In this document: positions 1 through 64,000 of the stretch, piece by piece
Layout: the number at the start of each line of letters is the position of its first letter
How positions within the stretch are numbered: position 1 is the first letter of the stretch
Assembly: GCF_027923555.1 (NCBI RefSeq)
Contig: NZ_AP025523.1
Location: forward strand, 558,001-622,000
Origin: Vulcanimicrobium alpinum
Lineage (GTDB): Bacteria > Vulcanimicrobiota > Vulcanimicrobiia > Vulcanimicrobiales > Vulcanimicrobiaceae
Direction: 5' to 3'
DNA: 64,000 bases
The notes under the pieces: model-generated
Databases searched by the model: none
What the model was told of the DNA's origin: nothing
What the model saw: the letters and a program-made list of their open reading frames with translations, nothing else
Made by a program: the position numbers and the translations under genes

Positions 1-1
1 G

Positions 2-787
2 GCGCAGAACGGGATCGGCAACGAAGAAGCACTCGCGGCCGCGTTCGGCGCCGACAACGTCGTCGCGGCGGCCCTGACCGTCCCGGTCGAGATCGACGCT
101 GCCGGCAAGGGCGTCGCGGCGAAAGGCGGCGGGATCGCGTTCGCACCCGTCGGCACCGCGAGCCCCAACAACTGGCTGCTGGCCGCGTTCGGCGCGACCG
201 GGCTGCCGACGACCGCCGTGCGCGATTATCGCTCGCTCAAATGGTCGAAGCTCGCGCTCAACCTCGTGGCGAACGCGACCTGCGCGATCCTCGACGTCCT
301 CCCCGAGCGGCTGGTCCGCGAAGACGAGGTCTTCGCGCTCGAGATCCGCGCGATCCGCGAAGTGCGCCAGACGATGAAGGCGCTGGGGATCGCGCCGATC
401 GATCTGCCGCGCTACCCGGTGCGCGCGCTGCTCGCGGTTGCGACGATGCCGACGCCGATGGCGCGCGCCGTCCTCGCCGGCCGGATCGCGACCGCCCGCG
501 GTGAGAAGCCGCCCTCGCTGCTGCTCGACCTGCGCTCGGCCAAGCACCGCACCGAAGTGGACGTCCTCAACGGCGCGGTCGCGCGAGCGGCGCGCGACGC
601 CGGGATCGAGGCGCCGGTGAACACCGCGATCGCGCGGATCCTCAACGACGTGACGCACATGCCGCAGCTCTGGGCGAAGTACCGCGAACGCCCCGCGGCG
701 CTGGTCTCCGAGATCAAAGCTGAGAGTGGACGCGCGCCGTCGGCGGCGAATGAGATCGCCGCGGCCGCCGACCGGCGCCGCGCCTGA
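2..787 (+). CDS. panE: 2-dehydropantoate 2-reductase (ketopantoate reductase), C-terminal part
   Basis: The gene is cut by the left window edge. The frame is open from base 2 and reads QNGIGNEEAL at once, the motif that follows the NADPH-binding half in PanE/ApbA proteins. The rest is the helical C-terminal domain, including a KLALNLVANATCAILD segment with the lysine/asparagine signature. The family reduces 2-dehydropantoate to pantoate with NADPH in coenzyme A synthesis. The last 20 residues are Ala/Arg-rich and look like a divergent tail. PanE-like proteins include paralogues of unknown substrate, so the exact substrate is inferred. HemQ follows 19 bases downstream on the same strand. Confidence 0.8.
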   Translation, partial: AQNGIGNEEALAAAFGADNVVAAALTVPVEIDAAGKGVAAKGGGIAFAPVGTASPNNWLLAAFGATGLPTTAVRDYRSLKWSKLALNLVANATCAILDVLPERLVREDEVFALEIRAIREVRQTMKALGIAPIDLPRYPVRALLAVATMPTPMARAVLAGRIATARGEKPPSLLLDLRSAKHRTEVDVLNGAVARAARDAGIEAPVNTAIARILNDVTHMPQLWAKYRERPAALVSEIKAESGRAPSAANEIAAAADRRRA

Positions 788-806
788 CGAAAGACCGAGA
801 ACCAGC

Positions 807-1676
807 GTGAGACATCCGAACGTCCCCGAGTCGCTCGACGGCTGGGCGATCCTCCACCGCATGTTCCGCCTCGACCGGCGCCGCTGGGATGCGCTCGACG
901 CACCGCGCCGGGACGCCGTCGAACGCGAAGCCGGTGCGCTGTTCGGCGCGCTCGCGCGCGACGCCGACGCCGATCTGGGGCTCGCGCAGCTCCTCGGCCA
1001 CAAGGGCGACCTGATGCTCACCCACTACGCGCGCGCGTTCGACGCGCTCGGCGACGTGCAGGCGCAGGTCGACAAGCTCGCGCTGCGCGATTTCATCGAA
1101 CCGCTGGAGTCCTACGTCTCGATCCTCGAACTCGGACTCTACGAGCACACGGCGAAGATCCACGCCGAGCTGCGCGACCGCGGACTCAAGGCGCACAGCG
1201 ACGCGTGGAACGCCGCCTTCGACGAACTGCTCGCCGACGCGGAGCGCGAGCCGCGCAACGCGGGCCGGCTGTGGGCGCGCATCCCGCATCGCCGCTACGT
1301 CTGCTTCTATCCGATGAACAAGAAGCGCGACGGCGCCGACAACTGGTACAATACGCCGTACGACGAGCGCGCGAAGCTGATGCTCGAGCACGGCAAGATC
1401 GGGCGCTCGTTCCACGGCCACGTCACGCAGGTGATCTCGGGTTCGATCGGGTTCGACGATTGGGAATGGGGCGTCGATCTCTACGCCGACGACCCGCTCG
1501 TCTTCAAGAAGCTGGTATACACGATGCGCTTCGACGAGGCGTCGTCGCGCTTCGGCGAGTTCGGGCGTTTCTGGACCGGGATGCAGTTCTCGGTCGCGCA
1601 ACTCGGCGTGTTTCTCGCCGGAACCGCGTCGCCGGCGCTGCTGGCCGAGGACGTCGCCGAACCCGCGCTGCGATGA
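807..1676 (+). CDS. hemQ: Coproheme decarboxylase HemQ/ChdC (chlorite dismutase-like)
   Basis: A 289-residue protein of the chlorite dismutase-like family. The C-terminal half carries the HemQ signature: WYNTPYDERAKLMLEHGKIG, then a GSIGFDDWEWGVDLYADDP block and MRFDEASSRFGEFGRFWTG. Members decarboxylate coproheme III to heme b in the coproporphyrin-dependent pathway typical of monoderm and some deep-branching bacteria; the protein is cytosolic. I chose the GTG at 807 because it lies just after panE and gives the family N-terminus; an upstream GTG at 726 would overlap panE by 62 bases. The stop overlaps the start of the next gene (ATGA). True chlorite dismutase is less likely given the HemQ-like sequence. 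Confidence 0.88.
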   Translation: MRHPNVPESLDGWAILHRMFRLDRRRWDALDAPRRDAVEREAGALFGALARDADADLGLAQLLGHKGDLMLTHYARAFDALGDVQAQVDKLALRDFIEPLESYVSILELGLYEHTAKIHAELRDRGLKAHSDAWNAAFDELLADAEREPRNAGRLWARIPHRRYVCFYPMNKKRDGADNWYNTPYDERAKLMLEHGKIGRSFHGHVTQVISGSIGFDDWEWGVDLYADDPLVFKKLVYTMRFDEASSRFGEFGRFWTGMQFSVAQLGVFLAGTASPALLAEDVAEPALR

Positions 1677-2104
1677 CGGCGTTCGGCGGTTTCGACCACG
1701 TTGACCTGCGCGTCCCGGTGCTGGGTGTCGTCGAACGTTTCTACGACGTGTTCTTCACGCGGCTCGGGCTGACGCGCAAGTCGTATTCGTGGGTCGAGTT
1801 CGGCGGCTCGTCGTGGAGCGACGCCACGCCCGAACGCTACAATGCGGTCGAATATTACGAAGAAAACGTCAGCGGCCGGCCCGCGCACTTCATCGGGATC
1901 ATCGAGGAAGGGACGGCCCAGCCGGCCCGCGGCCGCATCGCGTTCGCCGTCGACGCCGATACGCTCGAGGAGTGGCACGGCGTGCTGCACGAACTCGGCG
2001 CGCGCGAGATCGAGCGCAGCGACGACGACAGTTACCCGGCGCTGTTCTTCACCGACCCGGTCGGAACGCGCTTGGAGATCTGCGCGCGCCGCTCGCGCCC
2101 GTGA
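1673..2104 (+). CDS. VOC-superfamily (glyoxalase/bleomycin resistance-like) protein
   Basis: 143 residues. It opens with FDHVDLRVPVLGVVERFYD, the first beta-alpha-beta module of a vicinal oxygen chelate fold with a His early in strand 1. It ends with ALFFTDPVGTRLEICAR, the second module with the C-terminal acidic residue usually used as a metal ligand. Members are metal-dependent lyases, dioxygenases or resistance proteins; nothing here fixes the substrate. The ATG overlaps the hemQ stop by four bases and its own stop overlaps the next GTG, so the three genes are probably translationally coupled. Confidence 0.75.
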   Translation: MTAFGGFDHVDLRVPVLGVVERFYDVFFTRLGLTRKSYSWVEFGGSSWSDATPERYNAVEYYEENVSGRPAHFIGIIEEGTAQPARGRIAFAVDADTLEEWHGVLHELGAREIERSDDDSYPALFFTDPVGTRLEICARRSRP

Positions 2105-2571
2105 AGCCGCCGCACGCCGAACGCAAACGCGATCTGCTGCTCGCGGTCTGTTCGCTCGCGCCGCCGGCCGCCGACGGCGCGTGCGCGTGGTGCGCCGAGC
2201 CGCTGCCGCCACGGCGCCGGATATGGTGCAGCGACCGCTGCGGCGACGCGTTCTGGGCGAATCACTGGTGGTCGGTCGCGCGCAGCGCCGCCAAGCGGCG
2301 CGACCGCTATCGCTGCCGGCGCTGCGGAACGCGCGCGCCGAAGCGCCCGTCGCGCGCCGCGTTCCGCACCGAGCCGGCGTACAAGACCGCGATGCGCGCG
2401 TATCGCGCCGCGCGGCGCACGGAGCGGCTCGAAGTGAACCATATCGATCCGGCGCTCGGGCGGCACGGTCAGCTCTCGTGCGTGCACCACCTCGACAACC
2501 TGGAGACGCTGTGCCCGGCGTGTCACAAGGTCCACACCTCGGCGCTGCGGACCGAACGCGCGAGCGCGTGA
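2101..2571 (+). CDS. HNH endonuclease-like zinc-binding protein
   Basis: 156 residues, very basic. The N-terminal part has a CAWC and CSDRC pair, as in treble-clef zinc fingers. A CRRCG knuckle follows. The C-terminal part has LEVNHIDPALG, then HHLDNLETLCPACHKVHT, which together form an HNH motif with Cys zinc ligands. Such proteins are nucleases or nuclease-derived DNA-binding proteins; no partner modification or phage gene is nearby, so the role is open. The GTG start overlaps the stop of the VOC gene (GTGA). Confidence 0.65.
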   Translation: MKPPHAERKRDLLLAVCSLAPPAADGACAWCAEPLPPRRRIWCSDRCGDAFWANHWWSVARSAAKRRDRYRCRRCGTRAPKRPSRAAFRTEPAYKTAMRAYRAARRTERLEVNHIDPALGRHGQLSCVHHLDNLETLCPACHKVHTSALRTERASA

Positions 2572-2588
2572 TTGGGAATAGGAAGCGT

Positions 2589-4013
2589 ATGAGCACGACT
2601 GCTGCGCCGTCCGCGTCGATCGAGACGCGAAATCCCGCCACGGGGGCGGTGCTGAAGCGCTACGACGCGCACGATTCGGCGACGGTCGACCGCCTGCTGG
2701 AGCGGGCGGCGAGCGAGGCCGCGCGCTGGCGCGAGCGATCGTTCGCGGGACGCGCGCAGCTGATGGGCGCCGCGGCCGCGACGCTGAGGGCGCGCAAAGC
2801 GGAGCTCGCGCTCTTGGCGACCGCCGAGATGGGCAAGCCGGTGGCCGAGGCGGAGGCCGAGGTCGAGAAGTGCGCGCTCGCGTGCGACTGGTTTGCGGAG
2901 AACGCGGAGCGGCTGCTGCGGGCGATCGAGATCCCGTCGAGTGCGACGCGCAGTTACGCGGCGTTCCGGCCGCTGGGCGTGCTGCTCGCAATCATGCCGT
3001 GGAATTTTCCGTACTGGCAGGCGTTCCGTGCCGCGGCGCCCGCGATGATGGCGGGCAACGTCGTCGTGCTCAAGCACGCGGCGAACGTGACCGGCTGCGC
3101 GCTCGCGATCGAGGAGATCTTCCGCAGCAGCGGATTTCCGGAGGGCGCGTTCACCACGCTGCTCGTCGGCAGCAAGGCGATGGAGCCCATCGTGCTGCAC
3201 GACCGCGTCGCCGCAGTGACGCTGACCGGCAGCGAAGCGGCGGGATCGTCGGTGGGCGCGCTCGCCGGGAAAGCAATCAAGAAAACGGTGATGGAGCTCG
3301 GCGGCTCCGATTACTTCATCGTCCTCGCCGATGCGGATTTGGAACGCGCGGCGGAGATCGGCGTAAAGGCGCGCTTCCAGAACTCGGGTCAGAGCTGCAT
3401 CGCCGCGAAGCGATTCATCATCGAGGATGCGGTGTACGACCGCTACGTCGCGCTCTTCGTCGAGAAGACGCGCGAGCTCGCAGTCGGCGATCCGACGCAG
3501 CGCGAGACGCGCATCGGGCCGATGGCGCGACACGACCTGCGCGATGATCTTGCCGCGCAGGTGCGCGACACGGTTGCGGCCGGTGCGGCGCTGCTCGCCG
3601 GCGGCGAGCCGCTGCCGGGTCCCGGGGCTTTTTTTGCGCCGACGGTCGTCGGCAACGTGCGGCCCGGAATGCGGATGGCCGAGGAGGAGACGTTCGGGCC
3701 GGCCGCCGCGATGTTCCGGGTTCGCAACGCCGACGAAGCCGTTGCGCTCGCGAACGAATCGCGCTACGGGCTGGGCGGCAACCTGTGGACCCGCGACATC
3801 GCGCTCGCGGAACGGCTGGCCGCGCGCCTCGAATCGGGGAACGTGTTCGTCAACGGGATGACGGCGTCCGACCCGCGTCTGCCGTTCGGCGGCGTGAAGA
3901 AGAGCGGGATCGGCCGCGAACTCTCGGAGTTCGGGATTCGCGAGTTCGTGAACGTGCAGACCGTGTGGATCGGGCCTGAGTCCGGCGGCGGCGCGGGACG
4001 GCCGGCGGAGTAA
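2589..4013 (+). CDS. NAD(P)-dependent aldehyde dehydrogenase, succinate-semialdehyde dehydrogenase type
   Basis: 474 residues, the usual ALDH length. MPWNFPYWQAFR marks the NAD(P) fold, VMELGGSDYF carries the general-base Glu, and QNSGQSCIAAKRFI has the catalytic Cys. The KRFI stretch and short N-terminus resemble the Sad/GabD2 group, which oxidises succinate semialdehyde to succinate; the substrate assignment is by resemblance only. The ATG at 2589 follows a weak GGAAG ribosome site. It stands alone after the HNH gene with a 17-base gap, so it may belong to the same transcript. Confidence 0.82.
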   Translation: MSTTAAPSASIETRNPATGAVLKRYDAHDSATVDRLLERAASEAARWRERSFAGRAQLMGAAAATLRARKAELALLATAEMGKPVAEAEAEVEKCALACDWFAENAERLLRAIEIPSSATRSYAAFRPLGVLLAIMPWNFPYWQAFRAAAPAMMAGNVVVLKHAANVTGCALAIEEIFRSSGFPEGAFTTLLVGSKAMEPIVLHDRVAAVTLTGSEAAGSSVGALAGKAIKKTVMELGGSDYFIVLADADLERAAEIGVKARFQNSGQSCIAAKRFIIEDAVYDRYVALFVEKTRELAVGDPTQRETRIGPMARHDLRDDLAAQVRDTVAAGAALLAGGEPLPGPGAFFAPTVVGNVRPGMRMAEEETFGPAAAMFRVRNADEAVALANESRYGLGGNLWTRDIALAERLAARLESGNVFVNGMTASDPRLPFGGVKKSGIGRELSEFGIREFVNVQTVWIGPESGGGAGRPAE

Positions 4014-4091
4014 CCCGGCTCGCGCAACACCTAAGTCCTGGCCCGCGGAACCCTTCGGCCCCGTGCGCGCGTCGTCGCGAAGCGTACAATC

Positions 4092-5060
4092 GTGGCCCTA
4101 CGGGTGTGCCTACACACGCAGTGCTCCGCCGCGAGAACCCGAGCCATTCAGCACACGAAGATCGGCTGCATCGCCGTTATGGGAATGCTCTGGTCCTGCG
4201 CGCTCCCGGCGCAGGCCGCGGAGCGCTATCGCGATGCGGTGCTCGCCGACCATCCGATCGCCTATTTCCGGCTCGACGAGCGGTCCGGAGCGATCGCGCA
4301 CGACTCCTCGGGGCACCACTTCGACGGCGTCATCGGCGCACGTGTGTCGCGCGGCCGTCCGGGCGTGATCCCCGACGCGGCGTCGTCGCTCGGGTTCAAC
4401 GGCGGCGACCGCTCGACCAAGGACGACGTCGTGCGGGTGCGGGGCAACGCGATGTTCGAGCGCGCGCAACAGCTCACCATCGAGGCCTGGGTCGTCCCCG
4501 ATACGACCAAGATCGTCGGGAACAACTCGGGCGACGTGACGCTCGCCGCCTACGGCAACGACGACGCGCCCGACAAACTCCATTGCCGCTATGCCCTCGA
4601 GCTCGACGAGCACAGTCACGTGCTGTACTTCCCGCTCACCCTCGAAGGGAAGAAGACCGATCGCGTCCAGGTCACCGGGCCGCGCAGCCTCGCGACGTGG
4701 CTTCGACAGCCTTTCGAGCCGAGCACGCGAGAGACGCACATGCTCTACGCCGAACCCGGCACGGTCGCCAACCCGCCGCAGCCGCGCGTGCGCTACCATC
4801 TGGTCGGCACCTATAACGGTGAGACGATGCGTTTCTACGTCAACGGCCGGCTCAATCGTGAGATGCACGTCCGCGGACGCGTCGTCGGGTACGCTGCGCG
4901 CAACGGTTTTTCGATCGGCGGTGAATATGTCGACTTGAACCCCGTGTTTCGCGGCAGAATCGGCGAGGTGGCGGTGTACCCCAGCACGCTCTCCGAAGCG
5001 CGCGTGCGCGCACACTACCGGATCGGCATCGGCGAGGCGGCTGCCGATCAGCGCGTGTAG
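4092..5060 (+). CDS. Exported LamG-like (concanavalin A-like lectin) domain protein
   Basis: 322 residues with a GTG start. A hydrophobic stretch around residues 25-40 ending ALPAQAAE looks like a signal peptide; a start further downstream would give a more standard length. The mature part begins with AVLADHPIAYFRLDE and continues with a LamG_3-type jelly roll: TIEAWVVPDT, GTYNGETMRFYVNG, and a GRIGEVAVYPSTLS ending strand. Such domains bind carbohydrates or proteins outside the cell. No enzyme domain is attached. The 3-prime end overlaps the convergent cupin gene by 13 bases. Confidence 0.7.
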   Translation: MALRVCLHTQCSAARTRAIQHTKIGCIAVMGMLWSCALPAQAAERYRDAVLADHPIAYFRLDERSGAIAHDSSGHHFDGVIGARVSRGRPGVIPDAASSLGFNGGDRSTKDDVVRVRGNAMFERAQQLTIEAWVVPDTTKIVGNNSGDVTLAAYGNDDAPDKLHCRYALELDEHSHVLYFPLTLEGKKTDRVQVTGPRSLATWLRQPFEPSTRETHMLYAEPGTVANPPQPRVRYHLVGTYNGETMRFYVNGRLNREMHVRGRVVGYAARNGFSIGGEYVDLNPVFRGRIGEVAVYPSTLSEARVRAHYRIGIGEAAADQRV

Positions 5061-5524
5061 CGCGCGATCAGCGGCCCGTACTGCGGGTAGGCGGCGGTCA
5101 GCATCGAGCGCGTCGTGAGCTGGAAATCGGCGAATTCAAAGCCCGGCGCGACGTCGCACCCGACGAGCGCATAGCCGTCGGGCGCGTCGACGTGCGCGGC
5201 GAAATAGGTCGCGCCCGGGATCGTGGTCTGCAGCATCTCGGCGGCGCCGAGCCGCCTCGCTTCGTGGATGCCGCTCGGAGCGATCAACTCGACGGTGACG
5301 TCGTCGCCGCGGTAGAAGTGCCACGTCTCATCCGATTCCAGCCGGTGAAATGCCGAAAAGCGATCGGACGTGAGCAGAAAATAGATCGAGGTCGTGGCGC
5401 TGCGCACGGTGCCGCGTGCGGTCGTGACGCGGTCGGGACTGCGATAGGTCTCGCGATACCAGCCGCCCTCCGGATGGGGCTGTAGGCGGAATTCGTCGAT
5501 CAGGCGATGCGCCTTGGGATGCAT
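5048..5524 (-). CDS. Cupin-fold protein (DUF985 family)
   Basis: 158 residues. PHPEGGWYRETYRS at the N-terminus, ATTSIYFLLTSDRFSAFHRL in the first cupin strand pair, WHFYRGDDVTV and a GCDVAPGFEFADF end block are the DUF985 landmarks. Family members are small cupins of unknown biochemical function. I used the ATG at 5524; an open frame continues upstream to 5677 but that extension is Arg-rich and lacks family similarity. It is convergent with the LamG gene and divergent from the metallo-hydrolase. Confidence 0.72.
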   Translation of the reverse strand: MHPKAHRLIDEFRLQPHPEGGWYRETYRSPDRVTTARGTVRSATTSIYFLLTSDRFSAFHRLESDETWHFYRGDDVTVELIAPSGIHEARRLGAAEMLQTTIPGATYFAAHVDAPDGYALVGCDVAPGFEFADFQLTTRSMLTAAYPQYGPLIARYTR

Positions 5525-5606
5525 GCGGCGGCCTTCGCCGCGCGCTGTACGCGTGCTTTGCGGGCGGTAAGAGCGAATCACGACGCGGCGGCGAACCGCC
5601 CGCTCG

Positions 5607-6620
5607 ATGACCGCCGCACCGCTCACCTCGACTCCCGCCGACGGCATCGTGCAGATCCGTCTTCCGATGCGCGGCAACCCGATGCGGTACGTGAACGGTT
5701 ATTTGCTCGACGACGACGACGGCTGCACGCTCGTCGATTGCGGCTGGAAAACCGACGATGTGCTCGCCTCCCTCCATGCCGGACTCGCGGCGTGCGGACG
5801 GACGCTCGCCGACGTGCGCCGCCTCGCGATCACGCACATGCACTTCGATCACTACGGCCAGGCGGGGACGCTGCTGCGCGCGGGCGTTGGCGAGCTGCAC
5901 ATGCACCCGGCGGACTGGGACGCGGCCCTGCAGTATCTCACGGATCCGCTCGCGGCGGACGCCGCAGCCGATGCATGGATCGCACGCAACGGCCTGACGA
6001 TCGTGCCGGAGGATGCGGACGACGACCCGCATCACCGCCGCTCCGAGCTCACCCGCCCGACGCATCTGACGGCCGACGGCGGCCGCATCGGGCGTTTGCG
6101 TGCGATGTGGACGCCCGGGCATTCGCCCGGTCACTTGTGTTTCGTCGACGAGCGTTCCGGGATGCTGCTGACCGGCGATCACGTCCTCGACCCGGTCACG
6201 CCGCACGTCGGAAACTGGTTCGGGCGGGGCGGCGACGCGATGGGTGACTACATCGCGTCGTTGCGGCGCGTCGCCGCCAGCGGGATCGCGCATGCGCTGC
6301 CCGCGCACGGTGAACGGTTCGATCACCTGCAGCGGCGCGTCGCCGAACTGCTCGCGCACGAAGCCGCCCGCGAAGCGGAGATCCTCGCCGCGCTCGCATT
6401 CGGCGCGCAAAGCGCGACCGACGTGGCGCGCGCACTCCGCTGGCGCCGCCGCGGCGACCCGTTTGACGCGCTGCCGCCGCCCCACCAGCAGTTCGCAGTC
6501 GCCGAGACGCTCGCACATCTCGAGCACCTGCGAGCGCGCGGCGTCGTCGAGCGGGACGACGCCGCGCACCCAGTACGCTACATCGAGAGCACGAACGCGC
6601 GCGCGTCCGAGGCGTCGTAA
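5607..6620 (+). CDS. MBL-fold metallo-hydrolase
   Basis: 337 residues. The metallo-beta-lactamase signature THMHFDHYGQAG (HxHxDH) lies near residue 77. A second His is in TPGHSPGHLCFVD, a metal-bridging Asp is in LLTGDHVLDP, and a late His is in ALPAHGE. The C-terminal 90 residues are helical and resemble the winged-helix tail of glyoxalase II-like or lactonase-like enzymes. The substrate is not evident. Its last 43 bases overlap the end of the broken propeller gene on the other strand. Confidence 0.75.
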   Translation: MTAAPLTSTPADGIVQIRLPMRGNPMRYVNGYLLDDDDGCTLVDCGWKTDDVLASLHAGLAACGRTLADVRRLAITHMHFDHYGQAGTLLRAGVGELHMHPADWDAALQYLTDPLAADAAADAWIARNGLTIVPEDADDDPHHRRSELTRPTHLTADGGRIGRLRAMWTPGHSPGHLCFVDERSGMLLTGDHVLDPVTPHVGNWFGRGGDAMGDYIASLRRVAASGIAHALPAHGERFDHLQRRVAELLAHEAAREAEILAALAFGAQSATDVARALRWRRRGDPFDALPPPHQQFAVAETLAHLEHLRARGVVERDDAAHPVRYIESTNARASEAS

Positions 6621-8082
6621 CCCGAGAGCCGAGCCTCGCCGTTGATCGCCTTCGTCGCCACGTAGAGTTCCTCGAGGAAGCCCGCCCGCCGGGACCCGAC
6701 TGTCCGGCGCAGCTGCCGAGCAGCACCGCGACCGTCGCGCTCTCCGAGTAGCCGGGGAGGCCGACGTCGCCGTTCTGTTCGAGCGAGACGATCTCGTTGG
6801 CGCCGCGCTTCACCGCGAAGGAGTACGTTGCGGAGTTGTGCGCTTGCGCGGCGCGATACGTCATCGTCACGGTATCGGTGAGGTTGACGTACTTGAGGAT
6901 GCCGCAATCGGTGCTGGCACTGCCGCCCCCGAGCGTGATCGCATCGAGCGACGCGAAGCAGCGGCTGTTGTCGAACCGGATCGCATGCGGGCCGTCGTTC
7001 GGCGCCGCGACCGCGATCGACCCGAACGTCGCATTGTAGAAGCGCACCTCGATGGTGTGCACGCTGTCGAGGTATCCCGTCGTGTCGACACGGCTGCCCA
7101 GATCGGCGTTGTACCACAGCGCGAGCTCGGCCAGCGACCGGACCGGGTAGACGTTATGCAGCGGGCCGATGTTTTGCGCAGCGATCGTTACCGCGTCGTA
7201 GCGGCTGGTGATCGGATTCCATTTGTAGTCGCTCCACGAATCGCCGCGTGGGATCCCGTCGATGAGGATCTGATACCACGCGGCCCCGTCGATGGAGGCC
7301 AGATAATGATTGATCTTCACCGGGATCACGCTGCCGAACGGGACGTTCTGCACGCGATAGAAGTAGGTGAGATCGGGCCAGGTGTTCGCCAAGCCGGTCA
7401 CCGCATCGATGCGGTCGAACGGCACGAAGCCGATCCCTTTGTAGAGAGGTCCCGTGAGCGGATCCAGACCCAATGCGATGTCGTCGATCTCGGCGTCGCA
7501 CGTCACCAGCGCGCGATGCGCGGCGACCATCGCGAGGTCCGACGGCCGGAAGCCGATCCCCGGCGTGATGCGCGTGACGGTGTTTCCGGCCGAAAGGTCG
7601 ACCACCGCGACGCGGTTGGCGAGGTCGCGTTCGCACAGCGCGAGACGCTCCCGTGCCGAGTCGAGCCACGTCATCATGAACGGTGCGGTGAAGCCGCCGG
7701 CGACGTCCGTCGCGGCACCGGTGCCGAGATCGACGTGACGCAGGCGTCCGCCGGACGCGGCTTGTTCGGTGACGTACGCGGATTGTTCGTCCGCCGAGAG
7801 CAGCAGGCCGATCGGATGATCGAGTCCGGACGCGATCGTCGCGAACGCGCCCGTGGCGGCGTCGATCCGGAGCAGTCTGCCGCCGTCGAATTCGACGACG
7901 TAGATGTGCGTGTGCTGCGAGTCGAATTGCATCTGGTGCGGTGCGTGCAGGCCCGCGGTGAGGACGGTCGCCACGCTGCGCGCCGCGTTGTTGAGGTTGA
8001 CGCGCAGGACGTTGCCGGTGCGCTCGGTGACGAACGCGTGCTGGCCGTCGGGGCCGACAATGATGTCCTCGGGCTCGGGTTA
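6578..8082 (-). pseudogene. Broken beta-propeller (NHL/SMP-30-like) protein gene
   Basis: From about 8080 downward the minus strand encodes repeated propeller blades such as VGPDGQHAFVTERTGNVLRV, THIYVVEFDGGRLLRID and GLLLSADEQSAYVTEQ. The frame is closed at the N-terminal side by a TAA at 8080-8082 with no start codon in between, so the beginning is lost. Near 6690-6700 the reading frame shifts: the sensible C-terminus (GFLEELYVATKAINGEARLS, ending at 6578) lies in a different frame from the body. Two lesions make a functional product unlikely. The middle also codes for a non-propeller module around 6900-7400. Confidence 0.6.
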
Positions 8083-8181
8083 CATGACGAGGCGGGCGCG
8101 CTTCGAGCGCGCCGATGCATGTGCGCGGGCGCACTCCGCGCAGCATGTGTACGAGTGGCTCGGCGAGCGGCTTCTCGACCG

Positions 8182-9366
8182 CTACATGCGCTCGAAGATG
8201 CCCGCGATCCCTTGGCCGCCGCCGATGCACATCGTCACCAGTGCGTAGCGTCCGCCGGTGCGGTGCAGTTCGGCGATCGCTTTGATCGTGAGGATGCAGC
8301 CGGTCGCGCCGATCGGATGGCCCAGCGCGATCGCGCCGCCGTTCGGATTCACCTTCGCGGCGTCGAAGCCGAGTTCGCGCGACACCGCGCACGCCTGCGC
8401 GGCGAAGGCTTCGTTCGACTCGATCACGTCGATGTCGGCGACGCTGAGGCTCGCGCGCTCGAGCGCGCGCTTCACCGCCGGAACCGGTCCGATCCCCATG
8501 ATCTTCGGGTCGACGCCGGCGTGCGCATACGCGATGAGCCGCGCGAGCGGCTTCTTTCCAGCGCGCTCCGCGGCGCCGGCTTCCATCATCACGACCGTCG
8601 CGGCCGCATCGTTGATCCCCGACGCGTTGCCCGCCGTCACGCTGCCGTCGGTTTTGAACGCTGGCCGCAATTTTGCCACCGCCTCGGGCGTCGTCTCGCC
8701 GCGGACGTGTTCGTCGGTGTCGAAGACGGTCGTCCCCTTGCGCGTCTTGAGTTCGACCGGCACGATCTGCTCGCGAAAGCGTCCTTCGGCGATCGCGTGC
8801 GCCGCGCGCCGCTGGCTCTCGACGGCGAACGCGTCCTGATCGTCGCGCGAGATTCCGAACTGCGCGGCGACGTTCTCGGCGGTGATTCCCATGTGCACCG
8901 AGTCGAACGGATCGGTCAGCGCGCCGACCATCATGTCCACCTGCTCGACCGGGCCCATCCGCGCGCCCCAGCGCTGCGTCGGGTCGCCGTAAAGGCCGCG
9001 GCTCATCGACTCGGCGCCGCCGGCTGCCGCGACCTCGGTGTCGCCGAGCAGGATCGACTGGGCCGCCGAGACGATCGCCTGCAGGCCGCTGCCGCACAAG
9101 CGGTTCACGGTGAGCGCAGGCGTCTCTTTGGGGATCCCCGCATCGATCGCGGCGACGCGCGAGAGGTACATGTCGCGCGGCTCGGTGTGAATCACGTTGC
9201 CGTAGACGACGTGCCCGACCTCGGCCGGCTCGATCCCCGCGCGCTTGACGGCTTCGGCGAGCGTCAGCGCTGCGAGCCGGGTCGGCGGCACGTCTTTTAA
9301 GCTTCCGCCGTAACTCCCGATCGCCGTCCGCGCTCCGCTCAAGACGACGACGCCGCGCTCTGCCAT
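8182..9366 (-). CDS. Acetyl-CoA C-acetyltransferase (thiolase)
   Basis: 394 residues, normal thiolase length. Active-site landmarks are all present: NRLCGSGLQA with the acylated Cys, GGAIALGHPIGATG with the catalytic His, and CIGGGQG with the second Cys. It condenses two acetyl-CoA or cleaves 3-ketoacyl-CoA. The ATG at 9366 has a strong GGAGG site eight bases upstream. It lies 11 bases after the dioxygenase beta gene on the same strand, so the three genes are probably one operon; that would fit acyl-CoA end products of an aromatic degradation route, which is inference. Confidence 0.88.
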   Translation of the reverse strand: MAERGVVVLSGARTAIGSYGGSLKDVPPTRLAALTLAEAVKRAGIEPAEVGHVVYGNVIHTEPRDMYLSRVAAIDAGIPKETPALTVNRLCGSGLQAIVSAAQSILLGDTEVAAAGGAESMSRGLYGDPTQRWGARMGPVEQVDMMVGALTDPFDSVHMGITAENVAAQFGISRDDQDAFAVESQRRAAHAIAEGRFREQIVPVELKTRKGTTVFDTDEHVRGETTPEAVAKLRPAFKTDGSVTAGNASGINDAAATVVMMEAGAAERAGKKPLARLIAYAHAGVDPKIMGIGPVPAVKRALERASLSVADIDVIESNEAFAAQACAVSRELGFDAAKVNPNGGAIALGHPIGATGCILTIKAIAELHRTGGRYALVTMCIGGGQGIAGIFERM

Positions 9367-9377
9367 GATATCCTCCG

Positions 9378-9872
9378 CTAGATGGGGTAGATCAGCGAGT
9401 TCGGTATCGTTTCGCTGTCGAACACGCACACTTTCTCGCGGAAAAGCAATCTCCCACCGGCGCGCTCGACACGGTCGACGTAGCGGCCGGCGTTGTAGAC
9501 CTCGGAGAGCGCGTTCGCCTTGGTCCGCACGATCACGTAGTTCGCGCGCACGTCGTACGCGTCGGCGCCGGCGCGCGCGATCAGAAACGATCCGATCGCG
9601 TGGCGCATGACGTACGGCTCGTGGAAGAGCGTCTGCGTCACGCCGTAGACGCGGTCGTGCAGCATCCCCTTGCTCTCGAAGCTCAGGATCGCCAGCGGCA
9701 GCCCGCGCTCGTAGTTCTCGCGCGCGACGATGCGGTAGACGCAGTCGTCGGTGAAGAACTCGGGCCAGTCCGCGTATCGCCCGTCGTCGAGCGCGTGCGC
9801 GTACGCGGCGTAGAGATCTTCGATCGCGAACCGTTCCTCGGCGCTCACGGCGCGCTCGCCGCCGGCGATCAC
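9378..9872 (-). CDS. Ring-hydroxylating dioxygenase beta subunit
   Basis: 164 residues with a SnoaL-like/cystatin-type fold: AIEDLYAAYAHALDDGRYAD, EFFTDDCVYRI and a C-terminal FREKVCVFDSETI. These are the features of small beta subunits that pack against Rieske oxygenase alpha subunits. The GTG at 9872 overlaps the alpha stop codon (GTGA), pointing to translational coupling; another GTG at 9848 is possible. The pair lacks an adjacent ferredoxin or reductase gene. Confidence 0.78.
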   Translation of the reverse strand: MIAGGERAVSAEERFAIEDLYAAYAHALDDGRYADWPEFFTDDCVYRIVARENYERGLPLAILSFESKGMLHDRVYGVTQTLFHEPYVMRHAIGSFLIARAGADAYDVRANYVIVRTKANALSEVYNAGRYVDRVERAGGRLLFREKVCVFDSETIPNSLIYPI

Positions 9873-11119
9873 AGGTCCATCACCTCGCGATAGTACGCGT
9901 ACATCGAGCGGATGAGCGTCTCGGTGACGTTGTGAGCGGCGCCCCCGGTCCCCGCACCGTCGAGCTCGCAGATCGTCGCGGCGGCAGGATCCTGGCGGAA
10001 GCCGCGCTGCGAGAACTCGATCACTTCGCCGTCGTCGGCCGAGACGTACCCGCCCGGGCCGAACAGGTTCGCCTGGCGCAGACGCCGCTTCGTCATCGCG
10101 GCGTCGTCGTCGGCGAAGCCGAAATGCGTCCACACGAAGTCGAACTCACCGGGTCCGCGCGGTACGATGTGGCGGGTCGAGAGCGAGTTGACTTGCTGCT
10201 GCACGATCACGCTCGGAAAGAGCGTCAGCATCGTCACCGTCGGACCGTTCCACCACGGTTCGGTGACGATGTCCAGCACGCGCGCGTCGTGGAGCGTCAT
10301 GTTCTCTTTGAAGCTCGTCACGCCGGCGGTGACGTCGGACTTGCCGCCTTCGTTGCGGCGCGAGACCATCGCGGCATGCCGGCCGCGCGCGTCGACGATC
10401 ATCTCGGACTGCTGGTCTGCGCGCCACAGACCGAACGTGACGAACCACGTGTGCAGCAGCCCCGGATGATAAGGATCCTTGATGTTCTCCTGCATCAGCT
10501 TCCAGTTGCCGGGGATGCGCTGACGCGAGTATCCGAGCACGGTGAGCTCGCGACCGTCGAAGATGCGTTCGACGTACCGGCCGACCTCGGGGCCGACGAA
10601 CGCGCGCAGGGCGGGAACGTCGTGGTCGAACGAGGCGAAGACGAGCCCGTTCCATTCCTCCACGCGCAGCTTCGTCAGGCCGTGATCGGCGAGCGCGAAA
10701 TCGGCCGGCATCCCGCCGTTGACGCGCCCGTCGCGCGTGACGCCCTTGCGGAAGGGCAGTCCGATCAGATTGCCTTTAAGATCGTAGCTCCATTGGTGAT
10801 ACGGGCACACGAACGTCTTGCCGTTGCCGAAGTTCTTCTGGCAGAACTGCACGCCGCGGTGCGCGCAGTGATTCTCGACGACGTGGATCGCGCCGTCGCG
10901 GTCGCGCGTCATCAGCACCGAACGTTCCCCGACGAACGTTCGCTTGAAGTCGCCGGCGTTGGGGAGCTCCGCCGCCAGACCGACGTAGCACCAGTGGTCG
11001 CGGTAGAAGAGCCGATCGAGTTCCCGGCGATAGACGGCCTCGTCGGTGTACAGCGCGTAGGGGATCCGGCTGCATCCCGGTTCCCACTCGAGGTCGATGC
11101 GCAGTTCGGTTGCGATCAT
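9869..11119 (-). CDS. Aromatic ring-hydroxylating dioxygenase alpha subunit (Rieske)
   Basis: 416 residues. The Rieske cluster motif is complete: CAHRG then CPYHQW, with 17 residues between the CxH and CxxH parts. The mononuclear iron site is also complete in NIKDPYHPGLLHTW (D-x2-H-x4-H). Such enzymes add O2 to aromatic acids or similar rings using electrons from a ferredoxin/reductase, none of which is adjacent. The ATG at 11119 follows an AGGAGATCC ribosome site. The gene is divergent from the TraB gene and shares with it a control region at 11120-11317. The substrate cannot be read from the sequence. Confidence 0.88.
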   Translation of the reverse strand: MIATELRIDLEWEPGCSRIPYALYTDEAVYRRELDRLFYRDHWCYVGLAAELPNAGDFKRTFVGERSVLMTRDRDGAIHVVENHCAHRGVQFCQKNFGNGKTFVCPYHQWSYDLKGNLIGLPFRKGVTRDGRVNGGMPADFALADHGLTKLRVEEWNGLVFASFDHDVPALRAFVGPEVGRYVERIFDGRELTVLGYSRQRIPGNWKLMQENIKDPYHPGLLHTWFVTFGLWRADQQSEMIVDARGRHAAMVSRRNEGGKSDVTAGVTSFKENMTLHDARVLDIVTEPWWNGPTVTMLTLFPSVIVQQQVNSLSTRHIVPRGPGEFDFVWTHFGFADDDAAMTKRRLRQANLFGPGGYVSADDGEVIEFSQRGFRQDPAAATICELDGAGTGGAAHNVTETLIRSMYAYYREVMDL

Positions 11120-11204
11120 CCCTGGATCTCCTGGGATCGATTTCGCTATGTGAGATGCACTTCGTATCGCGTAGCGTTCACGCCTTGCCGAGCGCGCCAT
11201 AGGA

Positions 11205-11276
11205 TGTCAGGTTCACTTGACAAGGTCCCCGCTTCAATGTAAGGTATGCGTGTCATTATGTCCGGTACGCCTGACG
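11205..11276 (+). promoter_or_regulatory. Promoter overlapped by a palindromic operator
   Basis: TTGACA at 11217-11222 is followed after exactly 17 bases by TAAGGT at 11240-11245, a plausible sigma-70-type promoter for the TraB gene. The -35 box is part of the imperfect dyad TGTCAGGTTCACTTGACA (11205-11222), in which seven of nine base pairs are symmetric. A related 18-mer, TGTCCGGTACGCCTGACG, occurs at 11259-11276, with 13 of 18 positions shared. Two such sites around a promoter suggest a dimeric repressor, for example of the TetR or GntR type; no such regulator is encoded next to it. The region also separates the divergent dioxygenase operon. Confidence 0.45.
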
Positions 11277-11317
11277 GATTGTTGGGCGGTTCCGGAGCTT
11301 AGGAAGGAGCCAAGCCC

Positions 11318-12196
11318 ATGCATCCGCTTCGACGTGTCGCGACGTTGGCGTGCGCGCTGTTCTTCGCCGCGGCCGGCGCGGCATCGGCCGACCCGGCGCT
11401 CTGGGTCGTCGAGTCGCCCCACGCAAAAGTGTACCTCTTCGGCACCGTCCACGTCCTCCGGCCGCAGCAATCGTGGCACACCGCGCCGCTCGATGCCGCC
11501 CTCGCGGAGAGCGCGGAACTCTGGCTCGAAGTGACCAACGCCGACGACCCGCAGGCGGCCGCGCCGATCGTGCGCAGCTTGGGAATCGACGCGGCGCACC
11601 CGCTCTCGACGAAGCTCTCGAAAACCGACCTGGCGCGCGTCGACAACGCCGCGAAGGCAATCGGCGCGCCGGCGGGCGAGGCGGCTTTCGAGCCGTTCCG
11701 GCCGTGGCTCGCGAGCCTCACATTCTCGGTCGTCCCGCTGCTGAAGGCCGGATACGATCCCAAGAGCGGCGTCGACATGCAGTTGAAGAGCGCGTTCCAG
11801 GCGCGCGGCAAACCGGTGCGCGGATTCGAGACGATCGATCAGCAGATGCACTTCTTCGCCGATCTTCCCGCCGATCAGGAGGTGGCGTTGCTCGATGCGA
11901 CGCTCGATCGCGTCGATTCTGCGGCGACGGTCCTTGATTCACTCGTCGCGGCATGGTCGGCGGGCGACGTCGATCGCTTCGCGGCGCTCGAAAATGACGA
12001 CATGTTTCGCTGCGCCCCCGGATTGTACGACCGGCTGGTCGTGCAGCGCAACGCGGCGTGGGCAAGGCAGCTCGACGCGCGGCTCCACGATCCCGGCATC
12101 AGCTTCGTCGCGGTGGGCGCGGCGCATCTCGCCGGCGCGGCGAGCGTGCAGTCCCGTTTGGCGGCGCTCGGCTATCGTGTGCGGCGCGTCCAGTAA
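11318..12196 (+). CDS. Exported TraB/GumN family protein
   Basis: 292 residues. A signal peptide (ATLACALFFAAAGAASA) is followed by WVVESPHAKVYLFGTVHVL, with the GTxH motif typical of TraB/GumN proteins. Later landmarks are GVDMQLKSAF, GFETIDQQMHFFADL, RNAAWARQL and the closing VAVGAAHLAGA, the second His-containing motif. The family is suspected to include metal-dependent proteases (Tiki-like fold); the function in bacteria is unclear. AGGAAGGAG lies upstream of the ATG. It is followed by the XRE regulator three bases after the stop. Confidence 0.78.
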   Translation: MHPLRRVATLACALFFAAAGAASADPALWVVESPHAKVYLFGTVHVLRPQQSWHTAPLDAALAESAELWLEVTNADDPQAAAPIVRSLGIDAAHPLSTKLSKTDLARVDNAAKAIGAPAGEAAFEPFRPWLASLTFSVVPLLKAGYDPKSGVDMQLKSAFQARGKPVRGFETIDQQMHFFADLPADQEVALLDATLDRVDSAATVLDSLVAAWSAGDVDRFAALENDDMFRCAPGLYDRLVVQRNAAWARQLDARLHDPGISFVAVGAAHLAGAASVQSRLAALGYRVRRVQ

Positions 12197-12198
12197 CG

Positions 12199-12405
12199 GT
12201 GGAGAATCGCCTGCGCGTGCTGCGCGCGGAGCGCAAGTGGAGCCAAGCCGATCTGGCCGAGCAGCTCGGCGTTTCGCGCCAAGCGGTCAACGCGATCGAA
12301 ACCGGGCGGCACATCCCGACCTTGCCCTTGGCGTTCAAGATCGCGCGGCTCTTCGGGCAAACGATCGAAGCGATCTTTCAACCGCAGGAGCGTGATCTCA
12401 CATGA
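12199..12405 (+). CDS. Small XRE-family helix-turn-helix regulator
   Basis: 68 residues from a GTG at 12199. Nearly the whole protein is one HTH domain: RLRVLRAERKWSQADLAEQL, then GVSRQAVNAIETGRHIPTLP. This size and the sequence SRQAVNAIE are characteristic of the YozG/YgzD-like group that usually sits next to a small integral membrane protein, as here. The stop overlaps the ATG of the following membrane gene by four bases. It probably represses its own operon; that is inference from the group. Confidence 0.82.
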   Translation: MENRLRVLRAERKWSQADLAEQLGVSRQAVNAIETGRHIPTLPLAFKIARLFGQTIEAIFQPQERDLT

Positions 12406-12986
12406 CCATTGATCGAACCGTACGCACTCCGCGGGTGCTGATCGTCGCGATGGCGGCGGGTGCGGCGGTGGGGTTCGCCGGAGCGTTCACGGGCGGACGC
12501 CTCGTCAAGTCGGGCGCGATTCACCTCGCCGGCTGGTCCGATGCGTTGGCGCTCGTCCTCGCGCTGTTCTTCATCGCGACCGGGCTGGCGTTCGCGATCG
12601 GTGGCCGCAGCAGAGCGTAAGCCGCGTATCTGCGCCAGCAGTGTGCGGTTTCGCTGCTCGCGGGCACGCTGCTCGTGCTGCCCGTCGTGACCACCGGCGA
12701 CGACGTGGTGCGCCGTGCCGCGTACGCCGCGATCCTTGCCGGCTTCGCGCTCCAGTCGGCGCTCAACGTCGCGATCTGGCGGCGGTCCGACGAGTTCTTG
12801 CGCGCGGTGCTTGCCGAGGCGACCTTCGCCGTCTTTTGGATCGCGCAAGGTGCGCTGTTCCTCGTCGCCGCGGCGGCCAAGGTGGGGCTCGTTCCGATGC
12901 CTACGCTCTGGGACGGGGTGACAGTGCTGATGGCGATCTATGCCGTCACGTCGGTCGTCGTCGGCGTGCGCCGCGGGATGGGCTGA
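12402..12986 (+). pseudogene. Integral membrane protein gene interrupted by an in-frame TAA
   Basis: The first part (12402-12620) encodes 72 residues with two hydrophobic segments and ends in GGRSRA at a TAA (12618-12620). The same frame continues directly after the stop with AAYLRQQCAVSLLAGTLLVL and runs to the TGA at 12986, encoding two or three more membrane segments. Read through, the product would be 194 residues with four to five transmembrane helices, like the membrane partners of small XRE regulators. No frameshift is needed, only the stop. An internal restart at GTG 12675 could make the second half separately. Confidence 0.6.
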
Positions 12987-13027
12987 CCTCCAGGAACGCG
13001 CGGCGCCGAAGGCGCAGGCGCCCTGCG

Positions 13028-14392
13028 ATGGCGACGAGCGTCTTCGACTTGTTCAAGATCGGGTTGGGGCCGTCGAGTTCGCACACGGTCGGGCCGATGC
13101 GCGCGGCGGCGCGCTTCGCCGACAGCCTCCACGAACGCGGCGCCCTCGATCGCACGCGGCGCGTTCGCGTCGACCTCTTCGGTTCGCTCGCGCTCACCGG
13201 AAAGGGACACGGCACCGATCGGGCCGTGATGCTCGGCCTGGCCGGACGCCCGCCGGACGCGACGACACCCGAGGACGCCGAAGCGCTCGTCGCCGCCGCC
13301 GTGCGTGACGGCGCGCTCCCGCTCGGGGGCACGCACCGCATCGCGTTCGACCCGAACGTCGACATTGCGTTTCTCCGCGCGCAGTCGCTCCCGCGGCACC
13401 CCAACGCGCTGACGCTCTACGCGTTCGACGACGGCGGCGCCGAGTTGTCGAACGAGACGTACTTCTCGGTCGGCGGCGGCTTCGTCGAACGCGACGGCGA
13501 TCCGCCGGCGGCGACCGGCGCGGCATCGCTCCCGTACCCGTTTGCCAGCGGCGCGGAACTGCTCGCGATCGGCGAGCGCGAAGGGCTCGCCATCTGGGAG
13601 ATCGTGCGCGCGAACGAGACGGCGCTCGTTTCCGAACCGGAGTTGCGCGCGTACGTCGATCGCGTGTGGACGACGATGCGCGCGTGCGCGGAGCGCGGGC
13701 TCGTGACCGAAGGGATCTTGCCCGGCGGCCTGAACGTGCGGCGGCGCGCGCCGCGGCTGTACCGCAAGCTGCAGGTGGCCTTAGCCGGCGACGACGGCCT
13801 CGCACCGATCGACTACGTCAACACGATCGCGATGGCGGTGAACGAGGAGAACGCCGCCGGCGGCCGCGTCGTGACCGCGCCGACCAACGGTGCCGCGGGC
13901 GTGATCCCGGCCGTTCTGCACTACTACCTGCGTTACGTGCGCGGTGCCGGCGATGACGGCGTGCTGCGTTTCTTCCTGAGCGCCACCGCGATCGGCGGAC
14001 TGTATCGTGAGAACGCGTCGATCTCCGGCGCGGAAGTCGGATGTCAGGGCGAGGTCGGCGTCGCGTGCTCGATGGCGGCTGGCGGACTCGTCGCCGCCCT
14101 CGGCGGCGCGAACCATCACGTCGAACACGCCGCCGAAATCGGGATGGAGCACAACTTGGGCATGACCTGCGACCCGATCGGCGGTCTCGTGCAGATCCCG
14201 TGCATCGAGCGCAACGCCATCGGCGCGGTGAAAGCGATCAACGCCGCCCGAATGGCGATGTGGGAAAACGATGGACACCGCGTCTCGCTGGATCGCGTCA
14301 TCGAGGTGATGCTGCAGACGGGCCGAGACATGCAGACGAAATACAAGGAAACGTCGCTCGGCGGTCTCGCCGTCGGCGTGGTGGAGTGCTAG
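13028..14392 (+). CDS. sdaA: L-serine ammonia-lyase, single-chain iron-sulfur type
   Basis: 454 residues. [20 protein letters not shown] at the N-terminus is the SDH beta-domain signature, and the alpha domain carries [33 protein letters not shown] and [19 protein letters not shown] with the cysteines that hold the [4Fe-4S] cluster. It deaminates L-serine to pyruvate and ammonia in the cytosol. The ATG at 13028 starts the conserved domain after four residues; the ribosome site is weak. With the gcv operon elsewhere in the window the cell has two routes touching serine/glycine. Confidence 0.93.
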
Positions 14393-14430
14393 ACTGAACA
14401 TCCCCACGTCGCCTTCGAGGAGGATCCGTC

Positions 14431-14631
14431 ATGGTCGCTCGCTACTCGATCGACTGCCGCGAATTTCCGAGCGAGAGCAATTGCTCGCTGACGATCGCTG
14501 GGACCGAAGACGAGGTGCTTCTCGTCGCGGTCGAGCACGCCGTTGCAAGTCACGGGCACGCGCGCTCGCCCGAATTGCGTGAGATGCTGCGCGGAGCGAT
14601 GCACGAGGAGCACACCGCGGCCGCGACCTAA
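14431..14631 (+). CDS. DUF1059 small protein
   Basis: 66 residues. DCREFPSESNCSLTIAGTED, then EVLLVAVEHAVASHGH and SPELREML are the DUF1059 pattern. The function of this family is unknown. A GAGGAGGAT ribosome site precedes the ATG. The TAA stop is the last three bases of the CTAA target duplication of the IS5 element, so the gene is complete although the insertion begins at the next base. Confidence 0.8.
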   Translation: MVARYSIDCREFPSESNCSLTIAGTEDEVLLVAVEHAVASHGHARSPELREMLRGAMHEEHTAAAT

Positions 14632-14661
14632 CAGGCCAATGAAAAATCGGCCGAGTTGATG

Positions 14662-14690
14662 TTGGCGTGACGGCGTTTTTCGCGTATTAT
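14662..14690 (+). promoter_or_regulatory. Likely promoter of the IS5 transposase
   Basis: TTGGCG (14662-14667) and TATTAT (14685-14690) are separated by 17 bases, just inside the left inverted repeat and about 30 bases before the transposase ATG. The AT-rich -10 box stands out in this GC-rich DNA. Confidence 0.45.
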
Positions 14691-14729
14691 AAGAGCAAGT
14701 CTCCTCATACCTTGGTGAGGTTGCGGCCG

Positions 14730-15812
14730 ATGCGGACTCATGATGAGCAGCGTGCATCCGTTTGGACGACGTTGCAGCCGGAAGACACCGTGCCCGGCGA
14801 TCATCCGTTGCGCCCGATGCGCGTGATGGTCAACGAAATTCTGCGCGAACTCTCGCCGGAGTTTTCCAAGCTCTACTCCCGACGGGGCCGGCCATCGATC
14901 GCGCCGGAGAAGCTGCTGCGAGCCTTGCTGTTGCAAATGTTCTACTCGATCCGCAGCGAGCCGATGCTGCTGGAGCAGTTGCGTTACAATTTGCTCTTTC
15001 GTTGGTTCGTGGGCTTGAGCATGGACGACAAGATCTGGGACCCCTCGACGTTCAGCAAGAACCGCGATCGGTTCTTGAATGGCGAAATCTCCGAGCGGTT
15101 CTTCGCCGCTGTGGTCGAGCGGGCGCGTGCCGACGAACTGCTCTCGAACGAGCATTTCACCGTCGATGGGACGCTAATCGAGGCGTGGGCCAGCCACAAG
15201 AGCTTTCGGCCCAAGTCGGACGACGAACCGCCGACCTCGAGCGGCGGTCGCAACGAGGGCGTGAACTTTCGTGGCCGGCCGCGCAGCAACGAGACGCACG
15301 TCTCGAGTACCGATCCGGACGCGCGGTTGTACCGCAAGAGCAGCGGCGCGCCGGCGATTCTCGGCTATCTCGGACATGCTCTGATGGAGAATCGCAACGG
15401 CTTGATAGTCGGCGTGAAGACCACTCGCGCGACCGGGATCGCCGAACGCGAAGCAGCGCTGGAATTGATTCGCGGGGTCAGCGGAAGCAACCGAATCACG
15501 CTCGGTGCCGACAAGGCGTACGATACCAAAGACTTTGTCGAGGCGTTGCGAGCGCTCAACGTGACGCCGCACGTTGCTCAAAATACGACCCGTCGCCGCA
15601 GCGCGATCGACCGCCGAACCGTCCGCCATCCGGGCTACACGGTGAGTCAACGCAGGCGCAAGTTGATCGAGGAGAGCTTCGGGTGGGGCAAGACGATCGG
15701 CCGATTGCGCAAGGTGCATTTCCGCGGGCTTGATCTGGTCGGCGACATTGTGCGCTGGACGGCCGCGGCGTACAACTTGATCAGGATACGCAATCTGAGG
15801 GCCGCGACATGA
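14730..15812 (+). CDS. IS5-family transposase
   Basis: 360 residues. The N-terminal DUF772-type domain includes GRPSIAPEKLLRALLLQMFY and LLEQLRYNLLFRWFVGLSMD. The DDE catalytic residues lie in FTVDGTLIEAW (first Asp), LGADKAYDTKDF (second Asp) and RRKLIEESFGWGKT (Glu), followed by a C-terminal helix. I used the ATG at 14730; an earlier GTG at 14667 adds 21 residues without similarity. It catalyses cut or copy transposition at the element ends. Confidence 0.9.
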   Translation: MRTHDEQRASVWTTLQPEDTVPGDHPLRPMRVMVNEILRELSPEFSKLYSRRGRPSIAPEKLLRALLLQMFYSIRSEPMLLEQLRYNLLFRWFVGLSMDDKIWDPSTFSKNRDRFLNGEISERFFAAVVERARADELLSNEHFTVDGTLIEAWASHKSFRPKSDDEPPTSSGGRNEGVNFRGRPRSNETHVSSTDPDARLYRKSSGAPAILGYLGHALMENRNGLIVGVKTTRATGIAEREAALELIRGVSGSNRITLGADKAYDTKDFVEALRALNVTPHVAQNTTRRRSAIDRRTVRHPGYTVSQRRRKLIEESFGWGKTIGRLRKVHFRGLDLVGDIVRWTAAAYNLIRIRNLRAAT

Positions 15813-15948
15813 TGCGAAGTGATGCTGACCCGAGGGGCGTTTTCGAGATGAACCGCTCGGCAACGGGCTTCGAGAGGTCCGCCGACCTCCCGAAAACCGT
15901 GCTGAACGGGCAGTTCGCGAACCACGCGCCGATTTTTTCACGGGGCTG

Positions 15949-16257
15949 CTAACCGCGCAGCGACGCCTCGGCTTCGGCGCGATCGGTAAACACGTCGAGG
16001 CGTCGTCCGAGCCCCGCAAGGAGGAACATCTCCCGTACGGTGCCCTGCACCGGGATCAGCACGGCCAGCCCCGCGGCGTGCCGCCGGCGCAGCATGAGCA
16101 GTTCCGAGAGAAACGTCGAATCAACCCCGGTTGAGGCCGTCAAATCGACCAGGACGGGACGGTCCGCGGGGACGTCCACGAACGCCGTCCGGAAGTCCGG
16201 GTAACGGCTGATATCGAGAAAGCCGTCGAATGCGAGAAGATGCGGCAGGGCGTTCAA
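15949..16257 (-). CDS. STAS-domain protein (anti-sigma factor antagonist-like)
   Basis: 102 residues, a single STAS domain: FDGFLDISRYPDFRTAF, PVLVDLTASTGVDSTFLSEL and a C-terminal GLGRRLDVFTDRAEAEA. The DST motif is where SpoIIAA-type proteins are phosphorylated by a cognate kinase. It may work with a partner-switching system elsewhere, or with the neighbouring sensor kinase 67 bases downstream on the same strand. The TAG stop (15949-15951) lies inside the right copy of the IS5 target duplication, so the gene is intact. Confidence 0.75.
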   Translation of the reverse strand: MNALPHLLAFDGFLDISRYPDFRTAFVDVPADRPVLVDLTASTGVDSTFLSELLMLRRRHAAGLAVLIPVQGTVREMFLLAGLGRRLDVFTDRAEAEASLRG

Positions 16258-16324
16258 CGGACCAACTCACGGGACATGGCGCCGTCCATACCCGCATTCC
16301 TCGTCTGTTACACCTCGCAGGTGC

Positions 16325-18931
16325 CTACGTGTGAGAAACGGCACTCACGCGCTGCGTCAGCCTGCGCGCGGTACGCTCGAGCATCTGACGCAGGGCGGCG
16401 AGTTGGACCGGTTTGGCGAGGTACTCGTCCATGCCGGCGGCGATGCAGCGCTCACGGTCGCCTTCGAGTGCATTCGCGGTGAGGGCGACGATCGTCGCCC
16501 GGGCGTCCGATCCGCGTTCCGCGGCGCGGATCGCTTTCGTCGCCGCGAAACCGTCGAGGACCGGCATCTCGCAATCCATCAGGATCAAATCGTAGGCACG
16601 GCGTGATGCGGCGTCGACGGCTTCGGCGCCGTCGCACGCGGCGTCGGCGCGATAGCCCAGTTTTTCGAGCTGCTGCAGCGCGAGCTTGCGGTTCACGGAA
16701 TTGTCGTCGGCGACCAGGATGACGAGGTCGCCGCCGACGACCGCATCGGTCACCGAGCGCGGCTCGGGCGGCCGCGCGGCGCCGGTGCGTGCGGCGACTA
16801 GCGCGTCGAACAGCGCGGCAGTCTTGAGCGGCGTTCGCAAGTACCCCGCGAAGCCGGCGGCCGCCGCCTCTTCGGCTTCGCCCGGACGGTCGTGCATCGC
16901 CACCAGCACCGCGGGGCTCGCGTCGCCGTGCGAGCGCGCGCGCTGCAGCACATCCGTGAGATCGGCGCCCTTGTCGCTCGCGACGAGGATGACGTCCGGC
17001 GGCGCCGCGCGCGACGTGCGCGTCGCGATCGCACCCCACGCGAGCAGGTACTGCTCGAGCACACCGCGCGTCGTCGCGTCCGCCCCTTTGATGAGAACGC
17101 GCGCTCCGCGCAGCGGATTGCGATCGACGCCGTGTGCAGGCGGTGCCGCCTCGACGCGTTCGAGCGGGAGCGCGAACCAGAACGTGCTGCCGTGGCCGGG
17201 GACGCTCTCGTAGCCGAGGTCGCCGCCCATGAGGTCGACGAGGCGTTTGGCGATCGAGAGACCGAGGCCGGTGCCTCCGAAGCGGCGGGTCGTCCCCGCC
17301 TCGACTTGGCGGAACGGCGTGAACAGCTGCGCCGATCCCTCGGGCGTAATGCCGATCCCGGTGTCGGTGACGCTGAAACGCACGACGGCGCGCCGCGGCG
17401 TCTCGCTCGTTTCAACGACGGCCCGCACGACGACGGATCCCTCGCTCGTGAACTTGACGGCGTTGGAGAGAAAATTGAGAAGCACTTGGCGGACGCGGTG
17501 CGCGTCGCCCATCGCCCGCCGCGGAACGTCGGGCGCGACGTACGTCGCGAGCGTGACCCCTTTTTTGCGCGCCGACGCTGCCAGGATGTCCGCCGTGCTC
17601 TCGACGAGTTCGAGCGGTGAGAACGGCTCGCGTTCGATCTCCGTCGCGCCGGCTTCCAGCTTCGAAAAATCGAGGATGTCGTTGACGACCGAGAGCAGCG
17701 CCTCGGCCGAACCGCGAATCGTTTCGGCGTAGTCGCGCCCTTCGTTGTCGAGTTCCGTCTGGAGCAGCAGTTCGCTGGTCCCGACGACGGCGTTGATCGG
17801 CGTGCGGATCTCGTGGCTCATCGTCGCGAGAAAGCGCGATTTGACCGCCGCGGCCTCGATCGCTTCGTCGATCGCGCGCTGGCGTTCCGTCACGTCGCGC
17901 GCGATCAGCACGCCTTCGCCCCGGCCGATCTCCAGCGGAACGCCGGCGGCGCGCAGCACGTCGTCGGCGCGGCGCCCTTGTAGCTCGTCTCCGAACAACT
18001 CGAGCGCGGCGCGGTTCGCGCCGGTGATGCGCTCGTCGCCGTCGACGGTGAGCAGCGCGTCGCCGACGCCCTCGACGACGGCACGGAGGCGGCGTTCGCT
18101 CGAGCCCAGCGCCGAGACGAGCCGCGACGTTTCGAGCACCAGCGCGGTGAGCATCGCCGACGACGCCGCCAGCGCGCAGAAGCGCGCGACGTACCAGCCG
18201 AGACTGTAGCGCGCGCCGCCTGCTGCGCTGATCACGACGTCGATCAGCGTTGCCCAGCACGCGACCGTGAGCCAGAGCGGCGCGATCGTCGTGCGCGAGG
18301 GCAGCGTCACGAGAACGACGAGCGACGTCGCCAGCAGGACCGCGACCGCCGGAGCCGGGCCCCAGGCGAGGATCGCGTGAACGTGTCCGTCGGCCATGAT
18401 CGCCGGAAGCCGCTCTCCCGCGCGGAACGTGACCGCCGCCGTCACCGCCACGAGTCCGGCGGTCGCGGCCGCCGCGGTGACGATCGTCCGCGTGCGCACT
18501 CGCCGCCGGCTGCGAGCGAGCAGCGCATAGCCCAGCGCGAAGAGCGGGAACCCCGCATGCGCGTCGACCCACAGCCACACCGCCGCCTGCGAACCCGCGC
18601 CGAACAGCGTGCCGTCGCCGAACGCGCCGGGGAACGCCAGCAGATGCGGTACCATGAGCAGTCCGGTGAAGAGATACGCGCAGCCCAGCACCGTGATGCC
18701 GGGAGAGCGGGTGTCGAAGGCGTCGCGCAGCAGGAGCAGCGCGGTGAGCAGATCGCTCAGCACGACGAACGTCACGAACGCCGGGAGAAATGCCGCGACG
18801 ACGGGGAGCGGCGTGCGCGCGAACGGCAGCGCCGCCGCAGCGATCACGCCGAGCCCGGCCGCCAGCGCCAGCGCAAAGCGTTGCTGCGCTCGCGCGGCCG
18901 GGAAGGTTGCGAGACTGGGCGGGGTCGACAT
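16325..18931 (-). CDS. Membrane-bound hybrid sensor histidine kinase with two receiver domains
   Basis: 868 residues. Residues 1-280 hold about eight membrane segments resembling a MASE4 sensor (AYLFTGLLMVPHLLAFPGAF is typical). A PAS-like domain follows (VDGDERITGANRAALELFG), then HisKA with SHEIRTPIN near residue 375, HATPase_c with NAVKFTSEG, DTGIGI and FGGTGLGL. A first receiver-like domain has lost its phosphoacceptor Asp (DVILVASDKG). The last domain is an intact receiver (DLILMDCEMPVLDG, with LTANA and the KP lysine). The ATG at 18931 starts at the first membrane segment. The signal is unknown. Confidence 0.88.
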   Translation of the reverse strand: MSTPPSLATFPAARAQQRFALALAAGLGVIAAAALPFARTPLPVVAAFLPAFVTFVVLSDLLTALLLLRDAFDTRSPGITVLGCAYLFTGLLMVPHLLAFPGAFGDGTLFGAGSQAAVWLWVDAHAGFPLFALGYALLARSRRRVRTRTIVTAAAATAGLVAVTAAVTFRAGERLPAIMADGHVHAILAWGPAPAVAVLLATSLVVLVTLPSRTTIAPLWLTVACWATLIDVVISAAGGARYSLGWYVARFCALAASSAMLTALVLETSRLVSALGSSERRLRAVVEGVGDALLTVDGDERITGANRAALELFGDELQGRRADDVLRAAGVPLEIGRGEGVLIARDVTERQRAIDEAIEAAAVKSRFLATMSHEIRTPINAVVGTSELLLQTELDNEGRDYAETIRGSAEALLSVVNDILDFSKLEAGATEIEREPFSPLELVESTADILAASARKKGVTLATYVAPDVPRRAMGDAHRVRQVLLNFLSNAVKFTSEGSVVVRAVVETSETPRRAVVRFSVTDTGIGITPEGSAQLFTPFRQVEAGTTRRFGGTGLGLSIAKRLVDLMGGDLGYESVPGHGSTFWFALPLERVEAAPPAHGVDRNPLRGARVLIKGADATTRGVLEQYLLAWGAIATRTSRAAPPDVILVASDKGADLTDVLQRARSHGDASPAVLVAMHDRPGEAEEAAAAGFAGYLRTPLKTAALFDALVAARTGAARPPEPRSVTDAVVGGDLVILVADDNSVNRKLALQQLEKLGYRADAACDGAEAVDAASRRAYDLILMDCEMPVLDGFAATKAIRAAERGSDARATIVALTANALEGDRERCIAAGMDEYLAKPVQLAALRQMLERTARRLTQRVSAVSHT

Positions 18932-19048
18932 CCGACCATAACGGTCGGTCGAAACCCCGCCAAGGTGAAGCCCGACGGTGCCGGCGGAGCGAAGCGTGAC
19001 GAGCGCGACGCTGGCGAGGCCGAACCCGGGCATGGTAGGTTCGTCTCG

Positions 19049-19654
19049 ATGGCTCATTCGCACGGCGCGCACGCGCACGATCGTCACGGTGCTCGTCAGC
19101 CCGAGCGCTTCGATCCGGCGCGCGCTGCGGTGCTCGACGATCCCGAGCGGTTCACGTACGTCGCGCCCGATGCCCTGCTCGCGCTCCTCGATCCGCCGGC
19201 CGGCTCGACGCTGATCGATTTCGGCACCGGTACGGGGCTCTACGCGTTTGCGATCGCGCAACGGCGACCGGACCTCCGCGTGCTCGCCGTCGACGAACAG
19301 GATGCGATGCTCGGCATCGTGCGCGAGAAGCTCGCGGCGTCACCCGCCTCGCCGGTCACGGCGGTCGACGCCGCCGGGCTGCTGCACGCGCCCCAGCGCG
19401 CGCAGCGGATCCTCGCCTTGAACGTGCTGCACGAACTCGGCGACGACGCCCTGCGGGGGATGCTGAATCTTTTGGAACCCGGCGGCGTCGCCCTCGTGGT
19501 CGATTGGCGGCGCGATCCGAACCGCACGATCGGGCCGCCGAACGATCACGTCTACAGTGAAGGCGAAGCGCGCGAGCGGCTGCGGTCGTTCGCGCCGCAC
19601 GTTACACCGGCTGGGGCGTTTGCGTATCACTATGCAATGCTCGTGACGCGCTGA
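19049..19654 (+). CDS. Class I SAM-dependent methyltransferase
   Basis: 201 residues. Motif I is IDFGTGTGLYAFAIAQRRPD, motif II AVDEQDAMLG, and later ILALNVLHELGDDALRGML and GGVALVVDWRRDP complete a Rossmann-like methyltransferase. The N-terminus is His-rich (HSHGAHAHDRHG), suggesting metal binding or a metalloid-related substrate such as arsenite; this is speculative. The substrate is not evident. The ATG at 19049 begins just after the control region shared with the divergent sensor kinase. Confidence 0.78.
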   Translation: MAHSHGAHAHDRHGARQPERFDPARAAVLDDPERFTYVAPDALLALLDPPAGSTLIDFGTGTGLYAFAIAQRRPDLRVLAVDEQDAMLGIVREKLAASPASPVTAVDAAGLLHAPQRAQRILALNVLHELGDDALRGMLNLLEPGGVALVVDWRRDPNRTIGPPNDHVYSEGEARERLRSFAPHVTPAGAFAYHYAMLVTR

Positions 19655-19702
19655 GCGGCGCATGAGAGAGCATGCTGCGCTGCAGACACGCGTGGTGGCG
19701 CG

Positions 19703-20542
19703 GTGAACGCGCGGACGGCCGGCGCCGTGCTGGCGGCGAGTGTCGTCTCCGCGATCCTCGCGGGGAACCTTTCGTGGCGCGTGACGACGGCGCGTACGAT
19801 TCGCCGCCTCGCGGCCGTTCCGGTCGAGGGTGAGGCGGCGATGCCGGCGGAACGCGCCGAAGCGCTCCCGGCGCCCGTTGCGCGCTACCTTTGCATCGCG
19901 TTGCCGCGCGACGCGCCGCGGATCGTGAGCGCGCACATGACGCAGACCGGAACGATGCGCGCGGCGCCCGAGGCGCGTTGGATGCCGTTCACCGCCGTCG
20001 AGGCGTTTACGGTGCGGCCGCCGGGGTTCGTCTGGGACGCGTCGGTGCGCGCGATGCCGTTCGTCCCGTTGCGGGTGCGCGACGGTTACGTCGCTGGGCG
20101 CGGCGCCTCGGAGGCGGCGCTCGCTGGGGCGATCCCGGTCTTCTCTCAGCCCGGCGGAGCGGAGATCGACGCCGCCGCGCTGCCGCGCTTTCTCGCCGAG
20201 GCGATCTGGTTTCCGACCTTCTTCGCGCCGGGCGGCGACGTCGCGTGGACGACGCTCGACGAACGCCGTGCGCGCGCGACGCTGACCGATCGCGGAACCA
20301 CCGTCTCGCTCGACGCCGAGTTCGCTCCGAACGGAGAGCTCACCACGATCTCGGCGATGCGGTATCGCGATGTGAACGGGACGCCGGTGCTGACGCGCTG
20401 GATCGGGCGCTGCAGTGCGTACGCGCGCTTCGACGGGATGATGATCCCGGCCGACGTCGAGGTGTCGTGGGCGCCGCCCGAGGGCGCGTTCGCGGTGTGG
20501 CGCGGGCACCTCACTGCCGTGCGCTATCATTTCGCGGACTAG
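19703..20542 (+). CDS. DUF6544-like protein with N-terminal membrane anchor
   Basis: 279 residues from a GTG. Residues 4-24 form one hydrophobic segment (AGAVLAASVVSAILAG). The body includes LPAPVARYLCIALPRDAPRI, WMPFTAVEAFTVRPPGF, LRVRDGYVAGRG and LPRFLAEAIWFPTFF, a pattern I recognise from DUF6544 proteins of unknown function. No catalytic motif is visible. It ends in overlap with the first of the decayed minus-strand genes. Confidence 0.6.
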   Translation: MNARTAGAVLAASVVSAILAGNLSWRVTTARTIRRLAAVPVEGEAAMPAERAEALPAPVARYLCIALPRDAPRIVSAHMTQTGTMRAAPEARWMPFTAVEAFTVRPPGFVWDASVRAMPFVPLRVRDGYVAGRGASEAALAGAIPVFSQPGGAEIDAAALPRFLAEAIWFPTFFAPGGDVAWTTLDERRARATLTDRGTTVSLDAEFAPNGELTTISAMRYRDVNGTPVLTRWIGRCSAYARFDGMMIPADVEVSWAPPEGAFAVWRGHLTAVRYHFAD

Positions 20543-21005
20543 CCTTCGTGCCGGCGAATCGCGAGCTCGCTGCGTTGCACTTCGTCGAGGACGTCGGCGC
20601 GCAGGCGCTGCAGAAACGCCCGCAGGCTCGATTCGGCGGCATCGGCGAGCGCGGTGCCGTCGACCAGCGGCCGAAGGCGCCGAGCGGGACGCGATACTCG
20701 CCGTTGAGCTGGAGCGACGACTCCATCCGCCCGCCCGCGGCAGCGCGCACCTCGCCGGAGAACACCGGAAACCAGTCCTCGTGCCGTGCCGCCGCCATCG
20801 CGATCGGGATGGCGTCGGCGGTGCGCGACGACGGATCGACCAGCCAGAGCTTCACCGGGACGTTGAGCGTCGCGCCGGCGAAGCCGACGCGCGCGGCGAG
20901 CGCGAAGTCATCGCGCTGCGCGTATGCGCTGAGCACCGTCATCAGCCGCGGAGCGACCGCGGCCTGCGGTGCGGCGATCGTCGTCACAAGCGCGACCCCC
21001 GGCAT
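20539..21005 (-). pseudogene. Frameshifted member 3 of a tandem paralogous gene set
   Basis: From the ATG at 21005 the frame reads sensibly through SSLQLNGEYRVPLGAFG, then the matching C-terminus (LVDGTALADAAESSLRAFLQ and onward to a TAG at 20539-20541) continues in another frame, so one base is missing near 20665-20672. The end block aligns with those of the two upstream paralogues. The protein would be about 155 residues with an SRPBCC-like pattern. The ATG overlaps the stop of the preceding copy (TGATG). Confidence 0.55.
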
Positions 21006-21488
21006 CAGCGCGACCGCTTCTCGGCTTCGACGCGTTCGTAGCTGGTGCGCAGCTCGCGGCCGACGTCGTCGAGCAACGCGCTGAGCGTCGCATGCGCGAT
21101 GCGCCGTCCGATGATCTCGTCGAAGACTTTTCCGGCGGCGCCGCCCGGCGGATCTAGCGGCCTTCGAGCTGGAGTTCGCACTCGCCGTAGTCTTCGCCGG
21201 CGCTCAGCGAGAGCGTCCCCGTGAAGCCGGTGTGGGGATGCCGCGCGCCGTGTGACCCGGGTCCCACCGCATCGCATACTTCGACGCGTAATTGACGCCG
21301 TGCGACAGGCGCTAGGTCTCCGCGACGACGACGCGCGCGAGTTCGCGTCCCTCGGACGAGGGCACGACGAGCGTCAGCTCGCAGCGTCCGTGCTGATGAT
21401 CGCGCTCCAGGCCGAGCCGGCGCTCGAGCGCGCCCGCCGCCTCGGTGAAGGGGGCTTCGAGGTAGATTCGCTCACGTACCGTCGACAT
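21005..21488 (-). pseudogene. Degraded member 2 of the tandem paralogous gene set
   Basis: Begins MSTVRERIYLEAPFTEAAGA at 21488 and is stopped by an in-frame TAG after RVVVAET near 21313. Sensible coding resumes (RLSHGVNYASKYAMRWDPG), shifts frame, continues with GFTGTLSLSAGEDYGECELQ, meets another TAG near 21155, and ends with KVFDEIIGRRIAHATLSALL up to the TGA at 21005. At least two stops and one indel rule out a normal product. Confidence 0.55.
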
Positions 21489-21542
21489 GCGATGCCTTTT
21501 CTTGCCGTGGGTGCTTCAGTATAGGCCCGCCCCGGCGAGAAG

Positions 21543-21965
21543 TCACGGCGTCGAGCCGTTCGCGAGGATCCGCTTGAGCTCGTCGAGGAGCTCGGCGGCG
21601 GTGCTCTGCGCCATGCGATGGCCGATCGCAGCGTCGAACGCGACGCCGGCGATCCCGAGCGGCGGCTGGTAGGTGCCGTCGATCTCGATGCGGCCATCCG
21701 ATCGCATCTTCGGCGATGCTGAGCGTGCCGTGGAAATGGGGATACGGGCCGCCGTCCTTGGGCCCCACGAGACGTCCAGCAGCCGATAGCCGGGATAGCC
21801 GGGTTTCGGCTTGAGATGAAATTGCACGTCGCGTTCGAGTCGGAGGTCGCCGAGGCGCACGCGCATCGGGGGCGTGACGTCGTTGCCGCCGAAATGGGCG
21901 GAGAGCCGGTCCGGGACCTGGTCGAACGGGCACGCCACGGTGGTGAACTCGGTGATAGTGCTCAT
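21543..21965 (-). pseudogene. Member 1 of the tandem set, open frame but with two compensating indels
   Basis: The frame from the ATG at 21965 stays open for 140 residues, yet about 22 residues in the middle (after LLDVSWGP) make sense only in the next frame, where they read KDGGPYPHFHGTLSIAED. The original frame then resumes at DGRIEIDGTYQPPLGIAG. One lost and one gained base around 21770 and 21705 explain this. The end block matches the other two copies. A product might still be made but would carry a scrambled strand. Function unknown, possibly a START/SRPBCC-like binding protein. Confidence 0.5.
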
Positions 21966-22095
21966 GGCACGCACGGTACGCGGCGCGGCGGAACAACGCA
22001 TGAACACCTCTCGCCGGCCATGTGAACGCGAGCGAGCTCGAGCGTTCACGGACCGTTCTTGGGTCGAGCGTATCGTGACGGTGCGGAGGAATCCC

Positions 22096-22754
22096 ATGCT
22101 CACGAAGATTACCGACCTCGATCTGCAGGAAAGCGTCGCCGAAGAACTCAGCTTCGATCCGAGCGTCGATGCGTCGCACATCGGCGTCGCCGCGAAAGAC
22201 GGCGTCGTCACCCTCACCGGGCGCGTCTCGACGTACGCCGAGAAGATCGCCGCCGAGGAGGCCGCCAAACGCGTCGCGGGCGTCAAGAGACTGGCCTGCG
22301 AGCTGAGCGTCGATCTGCCCGCCTTCCACCAGCGCACCGACGCGGACATCATCGCGGCGGCGCTCAACGTGCTCTCCTGGGATGTCAGCATCCCCGAAGA
22401 CGCCGTCAAGGTGCAGGCGGAGAACGGCTGGCTCACCCTCGACGGCGCCGTCGATTGGCCGTATCAAAAAGAACACGCCGAACATGCCGTGCGGCAATCT
22501 GGCCGCCGTGCGCGGTCTCACCGATCACATCGCCCTGCGGCCGCATCCGTCGGTCCCGGCGATCAAAGAGAAACTCCGGGAAGTGTTCCAGCGGCGCGCC
22601 GGGATGGACGCCGAGCATCTCTCGGTCGAGACGCACGATGCGAGCGTCACGCTGCGGGACGGTCCATTCGTGGGCTGAACGCGATGATGCGACGCGCGCG
22701 GCGCTCTCGGTTCCCGGCGTCACGCGCGTCCATCATCTTACCGTGATCGGATGA
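22096..22754 (+). pseudogene. Frameshifted BON-domain (OsmY-like) protein gene
   Basis: Starts with a good GGAGGA site and reads LTKITDLDLQESVAEELSFD, then BON repeats: AAKDGVVTLTGRVSTYAEKI and QAENGWLTLDGAVDWPYQKE. Near 22490 the coding moves to another frame (LAAVRGLTDHIALRPHPS, third BON module), then near 22670 to a third frame for the end (RAALSVPGVTRVHHLTVIG). BON proteins bind lipid or envelope surfaces and are stress-induced. Two frameshifts leave only the first 1.5 modules in frame. Confidence 0.65.
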
Positions 22755-23240
22755 GCGATCGCGAGCGGCCGTTCCAGACGGTCAACGAGGTCCTGATGGG
22801 CGTCGCGATGCTCACCGCCGCGGCCTTCCACGGCTCTACCTGCTCGCGCGCGGATCGTCGAAGATGGACGGATTTGCTCCGCGCGTCGCGCCGCGCGCGA
22901 ACTGACCGCCGCCGTCAACGGTCCTTCCGGGGCCGCCCGCGAACCTACTCGGGCGGCCCGGCTGCGTCCGGGCGAAGGGGACGTCGTCATGGATTTCTTG
23001 GAGCAGTTCGATCGCGCGACGATCGAAGGGATCGAACCGATCGCGGAGTCGGACCAGTTCGCGATCTATCCGGTCGGTTCGGATACGTATCTGCTGGTGC
23101 AGCGTCACGGAGCGATGCCGTGGACCGCGCTGCGGCTCTCTGGCGACGGGATGTTCCGCGTCGGCTCCCTGCTCATCGACGCGATGCGCCATCTCTATCG
23201 CGACGTCGCGTCGAATCTCTCACCGAACCTGCGCCGCTGA
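22751..23240 (+). pseudogene. Unrecognised gene, probably frameshifted near 22840
   Basis: An ATG at 22751 overlaps the end of the BON gene and reads MSDRERPFQTVNEVLMGVAM before turning into a low-complexity Arg-rich run. The frame of the downstream ORF is open upstream of its first ATG (22989) and reads ARELTAAVNGPSGAAREPTR, indicating that the original protein started earlier. The intact remnant 22989-23240 encodes 83 residues beginning MDFLEQFDRATIEGIEPIAE. No family is recognised. Confidence 0.4.
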
Positions 23241-23261
23241 CCAGCGGCGTCCGCGATCCGC

Positions 23262-23900
23262 TCAGGCGATGCCGTTGCGGATCGCGTAGACGGCGGCTTG
23301 GGTGCGTGCGGTGACGCCGAGCTTCGAAAAGATCCGGCTGACGTGGTTCTTGACGGTCTTCTCCGAGAGGTAGAGCCGGCAGCCGATCTCTTTGTTCGAG
23401 AGGCCCACGCCGATGAGACGGATGATCTCGCTCTCGCGCAACGAGAGCTCGTCGTGCGCGGGCTGATCCGATTTGAGGCGCCGCAGCAGTCCGCCGGCGA
23501 CGCGCGGATCGAAGTAGGTTTCGCCGCGCGCGACCGCCTTGCAGGCGCGGATGAGTTCGCCCGGCGAGACGTCTTTGGCGAGATACCCGTCGACGCCGCA
23601 CGCGAGGCAGCGCTGCATCGAGATCTGCTGCGGGTGCGAGGTGAGGACGACGATGCGCGTCCCGGGCGACTGCGCCCGCGCGCGCTGGACGAGTTCGTCG
23701 AACTCGGCGGAGACGTCGTCGAAGTCGACGAGCAGCAGGTCGGGCTGGTGGACGCTGAGGCATCCTTCGTCGAGCGTGCGCGCGTCGCTGGCGACGTCAA
23801 GTTCGACGTCGCGCGCCAGCAGACCGCACAGCGCCTTGGCGATGATACTTTGGCTCTGGATGACCACGAGGCGGTATCGCCGCACGCCGGTGCCGTTCAT
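23262..23900 (-). CDS. NarL/FixJ-type response regulator
   Basis: 212 residues. An N-terminal receiver has the phosphoacceptor in LLLVDFDDV and the Lys in YLAKDVSPGEL. The C-terminal LuxR-type HTH is complete: LSLRESEIIRLIGVGLSNKE, then LYLSEKTVKNHVSRIFSKLG. GAGGGAG precedes the ATG at 23900. The partner kinase is not adjacent; the orphan arrangement leaves the signal unknown. Confidence 0.88.
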   Translation of the reverse strand: MNGTGVRRYRLVVIQSQSIIAKALCGLLARDVELDVASDARTLDEGCLSVHQPDLLLVDFDDVSAEFDELVQRARAQSPGTRIVVLTSHPQQISMQRCLACGVDGYLAKDVSPGELIRACKAVARGETYFDPRVAGGLLRRLKSDQPAHDELSLRESEIIRLIGVGLSNKEIGCRLYLSEKTVKNHVSRIFSKLGVTARTQAAVYAIRNGIA

Positions 23901-24121
23901 GCAAAACTCCCTCGGATGATGGCTGGGAGCTTCATTGTGCCGAATCGAAATTACGACTCGCTTACGATCACCCCGAAAGTCCCTGAACGTCCCGGCCTTC
24001 GGACCCCGGCCCGCTTACGCGTGCGGGCCGGTGCGGAGGATCGTGTGCCGAGGCCCCCGCAAGCGTCGAACGGACCGATGAGCGATCACACGAGCGACCC
24101 ACCCCTGCACGGCGCCGAACG

Positions 24122-25339
24122 ATGAGCGCATCGGAGCGGACGCGCGTCGCGATTGTCGGCGCCGGGCCGGCCGGCCTGACGCTCGCGCATCTGCTGCATC
24201 GCGCCGGCATCGAGACGATCGTCCTTGAGTCGCGCAGCCGCGACTACATCGAAGGGCGCGTTCGCGCCGGCGTGCTCGAACATCAAACCGCGCAGCTGCT
24301 CTATGAGATCGGCGTCGGCGCCCGGATGCGGCGCGAGGGCTTGATCCATCGCGGCATAGAGCTGCAGTTCGGCGACACGCGTCACCGCATCGACTTCGAA
24401 GACCTCACGAACGGCAAGTCGGTGGTCGTCTACGGGCAGCAGGAAGTCGTCAAGGACCTCATCGCCGCGCGGCTCGCCGACGGTCTCGGGCTGCACTTTT
24501 CTTGCGAAGTCACGGCGATCGATCCGGAGACAGGTTCCGCCCCGGGCTCCCGCGTTCGCTACCGCGATGACGGCGGCGTTGAGCGCACGATCGAGGCGGA
24601 TTTCATCGCCGGCTGCGACGGCTTTCACGGTCCGGCGCGCGCCGCAATCCCGGCCGCCGAGCTGAACGTGTACGACCACGTGTTTCCCTTCGCGTGGCTC
24701 GGCATTCTCGCGACATCGCCGCCGGTCTCCGAAGAGCTGATCTACGCCAACCACGAACGCGGCTTCGCGCTGATCTCGATGCGCTCGCGGACGGTCAGCC
24801 GGATCTACCTGCAGTGCGGCGTCGACGAAGATCCGGCGACCTGGCCGGACGACCGCATCTGGTCGGAACTGCGCCTGCGGCTCGCCGCCGGCGTCGGCAA
24901 GGAGATCGTCGAGGGGCCGATTTTCCAGAAGGGGATCACCCCGATGCGCAGCTACATCTGCGCGCCGATGCGGTACCGAAGGCTGTTTCTGGCCGGCGAT
25001 GCGGCCCACATCGTTCCGCCGACCGGCGCGAAGGGGATGAACCTCGCAATCGCCGACGTGCGCGTTCTCGCCCGGGCGTTCGCGCGCTACTTTGCCGCCG
25101 GATCGATCGATCTTCTCGATGCGTATTCGGAGACGTGCCTCGACCGCATCTGGAAGACGCAGCGGTTCTCGGCGTTCATGACGCGGCTGCTGCACCGCTA
25201 CGACACCTACGATCCATTCGAGCGGCGCTTGCAGCGCGCGGAGTTCGATTATCTCATCGGATCGCGCGCCGCCGCCGAAAGCCTCGCCGAGAACTACGTC
25301 GGGTTACCGTTCGCCGAGACTGCCGGCAGCGTCACGTAG
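24122..25339 (+). CDS. pobA: 4-hydroxybenzoate 3-monooxygenase
   Basis: 405 residues, close to the 390-400 of known PobA. AIVGAGPAGLTLAHLL binds FAD, GRVRAGVLEHQT near residue 42 is a PobA-specific block, GCDGFHGPAR is the DG motif, and LFLAGDAAHIVPPTGAKGMN the GD motif. It hydroxylates 4-hydroxybenzoate to protocatechuate with NADPH. No protocatechuate pathway genes lie beside it. With the ring-hydroxylating dioxygenase 13 kb away it suggests aromatic compound use. Confidence 0.9.
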   Translation: MSASERTRVAIVGAGPAGLTLAHLLHRAGIETIVLESRSRDYIEGRVRAGVLEHQTAQLLYEIGVGARMRREGLIHRGIELQFGDTRHRIDFEDLTNGKSVVVYGQQEVVKDLIAARLADGLGLHFSCEVTAIDPETGSAPGSRVRYRDDGGVERTIEADFIAGCDGFHGPARAAIPAAELNVYDHVFPFAWLGILATSPPVSEELIYANHERGFALISMRSRTVSRIYLQCGVDEDPATWPDDRIWSELRLRLAAGVGKEIVEGPIFQKGITPMRSYICAPMRYRRLFLAGDAAHIVPPTGAKGMNLAIADVRVLARAFARYFAAGSIDLLDAYSETCLDRIWKTQRFSAFMTRLLHRYDTYDPFERRLQRAEFDYLIGSRAAAESLAENYVGLPFAETAGSVT

Positions 25340-25345
25340 CGGTGC

Positions 25346-25372
25346 AGCGCCCAAAGCCGGCTTTGCGCGAAC
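25346..25372. terminator. Palindrome between convergent pobA and comM
   Basis: CAAAGCCGGCTTTG (25352-25365) is a perfect palindrome flanked by GCGC and CGCG, in the 36-base gap between two convergent genes. It could end transcription in both directions, but there is no T-tract, so this is tentative. Confidence 0.3.
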
Positions 25373-25375
25373 GTG

Positions 25376-26911
25376 TTACGCGGCGTTCGCGCCGCGAACC
25401 GTTCCCGACCGATAGACCAGCGCTTCGGCGACGTGCGGCCGTGCGATCGTCTCGGAACCGGCGAGGTCGGCGATCGTCCGCGCGACGCGGGTGACGCGGT
25501 CGAACGCGCGGGCGCTGAGCGCGCCGCGCGTCACCGCCGCGTCGAGCAGGGCGAGCGCGTCGCCGTCGAGCGCACAGAAGCGCCGAACCGCCGCGGCCGG
25601 GATCGCGGCGTTCGTCTCGACCCCGAGTTCGGCGAATCGCCGCGTCTGCCGCGCGCGCGCCGCCTCGACGCGTGCGCGGATCACCGCGGAGCTCTCGCCG
25701 GCGCCGTCGCGGCCGGAGAGTTCGCCGAACGAGACGCGCGCCACCGTGACGCGCAAGTCGATGCGGTCGAGCAGCGGCCCGGAGAGTTTGCCGAGATACT
25801 TCTCCACCAGCGCGTCGTCGCAGCGGCAGTCGGCGTCGCGGTCGCCGCGGAACCCGCACGGACATGGATTCATCGATGCGACCAGCGTGAAACGCGCGGG
25901 GAACGCATGCGTGCCGGCGACGCGCGCGATCGTGACGGTTCCCTCTTCGAGCGGCTGACGCAGCACCTCGAGCGTCGCGCGCGGAAATTCGGCGAGCTCA
26001 TCCAGATAGAGCACGCCGTGCTGCGCGAGCGAAATCTCTCCCGGTCGCGGGAACGCGCCGCCGCCGACCAGCGACGCGCGGCTCGCCGTATGATGCGGCG
26101 AGCGAAAGGGACGCTGCGAGACGACGCGCGGACGCGCGCCGAGCAGCCCGGCGATGCTGTAGATCTTGGTGACGTCGAGCGCTTCGCTTTTCGTCATCGC
26201 CGGCAAGATCGACGGAACGCGCCGCGCGAGCATCGTCTTCCCGCATCCCGGCGGCCCGACGAGCACGACATTGTGGCCGCCTGCGGCGGCGATCTCGAGC
26301 GCGCGCTTCGCGAGCGCCTGACCCCGCACGTCGGAGAAGTCGCCGACGTCGCGCGCCGCCGCGTCGAAGACCGTCGCGCCGCGGCGGCGGAACGCCGCGC
26401 CGTGACCGAGGACGACCGCGACCGCATCGGCCAGTGCCGGCACGGCGAAGACATCGATCCCGTCGACGAGCGCGGCTTCGTCGCGGTTGGCCTCCGGGAC
26501 GATGATGTTCGCGAAGCCGGCGCGCTGCGCGGCGAGCGTCATCGCGAGCACGCCCGGCACCGCGCGCAGCGTGCCGTCGAGCGCGAGTTCGCCGCAGGCG
26601 ACGAAGCCGCGCAGCGCGCCGCGCTCGATTTGATCGTCGTTCGCCAGCAGACCAAGTGCGATCGCGAGCTCGAACGCCACGCCCGATTTGCGCAGGTCGG
26701 CCGGCGCGAGGTTGACGACCAGCCGCCCCGGTGGAAACGCGAAGCCGGAATTCACGATCGCTGCCCGGACGCGTTCGCGCGACTCGCCCAGCGCGCGGTC
26801 GGCCATCCCGACCAGGGTCAGCGACGGGGTTCCGGCCGAAGCGTGCGTCTCGACCCGCACGACGTAGGCATCGATCCCCGCGATCGCGGCAGAATAAGCG
26901 AGAGCCAGCAT
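25376..26911 (-). CDS. comM: YifB/ComM family Mg-chelatase-like AAA ATPase
   Basis: 511 residues from the ATG at 26911. The N-terminal ChlI-like domain begins MLALAYSAAIAGIDAYVV and has LVGMADRALGESRERVRAAI. The AAA+ part has Walker A VGPPGCGKTMLARR, the block FRSPHHTASRASLVGG, Walker B LYLDELAEF and a zinc-like CPCG/CRC cluster. The C-terminal Mg-chelatase domain follows. ComM is a helicase that promotes branch migration during natural transformation. An upstream extension to 27175 lacks similarity. Confidence 0.9.
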   Translation of the reverse strand: MLALAYSAAIAGIDAYVVRVETHASAGTPSLTLVGMADRALGESRERVRAAIVNSGFAFPPGRLVVNLAPADLRKSGVAFELAIALGLLANDDQIERGALRGFVACGELALDGTLRAVPGVLAMTLAAQRAGFANIIVPEANRDEAALVDGIDVFAVPALADAVAVVLGHGAAFRRRGATVFDAAARDVGDFSDVRGQALAKRALEIAAAGGHNVVLVGPPGCGKTMLARRVPSILPAMTKSEALDVTKIYSIAGLLGARPRVVSQRPFRSPHHTASRASLVGGGAFPRPGEISLAQHGVLYLDELAEFPRATLEVLRQPLEEGTVTIARVAGTHAFPARFTLVASMNPCPCGFRGDRDADCRCDDALVEKYLGKLSGPLLDRIDLRVTVARVSFGELSGRDGAGESSAVIRARVEAARARQTRRFAELGVETNAAIPAAAVRRFCALDGDALALLDAAVTRGALSARAFDRVTRVARTIADLAGSETIARPHVAEALVYRSGTVRGANAA

Positions 26912-27248
26912 CGCCGTGCGTTCACGCGCCGCGCCCGGCTCCGCTAGGGCGGGCGCGCCGGGAGGAAGGAAACGCGAATCCGTCTCCACACGGTACACAG
27001 CCGCGCGGCCGGGTACTGTGGATAACCGCTCGCCGACCTTGTCGCTGCGCGGTTTTTGCGCCGCGGGCTGCGGCCGCGTCGGCGAAAAAACGGATTCTGA
27101 CGGGGTTGTCAAGTGCGCCGTGCGAGAATTGTCGGCCGCCTGGTCGCGGTCAATCTTCTTGCGAACGACTCTCAACTACTTGGCAATTCGGACGTCGATT
27201 CGCGCCCGCAGGGGTTCCGGAACCGGCCCCCGCATCCGGTTCGTCGGT
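26912..27248. other. 337-base gene-free stretch between divergent comM and the sugar ABC operon
   Basis: It must hold the promoters of both transcripts, but I see no convincing -35/-10 pair. TGTGGATAA at 27017-27025 is a perfect match to the DnaA-box consensus read on the minus strand (TTATCCACA); it is the only one I noticed, so it may be chance or a regulatory DnaA site. A short A-run lies near 27087-27092. Confidence 0.4.
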
Positions 27249-28214
27249 ATGAAGAAGCCTTTCGTTCTTGCGTGCACGCTCGGTCTGGCCCTCGGCGGCT
27301 GCACCCAGAGTACCGACACCTCCACGACCACCACGTCGACCGCTGCAAGCCCGAGCGCCGCGTCGTCCGGCGGCGGCAAGACCATCGGCTTCTCGGTCCA
27401 GAACCGCGAAGCGCACTTCTATCAGGACATGGAAGCCGGGATGAAGGCGCGGGCCGCAAAGTACGGCTACACGGTCAACGTCGTCGACGCCGCCCGCGAC
27501 AACGCGAAACAGCAGAGCCAAGTCGAGGACTTCATCTCGCAGAAGGTCGCCGCGATCGTACTGACTCCGTACGACTCGCAGGCGATCGGGAGCGCGATCG
27601 TGGAGGCCAACAAGGCCGGGATCCCGGTCTTCACCGCCGACATCGCCAACGCGGCGAAAGACGGCAAGGTCGTCTCGCACATCGCGAGCGACAACGTGCA
27701 GGGCGGCGGACAGGCCGGCAAGTTGATGTGCGCAGGCCTCCCGGGCCACGTCGGCACGATCGCGATCATCGACGAGCCCGAGGTCACCTCGGTGCAGGAC
27801 CGCGTCAAGGGCTTCAAAGCAGCGCTCAAGGCCAACTGCCCCAACGTCACCGTGGTCGCCGACATCGACGGCGGCGGTGAGCGCGCGAAGGCCTCCTCCG
27901 TGATGGACGACATCCTGCAGTCGCACAAAGACCTCAAGGGCGTCTTCGGAATCAACGACGACTCGGCGCTGGGCGCGTCCAAATCGGTCTCCGCCGCCGG
28001 GCTCTCGAGCAAGATCGTGATCGTCGGCTACGACGCGCAGCCCGAAGCGCAGACCGCGATCAAAAACGGCACGATGTACGGCGACGCGATCCAGCATCCC
28101 GATCAGATCGGCGCGAAGACGATCGACGCGATCCACGACTACTTCAACGGCAAGACGCCGCCCGCGAAGATCGCCGTCGACGTCGGCACGTTCACGAAAG
28201 CCGACGCCAAGTAG
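27249..28214 (+). CDS. Sugar ABC transporter substrate-binding lipoprotein (RbsB-like)
   Basis: 321 residues. The signal peptide ends in LGGC, a lipobox, so the protein is membrane-anchored outside. A Ser/Thr/Ala linker precedes the periplasmic-binding type 1 domain: TIGFSVQNREAHFYQDMEAG, VAAIVLTPYDSQAIG, HIASDNVQGGGQAGKLM, GVFGINDDSALGA and VIVGYDAQPEAQTAI. These are landmarks of ribose/galactose-type binding proteins. It leads the operon with the ATPase four bases downstream. The precise sugar is not evident. Confidence 0.88.
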   Translation: MKKPFVLACTLGLALGGCTQSTDTSTTTTSTAASPSAASSGGGKTIGFSVQNREAHFYQDMEAGMKARAAKYGYTVNVVDAARDNAKQQSQVEDFISQKVAAIVLTPYDSQAIGSAIVEANKAGIPVFTADIANAAKDGKVVSHIASDNVQGGGQAGKLMCAGLPGHVGTIAIIDEPEVTSVQDRVKGFKAALKANCPNVTVVADIDGGGERAKASSVMDDILQSHKDLKGVFGINDDSALGASKSVSAAGLSSKIVIVGYDAQPEAQTAIKNGTMYGDAIQHPDQIGAKTIDAIHDYFNGKTPPAKIAVDVGTFTKADAK

Positions 28215-28217
28215 CGG

Positions 28218-29759
28218 ATGACCGTCGCGCCTCCGGCTGCGCCGCTGCTGCGCATGACCGGGATCGCGAAAGCGTTTCCCGGCGTCAAGGCGCTCGACGG
28301 CGTCACCTTCGACGTGAACGCCGGCGAAGTGCATGCGCTCGTCGGTGAGAACGGCGCCGGCAAGTCGACGCTGATGAAGATCCTCGCCGGCGCGCAGCCG
28401 GCCGACGCGGGCGAGATCGTGATCGACGGCACCGTCGTCGCGATCGACGGGCCGAAGGCCGCCGAACGTTTGGGGATCGGGATGATCTATCAGGAGTTCA
28501 ACCTGGTCCCCGACTTCGGCGTAGTCGAGAACATCGTGCTCGGCAACGAACCACGCCGCGGCGTGCTGCTCGATCGCGCGGCGGCGCACGAGCAGGCGAC
28601 GCGCGTCCTCGCCGACTTGGGGATCGCATTGCCGCTCGACGTCCCGGCGCGCCGGCTCACCGTCGCGCAGCAGCAGCTCACCGAGATCGCGAAGGCGCTC
28701 GCGCGCCACGCGCGCCTCATCGTCATGGACGAACCGACCGCGGCGCTCACCGAACGCGAGATCGACGCGCTCTTCGGGCTGATCGGCAAGCTCAAAGCGC
28801 AGGGCGTTGCATTCGTCTACATCTCGCACCGCCTCGAAGAACTGCCGCGGATCGCCGACCGCATCACCGTCCTGCGCGACGGCAAAGCGATCGAGACGCG
28901 GCCGATCGCGCAGATGCCGCAGGACGAGATGATCCGTCTGATGGTCGGCCGCTCGCTCGAGGCGCACTTCCCCGAGGTGCCGCCGGTCGCGCCCGATGCG
29001 CGCGTCGTGCTCGACGTGAAGGGACTCTCCGCACACGGCAGCGTTCCCGTGCACGACGTGACGTTCTCCGTGCGCGCGGGCGAGGTCGTCGGACTCGCCG
29101 GGCTCGTCGGCGCCGGGCGCACCGACATCGTGCGCGCGATCGCCGGCGCCGACATCCCCACCAGCGGCGAGATCGCGGTCGAAGGGAAGCGCGTGATCGT
29201 GCGCTCGCCGCACGACGCGATCGCCGCCGGGATCGCGCTGATCACCGAAGACCGCAAGGCACAGGGCCTGGTGCTCGGGATGAGCGTGCGCGAGAACACG
29301 ACGCTCGCGAGCCTCAAGCGCTTCGTCCGCGGCGCGTTCGTCGACCGCTCCGTCGAAACGGCGACGACGAACGAGGAGATCGCCGAGCTGCGCATCCGCA
29401 CGCCGTCGAGCGAACAGATCGTGCGCAACCTCTCCGGCGGGAACCAGCAGAAGGTCGTGCTCGCGAAGTGGCTGGTCGACCGCGCGCACGTGTTCCTCTT
29501 CGACGAGCCGACGCGCGGGATCGACGTCGGCGCCAAGGCGGAGATCTACGCGTTGATGGTGGAGCTGCTGCAGCGTGGTGCAGCGATCGTGATGGTGTCG
29601 AGCGAACTTCCCGAAGTGCTCGGCATGTCGCATCGCGTCCTCGTCGTGCGCGGCGGCCGGATCCAGGCCGAACTCGCGCGCGGCGAAGCGACCTCGGAAA
29701 ACGTGATCGCCGCCGCGGCGGCCGTGAAGGCGGCCCCGGCGAAGGCTGCGCCGGAATGA
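28218..29759 (+). CDS. Sugar ABC transporter ATP-binding protein (RbsA-like, two nucleotide-binding domains)
   Basis: 513 residues with two ABC domains in tandem. Domain 1: VGENGAGKSTLMKIL (Walker A), LTVAQQQLTEIAKAL (signature region) and LIVMDEPTAALT (Walker B). Domain 2 begins at about residue 265, has a degenerate GLVGAGRTDIVRAI Walker A, the signature NLSGGNQQKVVLAKWL, and FLFDEPTRGIDVG. This is the arrangement of RbsA/MglA/XylG proteins. It powers import with the permease encoded next; stop and start overlap (ATGA). Confidence 0.93.
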   Translation: MTVAPPAAPLLRMTGIAKAFPGVKALDGVTFDVNAGEVHALVGENGAGKSTLMKILAGAQPADAGEIVIDGTVVAIDGPKAAERLGIGMIYQEFNLVPDFGVVENIVLGNEPRRGVLLDRAAAHEQATRVLADLGIALPLDVPARRLTVAQQQLTEIAKALARHARLIVMDEPTAALTEREIDALFGLIGKLKAQGVAFVYISHRLEELPRIADRITVLRDGKAIETRPIAQMPQDEMIRLMVGRSLEAHFPEVPPVAPDARVVLDVKGLSAHGSVPVHDVTFSVRAGEVVGLAGLVGAGRTDIVRAIAGADIPTSGEIAVEGKRVIVRSPHDAIAAGIALITEDRKAQGLVLGMSVRENTTLASLKRFVRGAFVDRSVETATTNEEIAELRIRTPSSEQIVRNLSGGNQQKVVLAKWLVDRAHVFLFDEPTRGIDVGAKAEIYALMVELLQRGAAIVMVSSELPEVLGMSHRVLVVRGGRIQAELARGEATSENVIAAAAAVKAAPAKAAPE

Positions 29760-30790
29760 CCGACGTCAAGGCGGTGATGGACGCGCGCGCCGGCGACGCC
29801 GTCGCGAAGAAACGCCGCGAAGCGACCCTGCGCAACGGCGGCCTCGCGATCGGGTTCGTCGTGCTGGTCTTCGCGGTCAACGCGCTCACGCACGGCGCGT
29901 TCCTCACGGCGGGCAACCTCACCAACGTTCTGCGCCAGATCACCGTCAACGCGATTATGGCCGTCGGGCAGACGTTCGTGATCATCACCGCCGGGATCGA
30001 TCTCTCGGTCGGCTCGATCGTCGGCCTGGGCGGTGTCGTCGCCGCGCTGACGGCGAACGCGCTGCATCTCCCCGCGCCGCTCGCGTTCGTCGTGACCCTG
30101 CTCGCCGCGCTCGCGGTGGGGAGCGCGGCCGGCTGGATCAACGCGCTGCCGGTGGTGAAGCTCGGCCTGCCGCCCTTCATCACGACGCTCGCGATGATGC
30201 AGGTCGCACGCGGCCTCGCGTACATCCTCGCCCACGGCCAGCCGATCCCGCTCAACGACAGCGATCCGTTCACGTGGCTGGGGACGGGGACATTTTTCAG
30301 CGTGCCCGGCTTCACGGGGATCCCGTACCAAGTCGTCGTGATGCTGATCGTCGTGTTCGCGTTCGCGCTCTTGCTGGGCCGCACGGTCTTCGGGCGCTAC
30401 GTGCTGGCGCTGGGCGGCAACGAGGAAGCGGCGCGGCTCGCCGGCGTCAACACGTCGCGGATGAAGACGCTGGTCTACGTGATCTCGGGCGGACTCTCCG
30501 CGCTCGCCGGGCTCGTGCTCATGTCGCGCTTCGCGTCGGGCGGTCCGCAGACCGGGACCGGTTACGAACTGCAGGCGATCGCGGCGGTCGTCGTCGGCGG
30601 CACCTCGCTGATGGGCGGGCGCGGGACGATCGTCGGAACGTTCTTCGGCGCGCTGCTGATCGGCGTGCTCAACAACGTGATGAACCTGCTCAACATCGAG
30701 TCGTACACGCAGATGATCGTGCTCGGCATCGTCATCCTGCTCGCGCTGGTCCTCGACGCGCTGCGCAAGCGCTGGGTCGCATCGCACTGA
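29756..30790 (+). CDS. Sugar ABC transporter permease (RbsC-like)
   Basis: 344 residues with eight to ten membrane segments of the BPD_transp_2 family. Recognisable blocks are NAIMAVGQTFVIITAGIDLS, VGSIVGLGGVV, LPPFITTLAMM, GGNEEAARLAGVN, the EAA-like loop of ribose permeases, and AVVVGGTSLMGGRGTIVGT. It forms the channel for the two preceding gene products. The ATG overlaps the ATPase stop. Confidence 0.92.
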   Translation: MTDVKAVMDARAGDAVAKKRREATLRNGGLAIGFVVLVFAVNALTHGAFLTAGNLTNVLRQITVNAIMAVGQTFVIITAGIDLSVGSIVGLGGVVAALTANALHLPAPLAFVVTLLAALAVGSAAGWINALPVVKLGLPPFITTLAMMQVARGLAYILAHGQPIPLNDSDPFTWLGTGTFFSVPGFTGIPYQVVVMLIVVFAFALLLGRTVFGRYVLALGGNEEAARLAGVNTSRMKTLVYVISGGLSALAGLVLMSRFASGGPQTGTGYELQAIAAVVVGGTSLMGGRGTIVGTFFGALLIGVLNNVMNLLNIESYTQMIVLGIVILLALVLDALRKRWVASH

Positions 30791-30805
30791 CGAAGGGAGC
30801 CCGTC

Positions 30806-31243
30806 ATCGAACCGCTCGATCTCACCACACAGCCGCCGCGGCCGCCGCGCGCGGTGCTCTGCGGCGTGTACTTTCTGCCGCGCACGATCGACAAGCTGCG
30901 CGCCGAACTGCCGGGCGGCGTGATGGGGCCGTATCTCAACCACGACACCGGTTTCAGCGCTTGGGTCGTGCGCAAGCTCGGCCTCGACATGAACGAGTTC
31001 CGCGACGCGGTCGCCCGCGCGGCGACCGAGGACGACGTCGTCGCGTGGCTCGCCCAGCGAATTCCGGCCGGCGCCGGCGAGAGCATCAACGCGAAGTTCG
31101 AGACGTTCCTCGCTTCGCGGATGTCGCCCGCAGACCAGCAGCTCGTGCGCGAGCGGCATCCGGTGATGGCCGAACGCCCCGATCTCGACCGCATCCTCGA
31201 CATCCTCGAAGCCGAAGACGCACGAGCCTTCGCGTCCCGCTGA
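30806..31243 (+). CDS. DUF5069 protein with no ATG/GTG/TTG at the conserved N-terminus
   Basis: About 145 residues. EPLDLTTQPPRPPRAVLCGV, then FLPRTIDKLRAELPGG and LNHDTGFSAWVVRKLG match DUF5069, whose members start almost exactly with the EPLDLT segment. The only standard start in frame is a GTG at 30854, which would cut off this conserved block. An ATC at 30806 sits six bases after a GGGAG ribosome site, right before GAACCGCTCGAT, so I give it as the probable start. The frame is closed by TGA at 30788. Last gene of the sugar transporter operon; function unknown. Confidence 0.7.
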   Translation: MEPLDLTTQPPRPPRAVLCGVYFLPRTIDKLRAELPGGVMGPYLNHDTGFSAWVVRKLGLDMNEFRDAVARAATEDDVVAWLAQRIPAGAGESINAKFETFLASRMSPADQQLVRERHPVMAERPDLDRILDILEAEDARAFASR

Positions 31244-31245
31244 TG

Positions 31246-31331
31246 TCATGCTGAGCTCGTCGAAGCGCAGCCCCTGACGCGCGCGAAGGAAACGCGCCGC
31301 TTTCGGCCGCCCTTCGACAAGCTCAGGGTGA
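31246..31331. repeat. Palindromic REP-like repeat, copy A
   Basis: Left arm TCATGCTGAGCTCGTCGAAG (31246-31265) and right arm CTTCGACAAGCTCAGGGTGA (31312-31331) pair at 17 of 20 positions around a 46-base GC-rich centre. It lies between DUF5069 and the convergent MATE gene, where it could act as a transcription-ending hairpin. Three further copies are at 50338, 56100 and 57144. Confidence 0.8.
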
Positions 31332-31337
31332 CGGGGT

Positions 31338-32696
31338 TTAGTGCGTCGGGATGCAGCGGCGTTCCCAATCGCCGTTGCGCAGGCGCAGGGCGGTCACCGT
31401 GTCGCGGAAGACCCAGCTCGTCGCCCAGCCGAGCGGCACGGCCCAGAGCCCGAGGTGGAGCGTCACGATCCCGAGCGCGATCCCGCCGATCGCGATCGCG
31501 GTGGTGACGATCCCCATCACCATCACGAAACGCGCATCGCCCGACGCGCGGATCGGCGCCAGCATCGTCATCGCGAACCCTTTGAGCGGGAGCGTCACGC
31601 CGGCTTGAACGGCGAGCGGAAGCGCCGCGATCGTCGCGAGACCGGCATTGAGCGTGCAGATCGCCGCGAGCGGCCACGACAACACCGCGACGGCGACACC
31701 GGCGATGGTGCACACGATCATCCCGATCCGCAGCGACTCGCGGCGGAACGCCTTTGCTCCGGCGTAATCGCGCGCGCCGATCCGCTGTCCGACGATCACC
31801 TCGCAGGCGTCGCCGAGCGAGCCCGGGATCGCCCACGTCGCGTCGTTCACCAGCGAGAGCGCGCGAAACGCGGCGACCGTCTCCGCTCCCGCCGGCGCGA
31901 GCAACGCGATCGTCACCGGCTCGGGGAGAATCTGCAGGGTGAGAAAAACGAACTCCGGCCAGCTCAGCGACGCGGTCTGGCGGACGAGCGCGGCGTCGAT
32001 CCGCCAGGAGGAGAAGACGCGCAGCTCCGGCCGCCGCGTCGTCGCGTACACGACGTAACCGAGGCCCACGAATTCCGCGATCAGCGACGAGATGCCGGCA
32101 CCCGTCAAACCGAGCGGATGATGCGTGCCCAGACCCAGTGCGAGGACGAGCAGCAGCGGGATGTGCACGGCATTGATCGCGATCAGCAACCGCAAGGTGG
32201 GGCGCGTATCGCCGGCGGTCGCGAACGCGATGACGAGTTGTCCGCTGATCGCCATCGGGACGAGGCACCAGTACCGCAGCGCGAGATAACGCGCCGACGC
32301 GTCGACCGGCGCGCCCACGGGGAGGATCGCGTGCATCAGCGGGTTCGCGCCGACGCTGAACGCCAGCGCGAGGGCGATCGCGATCCCGAGCGGCGCGATC
32401 GCGGACGAACGCACGATCGTGCCGAACCGATCGCCGCGTCCGGCGCCGATCGCCTGCGCCCCGATGATGCGCAGGCCGCTGCCGAACGCGAACAGCCCGA
32501 TCCCGAAGACGAGAAACACCGCGGTTGCGCCGGTGATGCCGGCGAGCGCCGCGGTGCCGAGCGAGCCGATCGCGATCGTGTCGACGATCCCCAGGAGCTG
32601 ATCGCTCAGGAGTGCCAGCGCGTTGGGCACGGCGAGGCGACGGATCGCCGCACCGGCGTCGCGGTGCTCGATCGCCGCGATGAGCGGCGCGTTCAC
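31338..32696 (-). CDS. MATE family multidrug efflux transporter
   Basis: 452 residues with about twelve membrane helices in two halves. LAVPNALALLSDQLLGIVDT and the following IGSLGTAALAGITGA are the MATE N-terminal signature; the second half repeats it with ASLSWPEFVFLTLQILPEPV. It exports cationic drugs in exchange for Na+ or H+. The GTG at 32696 overlaps the stop of the upstream stress protein gene (GTGA). Confidence 0.85.
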   Translation of the reverse strand: MNAPLIAAIEHRDAGAAIRRLAVPNALALLSDQLLGIVDTIAIGSLGTAALAGITGATAVFLVFGIGLFAFGSGLRIIGAQAIGAGRGDRFGTIVRSSAIAPLGIAIALALAFSVGANPLMHAILPVGAPVDASARYLALRYWCLVPMAISGQLVIAFATAGDTRPTLRLLIAINAVHIPLLLVLALGLGTHHPLGLTGAGISSLIAEFVGLGYVVYATTRRPELRVFSSWRIDAALVRQTASLSWPEFVFLTLQILPEPVTIALLAPAGAETVAAFRALSLVNDATWAIPGSLGDACEVIVGQRIGARDYAGAKAFRRESLRIGMIVCTIAGVAVAVLSWPLAAICTLNAGLATIAALPLAVQAGVTLPLKGFAMTMLAPIRASGDARFVMVMGIVTTAIAIGGIALGIVTLHLGLWAVPLGWATSWVFRDTVTALRLRNGDWERRCIPTH

Positions 32697-33313
32697 CCCG
32701 CGCCGTTGCGGCGCGCGGCTGCCGGCGGGCGTTCGAGCGTCAGCATCCGGCCGTGCGGGCCCGGGACGCCGATGAGGACGTCGCACTGCGCGCTCGACGC
32801 GATCGACTCGATCGCGCGCCCGAGCGGCGCGCCGGTGTATTTTCCCTCGCGGTACGAGCCGAGCATGATGAGGTTGGCGCTTTCGCGTTTGGCGAGATCG
32901 ACGACCGCCGTGCTCACCTGCCGCGCGTGGATCACGTCGGTGCGAATCGTGACGCCGCCGTGCTGCGCGATCGCCTCCGCGGTCGCCAGCGCCTCGATCG
33001 CGCGCCGGTCTTCCTGCGGCATCTGTGCGCCCTGCGGCAAGATCAGCGGGACTTCGACGATGTACACGGCGAGCAGCTCGGCGCGTTCGCGTCGCGCCAG
33101 CCGCGCGGCGAGCACCATCATGTGCTCCGAGTGGATGTCTTCGGAGAACACGACGATGATGCTGCCGGCCATCTCCTCGAGCGCCGCTTCGGCGCGCTCG
33201 GCGACGATATCGGCGGGCGCCGGCGGCGGATGGAGCATCCAGTAAATCGTCGCCCCGATCAGGGCGACGATCACCAGCGCGATCAGCACGCCGAGCGGGT
33301 GGATCGCAATCAT
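32693..33313 (-). CDS. Membrane-anchored universal stress protein (UspA-like)
   Basis: 206 residues. An N-terminal helix (VLIALVIVALIGATIYW) anchors it. The soluble part resembles a UspA fold: GSIIVVFSEDIHSEHMMVLA, ELLAVYIVEVPL, a central ANLIMLGSYREGKYTGAPLG close to the ATP-binding G-2x-G-9x-G pattern, and CDVLIGVPGP. Lies in a minus-strand cluster with a transport protein on either side, as often seen for permease-linked Usp proteins. Confidence 0.72.
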   Translation of the reverse strand: MIAIHPLGVLIALVIVALIGATIYWMLHPPPAPADIVAERAEAALEEMAGSIIVVFSEDIHSEHMMVLAARLARRERAELLAVYIVEVPLILPQGAQMPQEDRRAIEALATAEAIAQHGGVTIRTDVIHARQVSTAVVDLAKRESANLIMLGSYREGKYTGAPLGRAIESIASSAQCDVLIGVPGPHGRMLTLERPPAAARRNGAG

Positions 33314-33528
33314 CGGCCGGCGCCGTTCTCCCGGCGATAGCGCTGGTACTGCACGAGCCGCGCGATCCCGAGGCCGATCATCGCGACGGCGAGCAGGGCG
33401 CCGAGCACCTTGCTCCCGGCCGGCGCCGCGGCAGTCGCGACGCGCCAGAGCGTGACGCCGCCGAGCACGACGAAGCCCAGGCCGAACACGGCACGATAGC
33501 GGTACACGAGGGTTCGGTCGACCCGCAT
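33310..33528 (-). CDS. Small two-helix membrane protein
   Basis: 72 residues, MRVDRTLVYRYRAVFGLGFV, then a second hydrophobic segment VLGALLAVAMIGLGIARLV and a basic tail. Both ends overlap neighbours (TGATG with the permease stop, four bases with the Usp start), so it is an operon member. No family recognised; it may be an accessory subunit of the permease or the stress protein. Confidence 0.6.
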   Translation of the reverse strand: MRVDRTLVYRYRAVFGLGFVVLGGVTLWRVATAAAPAGSKVLGALLAVAMIGLGIARLVQYQRYRRENGAGR

Positions 33529-35144
33529 CAGGGTGCCTTCGCGACGCCGGGCGCCTTCCCGCGTGCGCGCAGCTTCTCGATCAGCTCGTCCATCAGTTCG
33601 AGCTCGCCGGCTTCCTTCAAGATCGTGATCTGCTGCGTTTCCCAGTCGATCGGACGAGAATCCCACAGCGGGAGCGCCTTGCGCCGGCGGTAGATCAGAT
33701 AGCCGATGATGCCGCAGCCCAGCCACAGCGGTCCGGCGACGCGGCCGATCGGGTGGGTGAGCATCGTGAAGATCAGGATCGAGAAGATCCCGAGAAAGCC
33801 GATCACGCCGACGACCGGAAAGAGCGCGCGTTCACCGCGGAACGTCAGAGGGATGTTGATCGGGATCCGAAACTTGCGCGGACTCAGCGGGTCCTTCAGC
33901 CGCAGCGCGATCAGCGCGACGAAGACGAACGAGTAGCTCGTCGCCGCACCGAACGCGTAGAGGTCGGCAAGCACGTCGAGCCCCGCCTCGCCGTGAAAGA
34001 AGCGCGTGTAGACGGCGTCGGCACCGGGATCGAGCGACGGGAGCGCCGCGAAGACCAGCACGGCCAGCGCGACGCCGCAGAAGACGACGATCGAGACGGC
34101 CGGGGTGCGGTAGCGCGGGTGGACGCGTTCGAACACCGACGGCAGCAGCTGCGAGCGGCTCATCGCGTACGCGATCCGCGACGCACCGAACACGCCGGAG
34201 TTCGAGGAGATCAGCAGCAGCACCGCGCCCAGGATCGGGACGTAGAGCGCCGCGAGTTTCCCGAAATATGGAACGTTCGCTGCCAGCACGGCGACCGCCG
34301 AACCCTGGTTCGCGGTGCTGCCCAAAAATTGGAAGAACGTCTGTGCGTGGCCGTGCGCGTCCGGCGGGACGGGGTTGGCGGGGATCATCCCCAGCGCCAA
34401 GTTCGCGTACGCGAGCGCGTAGACCAGGATCGTTAGGATCAGGGCGATCGAGGTGCGCGGGATGATCGACGCCGGACGCTGCGTCTCTTGCGCCGCCTGC
34501 GAGATCGACTCGAGTCCCACGAACGAGATGATCGCCAGCGAGACGCCGAGCAGCAGATGGTCGTTTGTCGGCCAGTACAACGTCATCGCGTGGACGAGCA
34601 GATCGGGATTGAACGCGAAGAGGAAGCCGAAGAAGAGGATCGACGTCTCGCTCACGACGTCGAGCGCCGAGACGATCCCGTTGAACGTCGTCGATTCGCG
34701 AACGCCGACGAGGTTGAGCAGACACAGCCCTGCGATCAGCGCGAACGCGGCGCTGAAATGCACCCACGGATGGTGCGTCAGCGCGAGAAACGGGACGAGC
34801 TGCCCGAGATAGTCGACGCACGACCAGGCGAAGAGCGTGATGTCGATCGTGAAGTCGAGCAGAACCGCCCAGCCCGCGATGAAGCCGAAAACGTCGCCGA
34901 GCCCGCGCATGACAAAATACTGCCCGCCGCCCGCGACGGGATAGGTCGCCGCGAGTTCGGTGTACGCGAGGCCGATGCAGACGTACACGATCCCGGCGAA
35001 GAGAAACGCGACGTTCGACGCGCCGGCGGCGGCGCCGAGCACGAGGCCCAGGCCGACGAAGATGTCGGCACCGACGTCGCTGTAGCCCCACGAGAACGAG
35101 CCCCAGGGCGTGACGGCACGCCGGAGTTCCGGCTTGGACGGCAT
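33528..35144 (-). CDS. APC-superfamily amino acid/polyamine permease
   Basis: 538 residues with twelve or more membrane helices. WGSFSWGYSDVGADIFVGLG and AGIVYVCIGLAYTELAATYP are the first helices of the APC fold, where the substrate amino group binds; GGGQYFVMRGLGD follows. The C-terminal 80 residues are cytosolic. The ATG lies five bases after the original end of the kinase gene. Substrate unknown. Confidence 0.85.
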   Translation of the reverse strand: MPSKPELRRAVTPWGSFSWGYSDVGADIFVGLGLVLGAAAGASNVAFLFAGIVYVCIGLAYTELAATYPVAGGGQYFVMRGLGDVFGFIAGWAVLLDFTIDITLFAWSCVDYLGQLVPFLALTHHPWVHFSAAFALIAGLCLLNLVGVRESTTFNGIVSALDVVSETSILFFGFLFAFNPDLLVHAMTLYWPTNDHLLLGVSLAIISFVGLESISQAAQETQRPASIIPRTSIALILTILVYALAYANLALGMIPANPVPPDAHGHAQTFFQFLGSTANQGSAVAVLAANVPYFGKLAALYVPILGAVLLLISSNSGVFGASRIAYAMSRSQLLPSVFERVHPRYRTPAVSIVVFCGVALAVLVFAALPSLDPGADAVYTRFFHGEAGLDVLADLYAFGAATSYSFVFVALIALRLKDPLSPRKFRIPINIPLTFRGERALFPVVGVIGFLGIFSILIFTMLTHPIGRVAGPLWLGCGIIGYLIYRRRKALPLWDSRPIDWETQQITILKEAGELELMDELIEKLRARGKAPGVAKAP

Positions 35145-35324
35145 GGAATCAGCGCGTCCGGGTCAGGACACGCTGGAGGGCATACAGCAGACGTTCGCCG
35201 TCGGCGAGTTCGGCGAACATGCTGCGTCCGCGAAAGCTCGGCAGCGCTTCGGTGAGCACGTCGACGGCGCCGGTGAGCTCGCGCCGGTCGTACACGTCGC
35301 TCTCGGAATATTTCTGCAGCACCG

Positions 35325-36230
35325 TCACGCGGAACTCGATCGCCTCTTCGCCGCTTCGAGATCGTTCCGTGCCTCGGTCAACGCGCGCGGCGGCGCCGTG
35401 CCGGTTGCCGACGGCATCAGCAAAGCGCGCAGGTCGCTCGCGACGGCGCTCGCCGACTCGTAGCGCCGGGCAGGCTCTTTTTCAAGCAGCTTCATGATGA
35501 TGCGTTCGACCTGCACCGGGACCGAAGGCTCCACGGCGTGCGGCAGCAGCGGCGGCTCGTTGACGTGCCCGAAAATTACCGCGACCAGATCGTCATTCTC
35601 GCGCTTGAACGGGTGGATTCCGGTGAACGTCTCGTAGAGCATCACGCCCACCGAGTACAGGTCGCTGCGCGCGTCTGCGGGTTTGCCCAGGAAACGCTCG
35701 GGCGGCAGGTACGCGATCGTCCCGACGATCTCGCCCGCGTTTGACACGCTCGAGATGTCGCTCGCACGACGGGCCAGGCCGAAGTCCATCAGCTTGACGG
35801 CGCCGTTCGGGAGGATCATGACGTTCGCCGGCTTGAGGTCGCGGTGGATCACGCCGCTTTCGTGCGCGTACGCGAGCGCTTCGAGCACTTCGATGTAGAT
35901 CTCGATCGTTTCGTGCACGCACCGTTCTTGCGCACGGACCGTCCCAAGAGTGTGTCCCTCCACGAGCTCCATCACGATGAAGGGTAACTCGTCGCTGCGT
36001 CCGGCGTCGTAGACGGCAACGATGTTGCGATGATTGAGCCGTGCCATCGAGCGAGCTTCGCGGAGAAAGCGATCGCTTGCGCCCTCGTCACGGGAGGCGA
36101 GGACTTTGACGGCGACCGTACGCTCGAGCATCACGTCGGTGCCTCGGTAGACGTCGGCCATGCCGCCGCGTCCGATCGGCGTGTCGACGCGGTACCGGCC
36201 GGCCAGGGTGCGTCCGGTGAGCCCGGTCAT
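35325..36230 (-). CDS. Serine/threonine protein kinase, C-terminal end lost to a frameshift
   Basis: 301 residues as read. The kinase domain is complete: IGRGGMADVYRG (glycine loop), VAVKVLAS (Lys), HRDLKPANVM (catalytic loop), LMDFGLARR (DFG) and AYLPPERF (APE-like). After LEAAKRR near 35340 the frame ends in SSSA and TGA. The next frame continues with IEFRVTVLQKYSESDVYDRR and LPSFRGRSMFAELADGERLL to a TGA at 35149-35151, just before the permease gene. One base appears to be missing, so the original protein was about 58 residues longer. The catalytic part may still work. Start ATG overlaps the yraN stop (ATGA). Confidence 0.82.
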   Translation of the reverse strand: MTGLTGRTLAGRYRVDTPIGRGGMADVYRGTDVMLERTVAVKVLASRDEGASDRFLREARSMARLNHRNIVAVYDAGRSDELPFIVMELVEGHTLGTVRAQERCVHETIEIYIEVLEALAYAHESGVIHRDLKPANVMILPNGAVKLMDFGLARRASDISSVSNAGEIVGTIAYLPPERFLGKPADARSDLYSVGVMLYETFTGIHPFKRENDDLVAVIFGHVNEPPLLPHAVEPSVPVQVERIIMKLLEKEPARRYESASAVASDLRALLMPSATGTAPPRALTEARNDLEAAKRRSSSA

Positions 36231-36565
36231 GCGAACGCGTCCCGATGGAGCGCGGCGCGGCCGCGGTCGAACGTGACGACGTCGAAGCGCGCCCGCGCGC
36301 GCGGGGCGGCGATCTGCAGCCAGTCGGCGGCGAGCGCGCGCAGCGTCGTGCGCTTGCGGGCGTCGACCGCGCCGAGAGCGCTGCCGAAGGACGTGCCGGC
36401 GCGCGCTTTCACCTCGACGAAGACGATCGTGTCGCCGTCGCGTGCGATGACGTCGATCTCGCCGCCGGGGAGGCGCACGTTGCGCGCGACGATGCGGTAG
36501 CCGTGCGACTCCAGCAAGGCGACGGCGGCATCCTCGCCGGCGCGTCCGCGCTCGGCGCGATTCAC
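36227..36565 (-). CDS. yraN: YraN family protein (UPF0102, nuclease-like fold)
   Basis: 112 residues. GRAGEDAAVALLESHGYRIV, NVRLPGGEIDVIARDGDTIV and FVEVKARAGTSFGSALGAVD form the UPF0102 signature with the E-x-D-x-ExK restriction-nuclease-like core. The biochemical role is unproven. Directly downstream of rnhB with a four-base overlap, the order seen in many bacteria. Confidence 0.88.
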   Translation of the reverse strand: MNRAERGRAGEDAAVALLESHGYRIVARNVRLPGGEIDVIARDGDTIVFVEVKARAGTSFGSALGAVDARKRTTLRALAADWLQIAAPRARARFDVVTFDRGRAALHRDAFA

Positions 36566-37278
36566 GTCGCGGGTGCCTCACCGTCGAACGCTTCCAGTCC
36601 GGGGAGCAGGTCCATCGCGGCGCGCACGCGCCAGAACGCGCGCCGGTGCTCGCGGCACGGTCCGTGCTGCTGCAGCGCGGCGATGTGCTGCGGCGTCGCG
36701 TACCCCTTATGCTCGGCGAATCCGTAGTGCGGAAAGCGCGCATGCAGGTCGACGAGCAACGCGTCGCGATGGACTTTCGCCAGAATCGAGGCGGCCGCCA
36801 CGGTCGCGCACTTCGCGTCGCCCTTAATCACCGGCTCTTGCGGCGCAGCCCACGACTTGATGCGCACGGCGTCGGTCAGCAGATAGTCGGGCGGTATCGC
36901 GAGCGCGGCGAGCGCGCGTTCCATCGCGAGGATGCTCGCCCAGTAGATGTTGAGCCGGTCGATCTCTTCGACGCTGGCTTCGCCGACCGCCCAGGCGACC
37001 GCGGACGCTTTGATCTCGACGGCCAGCGCTGCGCGCAATTCGGGGAGGACCTGTTTGGAATCGTTCAGCCCGCGCAGACGCAGCGGACCGTCGACGACGA
37101 CGCACGCGGCGACAACAGGGCCGGCGAGCGGCCCGCGGCCCACTTCGTCGATCCCGCCGATAAGCCGATGACCGGCGGCGTGCGCGCGCTCCTCGAACCG
37201 GTGCAGGCGGTCGAGCCGGCGGCGTTCGCGCTGCACGGCGTTGCGCTTTTTGCGGCGCGCCGTCTCGGCGAGCGTCAC
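36562..37278 (-). CDS. rnhB: Ribonuclease HII
   Basis: 238 residues. The active-site block IGGIDEVGRGPLAGPVVAAC carries the first Asp-Glu pair, LNDSKQVLPELRAALA follows, KGDAKCATVAAASILAKVHRD carries the later Asp residues, and HYGFAEHKGYATPQHIAAL closes the domain. It removes ribonucleotides from RNA/DNA hybrids. An N-terminal basic helix of about 35 residues is extra. The GTG at 37278 overlaps the ylqF stop (GTGA). Confidence 0.93.
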   Translation of the reverse strand: MTLAETARRKKRNAVQRERRRLDRLHRFEERAHAAGHRLIGGIDEVGRGPLAGPVVAACVVVDGPLRLRGLNDSKQVLPELRAALAVEIKASAVAWAVGEASVEEIDRLNIYWASILAMERALAALAIPPDYLLTDAVRIKSWAAPQEPVIKGDAKCATVAAASILAKVHRDALLVDLHARFPHYGFAEHKGYATPQHIAALQQHGPCREHRRAFWRVRAAMDLLPGLEAFDGEAPAT

Positions 37279-38087
37279 GCCGCCGCCTCCGGACGTTCGA
37301 ACGTGATGCGGCCGAACTTCCCCTCGCCGACATCTTTCAGATAGGCGCCGGCGGCGTTGTGCAGATCGACGTCGCCGCCGCGCCGCGCAAATCCGCGCGC
37401 GCGCGCGAACGTCTCGAGATCGGGAACGTGCGCCGCTCCGTGCGCGTGCGACCACGCGACGAAGTGCGCGATGACGTCTTCGGCGTCGAAGCGTTCGCGC
37501 GGCAGGGCGCCGGTGAGGGCGAGCTGCCATTGCGCGTCAGGCGTGGCGATCTTCGGAACCAAGATTCCCGGTGAATCCATGACTTCGAGTGTCGGGCGAA
37601 TTCGGAACCACTGCAGGGAGCGGGTGACTCCGGCTTTGTCTTCGGCTTTCGCCGCCGTGCGGCGCAGCAATCCGTTGATGATCGAGGATTTGCCCGTGTT
37701 CGGGATGCCGACCACCATCGCCCGCGTCGTCCCGCCGCCCGGCGCGATTTCGTCGAGCGCGGCCGCGACCCGCTTGACCGACGTCTGATCTTTGCCGTTG
37801 ACCGCCACGGCGGTGCGGCCGTTCCGGGCGTACCACGCTAGCCATTCCCGCGTCGCGTGCGGATCGGCAAGGTCGTCGCAGGTGAGCACGACGATGCGCT
37901 TCTTCGCCGCCGCGAGCCGATCGAGCCCGGGGTTGGAACTGGCGCGCGGCAGCCGCGCGTCGACGACCTCGATGACGACGTCGACGACCGCAAGCCGTTC
38001 GCCGAGCTTGCGCATCGCCTGCGCCATGTGACCCGGATACCACTGGATCTCCGGCCGCTGGAGGCTCGGTCCTCCGCCTTTCGCCAC
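37275..38087 (-). CDS. ylqF: Ribosome biogenesis GTPase YlqF/RbgA
   Basis: 270 residues. A circularly permuted GTPase: QWYPGHMAQAMRKLGERLAV and VVIEVVDARLPRASSNPGLD come first, the G1 loop GIPNTGKSSIINGL later, then VMDSPGILVPKI (G3). The usual NKxD motif reads TCDDL here, a deviation at the guanine-specificity loop. RbgA helps mature the 50S subunit. GTG start at 38087; the gene sits in the rplS-lepB-ylqF-rnhB order. Confidence 0.9.
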   Translation of the reverse strand: MAKGGGPSLQRPEIQWYPGHMAQAMRKLGERLAVVDVVIEVVDARLPRASSNPGLDRLAAAKKRIVVLTCDDLADPHATREWLAWYARNGRTAVAVNGKDQTSVKRVAAALDEIAPGGGTTRAMVVGIPNTGKSSIINGLLRRTAAKAEDKAGVTRSLQWFRIRPTLEVMDSPGILVPKIATPDAQWQLALTGALPRERFDAEDVIAHFVAWSHAHGAAHVPDLETFARARGFARRGGDVDLHNAAGAYLKDVGEGKFGRITFERPEAAA

Positions 38088-38091
38088 GCGG

Positions 38092-38583
38092 TCAGATGCG
38101 GCGCGGCGGCCAGATGCCGACGAGCGCCTTGCCGACGATATCGTGCTGCGGCAGGACGCCCCAACTGCGCGAGTCGTCGCTGTCGGCGCGATTGTCGCCC
38201 AGCACGTAGTAGGCTCCGGCCGGGACCGTCACCGCCGGGGCGCTGCGCCGGTCCGGGAACTGCACGTAGGGCTCGGCCAGCGCGCGCCCGTTCACCGAGA
38301 CGACGCCGCGGTCGACGCGGACCTGCTCGCCGGGGAGCGCGACGACGCGCTTGATGTACGTCTCGGGGGTCGGCGTGTCGTGGCGGAACGCCACGACGTC
38401 GCCGCGCTGCACCGTGCCGAAGCGATACGCGAGCGTGTTGATCAAGACGAACTCGCCGGCGTGGACGCGCGGCTCCATCGAGAGCCCGTCGACTTGCGGC
38501 GTGCGGACGAAGAACGCCGCCGCGATCGCCGCCAACACCACGACCTGCGCAGAAAGCGAGACGAACGTCCGCGCCCGTGTCAC
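38092..38583 (-). CDS. lepB: Signal peptidase I (second copy)
   Basis: 163 residues. One N-terminal membrane helix (VVVLAAIAAAFFV), the catalytic Ser in VDGLSMEP, the catalytic Lys in TYIKRVVALPGEQVRV, and the closing YVLGDNRADSDDSRSWG. It cleaves signal peptides at the membrane. I chose the GTG at 38583; the upstream frame is open but without other starts in the gap. It follows the first lepB by about 50 bases; the two proteins differ clearly, so this is not a recent duplication. Confidence 0.88.
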   Translation of the reverse strand: MTRARTFVSLSAQVVVLAAIAAAFFVRTPQVDGLSMEPRVHAGEFVLINTLAYRFGTVQRGDVVAFRHDTPTPETYIKRVVALPGEQVRVDRGVVSVNGRALAEPYVQFPDRRSAPAVTVPAGAYYVLGDNRADSDDSRSWGVLPQHDIVGKALVGIWPPRRI

Positions 38584-38636
38584 GTCGCGGGAACTTCCAC
38601 CCTCGTCGCGCCGCGCCTCCGTGCGCGCGGCATGCG

Positions 38637-39386
38637 TCAGTGAAGGATGCGGATGCGGTTGAAGGGCCAGAACAGCAGGAAGGCGTGTCCGGTGAACGAT
38701 GCCTTCTGCCCCGCGCGCTCGCCGCTCGCGAACGTCCCGCCGGTCTGCGCGAATCCCCACGCATGCGAGTCTTCGGAGTTGGTGCGGTTGTCGCCGAACA
38801 TCAGATAGCACCCGTCGGGGATCCGGTCGGGCGCCTGCCATTTCTCGCGCGGCGGGACGTTCGCAACGTGCGGGTCGAGCTTGAACCCGTCAACGTAGAT
38901 CCCGTAGTCCTTGACCTCGAGCTCGTACGTCGGCTTCTCGGCGATGTACGGTTCGTTCATCGCGACGCCGTTGCGGTAGACGACGCCCTGGTGCACGCGG
39001 ATGCGGTCGCCGGGGAGCCCGATCGCACGCTTGATGAAATCGTTGGGGCTCACGACGGGGGGCGGGAAAACGACGATGTCGCCTTCGTGTGGCTTGCTGA
39101 AGCGGTATTCGAACTCGTTCACCAGCAGCACGTCGTGGATCTGCAGCGTCGGTTCCATCGATCCGCTCGGGATGAAGAACGTCCGCACGACGAACGTGAT
39201 CAGGAACAGCGCGACCAGCCCCGCGACGATGAACGCGTCGAGATATTCGCGCACCACCGTGATGGTGGAGGAGCGCGCCGTCGTCTCGGCCGGGCCGCCG
39301 GCGGTCACGCGCTGCGGGACGAAACTGATCGCGACGCGGACGATCGCGAAGACCGCGATGAGGCCGAGCAGTTCGAGCGGGGTCAC
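38637..39386 (-). CDS. lepB: Signal peptidase I (first copy)
   Basis: 249 residues. Two N-terminal membrane segments, then FIPSGSMEPTLQIHDVLLVN with the catalytic Ser, DFIKRAIGLPGDRIRVHQG with the Lys, and YLMFGDNRTNSEDSHAWGF. The longer loop between Lys and the GDNR motif distinguishes it from the second copy. GTG start at 39386. It follows rplS by 13 bases. Confidence 0.92.
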   Translation of the reverse strand: MTPLELLGLIAVFAIVRVAISFVPQRVTAGGPAETTARSSTITVVREYLDAFIVAGLVALFLITFVVRTFFIPSGSMEPTLQIHDVLLVNEFEYRFSKPHEGDIVVFPPPVVSPNDFIKRAIGLPGDRIRVHQGVVYRNGVAMNEPYIAEKPTYELEVKDYGIYVDGFKLDPHVANVPPREKWQAPDRIPDGCYLMFGDNRTNSEDSHAWGFAQTGGTFASGERAGQKASFTGHAFLLFWPFNRIRILH

Positions 39387-39399
39387 GCCTGAGGCCGCG

Positions 39400-39762
39400 T
39401 TATTTCGCGGTCTTGCGGTCTACCTTGCGTTCCTTGATGCGCGCGGCCTTGCCGACTTTCTCGCTCAAGTAGTACAGGCGGGAGCGGCGGACGATGCCGC
39501 GCTTGGAGACTTCGATGCGGTCGACGCGCGGGCTGTGCACGAGGAACGACCGTTCGACACCGACACCGTGCGCGACGCGGCGCACCGTGATCGTCTCACC
39601 GAGGCCGCCGCCCTTGCGGACCGTCACGATGCCCTCGAACATCTGAATGCGTTCTTTGCCGCCTTCGACGACCTTCGAGTAGACTTTGACGGTGTCGCCC
39701 GGACGGAACTCGGGGACGTTCGGCTTTTCCTGTTCCTTCTGGATCAGGTCGAGTACGTTCAT
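39400..39762 (-). CDS. rplS: 50S ribosomal protein L19
   Basis: 120 residues. [60 protein letters not shown] and [20 protein letters not shown] are the L19 fingerprint. L19 sits at the 30S-50S interface. A promoter at 39817-39845 precedes it, so it likely starts the rplS-lepB-lepB-ylqF-rnhB-yraN transcript. Confidence 0.96.
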
Positions 39763-39816
39763 GACAGCTCTCTACTAACGCAAAACGCCGCACGGGGGCG
39801 CGCAGGCAACCCCGGG

Positions 39817-39845
39817 ATTGTACCACGGTGCCGCCAGCCCGTCAA
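39817..39845 (-). promoter_or_regulatory. Sigma-70-type promoter of rplS
   Basis: On the minus strand TTGACG (39845-39840) and TACAAT (39822-39817) are separated by exactly 17 bases. Transcription would start near 39810, giving a leader of about 48 bases before rplS. The 195-base gap between trmD and rplS has an additional hairpin (GGGAGCG/CGCTCTCCC around 39921-39938). Confidence 0.65.
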
Positions 39846-39957
39846 AGCCCGCAAGCGTGCTTGTCGGGACTCGATGGCGACGGCCCGTTTCCAACAACAT
39901 CGAGGACTCACCGCAAGGTAAGGGAGCGGTCGCTCTCCCAATGCGAACGGGTGCCGG

Positions 39958-40623
39958 CTAACGTGCGCGGCGTGCGGCGCGCGCACGTGACTGCTGGCGG
40001 CGCCACTCCGCGATCTTCGCGTGGTCGCCGCCGAGCAGCACCGCCGGGACGTCGATGCCGCGGAAGGTCGGCGGACGCGTGTACGCAGGATGGTCGAGCC
40101 CGTTGCCGCCCCACGACTCCGAGGCGGCCGATGCGGCGTCGATCGCGCCCGGGACGAGCCGCACCGTCGCGTCGAGAAACGCCATCGCCGCGATCTCGCC
40201 GCCGGTGAGAACGAACTCGCCCAGCGAGATTTCCTCGATCGGGTAGAGTGCGCCGAGACGTTCGTCGACGCCCTCGTAATGGCCGCAAATCACGACGAGG
40301 CGGTCGAGCGCGCTCCACACGGCGGCGTCGGCTTGCGTGAAGAGCGGGCCGCTCGCCGAGGTCAGCACGATTCGGCGCCGTTCGTCCGCCGGCGCCGCGG
40401 CGATGATGCGGTCGAGCGTGCGCGCGAGCGGCTCGATCCGCAGCACCATTCCCGGTCCGCCGCCGTACGGCCGTTCGTCGGCACGTTCGTTCTGCTCGAG
40501 CGCGTCGAGGAGATGGTGGGTGCGCACCTCGACCAGCCCGCGCTCGACGGCGCGGCCGACGATCGAGAGGCCGATCACGGGGGCGAACATCTCCGGGAAG
40601 AGCGAGACCAGGTCGACGTGCAA
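39958..40623 (-). CDS. trmD: tRNA (guanine-N1-)-methyltransferase TrmD
   Basis: 221 residues. VDLVSLFPEMFAPVIGLSIV at the N-terminus, YGGGPGMVLRIEPLA, LVVICGHYEGVDERL and SLGEFVLTGGEIAAMAFLDA are the TrmD knot signature, ending with WGGNGLDHPAYTRPPTFRG. It makes m1G37 in tRNA. I prefer the TTG at 40623, which gives the family-typical start; a GTG at 40632 also fits and would abut the start of the divergent TPR gene. TrmD heads the conserved rplS cluster, though rpsP and rimM are absent here. Confidence 0.92.
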   Translation of the reverse strand: MHVDLVSLFPEMFAPVIGLSIVGRAVERGLVEVRTHHLLDALEQNERADERPYGGGPGMVLRIEPLARTLDRIIAAAPADERRRIVLTSASGPLFTQADAAVWSALDRLVVICGHYEGVDERLGALYPIEEISLGEFVLTGGEIAAMAFLDATVRLVPGAIDAASAASESWGGNGLDHPAYTRPPTFRGIDVPAVLLGGDHAKIAEWRRQQSRARAARRAR

Positions 40624-40632
40624 GACTCCCAC

Positions 40633-41094
40633 GTGGCGTTGTTCGACCGGCTGCGCGGTCTGCTCCCCGGCCGCGAGGCCGGCCCGCTGGACCTTGGGAC
40701 GCGCCTGATCCAACGGGACCGGCTCGACGAGGCGGCGGCGGCGTTCGCCGAGGCGCTCGCTGCCGCGGAACGCCCATCCGATGTCGCGCGCGCGCGCAAC
40801 AAGCTCGCGATCGTCGCGATCCGGCGCGGCGACCGCGAGACGGCGATCGCGGAATTGATCGCCGCGGCGGAAGCCGACCCGCGTTCGCCCGCCGCGATCA
40901 CCACCCTCGGAAACCTCCTGCTCGAAGACGGCGCGATCGACGAAGCGATCATCCACTACGAGTACGCGATCATGGTCGACGTCGACTACGCACCGGCGTA
41001 CCACAACTTCGGCGTCGCCCTGCACCGCAGCGGCCGCAAGCGCGAAGCGGTGCGGATGCTGCGGAAGGCGACGCGGCTCGAAGGCCGCCGCTAG
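40633..41094 (+). CDS. Tetratricopeptide-repeat protein
   Basis: 153 residues from a GTG at 40633 (another GTG at 40618). TPR-like helices: LDEAAAAFAEALAAAERPSD, AIVAIRRGDRETAIAELIAA, NLLLEDGAIDEAIIHYEYAI, DVDYAPAYHNFGVALHRSGR and KREAVRMLRKATRLEGRR. Likely an adaptor; partners unknown. It is divergent from trmD with almost no intergenic DNA. The final 62 bases are duplicated at 42229-42290, and the stop codon lies in the GCTAGA duplication next to the IS481 element. Confidence 0.7.
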   Translation: MALFDRLRGLLPGREAGPLDLGTRLIQRDRLDEAAAAFAEALAAAERPSDVARARNKLAIVAIRRGDRETAIAELIAAAEADPRSPAAITTLGNLLLEDGAIDEAIIHYEYAIMVDVDYAPAYHNFGVALHRSGRKREAVRMLRKATRLEGRR

Positions 41095-41095
41095 A
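41034..41095 (+). repeat. 62-bp direct repeat, copy 1 (3-prime end of the TPR gene)
   Basis: Identical to 42229-42290. Together with the partner segment 42125-42222 it forms the first unit of an old local duplication of the junction between the TPR gene and the convergent gene at 42286; the IS481 element later split this unit. Confidence 0.85.
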
Positions 41096-42124
41096 TGTCG
41101 AGACTACGCGCCTCGTTTACGGGCCGCGGCCCAACGTGAGGCGGGGGTCTCGTAGTTGATGGCCGTGTGCCGGCGGTCCTCGTTGTAGTACCGGAGCCAC
41201 GCCGGGAGGGCGTCTCGGCGCTCGTCGCTGGTGCGATAAGCGACCGCGTACGCCCACTCGCGCAGCATGGTCTGGATGAAGCGCTCCGCTTTGCCGTTCC
41301 AACGCGGCGTGTAGGGCGGCGTGAAAATGTGTCGCGCACCGATCGACCTCATCATTGACTCGAACGCGTTCGAGCTGAACACTTTGCCGTTGTCAGTCAT
41401 GACTCGTTCGATTCGCACGCCGCGACGAGCGTAAAGAATCGCGAGCCGCCGCAAGAAGTCTGCGGCCGAGGTCGCGTCTTCCCGCGTGTATACGCGTGTT
41501 TCAGTCCGGCGGCTGGCATCGTCGACCGCGACAAAGATGACGTCGTAGCCGACGTGCCTGGAGCACTTCGTGCGATCGCCGTGGATGCGGTGCCCCACGC
41601 GCTCAAATCGTGCGATCTTCTTGATGTCAATGTGAACGAGCTCGCCGGGTCGGCGATACTCATAACGCTGCGTAAAGCGGGCCGGCTCGAGGTCGCGCAG
41701 ACGCGCGATGTTGAGCCGCTTGAGTACCTTGATGACCGTCGAGCGCGCCATCGACAGTGCTTCGGCGATTTGCCAACCGAGTAGCCGGCGAGTGCGGCGA
41801 AGCCGGTCGATCTGCCGTTCAACCGCCTTTCGGACGCGCGTCGGAAAGCGAATTGCAACGGGTCGCCGATCACGCAGACCAGACTCTCCGGCCTGCGCAA
41901 AGCGGGCAAGCCACTTGTACACCGTCGGCCGGCTGATCTTGAAGCGCCGAGCCACCGCGGCAACGGCCTCACCGGCCTGAACCAAAGCGACAATTTCCCG
42001 CCGGATAAGGGGCGTTGTGCGGGCCTGAGGGTGCATAATCACAGGGCTGTCCTCCGGAGAAGTAGGCCTCGAACACCCACCTCTTCGGGGTCAGTCCCTG
42101 TAAACGATGCGCGTGGTCTCTACA
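41096..42124 (-). mobile_element. IS481-family insertion sequence, complete, 1029 bp
   Basis: 28-base terminal inverted repeats match at 24 positions: TGTCGAGACTACGCGCCTCG... from 41096 and TGTAGAGACCACGCGCATCG... reading in from 42124. Ends beginning TGT are typical of IS481. The element is bordered by the direct repeat GCTAGA (41090-41095 and 42125-42130). The single transposase gene runs leftward. It inserted at the stop codon of the TPR gene, whose TAG is kept inside the duplication. Confidence 0.88.
41104..42042 (-). CDS. IS481-family transposase
   Basis: 312 residues. The N-terminal HTH reads VAAVARRFKISRPTVYKWLA; a second one is LLGWQIAEALSMARSTVIKV. The integrase core has PGELVHIDIKKIARF (first Asp), IERVMTDNGKVFSSNAF (second Asp) and YTPRWNGKAERFIQTML (Glu). 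All DDE residues are present. Start ATG at 42042 or 42036. Confidence 0.9.
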   Translation of the reverse strand: MIMHPQARTTPLIRREIVALVQAGEAVAAVARRFKISRPTVYKWLARFAQAGESGLRDRRPVAIRFPTRVRKAVERQIDRLRRTRRLLGWQIAEALSMARSTVIKVLKRLNIARLRDLEPARFTQRYEYRRPGELVHIDIKKIARFERVGHRIHGDRTKCSRHVGYDVIFVAVDDASRRTETRVYTREDATSAADFLRRLAILYARRGVRIERVMTDNGKVFSSNAFESMMRSIGARHIFTPPYTPRWNGKAERFIQTMLREWAYAVAYRTSDERRDALPAWLRYYNEDRRHTAINYETPASRWAAARKRGA

Positions 42125-42222
42125 GCTAGATCGCGGTCGTGCCGATCGCGTCGGCGTTGTGATGTCCTCGAGCTACTCGAAGAGCGGCGGCAGCGTGATC
42201 TTCTCGAGCGCGCTGCGTTCCT
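42125..42222. repeat. Diverged duplicate of the 3-prime end of the gene at 42286
   Basis: Aligns with 42285-42382 with one deleted base and about four substitutions. It is non-coding debris between the IS481 element and the second copy of the TPR tail. Confidence 0.75.
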
Positions 42223-42228
42223 TAGCTG

Positions 42229-42290
42229 CCGCAAGCGCGAAGCGGTGCGGATGCTGCGGAAGGCGACGCGGCTCGAAGGCCGCCGCTAGA
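42229..42290 (+). repeat. 62-bp direct repeat, copy 2
   Basis: Exact second copy of the last 62 bases around the TPR stop, ending CTAGA. Only the tail of the TPR gene is present here (KREAVRMLRKATRLEGRR), so it is a gene fragment. The CTAG holds stop codons on both strands. Confidence 0.85.
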
Positions 42291-42765
42291 TCGCGGTCGT
42301 GCCGATCGCGTCGGCGTTGGTGATGTCTTCGAGGTACTCGAAGAGCTGCGGCAGCGTGATCTTCTCGAGCGCGCTGCGCTCCTTGATCCCGTCGCCGTCC
42401 TCGCCTTCATCGCGCAGGTAGCAGCGCGATTCGACGCCGCCCGCGCCTTCGCTCAGGAACGAGACGGCAAAGCCTTTGCCCAGCGTGTCGTCGTAGATCC
42501 GCATCGCCGCCGGGTTGAGGATCTCGATCGAATGCGACGGGTTGTTGGCGTCGAAGATCGTGATCGTCAGGTAATCGCGGTTCACGATTTCGATCGAGCC
42601 GACCACGAAGGTGTTTTTGGCAGAGAAAAACTCGTGCCCGCGCTTGTTGCGCGAACTGACTTCGTAGAAGACGCGGTGCGCGACGAATCGGTTGAGGATC
42701 TTTCGCAGCGTCGCGATGGACGCCAGGGTCTCAGTCCGGTTGCCGCGGGTGTAGATGATCTTCAG
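42286..42765 (-). CDS. Unrecognised conserved-looking protein without a standard start codon
   Basis: From a possible CTG at 42765 the frame encodes 159 residues: KIIYTRGNRTETLASIATLR, FVAHRVFYEVSSRNKRGHEF, VGSIEIVNRDYLTITIFDAN and ALEKITLPQLFEYLEDITNA. The first ATG/GTG/TTG in frame is the GTG at 42606, which would remove about 53 well-behaved residues. The true start may be CTG, or lie in an earlier frameshifted region. No family recognised; the acidic middle (RDEGEDGDG) is notable. Divergent from tatA. Confidence 0.5.
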   Translation of the reverse strand: MKIIYTRGNRTETLASIATLRKILNRFVAHRVFYEVSSRNKRGHEFFSAKNTFVVGSIEIVNRDYLTITIFDANNPSHSIEILNPAAMRIYDDTLGKGFAVSFLSEGAGGVESRCYLRDEGEDGDGIKERSALEKITLPQLFEYLEDITNADAIGTTAI

Positions 42766-42860
42766 GGCGTGGGCCGGCCTTCGGTAATCTCCGCCTGGGC
42801 CGTCCTTCTGCCTCAGCGCGGGGCATGACGCGTTGCACGAGACCGGGAAGAAACCCTCCG

Positions 42861-43304
42861 ATGCTCTCCATCCCCGACATGGCGCTGCTCGGTGCGGCGG
42901 CGCTCCTGCTCTTCGGCCCGGAACAGCTCCCCAACGTCTTGCGCAAGGTCGGACAGTTCAGCCGCGAAGTGCAGAACACGTCGCAGTCGTTCATCCGCGA
43001 GATGGAGCGCGCTGCCGAATCGCAGGAAGTCGCCGACGCGTACAAGCGCCGCGACGAGGCGCTCAAGAGCTACGAACCGCCCGACCTCGATCCGCCGGAC
43101 GCGGCCGAGGCCGCGTTGGATCCGGCGCCGCACGTCGAAGAGCCCGACGTCGCCGAGCCGGATCCGCATCCGCCGGCGGCGGAGAAGCTCGCCGAGCCGC
43201 GGCCCGCGCCCGACGCGTGGGACTATCCGACGCAGGCGATGCCGGTGGTCGGTTCAGTCCCCGCAGAGCCGCCGCCAGAGCCCGATCACCCGGCGCACGT
43301 ATAG
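42861..43304 (+). CDS. tatA: Sec-independent protein translocase TatA/TatB-like subunit
   Basis: 147 residues. A short N-terminal membrane helix (MALLGAAALLLFGPEQLPNV) with the FGPEQLP hinge is followed by an amphipathic helix (LRKVGQFSREVQNTSQSF) and a long Pro/Glu/Asp-rich tail. This matches TatA/TatB subunits; the FGPEQLP and long tail lean towards TatB. ATG at 42861 preceded by ACCCTCCG. No tatC adjacent. The 3-prime end overlaps the lytic transglycosylase gene by 51 bases. Confidence 0.82.
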   Translation: MLSIPDMALLGAAALLLFGPEQLPNVLRKVGQFSREVQNTSQSFIREMERAAESQEVADAYKRRDEALKSYEPPDLDPPDAAEAALDPAPHVEEPDVAEPDPHPPAAEKLAEPRPAPDAWDYPTQAMPVVGSVPAEPPPEPDHPAHV

Positions 43305-43751
43305 CCGCGTCTCGACCCAGGGCGGAACGCCGCGATAGCGGTCGACCGCACCCGCGCCGGCGTTGTACGCGCCGATCGCGCGTTCGTAGCGTTCTTGCGG
43401 CGCATACCCGCCGTAGCGCGCGATCAGGGCCGCGAGATAAACGACCGTGCCGTGCAGGTTCGCGTCGGGATCGGCGGGGTCGACGCGCAGGTCGTTCGCG
43501 GTCGCCGGCATCAGTTGGCCGAGTCCGCGCGCGCCGGCGCGCGAGACGGCGTCGGGATTCCACGACGATTCGACCGCGACGAGCGCGACGATCAAGCGCG
43601 CATCGATCCGCGCGGCGTCGGCTTCGGTGACGACGCGCGCGGCAAGGCGTAACGCCCGCGCGTTGTCGAGCGCCGGATCGAACGCGCGCAGCGCGCCGAC
43701 ATACGCCGGCAGCAGCGAAGCGAGGACGAACGGCGCGAGCGCGGCGGGCAC
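43254..43751 (-). CDS. Lytic transglycosylase (SLT domain)
   Basis: 165 residues from a GTG. A hydrophobic N-terminus may be a signal. The SLT domain has ALVAVESSWNPDAVSRAGAR with the catalytic Glu, GLGQLMPATANDLRV, and AIGAYNAGAGAVDRYRGVPP. It cleaves peptidoglycan glycan strands. Overlaps the convergent tatA end, so both stops are inside the other gene. Confidence 0.85.
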   Translation of the reverse strand: MPAALAPFVLASLLPAYVGALRAFDPALDNARALRLAARVVTEADAARIDARLIVALVAVESSWNPDAVSRAGARGLGQLMPATANDLRVDPADPDANLHGTVVYLAALIARYGGYAPQERYERAIGAYNAGAGAVDRYRGVPPWVETRLYVRRVIGLWRRLCGD

Positions 43752-43771
43752 ACCGCGCCCGGTGCCCCGAT

Positions 43772-44014
43772 TTAGATGTTGAAGTTCTGGCGGATCTCGT
43801 TGATGCGCGATTCGAGGAGACCGCGCACCTGGCGGTTGAGGCGGTCGCGCTGCTCGTCGGGGAGGCGCTGATAGACGAGGTATCCGGCAGCCGAGATGAT
43901 CCCGCCGAGCACCCCGACGAGAACGGTGCGGCCGGCGTCCGAGGACGGGCCGATCGAGTTGGACCCGGCGGGTTGCTTGAGTTCGCCGTTCGGGAGTTTG
44001 CTGGCGTCGTTCAT
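43772..44014 (-). CDS. Small single-pass membrane protein (YtxH-like)
   Basis: 80 residues: polar N-terminus, one membrane helix (TVLVGVLGGIISAAGYLVYQ) and a charged helical tail (DRLNRQVRGLLESRINEIRQ). AAGGAACCC precedes the ATG. The layout resembles YtxH-type or general stress membrane proteins; function unknown. Confidence 0.6.
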   Translation of the reverse strand: MNDASKLPNGELKQPAGSNSIGPSSDAGRTVLVGVLGGIISAAGYLVYQRLPDEQRDRLNRQVRGLLESRINEIRQNFNI

Positions 44015-44059
44015 CGTGGGTTCCTTTCGACGCGCACGTACCCCGATTCCGGTGCGCGG

Positions 44060-44407
44060 TTACGTACTTGCCGGAGAATCCGGCTCGGACGCACGCACGT
44101 ACCGGATCGCGCCGCGATATTGTTTCGCGATCTGCTCGATCGCCAGTTCCGCCGTCGCGACGATCGCGTTGACGTCGTCACGGTCGCGCGCCTCGGCCGG
44201 CCAGTGCATCTCGAGATCGCCCGAGCGGCGGCGGCCGCTCACCGGGACGCGCGCGACCTCCGCGAGCCCGCCCCACGCTGCCTGCAGCAATGCGGAGACG
44301 GCGGCGCAGGCGATGTCTTCGCCGGGATCGCCCTGCTCGGCGTGCCCGCTCGCAAAAACAGAAGACAGCCGATTACGGCTGTCTCTGCGAAAGGTGACGA
44401 CCAGCAT
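44060..44407 (-). CDS. prp: Ribosomal-processing cysteine protease Prp
   Basis: 115 residues. ASGHAEQGDPGEDIACAAVS holds the catalytic His and Cys of Prp. In species that have it, Prp trims an N-terminal extension of ribosomal protein L27. It follows rplU by eight bases, as usual, but no rpmA (L27) gene comes next. A C-terminal extension of about 15 residues is present. Confidence 0.88.
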   Translation of the reverse strand: MLVVTFRRDSRNRLSSVFASGHAEQGDPGEDIACAAVSALLQAAWGGLAEVARVPVSGRRRSGDLEMHWPAEARDRDDVNAIVATAELAIEQIAKQYRGAIRYVRASEPDSPAST

Positions 44408-44415
44408 CGCGTCCC

Positions 44416-44730
44416 TTACGGGAGCGCGATCTTGTCGATTCGGACTTCGGCGAACTGCTGGCGGTGGCCGGTCAGCTTGCGCACGCGCTTCTTCGGCTTG
44501 TACTTGAAGACCAGGATCTTCTTGTCTTTCGCCTGGCGCAGGACCGTGCCGGTGACCGATGCGCCGCTGACGGCCGGGGTGCCGATGGTGACGTCGTCGC
44601 CGTCGGCGGCGAGGATGACGCGATCGAACGTGACCGAAGAACCGACTTCGGTCTCGATGAGGTCCGTGCGAATCACGTCGCCTTCGGAGACGCGCAGCTG
44701 TTTGCCGCCGGTCTCGATGATCGCGTACAT
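44416..44730 (-). CDS. rplU: 50S ribosomal protein L21
   Basis: 104 residues. MYAIIETGGKQLRVSEGDVI at the N-terminus and the closing LVFKYKPKKRVRKLTGHRQQ are diagnostic. It binds 23S rRNA. CCGAGGTT precedes the ATG at 44730. Confidence 0.96.
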   Translation of the reverse strand: MYAIIETGGKQLRVSEGDVIRTDLIETEVGSSVTFDRVILAADGDDVTIGTPAVSGASVTGTVLRQAKDKKILVFKYKPKKRVRKLTGHRQQFAEVRIDKIALP

Positions 44731-44741
44731 AACCTCGGAAC

Positions 44742-44769
44742 TTTATCACGGCGCCGGGAGCATCGTCAA
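44742..44769 (-). promoter_or_regulatory. Possible promoter of rplU
   Basis: On the minus strand TTGACG (44769-44764) and GATAAA (44747-44742) are 16 bases apart. The predicted start would be only about five bases before the rplU ATG, which is unusually short and lowers confidence. Confidence 0.4.
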
Positions 44770-44808
44770 CGGCGCCGGTCGAAGTCGGAGGCCGTGGAAC
44801 GGGACGGG

Positions 44809-45390
44809 ATGCGGCTGGTCGTCTTGGCGGCCGGGAGCTCGCGCCGGATGGGCCGCGACAAGCTCCTCGCCCCGTTCGCCGGCGTCCCCCTGGTGCGCCG
44901 TCTCGCCGCGGCGCTCGCTCCGTTGCGGCCCCTCGTCGTCGGCCCCGACGCGGTCGCGGACGCCGTCGCCGGCCTCGCCGGCGTCGAGGTTCTGCGCACG
45001 CCGCCGACCGCCGGGCCCAGCGTGACGCTCGCGTTGGCCGATGCCGCGATCCCCCGCGACCGGGCGCTCGCGGTCGCCGCCGCGGACCTTCCGTTTCTCG
45101 ACGCCCCGCTGGTGGCGGCGTTCCTGGCGCGGGTTCCGCCGGGCGCCGACATCGCTTTTCCCGAGGTGGCCGGCGTCCCGGGGCACCCCGTCGTCTGGTC
45201 GCCGCGGGCGCGCGAACGGATCGCCGGCCTCGATCCGGGTGCGCCGCCGATACGGATCCGGCGCGATCTGGATCTGACGGCGGTCGCGCTGGCGTGCGCA
45301 GCCGACGGCTACGTCGTCGATGTGGATACGCCCGACGCGTGGACGCAGGCGGAGCGTCGCGCGCGTGCCGGGGAACGCAGGGAGGGCTGA
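44809..45390 (+). CDS. mocA: Molybdenum cofactor cytidylyltransferase-like NTP transferase
   Basis: 193 residues. LVVLAAGSSRRMGRDKLLAP is the nucleotide-binding loop, AVAAADLPFLDAPLV the metal-binding Asp region, and GVPGHPVVWSPRARERIAGL the late block shared with MocA. Position directly before a molybdenum hydroxylase operon supports a role in making the cytosine-dinucleotide form of its cofactor. A GTG at 44794 is an alternative start. Confidence 0.75.
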   Translation: MRLVVLAAGSSRRMGRDKLLAPFAGVPLVRRLAAALAPLRPLVVGPDAVADAVAGLAGVEVLRTPPTAGPSVTLALADAAIPRDRALAVAAADLPFLDAPLVAAFLARVPPGADIAFPEVAGVPGHPVVWSPRARERIAGLDPGAPPIRIRRDLDLTAVALACAADGYVVDVDTPDAWTQAERRARAGERREG

Positions 45391-45434
45391 CCCTTCGCAG
45401 CGTACAGGAGGGTCCTTCATCCTCCGAGGTATCC

Positions 45435-45923
45435 GTGTCGACTCTCGACCCAGCGCGCACCGCGCGCGACGTAACCCTGCGGCTCAACGGCCGCGCCGCG
45501 ACGTTCTCCGTCGAGCCCGAGGTCACGCTGCTCGACCTGCTGCGTGAACGCGCAGGACTGACCGGTTCGAAGAAAGGCTGCGACCGCGGCCAGTGCGGCG
45601 CGTGCACCGTGCTGGTCAACGGCCGCCGCACCCTCTCGTGTCTCGCGCTCGCGCTCGCGCACGACGGCGACGCGGTCACGACCATCGAGGGGCTCGCCGA
45701 GAACGGCGTCCTGCACGCGATGCAGTCCGCGTTCATCGAACATGACGCGTTCCAGTGCGGCTACTGCACGCCCGGCCAAATCCTCTCCGCGGTCGCCGTC
45801 GTCGCCGAGGGACGCGCGCACGGCGACGAGGCGATCCGGGAAGCGATGAGCGGGAACGTCTGTCGCTGCGGCGCGTATCCGAACATCGTCGCGGCGATCG
45901 CCGCGGTGCAGGTTGCGTCCTGA
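45435..45923 (+). CDS. Molybdenum hydroxylase small subunit, two [2Fe-2S] clusters
   Basis: 162 residues. The plant-type ferredoxin cluster uses KKGCDRGQCGACTVLVNGRR and a later TLSC; the second cluster uses FQCGYCTPGQ and GNVCRCGAYPNI. This is the electron-transfer subunit of xanthine dehydrogenase/aldehyde oxidoreductase enzymes. GTG start with GAGGT upstream. The stop overlaps the next start (TGATG). Confidence 0.93.
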   Translation: MSTLDPARTARDVTLRLNGRAATFSVEPEVTLLDLLRERAGLTGSKKGCDRGQCGACTVLVNGRRTLSCLALALAHDGDAVTTIEGLAENGVLHAMQSAFIEHDAFQCGYCTPGQILSAVAVVAEGRAHGDEAIREAMSGNVCRCGAYPNIVAAIAAVQVAS

Positions 45924-46909
45924 TGCAGCCGTTCGAATTCGTCGTCGCCGATTCGCCCGCATCGGCGCGCGCGCTCGTGCGCGAGGTCGACGGCGCGCGT
46001 TACTACGCCGGCGGCACCACCCTGGTCGATCTGATGAAGGGCGGCGTCGAAACGCCGCCGCGGGTCGTCGACATCTCGCATCTCGCGCTCGCCGGCGTCA
46101 CGCTGCGCCCCGACGGGGTGCGGATCGGCGCGCTCGCGCGCAACAGCGACGTCGCGAACGACGCGACGATCGCCGCGCGTTTCCCCGCGCTCGCGCAGGC
46201 GCTGCTCAGCGGCGCGTCGGGCCAGATCCGCAACGCGGCGACGATCGGCGGGAACCTGCTGCAGCGCACGCGCTGCTCGTATTTCCGCGAGACGCGCTGG
46301 AACTGCAACAAGCGGATTCCGGGAAGCGGCTGCGACGCGCTCGCCGGCTTCAACCGCGGCCACGCGGTGCTGGGCGCCAACGACGCGTGCATCGCGACCT
46401 ATCCCGGCGACATGGCGGTGGCGCTCAGCGCGCTCTCGGCGCACGTCGTCGTCGAAGGCGACGGCGGCGAACGGACGATCGCGATCGACGATCTCTTCCT
46501 GCTCCCCGGCGATACGCCGCAGCACGAACACGCGCTCGCGCACGGCGACTTGATCGTCGCGGTCGAGCTGCGCTTCGCGGCGGCGCACGAGCGCTCGCAG
46601 TATCTCAAGGTGCGCGATCGCGCGTCCTACGAGTTCGCGCTCGTCTCGGCGGCGTGCGGCGTCGAACTCGCCGGCGGGACGATCCGCAGCGCGCGTCTGG
46701 CCTTGGGCGGGGTCGCGACGGTCCCGTGGCACGTCCCGGAGGCGGAAGACGCGCTGGCCGGGGCGGCCCCGGGAGCGGAGGCGTTCCGCCACGCGGCGGA
46801 GCTTGCGCTCGCGGGCGCGGTGCCGCGCGCGCACAACGCGTTCAAGATCGAACTCGCGAAGCGCGCGATCGTACGCGTGCTGGAGAGTGTCTGCGGAGGT
46901 GCCGCGTGA
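45923..46909 (+). CDS. Molybdenum hydroxylase FAD-binding subunit (PaoB/YagS-like)
   Basis: 328 residues. RYYAGGTTLVDLMKGG and GQIRNAATIGGNLLQRTRC are FAD-contact blocks. The insert CSYFRETRWNCNKRIPGSGC, with a run of cysteines, is found in the PaoB/YagS group, where it binds an extra [4Fe-4S] cluster. The presence of that insert points to an aldehyde oxidoreductase rather than a classical xanthine dehydrogenase. GTGA overlap with the large subunit. Confidence 0.92.
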   Translation: MQPFEFVVADSPASARALVREVDGARYYAGGTTLVDLMKGGVETPPRVVDISHLALAGVTLRPDGVRIGALARNSDVANDATIAARFPALAQALLSGASGQIRNAATIGGNLLQRTRCSYFRETRWNCNKRIPGSGCDALAGFNRGHAVLGANDACIATYPGDMAVALSALSAHVVVEGDGGERTIAIDDLFLLPGDTPQHEHALAHGDLIVAVELRFAAAHERSQYLKVRDRASYEFALVSAACGVELAGGTIRSARLALGGVATVPWHVPEAEDALAGAAPGAEAFRHAAELALAGAVPRAHNAFKIELAKRAIVRVLESVCGGAA

Positions 46910-49173
46910 GCACGACGCTCGAGCAGCCGCGTTCGGCGCGACCGTCGATCGGCGCGCCGGTCGACCGCATCGACGGTCCGCTCAAGGTGGCCGGCGCCGC
47001 GCCCTACGCGGCCGACACGCCGGTCAACGACGCCCTGCACGCCGTGCTGGTGCAGGCGACGATCCCGCGCGGCCGGATCGCCGCAATCGACGACGGCGCC
47101 GCGCGCGCGGTCCCCGGCGTCGTCGAGATCCTCACTTTTCGCAACGCGCCGCGGGTGCGCGAACTGCGCTTCGATTGGACCACGCCGATGCCGGAGTCGC
47201 TCGCGCCGCTGCAGGACGACGTCATCCGCTACGACGGTCAGCACGTCGCCGCCGTCGTCGCTCGCACGTTCGAAGCGGCGCGCGAGGCCGCAGCCCTGCT
47301 GCAGATTCGCTACGACGCCGAAGCGGCGCACCTCGACATCGCGCACCCGGCGGAGACCAGGCTCCCCGACGACTGGTTCGGCGACAACCCGCAATCGCGG
47401 CGCGGGGATCCCGAGGCGGCGTTCGCGGCGGCGCCGGTGCAGATCGACGCGACGTACACGACGCCGGTCGAACATCACAACCCGCTCGAACCGTCGGCGA
47501 CCGTCGCGCAGTGGAACGGCGACGATCTCGTCGTCCACGACGCGACGCAGTGGGTGATCGGCGCGCGCAACTGTCTTGCCGCGGCGTTCGGGATCGCGCC
47601 GGAACGTGTCCGTGTCCTCTCGCCGTACGTCGGCGGCGGCTTCGGCTGCAAGGGCTGGTTCTGGGCGCACACGCTGATCGCCGCGATGGCGGCGAAACAC
47701 GTCGGCAGGCCGGTGAAGCTCGCGCTCACGCGCGAGCAGATGTTCACCTCCGCCGGCCATCGCAGCGAAACCGTCCAGCGTCTGCGCGTCGGTGCCGCGC
47801 GCGACGGTCGCCTCGCCGCGATCCGGCACGACGTGCGCACCACGACGTCGCGCGTCGCGCCGTGGGTCGAAACGGCCGGCGCCCCGACGAAGTTTCTCTT
47901 CGCGTGCGACAACGTCGGCGTGCACCACGAGGTTGCGCTGCTCGACGTGACCTCGCCGACGGCGATGCGCGCGCCCGGCGAGGCGCCGGGGACGTATGCG
48001 CTCGGGAGCGCGCTCGACGAACTCGCGTACGCGTGCGGGCTCGACCCGCTCGAACTGCTGCGGCGCAACCACGCCGACACCGATGCCGACGAGGGACTGC
48101 CCTACTCGTCCAAGCACCTGCTGGCGTGCTACGCGCGAGGCGCGGAGCACTTCGGCTGGGAGCGCCGCGCGCCGCAACCGCGCGCGATGCGCGACGGCCG
48201 CGACCTCGTCGGCTACGGCGTCGCGACCGCGGTCTACCCCGCACTGCGCTCGTCGGCGCAGGCGCGCGTCACCGTCGGCGCCGACGGCACGATCGAAGTC
48301 GCGACCGCGGCGCACGACCTGGGGACGGGACTGTACACGATCGTCGCGCAGGTCGCGGCCGATGCCTTCGGCGTCGCACCGCACGACGTGCGCGTGTCGA
48401 TCGGCGACAGCAGCCTGCCGCCGGCACCGGTCGCCGGCGGTTCGATGACGACGGCGACCGTCACGCCGGCGGTCGCCGATGCGGCACGGCGCGCGATCGC
48501 CGAGCTGGTCGCGCTCGCGTCGCGCGACCCCGGCTCGCCGCTCTTCGGCCTCGGCACCGACGCGATCGTCGCGCGCGACGGCGCGCTCGTCGTACGCGGC
48601 GATCCGTCGCGTGCGGCGGCGCTCGCGGATGTGTTGAAGGGATCGGGTGTCGCTTCCGTCGCCGCCGTCGGTGAGGCCGCGCCCGGCGACGAGAGCCGCG
48701 GTCTCGCGATGTACTCGTTCGGAGCGCAGTTCGTCGAGGTGCGGGTCGACCCCGATTTCGGCACCGTGCGCGTGTCGCGCGCGCTCGGCGCGTTCGACTG
48801 CGGCCGCATCATCAACGCCAAGACCGCGCGCTCGCAGATGATCGGCGGGATCGTGTGGGGGATCGGGATGGCCCTGCTCGAGGAATCGGTGCGCGACGCG
48901 CGCACCGGCGCGTTCGTGACCAACAACCTCGCCGACTATCACGTTCCGGTCAACGCGGATATCCCGCCGATCGACGTGCTGTTCGTCGAGGAGCCCGACT
49001 ACGCGCTCAACCCGCTCGGCGCGCGCGGGATCGGCGAGATCGGGATCACCGGCGTCGCGGCAGCGATCGCGAACGCGGTCTACCACGCGACCGGCATACG
49101 CGTCCGCGATCTCCCGATCGTCCCGGAAAAACTCCTAGCGTCGTCACGCTCATATGATGGGGTAGGGGGATGA
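46906..49173 (+). CDS. Molybdenum hydroxylase catalytic subunit (aldehyde oxidoreductase/xanthine dehydrogenase type)
   Basis: 755 residues. Molybdopterin-binding landmarks: YVGGGFGCKGWFWAHTLIAA, SPTAMRAPGEAPGTYALGSA, AHDLGTGLYTIVAQVAADAF, and the active-site Glu in GARGIGEIGITGVAAAIANA. GGAGGT precedes the GTG. It oxidises aldehydes or heterocycles with water-derived oxygen; the substrate is not fixed. The final seven residues SYDGVGG and the stop are encoded by the left end of the IS110 element; without the insertion the protein would end ...LLASSR at a TGA in the repeat sequence. Confidence 0.93.
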   Translation: MSTTLEQPRSARPSIGAPVDRIDGPLKVAGAAPYAADTPVNDALHAVLVQATIPRGRIAAIDDGAARAVPGVVEILTFRNAPRVRELRFDWTTPMPESLAPLQDDVIRYDGQHVAAVVARTFEAAREAAALLQIRYDAEAAHLDIAHPAETRLPDDWFGDNPQSRRGDPEAAFAAAPVQIDATYTTPVEHHNPLEPSATVAQWNGDDLVVHDATQWVIGARNCLAAAFGIAPERVRVLSPYVGGGFGCKGWFWAHTLIAAMAAKHVGRPVKLALTREQMFTSAGHRSETVQRLRVGAARDGRLAAIRHDVRTTTSRVAPWVETAGAPTKFLFACDNVGVHHEVALLDVTSPTAMRAPGEAPGTYALGSALDELAYACGLDPLELLRRNHADTDADEGLPYSSKHLLACYARGAEHFGWERRAPQPRAMRDGRDLVGYGVATAVYPALRSSAQARVTVGADGTIEVATAAHDLGTGLYTIVAQVAADAFGVAPHDVRVSIGDSSLPPAPVAGGSMTTATVTPAVADAARRAIAELVALASRDPGSPLFGLGTDAIVARDGALVVRGDPSRAAALADVLKGSGVASVAAVGEAAPGDESRGLAMYSFGAQFVEVRVDPDFGTVRVSRALGAFDCGRIINAKTARSQMIGGIVWGIGMALLEESVRDARTGAFVTNNLADYHVPVNADIPPIDVLFVEEPDYALNPLGARGIGEIGITGVAAAIANAVYHATGIRVRDLPIVPEKLLASSRSYDGVGG

Positions 49174-49195
49174 CTCGAACGAATCATCCCCCTAC
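49162..49195 (+). other. Hairpin at the left end of the IS110 element
   Basis: GTAGGGGGATGA (49162-49173) and TCATCCCCCTAC (49184-49195) pair perfectly over 12 bases around a 10-base loop. It corresponds in place to the 5-prime stem-loop of IS110 bridge RNAs. It also includes the stop codon of the upstream hydroxylase gene, where it might slow transcription; there is no T-tract. Confidence 0.75.
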
Positions 49196-49345
49196 GCGGT
49201 GTCGAGCGCCGTCGTCACGCCTGGGCCCAAGAGCCCGTAGCTCAGATTGGCGCTCGCACCAACCTCCAAGCGATCAGCCGAACGGAATCGTGGGCCGTCT
49301 GCGACGAGCCCGTATGCATGAGCCTGGTAAGATGATCGCTACGCC
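49165..49345 (+). ncRNA. Predicted IS110 bridge RNA
   Basis: Three stem-loops in order. After the 5-prime hairpin, the target-binding loop is closed by CGAGCGCC (49203-49210) with GGCGCTCG (49249-49256). Its left side GTCGTCACGC (49211-49220) is identical to the left target flank (49140-49149), and its right side AGCTCAG (49239-49245) is complementary to CTGAGCT at the right flank (50338-50344). The donor-binding loop is closed by AGCGATCA (49269-49276) with TGATCGCT (49333-49340). Its left side ACGGAATC (49282-49289) equals the element's right end (50331-50338), and ATGAG (49318-49322) is complementary to CTCAT at the left edge (49149-49153). Each loop has an inner GGGC/GCCC stem. Exact transcript ends are estimated. 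Confidence 0.85.
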
Positions 49346-49368
49346 GGAACCTAGAGGGAAATCCTGCG

Positions 49369-50322
49369 ATGAGCATGTTGGGCGTCGATATCTCTAAGGA
49401 CACGTTCCACTGCTGCTTGCAACGCGGCGAGAAGCGCAGTGAGGCGAGTTTTGAGAACACGCGAACCGGCTTCAGAAAGCTTCGCAGTTGGTTGCGCACG
49501 CATCGCGCCCACGAGGTTCATGTGTGCATGGAGTCAACCGGGCCGTATTGGCGCCACTTAGCGGCGAACTTGCACAAAGCGAAAATCCGGGTGAGCGTGG
49601 TGAACCCGACGCGTACGGCATATTTTGCGAAGAGCCGTTTGCTGCGGACCAAGACCGATGCGGTCGACGCTCGAATGCTGGCCCAATTCTGCGCCTCCGA
49701 GCGCCCCGCGCTCTGGGAGCCTGATAGCGACGAAATCCTGTCCCTGCGCGGTTTGCTGGCGTATCGCGACCAGCTCATCGCGCAGCGTATTGCCCTTACG
49801 CAGATCGTGCAATCCGTCGCCGTCGGAGCAACGCTGCTCAAAATGAACGAAACGCATCTGGTCGGTATCGCGGAGATGGTCAAGCAGATCGAGTCGCAGA
49901 TCCAAGGTGTTCTTTGCTCGGATGTCACGCTAAGCCGGAACGCGCAGCTTCTTCAGACCATACCAGGCGTCGCGTCCTTGACAGCGGCAAACGTGCTTGC
50001 GGAGTTGCCGGTGCATCGGCTCCATAGTGCCAAAGCCGCAGCGGCGTATGCCGGCCTTACGCCGGCAGAGCGGCAGTCCGGGACCTCGGTGAAGGGCAAG
50101 CCGCGCATTTGCAAGACAGGCAACGCGAAGCTCCGGCGGGCACTCTACATGGCTGCCCTGACGGCAAAGCGCAAAGTCCCGGCCTTCAAGGAGCTCGCCG
50201 ATCGCCTCGAAGCGCGCGGTAAGAGCGGCAAGCAAATCATCGTGGCGGTGATGCACAAGCTCGTGCGCCTGGCTTACTCGCTACTCAAGAATCAGCGGCC
50301 CTATCAACCCGTATCGGCTTGA
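49369..50322 (+). CDS. IS110-family transposase (DEDD recombinase)
   Basis: 317 residues. The RuvC-like N-terminal domain has MLGVDISKDTFH (Asp), VHVCMESTGPYW (Glu) and RTKTDAVDARMLAQF (two Asp). The C-terminal Tnp domain has LLQTIPGVASLTAANVLAEL, YAGLTPAERQSGTSVKGKPR with the putative catalytic Ser, and TGNAKLRRALYMAALTAK. The protein works with the bridge RNA to recombine target and donor DNA. GAGGGA lies upstream of the ATG. The TGA stop is within the TTGACG that serves as the -35 box of the circle-junction promoter. Confidence 0.93.
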   Translation: MSMLGVDISKDTFHCCLQRGEKRSEASFENTRTGFRKLRSWLRTHRAHEVHVCMESTGPYWRHLAANLHKAKIRVSVVNPTRTAYFAKSRLLRTKTDAVDARMLAQFCASERPALWEPDSDEILSLRGLLAYRDQLIAQRIALTQIVQSVAVGATLLKMNETHLVGIAEMVKQIESQIQGVLCSDVTLSRNAQLLQTIPGVASLTAANVLAELPVHRLHSAKAAAAYAGLTPAERQSGTSVKGKPRICKTGNAKLRRALYMAALTAKRKVPAFKELADRLEARGKSGKQIIVAVMHKLVRLAYSLLKNQRPYQPVSA

Positions 50323-50324
50323 CG
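50319..50324 (+). promoter_or_regulatory. -35 half of the circle-junction promoter
   Basis: TTGACG near the right end of the IS110 element. In an excised circle it would be followed by 15 bases to the CT core, two bases of left end, and TATGAT (49153-49158), a total spacing of 17. In the integrated form the TATGAT has no -35 match upstream (AACTCC at 49130-49135). Confidence 0.7.
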
Positions 50325-50337
50325 GCGGACACGGAAT

Positions 50338-50427
50338 CTGAGCTTGTCGAAGCGCAGCCCCGGCCGTGCACGCAGGAGCGCTCCTTACGCGCGCGACCTC
50401 AGCGACGCTTCGACGGGCTCAGCGTGA
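50338..50427. repeat. Palindromic REP-like repeat, copy B, split by the IS110 element
   Basis: Inner left arm CTGAGCTTGTCGAAGCG (50338-50354) and right arm CGCTTCGACGGGCTCAGCGTGA (50406-50427). The outer part of the left arm, TCACGCT, is at 49144-49150 on the far side of the element. Lies upstream in the convergent gap before the amidinohydrolase gene. Confidence 0.8.
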
Positions 50428-50436
50428 CGAGGCGAT

Positions 50437-51279
50437 TTATGCGGTGGCGACGGCCATGCCGGCGGCGGGGCCGTCTTCGAGCTTCAGCGTCAGGCACTTT
50501 GCGCTGCCGCCGGCTTTGTGGAACTCGGAGAGCTCGGTGAGGAACACGCGATAGCCGGCGGCGTGCAGGCGTTCGCGCAGACGGCGCGAGCAGTCGTGCA
50601 TGATCACCGCGTCGCCGATCTCCAACGCGTTGCACGCGAAGCGCAGCGCGTCGTCGACGCCGACCTCGATGAGATAGCCGGGTTCGATCGCGCGCCGCAG
50701 CAGGGTCTGCGCGTGCGGCGAGAACGCATCCATGTACGCCATCACGTGGCCGCTTGCGAGCGGGCAGAGTGCCGTGTCGAGGTGATAGAAGCGCTCGTCG
50801 GCGAGCAGCAGCGGCAGCACTCGGCAGCCGACGATCTCCTGCAGCTGCAGCGTCGCGCCGCGTTCGGTGCGCCAGCCGTAGCCGGCGTAGAGAATCGGCC
50901 GCACGCGGTCGAACAGCGCGTCGCCCGCGCCCTCGAAGTACGTCTGCTGAAGGAATGTCGTGGCGAAGCCCGCGCGCGCGAGCGCGGCGCGGAAGACCGG
51001 CTGTTCGCGTCGACGTTCCGCGTGACGGAAGCTCGAGACGATCGCAAGGTTCCCGACGATGAGACCGGCGTTCGCGGTGAAGACCAGGTCGGGAGTCTGC
51101 TCCGCCTGCGAGAGCTGGACAAACTCGACGTCGGCGACGCAGCCGGTGAGCTCGATGAAGCGTTCCCATTGACGCTGCGCGTCGGGGGTCGCGTCACCGA
51201 CGTGCCCCGTCATCCATGGATTGATCGCGTAGCGGACATCGTAGTGTCCCGGCGGGCAGACCAACAACCGTGTCGGCAT
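50437..51279 (-). CDS. Arginine deiminase/dimethylargininase-superfamily protein
   Basis: 280 residues from the ATG at 51279. LVCPPGHYDVRYAINPWMTG, TPDLVFTANAGLIVGN, the His-x-Asp of ERFYHLDTALCPLASGHVMA, and the closing HKAGGSAKCLTLKLEDG with the catalytic Cys are all in place for an amidinohydrolase (DDAH-like) fold. It would hydrolyse guanidino groups of arginine derivatives; the exact substrate (dimethylarginine or another) is open. Located after the repeat copy B. Confidence 0.82.
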   Translation of the reverse strand: MPTRLLVCPPGHYDVRYAINPWMTGHVGDATPDAQRQWERFIELTGCVADVEFVQLSQAEQTPDLVFTANAGLIVGNLAIVSSFRHAERRREQPVFRAALARAGFATTFLQQTYFEGAGDALFDRVRPILYAGYGWRTERGATLQLQEIVGCRVLPLLLADERFYHLDTALCPLASGHVMAYMDAFSPHAQTLLRRAIEPGYLIEVGVDDALRFACNALEIGDAVIMHDCSRRLRERLHAAGYRVFLTELSEFHKAGGSAKCLTLKLEDGPAAGMAVATA

Positions 51280-51373
51280 GCTCCGATTGTAGGTGCGCTC
51301 GCGGGCATCCGTCATGGTACAAACGGTGCACCGCGAGGGGGTGCCGTGCGTCGAGGGTGGGTACGGGAGACCC

Positions 51374-51571
51374 ATGGCTCGCAGGCACGATCCGGACGAT
51401 CCGGTCGAACTCCACTCGCCCGTCCCCGAGCCGCCGCCCCTCTCGCGCGCCGAAGCCGACGTCGCCGGGATCACGACGACCCCCGAGGTGATCTACGCCG
51501 ACACCGACGAGGACGAGAACCGCGACGACATCGCCGACTCGCACCGCGCGGAACCGGACGAGCACTTCTAA
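51374..51571 (+). CDS. Small acidic hypothetical protein
   Basis: 65 residues, MARRHDPDDPVELHSPVPEP then PPLSRAEADVAGITTTPEVI and a very acidic end ADTDEDENRDDIADSHRAEP. No domain recognised and predicted to be disordered. A GGGAGA stands upstream. It is divergent from the amidinohydrolase gene. Confidence 0.45.
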   Translation: MARRHDPDDPVELHSPVPEPPPLSRAEADVAGITTTPEVIYADTDEDENRDDIADSHRAEPDEHF

Positions 51572-51594
51572 GTCGCGCTGAGCGCGACGCGGGG

Positions 51595-51897
51595 TCAGAC
51601 CTCCACGAAGATGTCGTCGCCTTCGATGCGGACTTCGTAGGTCGGGAGCGGGACGACCGCGGGGAGCGTGAGCGCCCTGCCGCTGGTCACGTCGAAGAGC
51701 GCGCCGTGACGGGGGCACATGATCCGGCAGCCTTGCAGTTCGCCCTGATCGAGCGGCCCGCCGTCGTGCGTGCACAGATCCTCGACGGCGTAGATCTCGC
51801 CGTCGACGTTGCACAGCAGCACCTCGACGCCGTCGACTTCGACGCGCAGCGTCGTGCCGGGCGGGACGGCCGAACGTTTCGCAACGGGGTGGGGCAC
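51595..51897 (-). CDS. Rieske-type [2Fe-2S] ferredoxin
   Basis: 100 residues. LCTHDGGPLDQGELQG and IMCPRHGALFDVTSGRALTL supply the CTH and CPRH ligand pairs of a Rieske cluster. Small soluble Rieske ferredoxins pass electrons to ring-hydroxylating oxygenases; a partner could be the dioxygenase at 9.4-11.1 kb, but distance makes that a guess. GTG start at 51897, divergent from the FKBP gene. Confidence 0.88.
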   Translation of the reverse strand: MPHPVAKRSAVPPGTTLRVEVDGVEVLLCNVDGEIYAVEDLCTHDGGPLDQGELQGCRIMCPRHGALFDVTSGRALTLPAVVPLPTYEVRIEGDDIFVEV

Positions 51898-51923
51898 GCC
51901 GGTCCGTTCGCGAAGGCGCCGGC

Positions 51924-52379
51924 ATGACCCGTTCCGCCCGCATCCTCCTCGCCGCGCTCGTTGCCGCCCCGCTCCCCGCGCCGGCCGCGAACGGCGCCGC
52001 TCACCATCCGGCCGCGGTCAAAGCGAAGCCCGGCGCCAAACCCGTGACGCTTCCCGACGGACTGCGGTACACCGACCTCACCGTCGGCAGAGGCGCCCAG
52101 CCGAAGCCCGGCCAGACGGCGGTCGTGCACTACACCGGGACGTTCCCCGACGGCAAAAAATTCGACAGCTCGCGCGATCGCGGCGCGCCGTTCGAGTTCG
52201 CGGTCGGAGGCCATCAGGTGATCCCGTGCTGGGACGAGGGCGTCGCGACGATGCGCGTCGGCGGACGGCGCAAATTGGTCTGCCCGCCGGCGCTCGCCTA
52301 CGGTCAGCGGGGCGCCGGCGGCGTGATCCCGCCCAACGCGACGCTCGATTTCGACGTCGAACTGCTCAACGTGAAGTGA
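51924..52379 (+). CDS. Exported FKBP-type peptidyl-prolyl isomerase
   Basis: 151 residues. A signal-like N-terminus (RILLAALVAAPLPAPA) is followed by one FKBP domain: QTAVVHYTGTFPDGKKFDSS, FEFAVGGHQVIPCWDEGVAT, and CPPALAYGQRGAGGVIPPNA. All the usual hydrophobic pocket residues are visible. It speeds proline isomerisation in exported proteins. Confidence 0.9.
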   Translation: MTRSARILLAALVAAPLPAPAANGAAHHPAAVKAKPGAKPVTLPDGLRYTDLTVGRGAQPKPGQTAVVHYTGTFPDGKKFDSSRDRGAPFEFAVGGHQVIPCWDEGVATMRVGGRRKLVCPPALAYGQRGAGGVIPPNATLDFDVELLNVK

Positions 52380-52383
52380 CCGG

Positions 52384-52923
52384 CTAGCAGACCGGACCGC
52401 GCTCGAGATTCCCGACCGGGATCACCGAGAAGGTGAAGCCCGGCCCGAGAATGATGTTGCGGCCCCAACGAAACTGGTTGACGCCGGTCATCACCAGCCC
52501 GGGCACGGGCATCGGGACGTGCGACATTGCCTTGTTGAGCATCGGCTCCGACGGGCTCCACACGACGGGGAGGGTCGGATCCATCGTAATCTCGAGCCGC
52601 TTCAGGCCGCCCTTCGGCTTGCGGACGAGGAGGTAGCGCGGCTCGAGCGCGATGCTTCCGTCGTGATTGCGGCGGCCGGCCGCCGACGCCGAGCGAACGA
52701 TGCCGAAGCCGTCGGTTCCGGCGTCGACTTCCGTACCGTCGTCCAGCGTCATCGGCTTGGTGACCCGGAAGGCGAAGTCGCCGCCGCTGCGGGCGCTGCG
52801 CGAGTCGACGGTGGAAACCATCTCGACCGGCATCGCGTAGGCACAGACTTTCGCGGCCGACGCCGGCGCAAACGAACACAGCCATGCGACGGCCGCCGTC
52901 GCGGCGAGCAGACGAACCTTCAC
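52384..52923 (-). CDS. Exported protein of unknown function
   Basis: 179 residues. A clear signal peptide (LLAATAAVAWLCSFAPASA) is followed by AKVCAYAMPVEMVSTVDSRS, MTLDDGTEVDAGTDGFGIVR and ITMDPTLPVVWSPSEPMLNK, ending in Cys. Two cysteines in the mature part may form a disulfide. No family recognised. Convergent with the FKBP gene with a four-base gap. Confidence 0.65.
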   Translation of the reverse strand: MKVRLLAATAAVAWLCSFAPASAAKVCAYAMPVEMVSTVDSRSARSGGDFAFRVTKPMTLDDGTEVDAGTDGFGIVRSASAAGRRNHDGSIALEPRYLLVRKPKGGLKRLEITMDPTLPVVWSPSEPMLNKAMSHVPMPVPGLVMTGVNQFRWGRNIILGPGFTFSVIPVGNLERGPVC

Positions 52924-52961
52924 CCTCTCTCTTTTCCCACGTTCGGCGCGGGAAACCAGCG

Positions 52962-53639
52962 TCAGGCGGCGTGAATGTCGATCGCGGCGCGCGCGGCGCG
53001 CACGGCGATCGGGATTCCGTCCTCGACCGACGCCGGCAGGCGCAGGCGCGACTTGGCGGCGTCGACGTCGTAGCGGCCGCCGCGCTTCGGCGGCAGCGCC
53101 AGGTCGAAGCGGCTCTTCGCGATCGACGCGTCGACCGAACGCGTCTCGCGGTCGCGCGCGAGGTCGACGTCGATCGCGGTCTTCGCAGCGCGCACCCGGA
53201 TCCGGCCGCCGACGTCGTGGAGGCCGACGGTGCTCTTCGCGCAGACGACGTCGACGTTGTCGATGCCGAAGACCGCGGTCGAACTCTTGGCGACGCGCAG
53301 ACGCAAGGCCGTCCCGCGGGGGACGTAGACGTCGAGCCGACGCCGCGGGGCGACGTCGAGCGTCAGGCGCGAACCGTCGGCCGCCCGGCGAATCCCGACG
53401 ATCTCATCGAGCGCGCCGGGACCGTACGCGGAGAGTTCGACCCGCGGCCCGTCGGTCGCGGAGACCGTGACGTCGTCGAAGGCGCCGCGGATGACGACCA
53501 GCGGCGCGGCGTCGATCTCCGACGCGACGCCGCTGGCGAGGTCGAACTCGGGACGCAAACGGCGCCGGACCACGAAGGCCAGCGCCGCTGCGATTCCCAG
53601 AGCCAAGGCGAGATCACGAACCAGCCGCTGCCGTTCCAT
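52962..53639 (-). CDS. DUF4097-like beta-repeat protein with membrane anchor
   Basis: 225 residues. One N-terminal hydrophobic segment (DLALALGIAAALAFVV), then repeats of short strands such as VTVSATDGPRVELSAYGPGA, LDVYVPRGTALRLRVAKSST and GGRIRVRAAKTAIDVDLARD, the DUF4097/DUF4098 right-handed-strand pattern. Function unknown. ATG at 53639; a TTG at 53660 is also possible. Confidence 0.6.
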   Translation of the reverse strand: MERQRLVRDLALALGIAAALAFVVRRRLRPEFDLASGVASEIDAAPLVVIRGAFDDVTVSATDGPRVELSAYGPGALDEIVGIRRAADGSRLTLDVAPRRRLDVYVPRGTALRLRVAKSSTAVFGIDNVDVVCAKSTVGLHDVGGRIRVRAAKTAIDVDLARDRETRSVDASIAKSRFDLALPPKRGGRYDVDAAKSRLRLPASVEDGIPIAVRAARAAIDIHAA

Positions 53640-53677
53640 GTCCGCACGTACGCGCGGCAAAGCGGCGGGGTTTCAGA

Positions 53678-55087
53678 TCAGCCGACGGATCCTTCCATCT
53701 CGAGTTTGATCAGCCGGTTCAACTCTACCGCGTACTCCATCGGCAGTTCCTTGACGAAGAAGTCGAAGAAGCCGTTGACGATCATCGCGGTGGCGTCGGC
53801 TTCCGTCAGCCCGCGGCTCATCGCGTAGAAGAGCTGCTCTTCGCCGATTTTCGAGACCGACGCTTCGTGCTCGACGGTCGAGCGCTGCTCGTCGATCTTC
53901 ATCGTCGGCTTGGTGTCGCTCGACGACTTCTCGTCCATGATCAGCGCGTCGCACTTCACGCGCGTCTTCGCGCCGACGGCGCCGGCATGGATCTCGACCA
54001 AGCCGCGATACGTCGTCTTCCCGCCGTGCGCGGTCACCGACTTGTTCGTGACGACCGAGGTCGTGTTCGGCGCCGCGTGGATCACCTTCGCGCCCGCGTC
54101 CTGATGCTGGCCTTCGCCGGCGAACGCCGCCGAGAGGATCTCGCCTCGGGCACCTTCGCCCATTAGGTAGATCGCCGGATATTTCATCGTCAGCTTCGAG
54201 CCGATGTTGCCGTCGACCCATTCCACCGTCGCGTTCTTGTATGCGACCGCGCGTTTGGTGACGAGGTTGTAGATGTTGCGGTACCAGTTCTGAATCGTCG
54301 TGTAGCGGATCGACGCGCCTTCCATCGCGATCAGCTCGACGACGGCCGAGTGCAGCGACGAGGTCGAGAACTGCGGTGCGGTGCAGCCCTCGATGTAGTG
54401 CACCTTCGCGCCTTCGTCGGCGATGATCAGCGTGCGCTCGAACTGACCCATGTTCTCGGTGTTGATCCGGAAGTAGGCCTGCAGCGGCATCTTCACTTCG
54501 ACGCCCTTGGGGACGTAGACGAACGAACCGCCCGACCACACCGCCGAGTTGAGCGCGGCGAACTTGTTGTCTTGCACCGGGATGACGGTCGAGATGTACT
54601 TCTGGACGATCTCCGGATACTCGCGCAGGGCGGTGTCCATGTCGCAGAACAGCACGCCGTCTTTCTGCAGTTCCTCGATGACGGAGTGGTACACCACTTC
54701 CGACTCGTACTGCGCGGAGACGCCGCTGAGGAACTTGCGTTCCGCCTCCGGGATCCCCAGGCGATCGAAGGTCCGCTTGATGTCGTCCGGGACGTCGTCC
54801 CAGTTTTGCTCCGTCCGCTCGCCGGCTTTGACGAAGTACCGGATGTTGTCGAAGTCGATCTGCTCGAGCAGCTCGGTGTCGCCCCACGTGGGCATCGGCT
54901 TCGCGCGGAAGACGTCGTAAGCGTTGAGCCGGAAGGCGCGCATCCATTCCGGCTCGTTCTTCATCGACGAGATGCGCTCGACGATTTCGCGCGAGAGCCC
55001 CTTGTCGGACTTGAAGACGTAGTCGGCCTCGGAGTCGTGAAACCCGTGACGATACTCTTCGATCAGCGTGTCGGTGGTGGCGGCCAT
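53678..55087 (-). CDS. sufB: Fe-S cluster assembly protein SufB
   Basis: 469 residues. [39 protein letters not shown]-like segment, [40 protein letters not shown], and [20 protein letters not shown] are SufB hallmarks, including the Cys near the scaffold site. It forms the SufBC2D scaffold with SufC and SufD, but neither gene is adjacent in this window. TGAGGA precedes the ATG at 55087. Confidence 0.95.
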
Positions 55088-55336
55088 CAGTTCCTCAGCG
55101 TAGCGATCCCAACCGGGGAGGTCAAGATAGTCCAGACCTTTCTGCACTATTTAACACTTTCCGGTCGGTTTCCGTTCCGATCGAAGGGGCCGCCTCGCGG
55201 ATCCCGGCCAGCAGTACGTCGTGGCCTACTCCGAACCTTCCCTCGGAAGCAAGCCGCCGGGCGGCGGTGGTCCCGGCGTTCGAGAGGCCCGGCTCGGATC
55301 CCAACTCGATCCTCACGGTTCGCCCGGGCGCGGCGC

Positions 55337-55365
55337 TTTACATCGGACCCCTGGGGGGGTATTAT
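55337..55365 (+). promoter_or_regulatory. Strong sigma-70-type promoter of speD
   Basis: TTTACA (55337-55342) and TATTAT (55360-55365) are separated by exactly 17 bases; each box differs from consensus at one position. The predicted start near 55372 gives a long leader before the speD start at 55596. Confidence 0.65.
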
Positions 55366-55371
55366 GTGCGT

Positions 55372-55595
55372 CGGACTTCACGGACCCCCGTGCGTATCAG
55401 CCCGGGGGTGGTGCAGTCGGTTAGGGGACGGCGCGCCCAACGCGCCATCGCAGCGGAACGTCCGTTCGGTCCAAGAGGTGACCGTGCCGGCAAGAGTCTG
55501 CTGATAGGTCGACGGCGAGACGGTGTACCGCACACGCCGGACGACACGCCTGGAGGTGGGATTCTCCCAACCGAACCCGAGGAGTCGAAGAACAA
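55372..55595 (+). ncRNA. Long structured 5-prime leader of speD (possible regulatory RNA)
   Basis: About 224 bases, GC-rich, with short hairpins such as GGCGCG/CGCGCC (55428-55444) and GGTGGGA/TCCCAACC (55554-55571), the latter 10 bases before the GAGGAG ribosome site. No known riboswitch consensus is recognised. A role in sensing S-adenosylmethionine or polyamines is a hypothesis. Confidence 0.3.
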
Positions 55596-56009
55596 TTGAA
55601 AGCACTCGGCACGCACATCGTCTGCGAGCTGTCCGGCTGTAACCCGGCCACGCTCACCGACGTCGACGCGGTCCGCGCAATGATGGAAGCCGCCGCCCGT
55701 GCGGCAAACGCGACCATCGTCACCAGCGCGTTCCACCGTTTCCAGCCCCAAGGGGTCTCCGGAGTGGTGGTGATCGAGGAGTCGCACCTGTCGATCCACA
55801 CGTGGCCGGAGACCGGCTACGCCGCGATGGACTTCTACACGTGCGGCGACCACACGGATCCGTGGGCAGCCTGCGAATACGCCGCAGAGGCGATGGGCGC
55901 CACGCAAATGCTGACGACGGAAGTCAAACGAGGTATCGAAGCCGGTGCAGGCCGGTTCACCCACGTGGTGACGGCCGACCACGACACGCGCGAGCTCGCG
56001 ATCGCGTAG
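55596..56009 (+). CDS. speD: S-adenosylmethionine decarboxylase proenzyme
   Basis: 137 residues, the short bacterial class. GTHIVCELSGCNPATLTDVD opens it; VVVIEESHLSIHTWPETGYA carries the Glu-Ser-His where the chain cuts itself to form the pyruvoyl group; AMDFYTCGDHTDPW holds the catalytic Cys. It makes decarboxylated SAM for spermidine synthesis. TTG start with GAGGAG ten bases upstream. speE follows on the same strand. Confidence 0.95.
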   Translation: MKALGTHIVCELSGCNPATLTDVDAVRAMMEAAARAANATIVTSAFHRFQPQGVSGVVVIEESHLSIHTWPETGYAAMDFYTCGDHTDPWAACEYAAEAMGATQMLTTEVKRGIEAGAGRFTHVVTADHDTRELAIA

Positions 56010-56048
56010 CGCGCACGCTCCTCCTCGGAGCTCGGTCAGAGGAGCCCC

Positions 56049-56081
56049 GAAGCCCGCCGCACCCGCGGCGGGCTTCCTTTT
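56049..56081 (+). terminator. Rho-independent terminator after speD
   Basis: GAAGCCCGCCGC (56049-56060) and GCGGCGGGCTTC (56065-56076) pair perfectly over 12 bases around ACCC and are followed by CTTTT. It separates speD from speE unless it is leaky. Confidence 0.85.
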
Positions 56082-56099
56082 GTTCTCATGCCGGTCATG

Positions 56100-56196
56100 T
56101 CACGCTGAGCTCGTCGAAGCGCCGCCACGGGCGTGCGCGAAGGAGCGCGCTGCTTGCGGGCGCGGTTGCGGCGGCCCTTCGACAAGCTGAGGGTGA
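56100..56196. repeat. Palindromic REP-like repeat, copy C
   Basis: Left arm TCACGCTGAGCTCGTCGAAG (from 56100) and right arm CTTCGACAAGCTGAGGGTGA (to 56196). Lies between the speD terminator and speE. Confidence 0.8.
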
Positions 56197-56242
56197 CGGA
56201 TTTGGAGGTTCCCGAAGGCGCGCGACCAACGGCTCGGGCGCG

Positions 56243-57133
56243 ATGCCGAAAACCGAACAGTTTCAGTGGTACACCGAGCAGTTCGCGCCGACCGAGATTC
56301 ACGCGCACGCGGTCGACGAGACGTACTACGCGGGAAGGACGCCGTTCCAATCGGTCGCCGTGTTGCGCACGCCGGTGTTCGGCAAGATGCTGGTTCTCGA
56401 CGGCGACACGCAGTCCTCGCAGAACGACGAGAAGATCTACCACGAATCGCTGATCCATCCGGCGATGGCGTCGGTCGACGATCGCACCGACGTGCTGATC
56501 CTCGGCGGCGGTGAAGGCGCGACGCTGCGCGAGGTGCTGCGCGACCCGGCGGTTCGGCGCTGCACGATGGTCGACATCGACGGCGAGGTGGTCGAGCTCG
56601 CGAAGCGCTTCCTGCCCGAATGGAGCGCCGGCGCCTTCGACGACCCGCGCGCGCGGCTGATCATCGGCGATGCGCTGCGCTTCATCAACGAGGACGGAGA
56701 TCGCTACGGGGTCGTGATCTCCGATCTGACCGAACCGCTCCCCGACTCGCCGTCGTTCCCGCTCTTCAACGGCGACGTCTTCCGCGACATCAAGCGCCGG
56801 CTGGCGCCCGGCGGCGTCTACGTCCTCCAAGCCTCGACCGCCGGCTTTCACAACATGGCGCTCCACGCCAAGATGGCGCGCTCGCTGCGGCGGCACTTCC
56901 GCCATGTGCGAAGTTTCTACACGCACGTCCCGGCGTTCGACAACGACTGGGCGTTCATCGCCTGCAGCGACGACGTCGACGCCGCGTTCACCGACCCGGC
57001 ACGCATCGACGCCTACGTCGGGAGCCTGCGCGGCGAGAACTGGTTCTACGACGCAGAAACGCATCGCCGCTTGTTCGCCCTCCCGCGGTATCTGCGCGCC
57101 GAACTCGCAAAGGACGGCGACGTCTTCGCCTAG
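56243..57133 (+). CDS. speE: Polyamine aminopropyltransferase (spermidine synthase)
   Basis: 296 residues. SVAVLRTPVFGKMLVLDGDT, QSSQNDEKIYHESLIHPAMA, LILGGGEGATLREVLRDPAV and VVISDLTEPLPDSPSFPLFN cover the substrate and dcSAM-binding sites, including the Asp of the gatekeeper loop. It transfers aminopropyl groups from decarboxylated SAM, completing the route started by SpeD. ATG at 56243. The repeat copy C and a terminator lie upstream, so it may have its own promoter. Confidence 0.93.
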   Translation: MPKTEQFQWYTEQFAPTEIHAHAVDETYYAGRTPFQSVAVLRTPVFGKMLVLDGDTQSSQNDEKIYHESLIHPAMASVDDRTDVLILGGGEGATLREVLRDPAVRRCTMVDIDGEVVELAKRFLPEWSAGAFDDPRARLIIGDALRFINEDGDRYGVVISDLTEPLPDSPSFPLFNGDVFRDIKRRLAPGGVYVLQASTAGFHNMALHAKMARSLRRHFRHVRSFYTHVPAFDNDWAFIACSDDVDAAFTDPARIDAYVGSLRGENWFYDAETHRRLFALPRYLRAELAKDGDVFA

Positions 57134-57143
57134 TCGCGCATCG

Positions 57144-57215
57144 TCACGCTGATCTTGTCGAAGCGCAGCGGACTTCGTGCTCGTCAGCGGCTGCGCTTCG
57201 ACAAGCTCAGCGTGA
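57144..57215. repeat. Palindromic REP-like repeat, copy D (best pairing)
   Basis: Left arm 57144-57168 begins TCACGCTGATCTTGTCGAAG and right arm 57191-57215 ends GCTTCGACAAGCTCAGCGTGA in two parts; 24 of 25 positions pair around a 22-base loop. Located between speE and gcvT. Confidence 0.85.
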
Positions 57216-57270
57216 CAGGGTCTTCACGCGTGACAAGGCTCGGCCTGAGATGCGGGGAAATGCTCGTGCT

Positions 57271-58389
57271 ATGTCCACCGACGTCGACGGGATCCTACGC
57301 CGCACCGCACTCTTCGACGCGCATCTCGCGCTGGGCGGGCGCATGGTTCCCTTCGGCGGCTTCGATATGCCCGTGCAGTACGCCGGGATCCTCAAAGAGC
57401 ACGACGCGGTGCGCAAGCGCGCGGGTCTTTTCGACCTCTCGCACATGGGTCAGTTCGAGCTGCGCGGCGCCAGCGTCGGCGAATGGGCCGATGCCTTGAC
57501 GATCAACAAGGTCGCCACGATGAAGCCCGGCCAAGCGCGCTACAACGTCTTCACCAACGAGCGCGGCGGCGCGCACGACGACGTGATCTTCTACCGGCTC
57601 GCCGACGAGCGCTGGCTGCTGGTCGTCAACGCGGCGAACGCCGACAAGATGTGGGCGCACGTCGGCGCCGAGCGCAGCGGCGACGTGCAGCTGACCGATC
57701 TTCGCGGCGAGCGCGCGCTCATCGCGATCCAAGGCCCGCGCTCGGTCGAGTGGCTGCAGCCGTTCGTCGGCGTCGAGCTGGCGCCGATGAAGTACTACGC
57801 GTGCGCCGAGGCGGCGGTGCGCGGCTCGCGCACGCCGGCCGTCATCGCGCGCACCGGCTATACCGGCGAAGACGGCTTCGAATTATTTCTCCCGGCGTCC
57901 GACGCCGTCGCCGTCTGGGACACGCTGCTCTCCGAGTACCGCGCGCATGGGCTCGAGCCGTGCGGGCTGGGCGCACGCGACGTCTTGCGGCTCGAAGCCG
58001 GGATGCCGCTCTACGGCCACGAGATGGACGAAGAGATCACGCCGCTGCAAGCCGGTCTCGCGTGGGCGATCAAGTTCGACAAACCGGCGTTCCGCGGCAA
58101 GGCGGCGCTCGAAGCGCAGCGCGACGGCGGCGACTTTTCTCGGATCGCCGGGCTGTCGATGCAGGGCCGCGTCCCCGCGCGCGCGGGGTATCCGGTGCTG
58201 CTCGACGGCGCACCGGTCGGCGAGATCCGCAGCGGTTCGTGGGGTCCGTCGGTGCAGAAGAATATCGCGACGGCGCTCGTCTCCGCGCCGGCGGCAACCG
58301 CGGGAACCCGGCTTGCGGTCGAGGTGCGCGGGACCGCGCACGTCGCGAGCGTCGAACCGCTTCCGTTCTACCGTCGTCCCAAAATCTGA
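57271..58389 (+). CDS. gcvT: Glycine cleavage system aminomethyltransferase (T protein)
   Basis: 372 residues. [36 protein letters not shown], the folate-site Asp in [20 protein letters not shown], and [20 protein letters not shown] are the T-protein blocks. It transfers the methylene group from the H-protein lipoyl arm to tetrahydrofolate. First gene of gcvT-H-PA-PB. I found no glycine riboswitch ahead of it; the upstream gap is mostly repeat copy D. Confidence 0.95.
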
Positions 58390-58434
58390 GGGAGCAGGTT
58401 CGCCCGGCTCCTAGACACTAGACTGGGGACCGAG

Positions 58435-58824
58435 ATGGCAGAAACGTTACCGGCAGGTTTGCTCTACAGCAAAGAACACGAGTGGGTGAAGGTCGACGGC
58501 GACTTGGCGACGGTCGGCATCACCGACTACGCGCAGAGTTCGCTCGGCGACATCGTCTACGTCGAGCTTCCGCGCAAAGGCGCCGAGCTCGAACAGTTCA
58601 AGAGCATCGGCGTCGTCGAATCGGTCAAAGCGGTCTCCGATCTCTTCACGCCGGTCGGCGGCGAGGTCACCGAGATCAACGACGCGATCGAAGGCGATCC
58701 GGCGGTGGTCAACCGCGATCCCTACGGCGCGGGCTGGCTCTATAAAGTGAAGCTCGGCGACCACTCGCAGACCGGCGAGCTGCTCAACGCCGACCAATAC
58801 CAACAGGTCGTCAGCGAAAGCTGA
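58435..58824 (+). CDS. gcvH: Glycine cleavage system H protein
   Basis: 129 residues. EHEWVKVDGDLATVGITDYA, SSLGDIVYVELPRKGAELEQ, and GVVESVKAVSDLFTPVGGEV with the lipoylated Lys, then NRDPYGAGWLYKVKL. It shuttles the aminomethyl group between P, T and L proteins. 46 bases after gcvT. Confidence 0.96.
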   Translation: MAETLPAGLLYSKEHEWVKVDGDLATVGITDYAQSSLGDIVYVELPRKGAELEQFKSIGVVESVKAVSDLFTPVGGEVTEINDAIEGDPAVVNRDPYGAGWLYKVKLGDHSQTGELLNADQYQQVVSES

Positions 58825-58844
58825 CGCCGCCCCCAGGGAACGCC

Positions 58845-60209
58845 ATGTACACCCCGCACACCCCCGCAGACATCGAAGCCATGCTCGCCGCGATCGGCGT
58901 CGCGTCGCTGGACGATCTCGTCCGCGTCCCCGACGCGCTCGCGCTGCGCGCGCCGGTCGAAGTGACGCCGCAGCTCAGCGAGATCGAGATTGCCGATCGG
59001 TTCCGCGGGTTCGCGGAACGGACGACGGCGCCGCACTACACGTCGTTCCTCGGTGCGGGCGCGTACCGCCATTACATTCCGCCGGTCGTCGGCGCGCTGG
59101 CGATGCGGGGCGAGTTTCTGACCTCCTACACGCCGTATCAGGCGGAAGTCTCGCAAGGGTATCTGCAAGCGATCTACGAGTGGCAGACGTACATCGCGCT
59201 GCTCACCGGGCTCGACGTCGCGAACGCGTCGGTCTACGACGGCGCGACGGCGCTCGCCGAGGGCGTGATCATGGCGGTCAACGCGACCGGCCGCAAAGCG
59301 GTCCTCGTCTCGGCGGCGGTCCATCCCAACTACCGCGCCGTCTTGCGCACCTACGCCGACGGGCTCGATCTCACCGTCGACGAACTCCCCTACGCCTCCG
59401 ACGGGCGCACCGATCTCGGCTCGCTCGATGCCGCGCTCGCCGACCAGCGCTACGCCGCGGTCGTCGTGCAGTCACCGAACGTCTTCGGCGCGATCGACGC
59501 GCTGCCGGCGGGGGTCGCCGCGAAGATCAAGACCACGAAGACGGTCGTCATCGGGGTCGTCGCCGAAGCGATGTCGCTCGCCGCGCTGGCGACGCCGTCA
59601 TCGTGGGGCGTCGAGATCTGCGTCGGCGAGGGACAGTCGTTCGGCAACGCGATCGCCTACGGCGGTCCGCACGTCGGCTTCATCGCGGCGACCAGCGAAC
59701 ATCTGCGCCGCATCCCGGGACGCCTGGTGGGGAAATCGGTCGACGTCGAGGGACGGCCCGCATATGTGCTCACGCTGCAGGCCCGCGAACAGCACATCCG
59801 CCGCGAAAAAGCGACTTCGAACATCTGCACCAATCAGGCGCACTGCGCGCTGTGCGCGACGATCTATCTCGCCGCGATGGGGAAGACCGGCCTGCGCGAC
59901 TGCGCCGCGCTCAACGTCGCGCGCACGCAGGAGCTGCGCGAGCGCGTTACCGCGCTCGACGGCTTCAGCGCGCGCTTCGACGCTCCGACCTTCAACGAGT
60001 TCGCGCTGCGCGTCCCCGGCCGCGCCGCCGGCGTGCTCGCGGCGCTGGAAGCGCGACAGATCCTCGGCGGCCTCGACCTCGGGCGTTTCTACCCTGAACT
60101 CGACGACTGCATCCTCATGACGGCGACCGAGCTGACGTCGAGCGCCGACATCGACCGTCTCGTCACCGCGCTCTCGGAGATTCCGGCCCGTGCCGCTGCC
60201 CGCGTTTGA
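58845..60209 (+). CDS. gcvPA: Glycine dehydrogenase (decarboxylating) subunit 1
   Basis: 454 residues. YTPHTPADIEAMLAAIGVAS, FLGAGAYRHYIPPVVGALAM, TSYTPYQAEVSQGYLQAIYE, and REKATSNICTNQAHCALCAT are the N-terminal P-protein half found as a separate chain. It pairs with GcvPB to decarboxylate glycine. Its 3-prime end overlaps gcvPB by 20 bases, ensuring joint translation. Confidence 0.96.
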   Translation: MYTPHTPADIEAMLAAIGVASLDDLVRVPDALALRAPVEVTPQLSEIEIADRFRGFAERTTAPHYTSFLGAGAYRHYIPPVVGALAMRGEFLTSYTPYQAEVSQGYLQAIYEWQTYIALLTGLDVANASVYDGATALAEGVIMAVNATGRKAVLVSAAVHPNYRAVLRTYADGLDLTVDELPYASDGRTDLGSLDAALADQRYAAVVVQSPNVFGAIDALPAGVAAKIKTTKTVVIGVVAEAMSLAALATPSSWGVEICVGEGQSFGNAIAYGGPHVGFIAATSEHLRRIPGRLVGKSVDVEGRPAYVLTLQAREQHIRREKATSNICTNQAHCALCATIYLAAMGKTGLRDCAALNVARTQELRERVTALDGFSARFDAPTFNEFALRVPGRAAGVLAALEARQILGGLDLGRFYPELDDCILMTATELTSSADIDRLVTALSEIPARAAARV

Positions 60210-61689
60210 CACCCCGCTGATCTTCGCGATGGGCCAGGAAGGCCGCGCGAACCGCTATCTTCCACGCGGCCCGCAGCTCGACACGCTGCTCCCCGCGGAG
60301 ACGCTGCGCGACGATCTGCCGCTCCCCGACAACAGCGAACTCGACGTCGTGCGCCACTTCACCCGGCTCTCGCAGAAGACGTTCGGGATCGACACGGCGT
60401 TCTATCCGCTGGGGTCGTGTACGATGAAGTACAACCCGCGCATCAACGATGCGATGGCGAACGTCCCCGCGCTGCGCGATGCGCACCCGTTCGCGCCGGA
60501 CGCAGCCGCGCAAGGACCGCTGGCGGTGATGTGGGAGCTCGAGCGCGCCCTCGCGTCGCTCTTCGGGATGGCGGCGTTCTCGCTGAATCCCGCCGCCGGT
60601 GCGCATGCGGAACTCGCCGCGCTGCTGATCGCGAAAGCCTACTTCAAGAAGATCGGCCAGCCGCAGCGCAACGTCGTGATCGTCCCCGACACCGCGCACG
60701 GAACGAACCCCGCGTCGGCCGCGATGGTCGGGTTCAAAGTGGTCTCGCTCAAATCCGATGCGCAGGGCCGCGTCGATCCCGACGAGATGCGCAAGGTCGC
60801 CGGCCCCGACACCGCGGTCTGCATGATGACCAACCCGAACACGCTGGGGCTGTTCGAGTCGCGGATCCACGAAGTCGCGGACGTCGTGCACGAAGCCGGT
60901 GGGCTCATGTACTACGACGGCGCCAACGCGAACGCGCTGATGGGCAACACGCGCCCGGGCGACATGGGCTTCGATCTCATGCACCTCAACCTGCACAAGA
61001 CGTTCACGATCCCGCACGGCGGCGGCGGTGCCGGCGCGGGACCGGTCGGCGTCGCGGCGCACCTGATCCCGTTTCTGCCGACGCCGGTCGTGCGCGCGTT
61101 CGACGCCGAGGGGACGGCGGTCGACGCGAGCGGCTGGCGCGACAGCGGCGAGTTCACCTTCGCACTCGACTTCGACCGGCCCGACTCGATCGGCCCGATG
61201 CGGTCGTTCTGGTCCAACTTTGCCCACATGGTGCGCGCGCTCGCCTACACGTATGCGAACGGCGGTGAGGGACTCACCAACGTCTCGAAGCTCGCGGTGC
61301 TCAACGCGAACTACATCCGCGTAAACATCACCGACGTCGTCGACATCCCGTATCCCGAGATCAACCGTCACGAGTTCGTCGCGTCGGCGCAGTCGCTCAA
61401 ACGCGAGACCGGCGTGCGCGCCCTCGACATCGGCAAAGCGCTGCTCGACCGAGGCTACCACGCCCCGACGGTGTACTTCCCGCTCATCGTCCCCGAGTGC
61501 CTGATGATCGAGCCGACCGAGACCGAGTCGAAAGAGACGCTCGACGCCTTCATCGCCGCGTTCCGCGAGATCGTCGCGACCGCGAGGGCGAATCCGGAAG
61601 CGGTGCTGGCGACTCCGATAAACACCGCGGTAGGACGGATCGACGAAACGCGCGCCGCCCGTCAGCCGGATCTGCGCTGGCACCCCTAG
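60190..61689 (+). CDS. gcvPB: Glycine dehydrogenase (decarboxylating) subunit 2
   Basis: 499 residues. FYPLGSCTMKYNPRINDAMA, PDTAHGTNPASAAMVGFKVV, and LMHLNLHKTFTIPHGGGGAG with the PLP-binding Lys; the C-terminal part has YFPLIVPECLMIEPTETESK. Works with GcvPA. Last of the gcv operon. Confidence 0.97.
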   Translation: MPLPAFDTPLIFAMGQEGRANRYLPRGPQLDTLLPAETLRDDLPLPDNSELDVVRHFTRLSQKTFGIDTAFYPLGSCTMKYNPRINDAMANVPALRDAHPFAPDAAAQGPLAVMWELERALASLFGMAAFSLNPAAGAHAELAALLIAKAYFKKIGQPQRNVVIVPDTAHGTNPASAAMVGFKVVSLKSDAQGRVDPDEMRKVAGPDTAVCMMTNPNTLGLFESRIHEVADVVHEAGGLMYYDGANANALMGNTRPGDMGFDLMHLNLHKTFTIPHGGGGAGAGPVGVAAHLIPFLPTPVVRAFDAEGTAVDASGWRDSGEFTFALDFDRPDSIGPMRSFWSNFAHMVRALAYTYANGGEGLTNVSKLAVLNANYIRVNITDVVDIPYPEINRHEFVASAQSLKRETGVRALDIGKALLDRGYHAPTVYFPLIVPECLMIEPTETESKETLDAFIAAFREIVATARANPEAVLATPINTAVGRIDETRAARQPDLRWHP

Positions 61690-63383
61690 CGTCCGCCGAA
61701 GCCGCGCTCGACGCGCTGCTCGCCGCCGACTGGGACGACCGGCAGCGGCGCCATCCGATCGCGGCGTCGCTGGCCGGCGAACGCACCTACGACGGCGAGT
61801 GGGACGACAACTCCGCCGCCGCGCTCGCCGATGAAGACGCGCATCGGGAGGCCGTGCTGCGGCAGCTCGCCGCCTTCGATCCGGGGGCGTTGAGCGAGCG
61901 CGCACGGCTCAACCTCACGCTTTACGCGGGCCTCCTGCGCGACGAGCGCGAGGCTTACGCGCTCGGCATGCCGCTGTTCGCGATCGACCCGCGCCACGGC
62001 GTCCACACCTACGCCTACTACGCGGAGCAGCTGCGCTTCGCCGGGATCGTCGACTACGACAACTGGCAGCGCAGGCTCGCGGCGTTCCCGCGCGCCGTCG
62101 ACCAGACGATCGCGCTGCTGCGCGAGGGGATCGCATGCGAACGCATGTGGCCGCGCGCAACGATGGCGCGGCTTCTCGATCAGCTCGACCGGCTCGACAT
62201 CGAGCCGGCGTCGTCGCCCTTCTTCGCGCCGCTCGTGCGCGTCCCGGCCGGGATCGACGGCGACGCGGAACGATTGCGTGCGTCTGCACACGCAACGATC
62301 GCGGAAGCCGTGCTGCCGGCACTGCGGCGGCTGCGCACGTTCTTGCACGACGACTACCTGCCGCGCGCATCCGAGATTCCGGGGCTCGCTCAGCTGCGCG
62401 ACGGCGCGGCCATCTACGCGCATCTGACGCGAACGTTGACGACCACCGATCTGAGCGCGGAGCAGATCCACCGCCTTGGTCTCTCGGAAGTGCAGCGCAT
62501 CCGTGAGGCGATGGAAGCGCTCGCGCCGCGCACCGGCTATACCGGTTCGCTCGGCGAGGTGTTCGCACAGCTGCGTGCCGACCCGGCGAACTACTGCGAC
62601 TCTCCGGAGGCGCTGCTGCAGACGTATCGCGCGATCGCGAAACGCGTCGATCCGGAACTGCCGCCGCTCTTCCGCACGCTGCCCCGTCTGCCGTACGGCG
62701 TGACCATGATCCCGGCAGCGCTCGCACCCGACACCACGACCGCGTACTACTATCCCGGCGCACTCGACGGATCGCGCGCGGGCCTCTACTACGTCAACCT
62801 CTACCGCCCCGACCAGCGTCCGACGTACGAGATGATGGCGCTCTCCCTGCACGAGGCGGTTCCCGGCCATCACCTCCAGATCGCGCTCGCGCAGGAGCTG
62901 CCGAACCTGCCGGCGTTCCGCCGCACGACGCTTGCCTACACCGCGTACGTCGAAGGCTGGGGTCTTTACGCGGAGTCGCTCGGCGACGAGATGGGATTGT
63001 ACGACGATCCCAAAGCGAAGTTCGGCGCCTTGACGTACGAGATGTGGCGCGCGGTCCGGCTCGTCGTCGACACCGGCATCCACGCGTTCGGCTGGTCGCG
63101 CGAGCGCGCGATCGCGTATTTCCTCGACAACGCGCCGAAGGCGCCGCTCGACGTCGAGAACGAAGTCGACCGCTACATCACCATGCCGGCGCAGGCGCTC
63201 GCGTACAAGATCGGCGAGCTGAAAATTCGCGAACTGCGCGCGCGCGCCCGTAGCGCACTCGGCCCGCGTTTCGACGTGCGCGACTTCCACGAGGTCGTGC
63301 TCGGCGAAGGCGCGCTCCCGCTCGACGTCCTGGCCGCGCGCGTCGACGCCTGGCTCGCGGAGAACGCCGCACCGGCGTCGTAG
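61677..63383 (+). CDS. DUF885 metallopeptidase-like protein, start codon unclear
   Basis: About 568 residues. ALDALLAADWDDRQRRHPIA at the beginning, GIVDYDNWQRRLAAFPRAVD, SLHEAVPGHHLQIALAQELP with the HExxHH-like zinc motif, and TAYVEGWGLYAESLGDEMGL with the third ligand are DUF885 landmarks. No ATG/GTG/TTG lies in frame between 61500 and the conserved part; the only one upstream, GTG 61497, would give a 60-residue Arg/Asp-rich extension over gcvPB. A CTG at 61677 overlapping the gcvPB end is the best guess. Confidence 0.8.
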   Translation: MAPLASAEAALDALLAADWDDRQRRHPIAASLAGERTYDGEWDDNSAAALADEDAHREAVLRQLAAFDPGALSERARLNLTLYAGLLRDEREAYALGMPLFAIDPRHGVHTYAYYAEQLRFAGIVDYDNWQRRLAAFPRAVDQTIALLREGIACERMWPRATMARLLDQLDRLDIEPASSPFFAPLVRVPAGIDGDAERLRASAHATIAEAVLPALRRLRTFLHDDYLPRASEIPGLAQLRDGAAIYAHLTRTLTTTDLSAEQIHRLGLSEVQRIREAMEALAPRTGYTGSLGEVFAQLRADPANYCDSPEALLQTYRAIAKRVDPELPPLFRTLPRLPYGVTMIPAALAPDTTTAYYYPGALDGSRAGLYYVNLYRPDQRPTYEMMALSLHEAVPGHHLQIALAQELPNLPAFRRTTLAYTAYVEGWGLYAESLGDEMGLYDDPKAKFGALTYEMWRAVRLVVDTGIHAFGWSRERAIAYFLDNAPKAPLDVENEVDRYITMPAQALAYKIGELKIRELRARARSALGPRFDVRDFHEVVLGEGALPLDVLAARVDAWLAENAAPAS

Positions 63384-63392
63384 AGGGCGAGC

Positions 63393-63767
63393 ATGGCAAG
63401 GCGCCCTTCCCCGACGCTCACGGAGGCGGAATACCGCCTCATGGACATCCTGTGGGACCTCGGCAACGCGACCGTCGCCGAGATCCACGCGCGGCTGGAC
63501 GACCATCCGATCGCGTACACGACGGTGCTCTCGACGCTGACGATCCTCGAACGCAAGGGGTACGTCCGCCACACGGTCCGCGGGAAGGCGAACGTCTACA
63601 AGCCGCGCGTCGAGCGTGACACCGCGCGCCTGACCGTCATCGACAACGTGCTTGCGACGTTCTTCGGCGGGTCCGCGCACGCGCTGATGCTCAACCTGCT
63701 CGACTCCGAGAAGCTCAGCCCCGACGAGGAGCGGCGCCTGCGCGCGCTCCTGGAGGCCGAGCGCTGA
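63393..63767 (+). CDS. BlaI/MecI/CopY-type repressor
   Basis: 124 residues. LTEAEYRLMDILWDLGNATV, then ARLDDHPIAYTTVLSTLTIL and ERKGYVRHTVRGKANVYKPR are the winged-helix of BlaI/MecI. These repressors are paired with a membrane metallopeptidase receptor encoded next, as here. It probably represses its own operon. GGCGAGC lies before the ATG. Confidence 0.9.
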   Translation: MARRPSPTLTEAEYRLMDILWDLGNATVAEIHARLDDHPIAYTTVLSTLTILERKGYVRHTVRGKANVYKPRVERDTARLTVIDNVLATFFGGSAHALMLNLLDSEKLSPDEERRLRALLEAER

Positions 63768-64000
63768 GCCTCGCCGCCGCGGCGGCGTCGGCGGCGATCG
63801 CCGCGGCGCTGGCAAGCGTGGCGATCGCGGCGGGTGCGCTGGCGTGCGCCCGCGTCTTCGGTCGCGCGGCGGTGCGGTATCGGATCCTGGCATCGGCGTT
63901 CGTCGCGGCGGCAGCTGCCGGTCCCGCCGCGCTCGCGGGCGCTGCGCTGCGCCCGGCCTCGAGTCCGGCCGCGCCGGCGATCGCCGCGGTGGCGGGCCGC
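63764..64000 (+). CDS. N-terminal part of a membrane protein, probably a BlaR1/M56-type sensor
   Basis: Cut by the right window edge. The frame runs open from a CTG at 63764 that overlaps the BlaI stop (CTGA) and sits seven bases after a GGAGG ribosome site. It encodes LAAAAASAAIAAALASVAIA, a membrane helix, then VFGRAAVRYRILASAFVAAA with a second one. The first standard start is a GTG at 63818. The BlaI-BlaR1 pairing is the main reason for the assignment; the peptidase domain lies outside the window. Confidence 0.55.
   Translation, partial: MSLAAAAASAAIAAALASVAIAAGALACARVFGRAAVRYRILASAFVAAAAAGPAALAGAALRPASSPAAPAIAAVAGR

What the first reader, a model, noticed from the sequence alone, without database searches (positions are those of the whole stretch)
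30795..30860. DUF5069 gene that seems to start at ATC
The family-conserved N-terminus begins at GAACCGCTCGATCTC, directly after an ATC placed six bases from a GGGAG ribosome site. There is no ATG, GTG or TTG between the in-frame TGA at 30788 and the GTG at 30854, which is too late. AUU/AUC starts are known but rare (infC, pcnB use AUU) and often make expression depend on IF3.
Basis: partly seen in the sequence, partly recalled or inferred. Interest (0 to 1): 0.55.

Follow-up and report, generated by a model that had tools for sequence, protein, structure and literature searches.

The report
Bacterial gene starting at AUC codon
A small bacterial gene of unknown function most likely starts at the rare codon AUC where its relatives use a normal start codon, which should keep its protein scarce; it is a modest new example of a known exception.

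Summary
The DUF5069 frame (30806-31243) has no ATG, GTG or TTG before GTG 30854, in any + frame. ATC 30806 falls on its homologs' start column: of 108 distinct places, 96 have ATG/GTG/TTG there; only the window (ATC) and one other (CTG) lack every in-frame canonical start. Three intact same-genus copies beside the same permease have ATG. An 8-bp Shine-Dalgarno (SD) pairing, second strongest of 58 homologs, precedes the ATC; 46 of 49 family-invariant residues are kept.

The genome fits the isolate Vulcanimicrobium alpinum (hybrid assembly), so a base error is unlikely. In all 30 infC genes examined, this genome's included, AUA, AUC or AUU stands at the expected start; 10 have no canonical alternative, none of those 10 with AUC.

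Best reading: a lineage-specific loss of AUG left a weak, SD-supported AUC start. IF3 control and selection for AUC are possible but unshown. At this locus the gene is broken in two of seven other same-genus genomes and displaced or not seen in two more, so early decay is a real rival. New member of a known kind.

The parts
28218..29759 (+). sugar-type ABC transporter ATPase gene, first gene of the presumed operon
   Evidence: ABC_tran, E 4.3e-52; best NCBIfam matches are monosaccharide ABC ATPases, all of those shown below their cut-offs
29756..30790 (+). sugar-type (RbsC-like) ABC permease gene; its ATG overlaps the ATPase stop; ends at TGA 30788-30790
   Evidence: BPD_transp_2, E 1.3e-48; start read from the sequence
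30792..30799 (+). Shine-Dalgarno GAAGGGAG, up to eight contiguous pairs (one G-U) with the 16S 3' end
   Evidence: -11.8 kcal/mol, rank 2 of 58 homologous starts; 16S end
30806..30808 (+). proposed start codon ATC
   Evidence: aligned with ATG/GTG/TTG in 96 of 108 homologous places
30806..31243 (+). DUF5069 gene, 145 codons plus stop when read from ATC
   Evidence: PF16798, 60.2 bits, profile positions 2-133 of 133
30854..30856 (+). first canonical in-frame start (GTG), which would remove 16 residues
   Evidence: one search lists the 129-aa ORF from here; Pfam score falls to 52.1 bits

Best explanation
The DUF5069 gene begins at AUC (30806-30808). Its ancestor most simply had AUG here, as the intact syntenic genes of its genus still do. 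A lineage-specific change (ATG to ATC is the simplest path) left an AUC, which pairs with initiator tRNA at two of three positions. A strong Shine-Dalgarno six bases upstream places the ribosome there, and the permease stop codon only 15 bases upstream may supply ribosomes by coupling. Initiation is therefore weak, the protein scarce, and the yield probably sensitive to IF3. Shown: the sequence, the homologous position, the predicted SD strength, the complete and conserved frame, and AUH codons at the infC start in this lineage. Inferred: actual initiation at AUC, coupling, low yield, IF3 sensitivity.
For: No canonical start in any + frame before 30854. Aligned codon canonical in 96 of 108 places; only the window and L033 (CTG) have no in-frame canonical start. 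Syntenic intact copies in G001, G008 and G010 begin with ATG. SD pairing rank 2 of 58 and 46 of 49 invariant columns kept. Pfam score higher from ATC than from GTG. Solved homolog 3omd_A, 145 residues, aligns residue 5 to query residue 3. ATA/ATC/ATT at the infC start in 30 of 30 loci, 10 of them without a canonical alternative.
Against: ATC was seen in no other DUF5069 homolog examined, so nothing shows selection for it. Strong SDs also occur on ATG relatives, so the SD need not compensate. None of the 10 infC loci without a canonical alternative has ATC; the four infC loci with ATC all have a canonical start upstream. The window protein has the longest end branch among its close homologs, 0.55. 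Broken copies in two same-genus genomes. No expression data.
Confidence: 0.62

Rival explanations
1. The gene is silenced or on its way out: AUG was lost by drift because the protein is no longer needed, and any AUC initiation is residual.
For: Among the seven other same-genus genomes with the permease, G007 has only fragments and G004 has ATG but a broken frame with the middle of the protein missing; no copy was seen within about 1.5 kb downstream in G006. ATC is species-specific among the homologs examined; window end branch longest of its close homologs.
Against: The frame is complete and keeps 46 of 49 invariant columns, like its relatives; the SD is intact and strong. G004, G006 and G007 are draft assemblies of 410, 400 and 110 contigs, so breaks there may be assembly errors.
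Confidence: 0.2
2. Translation starts at GTG 30854 and the protein is 16 residues shorter.
For: It is the first canonical start and the one a mechanical ORF list gives.
Against: It removes the conserved PLDL...PPR segment present in homologs, lowers the Pfam score from 60.2 to 52.1 bits, and the C/G-rich stretch just before it shows no SD-like purine run (sequence).
Confidence: 0.08
3. Sequencing or assembly error, or a mutation of the sequenced culture only; the species has ATG.
For: A single base separates ATC from ATG; raw reads were not available.
Against: The genome fits V. alpinum WC8-2, assembled from NovaSeq and PacBio reads (PMC9758169, passages), where a lone substitution error is unlikely.
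Confidence: 0.07
4. The permease stop TGA is read through and DUF5069 is made as a C-terminal part of the permease.
For: Both genes share a frame here and the stop is TGA followed by C; that UGAC is a leaky context is recalled.
Against: The shared frame is not conserved: from the permease stop the DUF5069 start lies at offset 18 here but 38 in G004 and G008, 13 in G001 and 28 in G010, none a multiple of three (G010 counted back from query residue 3). An SD between the genes argues for separate initiation.
Confidence: 0.03

Closest known systems
infC and pcnB of E. coli (AUU starts)
   Same: AUH codon in place of AUG, expected to be discriminated by IF3; AUU for both is stated in PMC4245954 (passages), pcnB as translationally limited by a reference title in PMC13009471.
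   Different: AUC instead of AUU; here the rare codon is not conserved among orthologs examined, and limitation or IF3 control is not shown.
infC (AUA), ccpN (AUA) and cvfC1 (AUU) of Staphylococcus aureus, with extended SD motifs (PMC13009471, passages)
   Same: A weak AUH codon preceded by a long SD pairing; reporter yield there was about 10% of AUG, up to 30% for ccpN in rich medium.
   Different: Those starts were mapped experimentally and are described there as conserved; this one is predicted and species-specific so far.
rpoS ATG>ATA of an E. coli O104:H4 laboratory derivative (PMC12864459, passages)
   Same: A single-base loss of AUG that leaves an AUH start and still yields protein (up to 5-fold less).
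   Different: That change arose during laboratory cultivation; here it is fixed at least in the sequenced isolate.
DUF5069 family (PF16798; solved member 3omd_A)
   Same: Family membership and N-terminal extent.
   Different: Start codon only.

Membership tests
DUF5069 (PF16798) | Pfam score above the curated cut-off of 27 bits | tested here: met
   60.2 bits, profile positions 2-133 of 133
Bacterial gene with a non-canonical AUH start codon | No canonical in-frame start consistent with the conserved N-terminus | tested here: met
   Only GTG 30854, inside the conserved region
Bacterial gene with a non-canonical AUH start codon | The AUH codon occupies the start position of orthologs | tested here: met
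   96 of 108 homologous places have ATG/GTG/TTG there
Bacterial gene with a non-canonical AUH start codon | SD at functional spacing | tested here: met
   GAAGGGAG ends six bases before ATC; -11.8 kcal/mol
Bacterial gene with a non-canonical AUH start codon | Demonstrated initiation at that codon | not testable with these tools
   Needs N-terminal peptides or ribosome profiling
IF3-controlled gene of the infC/pcnB kind | Rare codon conserved in orthologs | tested here: not met
   No other ATC among 108 distinct places
IF3-controlled gene of the infC/pcnB kind | Expression changes with IF3 level | not testable with these tools
   Needs an experiment

The most novel reading that the evidence does not exclude
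The AUC with its 8-bp SD is a selected attenuator: in this species a DUF5069 protein of a sugar-transport operon has come under IF3 control beside infC (AUA), giving a small regulon set by start codons in Vulcanimicrobiota.
Probability: 0.13. Interest if true: 0.5.

Novelty: new member of a known kind. Interest (0 to 1): 0.32.

Why it matters
Natural AUC starts with good comparative support appear to be few, and gene finders that allow only ATG/GTG/TTG would cut this protein short by 16 residues. The locus offers a test pair, AUC here and AUG in intact syntenic relatives, for how far a strong SD can carry a weak codon outside the usual model organisms. The side result, AUA/AUC/AUU at the infC start in 30 of 30 loci examined, suggests that start-codon self-control of IF3 extends to this lineage.

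Tried and rejected
Start upstream in the permease frame: rejected, TGA 30788 closes the frame and nothing canonical follows before 30854. Start in another frame followed by a shift: rejected between 30780 and 30854, as no canonical triplet lies there in any + frame. A structured control element: the fold of 30770-30860 is no stronger than shuffles (z +0.97; 167 of 200 shuffles fold at least as well). Conservation of ATC as a signal: looked for, not found. Tree of 55 of 65 homologs: the window row falls in a group of 27 (support 97/98) that includes the syntenic same-genus genes, but branching inside it is open, so neither vertical descent nor replacement by a copy from another genus is settled; the 60-70% identity to copies of other genera against 47-54% to the syntenic same-genus ones stays unexplained. 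The genome-collection scan gave one locus, L036, 65% identical, the same sequence at its start as L068, with ATG. The searches made gave no second genome of this species; the genome collections hold one genome per species. Papers: the search for DUF5069 found none in the library; searches for AUC or ATC starts are. Hecht et al. 2017 is not held, so its values come only through citing papers. An AUC start of infC (dsg) in Myxococcus xanthus is recalled; my search for it found nothing.

One search shows the G004 frame broken, and searches place an apparent G005 ortholog (L018, ATG, 139 residues) about 3.6 kb downstream of its permease on the same strand. I lowered the best explanation from 0.66 to 0.62 and the novel case from 0.15 to 0.13 for this.

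Full report
Observation. The sequence is as described. The upstream sugar-type permease ends at TGA 30788-30790; then come GGGAG (30795-30799), six bases, ATC (30806-30808), and the DUF5069 frame to 31243. No ATG, GTG or TTG lies in any + frame between 30780 and GTG 30854, and ATC is the only AUH or CTG codon in frame there. The frame scores 60.2 bits against PF16798 read from ATC and 52.1 bits from GTG 30854. A solved homolog, 3omd_A of 145 residues, aligns its residue 5 to query residue 3, so the long form has a usual N-terminus.

Source. The window lies in a single contig of 3,508,363 bases, with window GC 0.684. This fits Vulcanimicrobium alpinum WC8-2 (spelled alpinus in the paper; 3.50 Mbp, 68.4% GC, AP025523), assembled from NovaSeq and PacBio reads (PMC9758169, passages). 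The identification is inferred from size, GC and completeness, not from a named record.

Comparison. DUF5069 homologs came from searches of the relatives, genus and family, one genome-collection scan, the permease search and 40 further stretches. These are the best-scoring matches, not every match listed. After removal of identical sequences 108 distinct places remained; none was dropped for edge or alignment reasons. At the codon aligned with ATC, 79 have ATG, 12 GTG, 5 TTG and 12 something else. Of the 12, nine have another canonical start near by in frame; one (L124, genome G007) is a remnant whose only canonical start is 327 bases upstream; two have none: the window (ATC) and L033 (CTG directly after a TGA; genome G054, 72% complete). 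A missing canonical start is thus rare, and the ATC sits where the start belongs. The four other DUF5069 copies of this genome have canonical starts available (L001-L004).

Synteny. Of 11 genomes of the genus, this one included, 8 gave the permease; G002, G003 and G009 gave no match at the threshold used. Directly downstream, DUF5069 is complete with ATG in G001, G008 and G010, complete with ATC in the window, broken in G004 (ATG present, middle of the protein missing and frame changed), and reduced to fragments in G007. It was not seen within the roughly 1.5 kb downstream in G005 and G006. In G005 an apparent ortholog with ATG lies about 3.6 kb downstream on the same strand (places). The ancestral codon is most simply ATG, and the gene is not kept everywhere in the genus. 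Draft assemblies may explain part of the damage.

Frame relation. The permease and DUF5069 share a frame in the window, but in G001, G004, G008 and G010 the offsets from the permease stop are not multiples of three. This argues against a readthrough fusion as a conserved design.

Ribosome site. The 16S gene of this genome ends in CACCTCCTTTCT (the exact mature end is inferred). GAAGGGAG (30792-30799) can form eight contiguous pairs with it, -11.8 kcal/mol: rank 2 of 58 homologous starts (median -4.35), reached by 0.28% of 5000 random 17-mers. Several ATG relatives have equally strong sites, so the SD is not shown to have evolved because of the ATC. The local fold is unremarkable.

Is the gene alive? 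In an alignment of the window protein and its 15 homologs of at least 60% identity, 46 columns are the same in all 16; the window alone departs at 3 more, and the other 15 at 0 to 4 each. This gives no sign of decay. Against that, its end branch, 0.55, is the longest among these homologs in the tree. A working gene fits, and so does one whose decline is very recent.

AUH starts in this lineage. I examined 30 infC loci of 38 matched genomes among 41 searched. At the aligned codon 20 have ATA, 4 ATC and 4 ATT; the other two have ATA or ATT one codon earlier. Ten of the 30 have no canonical in-frame alternative; these have ATA (6) or ATT (4), none ATC. The four ATC loci (L088-L090 and L107) all have a canonical start further upstream, as does this genome's own infC (ATG 87 bases upstream of its ATA). 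In three same-genus genomes (L095, L101, L103) stops rule such an upstream start out. So AUH initiation on infC in this group is well supported, and AUC as one of the codons used is plausible rather than proven. The predicted SD pairing of the own infC is moderate, -6.7 kcal/mol.

Mechanism. The best-supported account is weak initiation at AUC, supported by the strong SD and perhaps by ribosomes finishing the permease. Measured yields of such codons elsewhere vary: 0.1-0.3% of AUG in E. coli and 5-20% in two clostridia for AUU, AUA, CUG and AUC together, in one leader (PMC9680021, passages), and about 10% for AUA/AUU starts with extended SDs in S. aureus (PMC13009471, passages). In a reconstituted system IF3 disfavoured weak third-base pairs, for example AUC with two ill-matched anticodons (PMC10158994, passages); the AUC/CAU pair itself was not in the passages I saw. 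Low expression and IF3 sensitivity here are inference.

Verdict. The kind is known (infC, pcnB, ccpN), and the conservation that would mark a selected control is missing. Interest is low to moderate; the AUH start of infC across this lineage is arguably the sturdier result.

Noticed in passing
L065 (G000:C1, infC near 3080027) and L088-L116: infC appears to start at AUA, AUC or AUU in 30 of 30 loci examined in this lineage; 10 have no canonical in-frame alternative. Annotation would often pick a false upstream start.
   Followed up: partly
L033 (G054:C64:7491-7916): A DUF5069 copy with CTG directly after a TGA and no canonical in-frame start; weak SD pairing, -4.1 kcal/mol.
   Followed up: partly
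L124 (G007) and L118 (G004), downstream of the permease: Broken DUF5069 copies at the same place in two same-genus genomes: fragments in G007, a missing middle and changed frame in G004.
   Followed up: partly
window 30806-31243 compared with L012, L013, L123 and with L007, L067: The window protein is 60-70% identical to copies of other genera, of which the permease was not found beside L007-L011, but only 47-50% to the intact syntenic same-genus copies; the tree does not settle whether it was replaced.
   Followed up: partly
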